Shown one piece after another: positions 1 through 6,314 of a stretch of 6,314 nt of DNA. Position 1 is the stretch's first letter. Each line of letters starts with the position of its first letter. The stretch is taken from positions 1 through 6,314 of the forward strand of contig CANRKN010000122.1 of the NCBI GenBank assembly GCA_947631215.1, written 5' to 3'. Below the pieces are notes generated by a model. It ran no database searches, had not been told where the DNA came from, and was given only the letters and a program-made list of their open reading frames with translations. The DNA is from an uncultured Oscillospiraceae bacterium. Its GTDB lineage: Bacteria > Bacillota_A > Clostridia > Oscillospirales > Oscillospiraceae. The position numbers and the translations under genes were made by a program.

Positions 1-11
1 ATCTTTTTCCC

Positions 12-17
12 TATAAT
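12..17 (+). promoter_or_regulatory. Possible -10 box (TATAAT) abutting the hairpin
   Basis: A perfect TATAAT lies one base before the hairpin at 19-72. Any matching -35 box would fall just outside the left edge, so a promoter cannot be confirmed. If real it would fire rightwards, antisense to the recombinase-like gene, the same orientation as the outward promoter of the switch at 5055-5346. Confidence 0.25.
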
Positions 18-18
18 A

Positions 19-72
19 ATGCTCCCTCCATGGATGCAGTGTCTTTTTCACTGTCTTCCATTGAGGGAGCAT
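19..72. repeat. Long imperfect inverted repeat (hairpin) downstream of the degenerate recombinase gene
   Basis: The outer ten bases ATGCTCCCTC (19-28) are exactly complementary to GAGGGAGCAT (63-72). Pairing continues inward through ATGGA and CAGTG with one mismatch, one A/T mismatch and a one-base bulge, leaving a loop of about 7 bases (TCTTTTT, 42-48). It lies 37 bp beyond the stop codon of the recombinase-like gene at 110-952. On the minus strand the hairpin is followed by ATTATTATAGGG, a poor T-tract, so as a terminator it would be weak. It could instead be a recombination site like the palindrome beside the second recombinase gene. The hairpin is seen directly; its role is open. Confidence 0.7.
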
Positions 73-109
73 ATCAGGTCCCGCCGGGCGGCTCGTCACT
101 ATCAGCGTC

Positions 110-952
110 TTATGCTTCCCACGCCACGGAGAGCTGTTCCTCCTCCGTCTGGCGCTCCAGGGCCTGCTCCACGAGCATGGCGATGTTGTCCTCGATGGCC
201 TTGCGCCCGGCCAGATACAGCTTCCGCAGGCAGCGGGGGCTGCCCTTCTCCACGGGCACCTTGGCCACGGCGCACAGCTCCCGGATGGAGCTTGTCACGG
301 AGGTGCGGTCCATGGGCGCTCTGTCCCTGGTCAGGAACAGGGGCCCCGACCTTATCCCATTGCGCCCGGCGTATGCCAGGAGCTCTCTGCACAGGCATCG
401 GGGCAGGCGGATGATCTTCCGGCTCTTCCCCCCGCCTATCACGGCCTGCCCGGCCTGGGCGGCCTCGACGGTGATTTTCGGCAGCTCCTGCACAGGAAGG
501 TCCGCGTTTGCGAACACCTTCACGAGAAGATAAACCCGCTCCCTCTTCAGCAGCTGCGCTGTCTGCAAAAGGTGGATATACTCGTTCCGGGTGAGCTCAG
601 GGGATACGGACGCCTCCGCGTCCAGCGTATCCCGGAGCTGGTATTCCAGATGGCCCATATAGGCCACATACGAATTGGCGGCGGAGATACGGATATTGGC
701 CGTCCGGGGGGCGCAGCCATCCGCGAGAAGGGCCTCGCGGTACTTCTCCAGCGTCCCGCGCCGGATCATACCGTCCCCGGGCAGGGCCTGGGCCAGGCGT
801 TCCAGCTCCCGCCGGTAGCGCTCCACCGTCTCCTGCGTCCTGCCGTTCAGGGCAAGCCAGGTCAGAAAGCCCTGGATGCTCTCCCCGGTCACGGGAACGC
901 CCTGCTCTTTCTTTATGAGCCTTGGGGCCTGTCTCAATCCTATCGTATCCAT
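110..952 (-). CDS. Degenerate tyrosine recombinase-like protein (catalytic residues lost)
   Basis: A 280-residue protein with the tyrosine recombinase layout: an N-terminal SAM-like core-binding domain (about 22-105) and a C-terminal catalytic-fold domain (about 115-280). It aligns along its length with the recombinase at 5352-6188, for example GPLFL..APMDR here against GPVFL..GPMDR there. The active site is broken. The first catalytic Arg aligns with Pro153, the HxxR histidine with Arg240, the later His with Glu266, and the nucleophilic Tyr with Ser275. Lys176 and Arg243 remain. Strand cleavage is therefore not expected, although DNA binding could persist. The frame is open and full length, so this is not a simple pseudogene. 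I chose the ATG at 950-952 because AGGCGGTGA lies just upstream and the length then matches the paralogue (278 aa). The frame extends to a TTG at 1057, but that extension is low-complexity and palindrome-derived. It could be a DNA-binding regulator, a partner in a heteromeric recombinase, or a decaying copy. Confidence 0.8.
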   Translation of the reverse strand: MDTIGLRQAPRLIKKEQGVPVTGESIQGFLTWLALNGRTQETVERYRRELERLAQALPGDGMIRRGTLEKYREALLADGCAPRTANIRISAANSYVAYMGHLEYQLRDTLDAEASVSPELTRNEYIHLLQTAQLLKRERVYLLVKVFANADLPVQELPKITVEAAQAGQAVIGGGKSRKIIRLPRCLCRELLAYAGRNGIRSGPLFLTRDRAPMDRTSVTSSIRELCAVAKVPVEKGSPRCLRKLYLAGRKAIEDNIAMLVEQALERQTEEEQLSVAWEA

Positions 953-956
953 GCTT

Positions 957-965
957 TCACCGCCT
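957..965 (-). promoter_or_regulatory. Ribosome binding site deciding the start at 952
   Basis: On the minus strand AGGCGGTGA matches the anti-Shine-Dalgarno complement AGGAGGTGA at 8 of 9 positions and ends 4 bases before the ATG at 952. This supports that start over the upstream TTG at 1057, which has no such site. I see no convincing promoter in the GC-rich DNA between here and the terminator at 1087. Confidence 0.65.
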
Positions 966-978
966 TTCGGTTTGGGGC

Positions 979-1013
979 CCCCACGCGAGCCCAGCGAAGC
1001 GGGTCGCGTGGGG
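979..1013. repeat. GC-rich hairpin upstream of the degenerate recombinase gene
   Basis: CCCCACGCGA (979-988) pairs exactly with TCGCGTGGGG (1004-1013). The inner CCC/GGG and GC/GC also pair around a GAA turn. It has no T-tract on either side. With the palindrome at 1040-1059 it resembles a dispersed REP-like intergenic element, which is inferred because only one copy is visible here. It would sit in the 5' leader of any transcript entering the recombinase-like gene. Confidence 0.65.
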
Positions 1014-1039
1014 AGAGGAGGAGCCGCGGGCCATTCGAG

Positions 1040-1059
1040 CTTTGCCGCTTGCGGCAAAG
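1040..1059. repeat. Perfect 20-bp palindrome
   Basis: CTTTGCCGC and GCGGCAAAG are exact complements around a TT centre, giving a 9-bp stem. It lies between the surface-protein terminator and the hairpin at 979-1013. No T-tract follows on either strand, so it is unlikely to be a terminator. Confidence 0.7.
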
Positions 1060-1086
1060 GGAGACCTGGCTCAGCGTGCTCCGACG

Positions 1087-1118
1087 AAAAAAGGGGGCAG
1101 GGGATATCCCCTGCCCCC
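1087..1118 (-). terminator. Intrinsic terminator of the surface-protein gene
   Basis: A 26-bp perfect palindrome (1093-1118; arms GGGGGCAGGGGA and TCCCCTGCCCCC around TA) is followed on the minus strand by six T's (1092-1087). It begins 37 bases after the stop codon of the surface-protein gene. This is a textbook Rho-independent terminator and should isolate the downstream recombinase-like gene from that transcript. Confidence 0.93.
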
Positions 1119-1155
1119 CGTTGGGTATTGCTATATGTTTTGCTTGGTGCTTATC

Positions 1156-4100
1156 TTACTTCGCCCAGGTGGTGCCGTTCCAGTTGCCCAGCTCGGTGGA
1201 GTAAGTGCACTTGCCGGAGGAACCGGACTTGGTGCTGAAGTAGCAGGTGCCGTACGCACCGCCGACCCACTGCCAGCCAGTCAGCATCTTGCCGATCTCG
1301 CCGTTCTTATTGGTGGGCTGCAGGAAGTACCAGCCGTAGCCACCGTGCAGGTCGTCCAGGTAGGCCATACCGGTGACCAGCTTGCCGTCAGCGCCCACAT
1401 AGTACCAGTTGCCGTCCCACTTGGAAGCGCCGTCAGCCTTGCCGACCCAGAAGCTCTTCTTCAGCTGGTTGTTCTGGTAGAAGTAGATGTCGCCGGTGGT
1501 CTCATCCTGCACCCAGCCGGTGCCGGAGGAAGGAGCAGCGGGGATCTCGGGCTCCTCGGGCTTCTCTTCCAGAGCGTTCAGAGCGTCGGCCAGAGCCTCA
1601 ACAGCGGCGTCGACCTCTTCCTGCGTGGCTTCCTCGTCCAGGAACACGGCCTGCGCGGCCTCAAGAGCCTCGGCCAGAGCGGCCACGGACTCAGCGGTGA
1701 ACTCATCGGGGTTATCCACAACGGCCTGCGCCAGGACGATGCCCACCATCAGAGCGCTCTTGTCGACCTCTTCGGGCTCGACCTCTTCCAGAGCGTTGAT
1801 GGCGTCGGTCAGAGCTTCGTCAGCGGCGTCGACCTCGTCCTGCGTGGCCTCTTCGTCGTCATACACAGCCTGCGCGGCCTCCAGGGCCTCCTGCATGGCG
1901 GCCCAGGACTCAGCGGTGTAATCCGCCTCATCCAGCATGCCGGCGAACTCGATGGAGAGCTCCAGCTCGGACTTGTCGACCTCTACGGGAGGCTCCTCGA
2001 CCTCGACCAGCTTCTCGACAGCGGCGGCCAGGGCCTCGACAGCGGCGTCGACCTCTTCCTGGGTGGCGTCCTCGTCGTCAGCCACAGCCTGCGCGGCCTC
2101 GATGGCGGCGGCGATGTCGGCCTCAGCCCAGGACTCCTCGGTGTAGTCCTCAGCGTTCAGAGCCTTGGCGGCGGCGATGGCAGCCTCAAGGGCGGTCTTG
2201 TCGACGGGCACGAGCTCCTCCAGCTTCGCCATGGCGTCGTCCAGGGTCTTCTTCGCGTTGTCAACCATGGTCTGGCTGGCGTTCTCATCGGCGGCCACGT
2301 TCTTCGCGGTCGCGAGAGCGGAGGCGATGTTCTCCTTGGCGGCGGTCCAGGACTCGGGGGTGTAGTCCTCTTCCTTCAGGGCCTCAGCGGCGGTGATGGA
2401 AGCCTCCAGGCCGGTCTTGTCGACGTCGTCAGGATTCACGAGGGCATCCACAGCGGCCTTAAGGTCGTTGTAGGCCTTGTTGACCTTGGACTGCAGGATG
2501 GGAGTGTTCGTGAGGACCTTAGTGGCAGCCTCATTGGCGTCCTGCATCTTGCCCCAGGAATCATAGGTGTAATCGTCTTCCTTCAGGCTGCGGATCTCGC
2601 GCTGCAGGTCGACCAGCGCCCTGGTATCGGCGGCCTTGACCTTCAGGTACGCGTAAACATGGGCTATCGCCTCCAGGTCGGTGAGGACCGTCTTGCGGTT
2701 CACACTGGTGTTGGCCAAGCTGGCATTGTTGATGGTGTTCCGGACCTTCGTGACGTCCTGGTTGATGGTCTTGATGACGTCGTCGACGCTGTCGAGATCG
2801 GTACGATCCGTGATCTTGCCATCGGTGAGTTTAGCGGGATCCAGCTCATAGTCACCGGCGACCAGCGCGGCGGCCTCGTCCAGGATCTTGTTGACAGTCT
2901 TGACGTCGCCCCAGGCGGACAGAGGCTTCACGGACAGAGCCACGGAGTCCTGCTGCACCTCATAGGTGAGGTCGGTCTTATGGGCGTCGTCAGTGTTCAC
3001 GTCCAAGGTGGCCTTCAGGCCGCTGACGGTGAACTTGCTCTCCTTGTCGGTGACGTAAGTGCTTATTGTACCGGAAATATTAGTGGTGGGGTTGCTGGTG
3101 GTAACACCGTTGTTGAGCTTGGTGTCGCCGCTCTTCACGTAGATGTTATGGACGTTATTGGTGTCGGCGAAAGCCTCGGTCAGCGTCACCTTCACGGTGG
3201 GCATGCTGCCGGCAAGATCAGTAAGGGTACCAGCATTAAGAGTCTTTATCTCGTCCAGGGAGTCACGAGTATCGCCGAGTTTGGTGCCCTCATTGTAGTT
3301 GGTGATCACAGCAGACTCGATCATGGGGCCGTAATAGGACTTGACGGGGAATTCGTAGGTCTCATCCTTGATCAGCAGCCAGCCACTGCCGTTGCTCTGC
3401 TCCTCCATCAGGCGGAAGGTCACCTTGTCGCCGGCCTTATAGCCGCTGGTCTTCTCATCACCCTTTGAGTCAAAGGGCGAAATACCGAAGGTGGCATACA
3501 GCCGGTTGGGGTCCTGGTCGTCGGTAGCCGCTTTCCATACGGGCTGCGAGCCAGTACTCTTATTAAACTGACGGATATGGTTGGTAGCATCAAAGGTCTT
3601 ATCAGTTTTTCTAATATTATTCAGGCCGAACCAATAACCGTCGTACTCGACGCCGATGCCGTAGATAACGCCGTCGCCCTGCACCGTGCCGAAACCAGCC
3701 ACGTTCGCAATGGACACCGTGATCGTGACCTTATTATCCGCCGTGGCTTCGATCTTCTCGATCTGAATGGTGCGCTTCACCGGAGTGGTGGCGTCGGTGA
3801 TGTCCTTGATGGCCTTCTGGACGTCATAGTACTTCACCTTGTCGGCCAAGCCGTTCAGGCCCTGGGTGTCGCTCAGCAGCTTCTTGGCATAGTCGACTTT
3901 GGTGTACAGAGCGGCGTCATAATTGGCGTACTCGCCCGAGTGGAGAGCGACACCATCTTTTGTCGCAGCGTAGTCAGTCTTGATCGCCTCGGCGGCCTTG
4001 ATGACGGCGGCCAGGGCGTTGGCCTCGGTCTCGCCGGCCTTGGCAGCGTCAGCCTCCAGCTTCGCGGCGGCCAGAACGGCCTCGGCGGCCTTGGAGAAGT

Positions 4101-5004
4101 CCTTGAAGGTGGCGCCGTCGGTCTCACTGAAGACTTCGATGGCGTCCTGGGCATCCTTCAGGGCCTTCAGGTAGTCGGCCTTGTAAGACAGGGTCCACTT
4201 GTCTTCGTTGAACTTGGTGGTGTCATCGACAGAGCCGATGCCGGCGGCATACGTAGCGCCACTGCCGCTGGGCTGATAAATAGACGTGCCGGCGTTATAG
4301 GTAGTAGTACCGGCGTTATAGCTGTTGCCGGCCTTCAGAGCGCCGAAGAGCGCATTGGCATTGGTCTTGTGGGACTCGCTGTCGGAAGTGCCAATCAGCT
4401 CATCGGTCAGCAGCTGGTAAGTGCCGTCGTCCTTGGGCAGGTACTTTTTCAGCTCTTCGGTAGCAGCCTCAACGGTCTTGGTATTGACGTTGATGTCCAC
4501 CGTCACGCCGTTGATGGCGTCCAGGTTCTTCTTGGCGACCGCGTAGGCGTCCAGGAAGGCCTTGGCGGGAGCATAGTCCTTGTCGCCGAGAGGCTTATTG
4601 TCATAGCTGGCCTTGACATAGAGCTCGCCGGCCTCGACCTTGGGCATGAGCTCGTCAGCCTTGGCGATAGCCTTCTCCAGCTTGTAGTGGGCCGTGCCGG
4701 TGACAACACCCAGCGTCACCAGCAGGGGCTCATCCTCAAGCTCCTCGGGCATAATGGAAGCCATCTCGGGCACGTCTTCCACGACGGGCTCCTCGACGGG
4801 CTCCTCCGCGGCAGGCTCGTCCACGACGGGCTCTTCCACGGGTTCCTCGGCCTCAGGGGCTGCGGGAGCCTCAGGGGCCACGGGTGCCTGCTCCTCGACT
4901 TCGGTCACAGCCTCTGCCGCGAATTCGTCAGCCGCGAGGGCCGGGACGCACAGAGACAACGTCATGACCAGCGCCAGAAGCAGGCTCAGCATGCGTTTCT
5001 TCAT
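1156..5004 (-). CDS. Large secreted surface protein with FIVAR repeats and C-terminal wall-binding repeats
   Basis: A 1282-residue exported protein. Residues 1-24 are a Sec signal peptide (KKR, a hydrophobic core, then ALA before A25). Residues 26-80 are acidic and rich in Pro, Glu and Val, with a duplicated EEPVEEPVV (53-61, 67-75). Residues about 85-405 are Ala- and Lys-rich and largely helical. Residues about 408-570 look beta-rich (TIQIEKIEATADNKVTITV, then GYWFGLNN). Five FIVAR-type helical repeats follow, starting near 792, 861, 934, 1009 and 1080; four begin VDK and most contain DYT..SW. Residues 1163-1282 are aromatic GW/YY repeats like the choline-binding or putative cell-wall-binding family. 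There is no LPXTG, so attachment is probably non-covalent. FIVAR domains occur in Gram-positive adhesins such as Ebh/Embp, so an adhesin or surface-coat role is likely but inferred. An AGGAGG lies 8 bases before the ATG. Expression is probably controlled by the invertible promoter at 5055-5346. Confidence 0.93.
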   Translation of the reverse strand: MKKRMLSLLLALVMTLSLCVPALAADEFAAEAVTEVEEQAPVAPEAPAAPEAEEPVEEPVVDEPAAEEPVEEPVVEDVPEMASIMPEELEDEPLLVTLGVVTGTAHYKLEKAIAKADELMPKVEAGELYVKASYDNKPLGDKDYAPAKAFLDAYAVAKKNLDAINGVTVDINVNTKTVEAATEELKKYLPKDDGTYQLLTDELIGTSDSESHKTNANALFGALKAGNSYNAGTTTYNAGTSIYQPSGSGATYAAGIGSVDDTTKFNEDKWTLSYKADYLKALKDAQDAIEVFSETDGATFKDFSKAAEAVLAAAKLEADAAKAGETEANALAAVIKAAEAIKTDYAATKDGVALHSGEYANYDAALYTKVDYAKKLLSDTQGLNGLADKVKYYDVQKAIKDITDATTPVKRTIQIEKIEATADNKVTITVSIANVAGFGTVQGDGVIYGIGVEYDGYWFGLNNIRKTDKTFDATNHIRQFNKSTGSQPVWKAATDDQDPNRLYATFGISPFDSKGDEKTSGYKAGDKVTFRLMEEQSNGSGWLLIKDETYEFPVKSYYGPMIESAVITNYNEGTKLGDTRDSLDEIKTLNAGTLTDLAGSMPTVKVTLTEAFADTNNVHNIYVKSGDTKLNNGVTTSNPTTNISGTISTYVTDKESKFTVSGLKATLDVNTDDAHKTDLTYEVQQDSVALSVKPLSAWGDVKTVNKILDEAAALVAGDYELDPAKLTDGKITDRTDLDSVDDVIKTINQDVTKVRNTINNASLANTSVNRKTVLTDLEAIAHVYAYLKVKAADTRALVDLQREIRSLKEDDYTYDSWGKMQDANEAATKVLTNTPILQSKVNKAYNDLKAAVDALVNPDDVDKTGLEASITAAEALKEEDYTPESWTAAKENIASALATAKNVAADENASQTMVDNAKKTLDDAMAKLEELVPVDKTALEAAIAAAKALNAEDYTEESWAEADIAAAIEAAQAVADDEDATQEEVDAAVEALAAAVEKLVEVEEPPVEVDKSELELSIEFAGMLDEADYTAESWAAMQEALEAAQAVYDDEEATQDEVDAADEALTDAINALEEVEPEEVDKSALMVGIVLAQAVVDNPDEFTAESVAALAEALEAAQAVFLDEEATQEEVDAAVEALADALNALEEKPEEPEIPAAPSSGTGWVQDETTGDIYFYQNNQLKKSFWVGKADGASKWDGNWYYVGADGKLVTGMAYLDDLHGGYGWYFLQPTNKNGEIGKMLTGWQWVGGAYGTCYFSTKSGSSGKCTYSTELGNWNGTTWAK
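1555..2631 (-). repeat. Five tandem FIVAR-type repeats within the surface protein
   Basis: Five diverged units of about 69-75 residues span residues 792-1150. Unit starts are near 792, 861, 934, 1009 and 1080. Shared landmarks are VDK at the start of units two to five, a (D/E)(Y/F)T..S motif about 20 residues in, and DEEATQ-EVDAA near the end of the later units. Units four and five are closest to each other, which suggests recent duplication and possible copy-number change. The first unit is the most diverged. Confidence 0.85.
4780..4848 (-). repeat. 42-bp-period repeat encoding duplicated EEPVEEPVV
   Basis: Residues 53-61 and 67-75 are the same nine-residue sequence, 14 residues apart, in the acidic low-complexity segment after the signal peptide. 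This in-frame repeat is probably a flexible spacer and could gain or lose units without shifting frame. Confidence 0.7.
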
Positions 5005-5012
5005 TTTGTTGT

Positions 5013-5018
5013 CCTCCT
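5013..5018 (-). promoter_or_regulatory. Strong Shine-Dalgarno of the surface-protein gene
   Basis: A perfect AGGAGG on the minus strand sits 8 bases upstream of the ATG at 5004. It lies outside the invertible segment, so it stays in place in both orientations. This fits a switch that acts on transcription only. Confidence 0.9.
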
Positions 5019-5054
5019 ACATAAAATACTTGGTTATTTGCGAGCCCTCCATCG

Positions 5055-5076
5055 CACCACGGACTACACAGTCTGT
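5055..5076 (+). repeat. Left inverted repeat of the switch
   Basis: It reads CACCACGGACT followed by ACACAGTCTGT and is the reverse complement of 5325-5346 except at one position (G in place of A in the first half). It is itself an imperfect dyad: ACCACGGA, a central CTACACAG, then TCTGTTGC. It lies 50 bp from the start codon of the surface-protein gene. No T-tract follows it on either strand. Confidence 0.92.
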
Positions 5077-5095
5077 TGCCGCTCGCCCCCCAAAG

Positions 5096-5134
5096 CCTCC
5101 CCTATCCAGGGGAGGGGGACCGCACGAAGTGCGG
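5096..5134. repeat. Two adjacent hairpins inside the invertible segment
   Basis: CCTCCCCT (5096-5103) pairs with AGGGGAGG (5108-5115) around ATCC. Immediately after, CCGCAC (5120-5125) pairs with GTGCGG (5129-5134) around GAA, followed by GGAGGGG. The pattern resembles small dispersed palindromic elements common between genes in gut Clostridia. That family assignment is from memory and only one copy is visible here. Confidence 0.65.
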
Positions 5135-5175
5135 TGGAGGGGTTTTAAACGACGATCCCAGGGCACGGCAAAGCT

Positions 5176-5205
5176 GCCTGCGGCCTTTTTCCCAAGGCCA
5201 CAGGC
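5176..5205. repeat. Hairpin inside the invertible segment
   Basis: GCCTG-C-GGCCTT pairs with AAGGCC-A-CAGGC around TTTCCC, with a single mismatch in an 11-bp stem. It lies upstream of the promoter in either orientation and is not followed by a clean T-tract, so it is unlikely to be a terminator. It may be part of the same palindromic insertion as 5096-5134 or a binding site. Confidence 0.6.
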
Positions 5206-5221
5206 TGGTTCGTTATGTAAA

Positions 5222-5243
5222 AAAATCAAGTTTTTTTGATTTT
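5222..5243. repeat. AT-rich inverted repeat just upstream of the -35 box
   Basis: AAAATCAA (5222-5229) is exactly complementary to TTGATTTT (5236-5243). With the flanking A and T runs it forms an AT-rich block directly upstream of the -35 box at 5248. It could act as an UP-like element for RNA polymerase or as a regulator operator; nothing here decides between these. Confidence 0.5.
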
Positions 5244-5247
5244 CCTC

Positions 5248-5276
5248 TTGCTTTTTTCGCCCCGGGAGCTTATAAT
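5248..5276 (+). promoter_or_regulatory. Sigma-A-type promoter carried by the invertible segment
   Basis: The -35 box is TTGCTT (5248-5253), matching consensus at the first three bases, with a 17-bp spacer and a perfect TATAAT (5271-5276). An AT-rich block lies upstream. The start site is expected near 5283. As sequenced it fires rightwards into the terminator at 5322-5353. After inversion it would fire leftwards into the surface-protein gene. A small GGAAG-TTT-CTTCC hairpin (5301-5313) lies in the leader. Confidence 0.8.
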
Positions 5277-5321
5277 CGTCAACGTAAAGTTGGGCTCAAA
5301 GGAAGTTTCTTCCGCGTTCGT

Positions 5322-5353
5322 ACCACAGACTGTGTAGTCTGTGGTGTTTTTTT
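5322..5353 (+). terminator. Intrinsic terminator formed by the right repeat plus seven T's
   Basis: ACCACAGACT (5322-5331) pairs perfectly with AGTCTGTGGT (5336-5345) around GTGT. One G and then T7 (5347-5353) follow on the plus strand. It should end the outward transcript about 70 bases after its start, shielding the recombinase gene from antisense reading. The T-tract lies outside the invertible segment and overlaps the reversed stop codon of that gene (5352-5354). The minus strand has no T-tract, so it is not a terminator for the recombinase transcript. Confidence 0.8.
5325..5346 (-). repeat. Right inverted repeat of the switch
   Basis: The minus-strand copy of the 22-bp repeat. With three extra bases on the inner side it forms a perfect 24-bp dyad (5322-5345): ACCACAGA, central CTGTGTAG, TCTGTGGT. 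The 8-bp centre is asymmetric and lies in opposite orientation to that of the left repeat, as required for inversion rather than excision. Confidence 0.92.
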
Positions 5354-6188
5354 ATAGCAGAAGCGGCAGCCGCTCCATCTGGGCCCTTTGTTCCGTGAAG
5401 CTGCGGATGGTGTAGACCCGCGTTGTCTCGATGCTGCTGTGCCCCAGGATGTCCGCGAGACGCAAAAGATCCTTATATACCTTATAATATGTCCGCGCGA
5501 ACAGGTGCCGCAGGTTGTGGGGGAACACCTTCCCCGGCGCCACCCCCGCCCGGACAGCCAGCCGCTTCATGGCCTTCCAGATGTTGCTCCTGTCCATGGG
5601 CCCGCCTTTTTTGCTCAAAAATACCGGCCCCGAGGAGATATTCATCTTTTTGCAGTATTTTAGGAGTGTTTTGCATAATTTTCCGGGCAAAACGATGGTC
5701 CGGCGCTTGCCTTTGCATATTATTTCAGCCTGTCCGGCCCGCAGGCTTTCCGCTGTGATGGCGGAAACTTCGCTGACGCGGACCCCTGTGGCCGCCAGCG
5801 TCTGCAATAAAAGCGCCAGCCGCTCGTCCCCCTCACTCTCGGCCTTATGCACGAGCTTTTCATACTCCCAGCGCTTGAGTTCCCGGCTCGAATCCGCGAA
5901 ATTCCGGCGCTGTACGCGAAGAAACCGCAGCCGCCATTCATGGTATCCGCAGAAATCCAAAAAATTATTCACCGCCGTCAGGACCCCGTTCACGGTCCCG
6001 GCGGCCCTGCCGTCTTGCAGGAGCCGCTCCTTATAGCCCACCAGCTCGGCCTTGCCGCGGACCTCGCCCCCGGCGAAAGTGAGCAGGCCGTCCAGTATCC
6101 TGCTGTACTTGGCGATGGTAGCGGGGCTGTATTCCCGCTCGGCCATCTCCTGCCGGAACATGTCCAGCGCTTCCCAGTCCAGTTTCAT
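5352..6188 (-). CDS. Tyrosine recombinase (probable invertase of the adjacent promoter switch)
   Basis: A 278-residue site-specific recombinase with an N-terminal SAM-like core-binding domain (about 1-90) and a C-terminal catalytic domain (about 103-278). The catalytic set is complete: Arg137 in ATGVRVSE, Lys161 in the KGKRR beta-hairpin, His224 and Arg227 in HNLRH, His250 in LGHSS, and nucleophile Tyr259 in TTRVYT. It should cut and rejoin DNA through a 3'-phosphotyrosine Holliday-junction mechanism, like XerC/D and the phase-variation invertases. Its length is typical of a small stand-alone recombinase without an arm-binding domain, unlike many phage integrases. The start at 6188 follows AAGGAGGG with 7-base spacing. 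Its 3' end is 5 bp from the right repeat of the switch, which points to that element as substrate. It reads toward the switch, so read-through could enter the surface-protein gene. A role only at distant sites cannot be excluded. Confidence 0.93.
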   Translation of the reverse strand: MKLDWEALDMFRQEMAEREYSPATIAKYSRILDGLLTFAGGEVRGKAELVGYKERLLQDGRAAGTVNGVLTAVNNFLDFCGYHEWRLRFLRVQRRNFADSSRELKRWEYEKLVHKAESEGDERLALLLQTLAATGVRVSEVSAITAESLRAGQAEIICKGKRRTIVLPGKLCKTLLKYCKKMNISSGPVFLSKKGGPMDRSNIWKAMKRLAVRAGVAPGKVFPHNLRHLFARTYYKVYKDLLRLADILGHSSIETTRVYTIRSFTEQRAQMERLPLLL

Positions 6189-6195
6189 TCGTATT

Positions 6196-6203
6196 CCCTC
6201 CTT
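6196..6203 (-). promoter_or_regulatory. Ribosome binding site of the tyrosine recombinase
   Basis: AAGGAGGG on the minus strand lies 7 bases upstream of the ATG at 6188, a strong site that fixes the start. Confidence 0.85.
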
Positions 6204-6234
6204 TTTTCCATATTGTCCACAAACCCCGGATACA

Positions 6235-6264
6235 ATACAAATAAGTCCAATGGTATTAAGTCAA
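6235..6264 (-). promoter_or_regulatory. Weak candidate promoter for the recombinase gene
   Basis: TTGACT (6264-6259, 5 of 6 to the -35 consensus) is followed after 18 bases by TTGTAT (6240-6235, 3 of 6 to the -10 consensus) on the minus strand. The surrounding 6204-6264 stretch is the AT-rich part of the intergenic region, as expected for a promoter, but the -10 box is poor. Confidence 0.3.
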
Positions 6265-6310
6265 GAGGGTGAATCACGGAAACAACAGAAGGAAACGCCA
6301 TAGGAGAGCT

Positions 6311-6314
6311 ATGA
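6311..6314 (+). CDS. Possible start of a divergent plus-strand gene cut by the window edge
   Basis: An ATG at 6311-6313 is preceded by TAGGAG (6301-6306), a plausible Shine-Dalgarno with a short 4-base spacing. It would be divergent from the recombinase gene. Only one codon is visible, so product and reality cannot be judged. Confidence 0.3.

Follow-up and report, generated by a model that had tools for sequence, protein, structure and literature searches.

A Putative Invertible-Promoter Module of Oscillospiraceae That Carries a Conserved, Catalytically Degenerate Recombinase Paralog

Introduction

Descriptions of inversion switches in gut bacteria usually involve two components, a recombinase and a promoter that flips. 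Mpi of Bacteroides fragilis, one global serine recombinase, serves the invertible promoters of surface polysaccharides, and RecV of C. difficile is not confined to a single locus; some of the C. difficile switches also involve transcript termination. At the fim switch of E. coli, the recombinase FimE is catalytically active and tied to the orientation of the switch. Intestinimonas butyriciproducens, which provides one example of the gut Clostridia inverton group 139, is a member of the Oscillospiraceae. According to the part of the report on which we draw, a tyrosine recombinase adjoins the segments of this group (invertase group 35), and changes of orientation were measured in culture (PMC11892184). 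MrpR of phage SPbeta is described, in the portion of the source used here, as having the tyrosine recombinase fold without recombinase activity, several catalytic residues being replaced (PMC10516654).

The stretch of DNA analysed here, called the window, comprises 6,314 nucleotides of contig CANRKN010000122.1 (assembly GCA_947631215.1) from an uncultured Oscillospiraceae bacterium that probably came from the gut. In the direction of transcription it holds an intact tyrosine recombinase gene (A, 6188–5352), an invertible segment, a gene for a very large presumed surface protein (5004–1156), a hairpin (1119–1092) and a second, degenerate recombinase-like gene (B, 952–110), with A, the surface gene and B all on the minus strand. 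The original prediction had placed the locus in a known class, and the window is indeed to be filed with the Clostridia invertons that have an adjacent tyrosine recombinase. Such invertons are already known; what is added here is a conserved dead paralog in the module, namely B, which lies downstream of the surface gene and which that prediction did not contain.

The window resembles group 139 in its short segment (two of the group's examples measure ~205 and 227 bp) between inverted repeats with an adjacent tyrosine recombinase, but differs from the group, as described there, in that the switched operon carries a catalytically dead recombinase (PMC11892184). It likewise resembles RecV/cwpV and other C. 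difficile switches, which in the excerpts used here consist of a tyrosine recombinase that flips a segment controlling a cell-wall protein or operon (PMC3080850, PMC5386303, PMC7446863). Unlike RecV, each locus here has its own recombinase and a pseudo-recombinase after the switched gene; the single tyrosine recombinase per locus also sets the module apart from Mpi. Two recombinase homologs at one invertible promoter recall FimB and FimE of E. coli, as the available part of the source presents them (PMC11868660), although B, unlike FimE, has lost nearly all of its catalytic residues. A literature search by title and start of abstract, whose coverage left most subscription journals outside, found no dead recombinase in an invertible-promoter operon.

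The Invertible Segment and its Promoter

The inverted repeat that had been predicted to bracket the segment is borne out: its 22-nt arms (5055–5076 and 5325–5346) agree at 21 of 22 positions (95% complementary, one mismatch) and enclose 248 nt (5077–5324) that hold a promoter and a GC-rich inverted-repeat element. The promoter, TTGCTT-17-TATAAT, occupies 5248–5276 of the plus strand (TTGCTT at 5248–5253, 17 nt, TATAAT at 5271–5276) and points away from the surface gene, as had been claimed. A weighted scan scored it at 11.3, against 7.0 for the best site directed toward the surface gene. The −35 element matches the consensus at only 3 of 6 bases, and a consensus promoter scan of the window returned 0 promoters and did not list the TTGCTT/TATAAT element. 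Besides the weighted scan, the case for it is recurrence, since the same element is found in homologous segments in either orientation. Among 73 non-identical segments, those without a clear repeat being taken as a fixed slice, 60 reached a promoter score of at least 11, compared with 4 of 73 after mononucleotide shuffling. In 27 of these segments the strongest promoter is directed at the switched gene and in 46 at A, with a margin between strands of less than 2 in 8 of the 73, and both states occur in all three module classes.

The GC-rich element (~5094–5143; CCTCCCC...GGGGAGG, CCGCACGAAGTGCGG) is also present in the related loci L001 and L002 and absent from L003, and the leader that follows the promoter (5277–5320, GTAAAGTTGGGCTC...) recurs in most surface-class loci. 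An Rfam search of the window gave no match.

Related genomes were compared for the inverted allele. Among the 16 loci whose segment aligns to that of the window over at least 60 bp, 5 have the opposite orientation (L001, L061, L149, L154, and L162) and 11 the same, L135, L165, and L166 in the latter group being identical copies in one genome. The closest relatives of the window are Oscillospiraceae MAGs called Lapin, presumably from rabbits. The L001 segment (85% over 235 bp) is inverted and its promoter points at the surface gene; the L002 segment (86% over 243 bp) has the orientation of the window; and L001 and L003, which by our reading have upstream neighbor genes in common, differ in orientation. 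Within single genomes, L149 and L150 (97% over 176 bp) are inverted relative to each other, as are L068 and L069 (100% over the 139 bp compared). The repeats could be imagined as a bidirectional terminator or structural element whose orientation differences are old and fixed, with no flipping today, and each assembly does present a single orientation. Such fixed rearrangements are nevertheless hard to reconcile with 97–100% identical copies that differ in orientation in one genome, with both orientations in all three classes, or with the changing orientation ratios given for Clostridia inverton group 139 in the part of the study at hand (PMC11892184), which we judge to be of the same kind; we regard them as scarcely credible. 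A role as static terminator only was rejected, because near-identical copies differ in orientation.

Inverted repeats flank an intergenic segment with a promoter in the window, and alignment finds this segment in both orientations, across relatives and in near-identical copies within one genome, from which we infer flipping within one population. The central claim of the original prediction, an invertible promoter of the surface-protein gene caught in the OFF orientation, is hence supported by inverted homologous segments at the expected place, with L001 as the ON arrangement. In L136, L143, and L146 the contigs end ~20, 296, and 8 bp after A, respectively, which looks like an assembly break at the invertible segment; repeats could do likewise.

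Recombination Sites and Recombinase A

The repeat arms can be read as parts of two recombination sites with a 9-6-9 arm-core-arm division, our own reading from the palindrome and from the point of sequence exchange between L001 and the window. The gene-side site (5056–5079, ACCACGGAC-TACACA-GTCTGTTGC) would then comprise an outer arm (5056–5064), a core (5065–5070) and an inner arm (5071–5079), and is matched as an inverted repeat by the recombinase-side site (5322–5345, ACCACAGAC-TGTGTA-GTCTGTGGT), which has the reverse complement of the gene-side core at its centre. The A-side site is a palindrome and the gene-side site an imperfect copy of it with the opposite core; between L001 and the window, the inner site halves travel with the segment while the outer halves stay put. 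These 9-6-9 sites resemble the dif-type site of Xer recombinases.

The repeat of the window scores 19, as opposed to a maximum of 13 and a 99th percentile of 11 in 228 dinucleotide shuffles of the stretches downstream of A. A scan of 76 of the 78 A loci, two with less than 330 bp downstream being left out, found a best inverted repeat of at least 12 downstream of A in 56 modules, the window counted, and lower scores in 20, among them L068 (8) and L069 (7), in the latter of which one repeat arm overlaps the end of A. The strong repeat begins within ~60 bp after A in 56 of the 76 modules, where the scan covered the first 110 bp.

A complete tyrosine recombinase gene 5 bp beyond the right repeat had been announced, and A (278 aa, 5352–6188, minus strand) proves to be intact, with a match to Pfam Phage_integrase (3.1e-25) and conserved catalytic residues. 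The window's A has the full R-K-H-R-H-Y set, all six residues are kept in 40 of 41 A sequences, and dN/dS of A ranges from 0.20 to 0.42 (14 of 15 pairs, one saturated pair being left out). Its action on the sites of the window is suggested by adjacency and by the co-variation of A and sites: L001 and L002 combine GACT sites with similar N-terminal parts of A, and L003 combines GAAT sites with a diverged one. Between L001 and L003, A agrees at 25–60% in the first three 30-column blocks of the alignment, the first of which takes in upstream extensions of the open frames, and at 80–100% later.

Matches to A, including B-type sequences, number 12 and 13 in the two Lapin MAGs, however, so that another recombinase could act in trans and the adjacent A be incidental. 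The number of A relatives per genome and the likeness of sites at different loci would fit such a situation; the strong repeat so close behind A in most modules, and the joint variation of A and sites in the few loci compared (L001, L002, and L003), make it quite improbable, and A remains our candidate for the recombinase of its own locus.

A Predicted Terminator at the Recombinase-Side Site

The original prediction had not remarked that the right arm is part of a 24-bp palindrome with seven T behind it. The resulting hairpin with its T-run (5321–5353, plus strand) has a 12-pair stem and is predicted to act as an intrinsic terminator of transcripts directed toward A in the OFF state. At −16.5 kcal/mol (z −4.8) it is more stable than any of 200 shuffles (0/200 as stable). 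A run of at least five A within the 14 bases before the A-side site, which in an OFF transcript would put a run of U behind the hairpin, occurs in 14 of 16 surface-class loci and is rarer elsewhere (2 of 18 loci of the B-first class, 9 of 22 loci without B); a run of at least five T after the gene-side site occurs in 0 of 56 modules. A terminator scan of the window found 1 candidate, not above the mean of 1.4 in shuffles, and the case is accordingly made from stem stability and recurrence rather than from the scan count. The OFF transcript would thereby be halted ahead of an antisense run into A.

The Presumed Surface Gene and the Hairpin before B

The predicted gene of 1282 residues with a strong ribosome binding site is found at 5004–1156 (minus strand), with AGGAGG, as read from the sequence, at 5018–5013 of the same strand. 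Its product has a signal-like N terminus (judged by eye), FIVAR domains and a weak choline-binding-like C terminus. The description as a FIVAR and wall-repeat protein holds for the first part (FIVAR 80.6 bits, cut-off 29.2) and less well for the second, as the choline-binding repeat models gave E-values of 0.056–0.65 and at best 14.0 bits, below the Pfam cut-off of 20.5. A location at the surface or wall is thus suggested by the N terminus, the FIVAR domains and the weak repeats.

Between the surface gene and B lies a GC-rich hairpin with a T-run (1092–1119, minus strand), a putative attenuator or leaky terminator. An equivalent hairpin is present in 18 of the 19 loci with a gene and then B, the exception being L080, which is counted among the 19, and its stem varies on both sides by eye. 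B often begins within ~30 nt of the hairpin, which leaves no room for a promoter there and makes read-through the probable route to B. The window has a longer spacing of ~140 nt and a T-run of six bases, and expression of B may therefore be low. B may also be driven by a promoter inside the surface gene or by read-through from A's own promoter, which may extend into the surface gene as well.

B, a Conserved Recombinase Paralog without Most Catalytic Residues

B (280 aa, 110–952, minus strand) has no Pfam match at E ≤ 1e-3, and shows the tyrosine recombinase fold (core-binding and catalytic domain). The R-K-H-R-H-Y set has been lost: the aligned position of the tyrosine holds Tyr in 0 of 143 homologs, 137 of the 143 have at most one of the six catalytic residues, and the second arginine is retained in 131. 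Of the 143 B sequences, 136 carry a C-terminal motif that none of the 41 A sequences has, compared with 8 of 143 B and 41 of 41 A for a loose LGH-like motif near the end. These counts used sequences of 240–400 aa, namely 100 of 119 proteins among the listed matches of 555 (the window's own aside) plus 43 B and 41 A open reading frames of the loci; one step of the analysis took 44 hand-picked proteins out of 120. In the 33 pairs available, with fused B proteins cut to the last 290 residues, the distances of A and B within genomes correlate (r 0.84; 31 of 2000 permutations as high).

It might be supposed that a recombinase gene was once duplicated and that B is a functionless copy in decay, as the loss of its catalytic residues would allow. 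Yet B has 555 relatives at E ≤ 1e-3 (the weaker of which may be A-type), a C-terminal motif of its own, and a dN/dS of 0.07–0.46 (15 of 21 pairs, six saturated pairs being left out), well below 1, and it keeps its place behind A in most loci; we consider a relic extremely improbable, and B is under purifying selection despite its catalytic loss. A pseudogene was rejected on the grounds of dN/dS and conserved open frames.

Synteny and Module Classes

Fifty regions around B matches were taken, L001–L003 again included, and 48 of them hold B by BLAST. Of these 48, 36 have A upstream of B and in the same direction, a share that belongs to loci chosen by B and is not a genome-wide rate. The other 12 show either at most 3.1 kb upstream (six, most at contig edges) or more than 4 kb (six: L081, L091, L092, L096, L103, and L106), and the latter six count against a strict A-B pair; their B genes are possibly stand-alone regulators. 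Among the six, L081 has a repeat scoring 11 within the 500 bp upstream of B. A genus sample picked by A contained B in 12 of the 34 modules L133–L166, with none in view in the others, some of which have little downstream sequence.

Other Oscillospiraceae MAGs and relatives have the module as well, often with the conserved dead paralog, and also ahead of other operons. Three arrangements were distinguished in the part of the loci whose downstream genes were read: A, segment, surface gene and B (the window and 17 loci); A, segment and B; and A, segment and other genes without B. In six loci (L065, L066, L068–L070, and L072), B comes first behind the segment and is followed by a capsule- or exopolysaccharide-like operon with sugar nucleotide enzymes, glycosyltransferases and ABC export, the names being given by reading. 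In L004–L007, L133, L134, L145, and L155–L161, CATAAT-type sites go with mostly TTGACA promoters and no B in view; the first gene of this class is a helicase-like ORF with HPTGTGKS in some loci and a very long presumed surface protein in others.

Most modules with B have CAGA-type sites, and no B is in view where the sites are of the CATAAT type. In a table of 56 modules, CAGA/CAAA sites occur 31 times with and 3 times without B, CATAA sites 19 times without and 2 times with B, and another type once with B; the pattern used puts L066 and L067 under CATAA, although their arms read CAGAAT, and two of the three CAGA-type modules without B have at least 6 kb in view. The switches with CATAAT-type sites that show no B indicate that B goes with one site class and that inversion as such does not require it. 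In L140, L144, and L163, which contain both A and a surface gene, the A-side site is degenerate and the promoter faces the gene; these loci are apparently frozen ON. No B is found on that strand within 8 kb in L140 and L144; in L163 only 1.8 kb is in view, and the argument from frozen loci thus concerns two loci.

A Model for the Switch and the Role of B

As a whole, the locus is very probably a self-contained phase switch, for which B is proposed as a state-dependent modulator. A would recombine two inverted dif-like sites and thereby flip the 248-bp segment between them. In the OFF state, the promoter would face A, and its transcript would meet the palindromic site and T-run as a terminator that shields A from antisense transcription. 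In the ON state, in the arrangement of L001, the promoter would read the surface gene and then, through the conserved hairpin, B. Being placed behind the invertible promoter, B would be made mainly in the ON state, and, without DNA-cutting residues, it might join or compete with A at the sites and so change the rate of ON-to-OFF inversion. This timing and role, B as an ON-state modulator of A, is a tentative part of the model, with nearly as much chance of being right as wrong.

B could alternatively be a recombinase-derived transcription factor like MrpR, repressing or activating the promoters of switches, possibly those at other loci, and so limiting the number of surface coats made at once. 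In the available part of the MrpR study, the fold common to both and the replaced catalytic residues support the comparison, whereas MrpR is a phage repressor that keeps K and Y, and B lacks Y, both His and usually K, has another C terminus and is placed in phase-switch modules (PMC10516654). B is also much less basic than A, with mean charges of +1.7 (N part) and +4.1 (C part) against +6.8 and +16.2, which would weaken direct DNA binding and favor protein contact, a weak argument. Since B lies in synteny with A, co-varies with A of the same locus and is absent from the apparently frozen L140 and L144, modulation of A is favored over a transcription factor, which we consider unlikely.

For XerA, the portion of the structural work consulted describes a last helix that packs in cis where other recombinases pack in trans (PMC3646895). 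This packing is the origin of the idea that the dead subunit B enters the recombinase assembly, for example via its long C-terminal helix (residues 239–279 of the model), which would replace the helix exchanged between subunits. We suggest, more tentatively still than the role of B, that Oscillospiraceae and their near relatives have a lineage-specific class of phase switches whose switched operon includes a gene for a dead recombinase of its own, that this protein enters the assembly, and that the flip rate thereby becomes state-dependent, a form of pseudoenzyme memory. If true, an inactive recombinase induced by the switch would let the switch state feed back on its own reversal, and the occurrence of the same module ahead of giant surface proteins and capsule-type operons could shape what commensals display to host and phage.

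Distribution of B

A sample of 400 genomes of the family gave matches at E ≤ 1e-25 in 92 genomes; judged by score and by extension to the C terminus, with up to six candidates scored per genome, at least 28 of these are B-type. Profile searches of 295 genomes sampled from the order and 391 from the class gave matches of more than 200 bits that reach position 278 or beyond in 6 of the former and 1 of the latter, this one being the centre itself; the weaker matches in both samples stop near 248–262 and look A-type. Among viral contigs there were two pattern matches, none of them confirmed. B on plasmids or phages was rejected as well: the six records that tblastn returned, 5 from plasmids and 1 from a phage, stay under 60% identity, and their alignments end at residues 246–262, like A-type matches, none reaching the C terminus of B. 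In L073, L075, L076, L078, and L089, the B frames measure 447–537 aa instead of the usual 280, with another of 326 aa in L089, and are followed by a separate short B-like ORF of 187–189 aa; the long frames (447–537 aa) look like fused B units.
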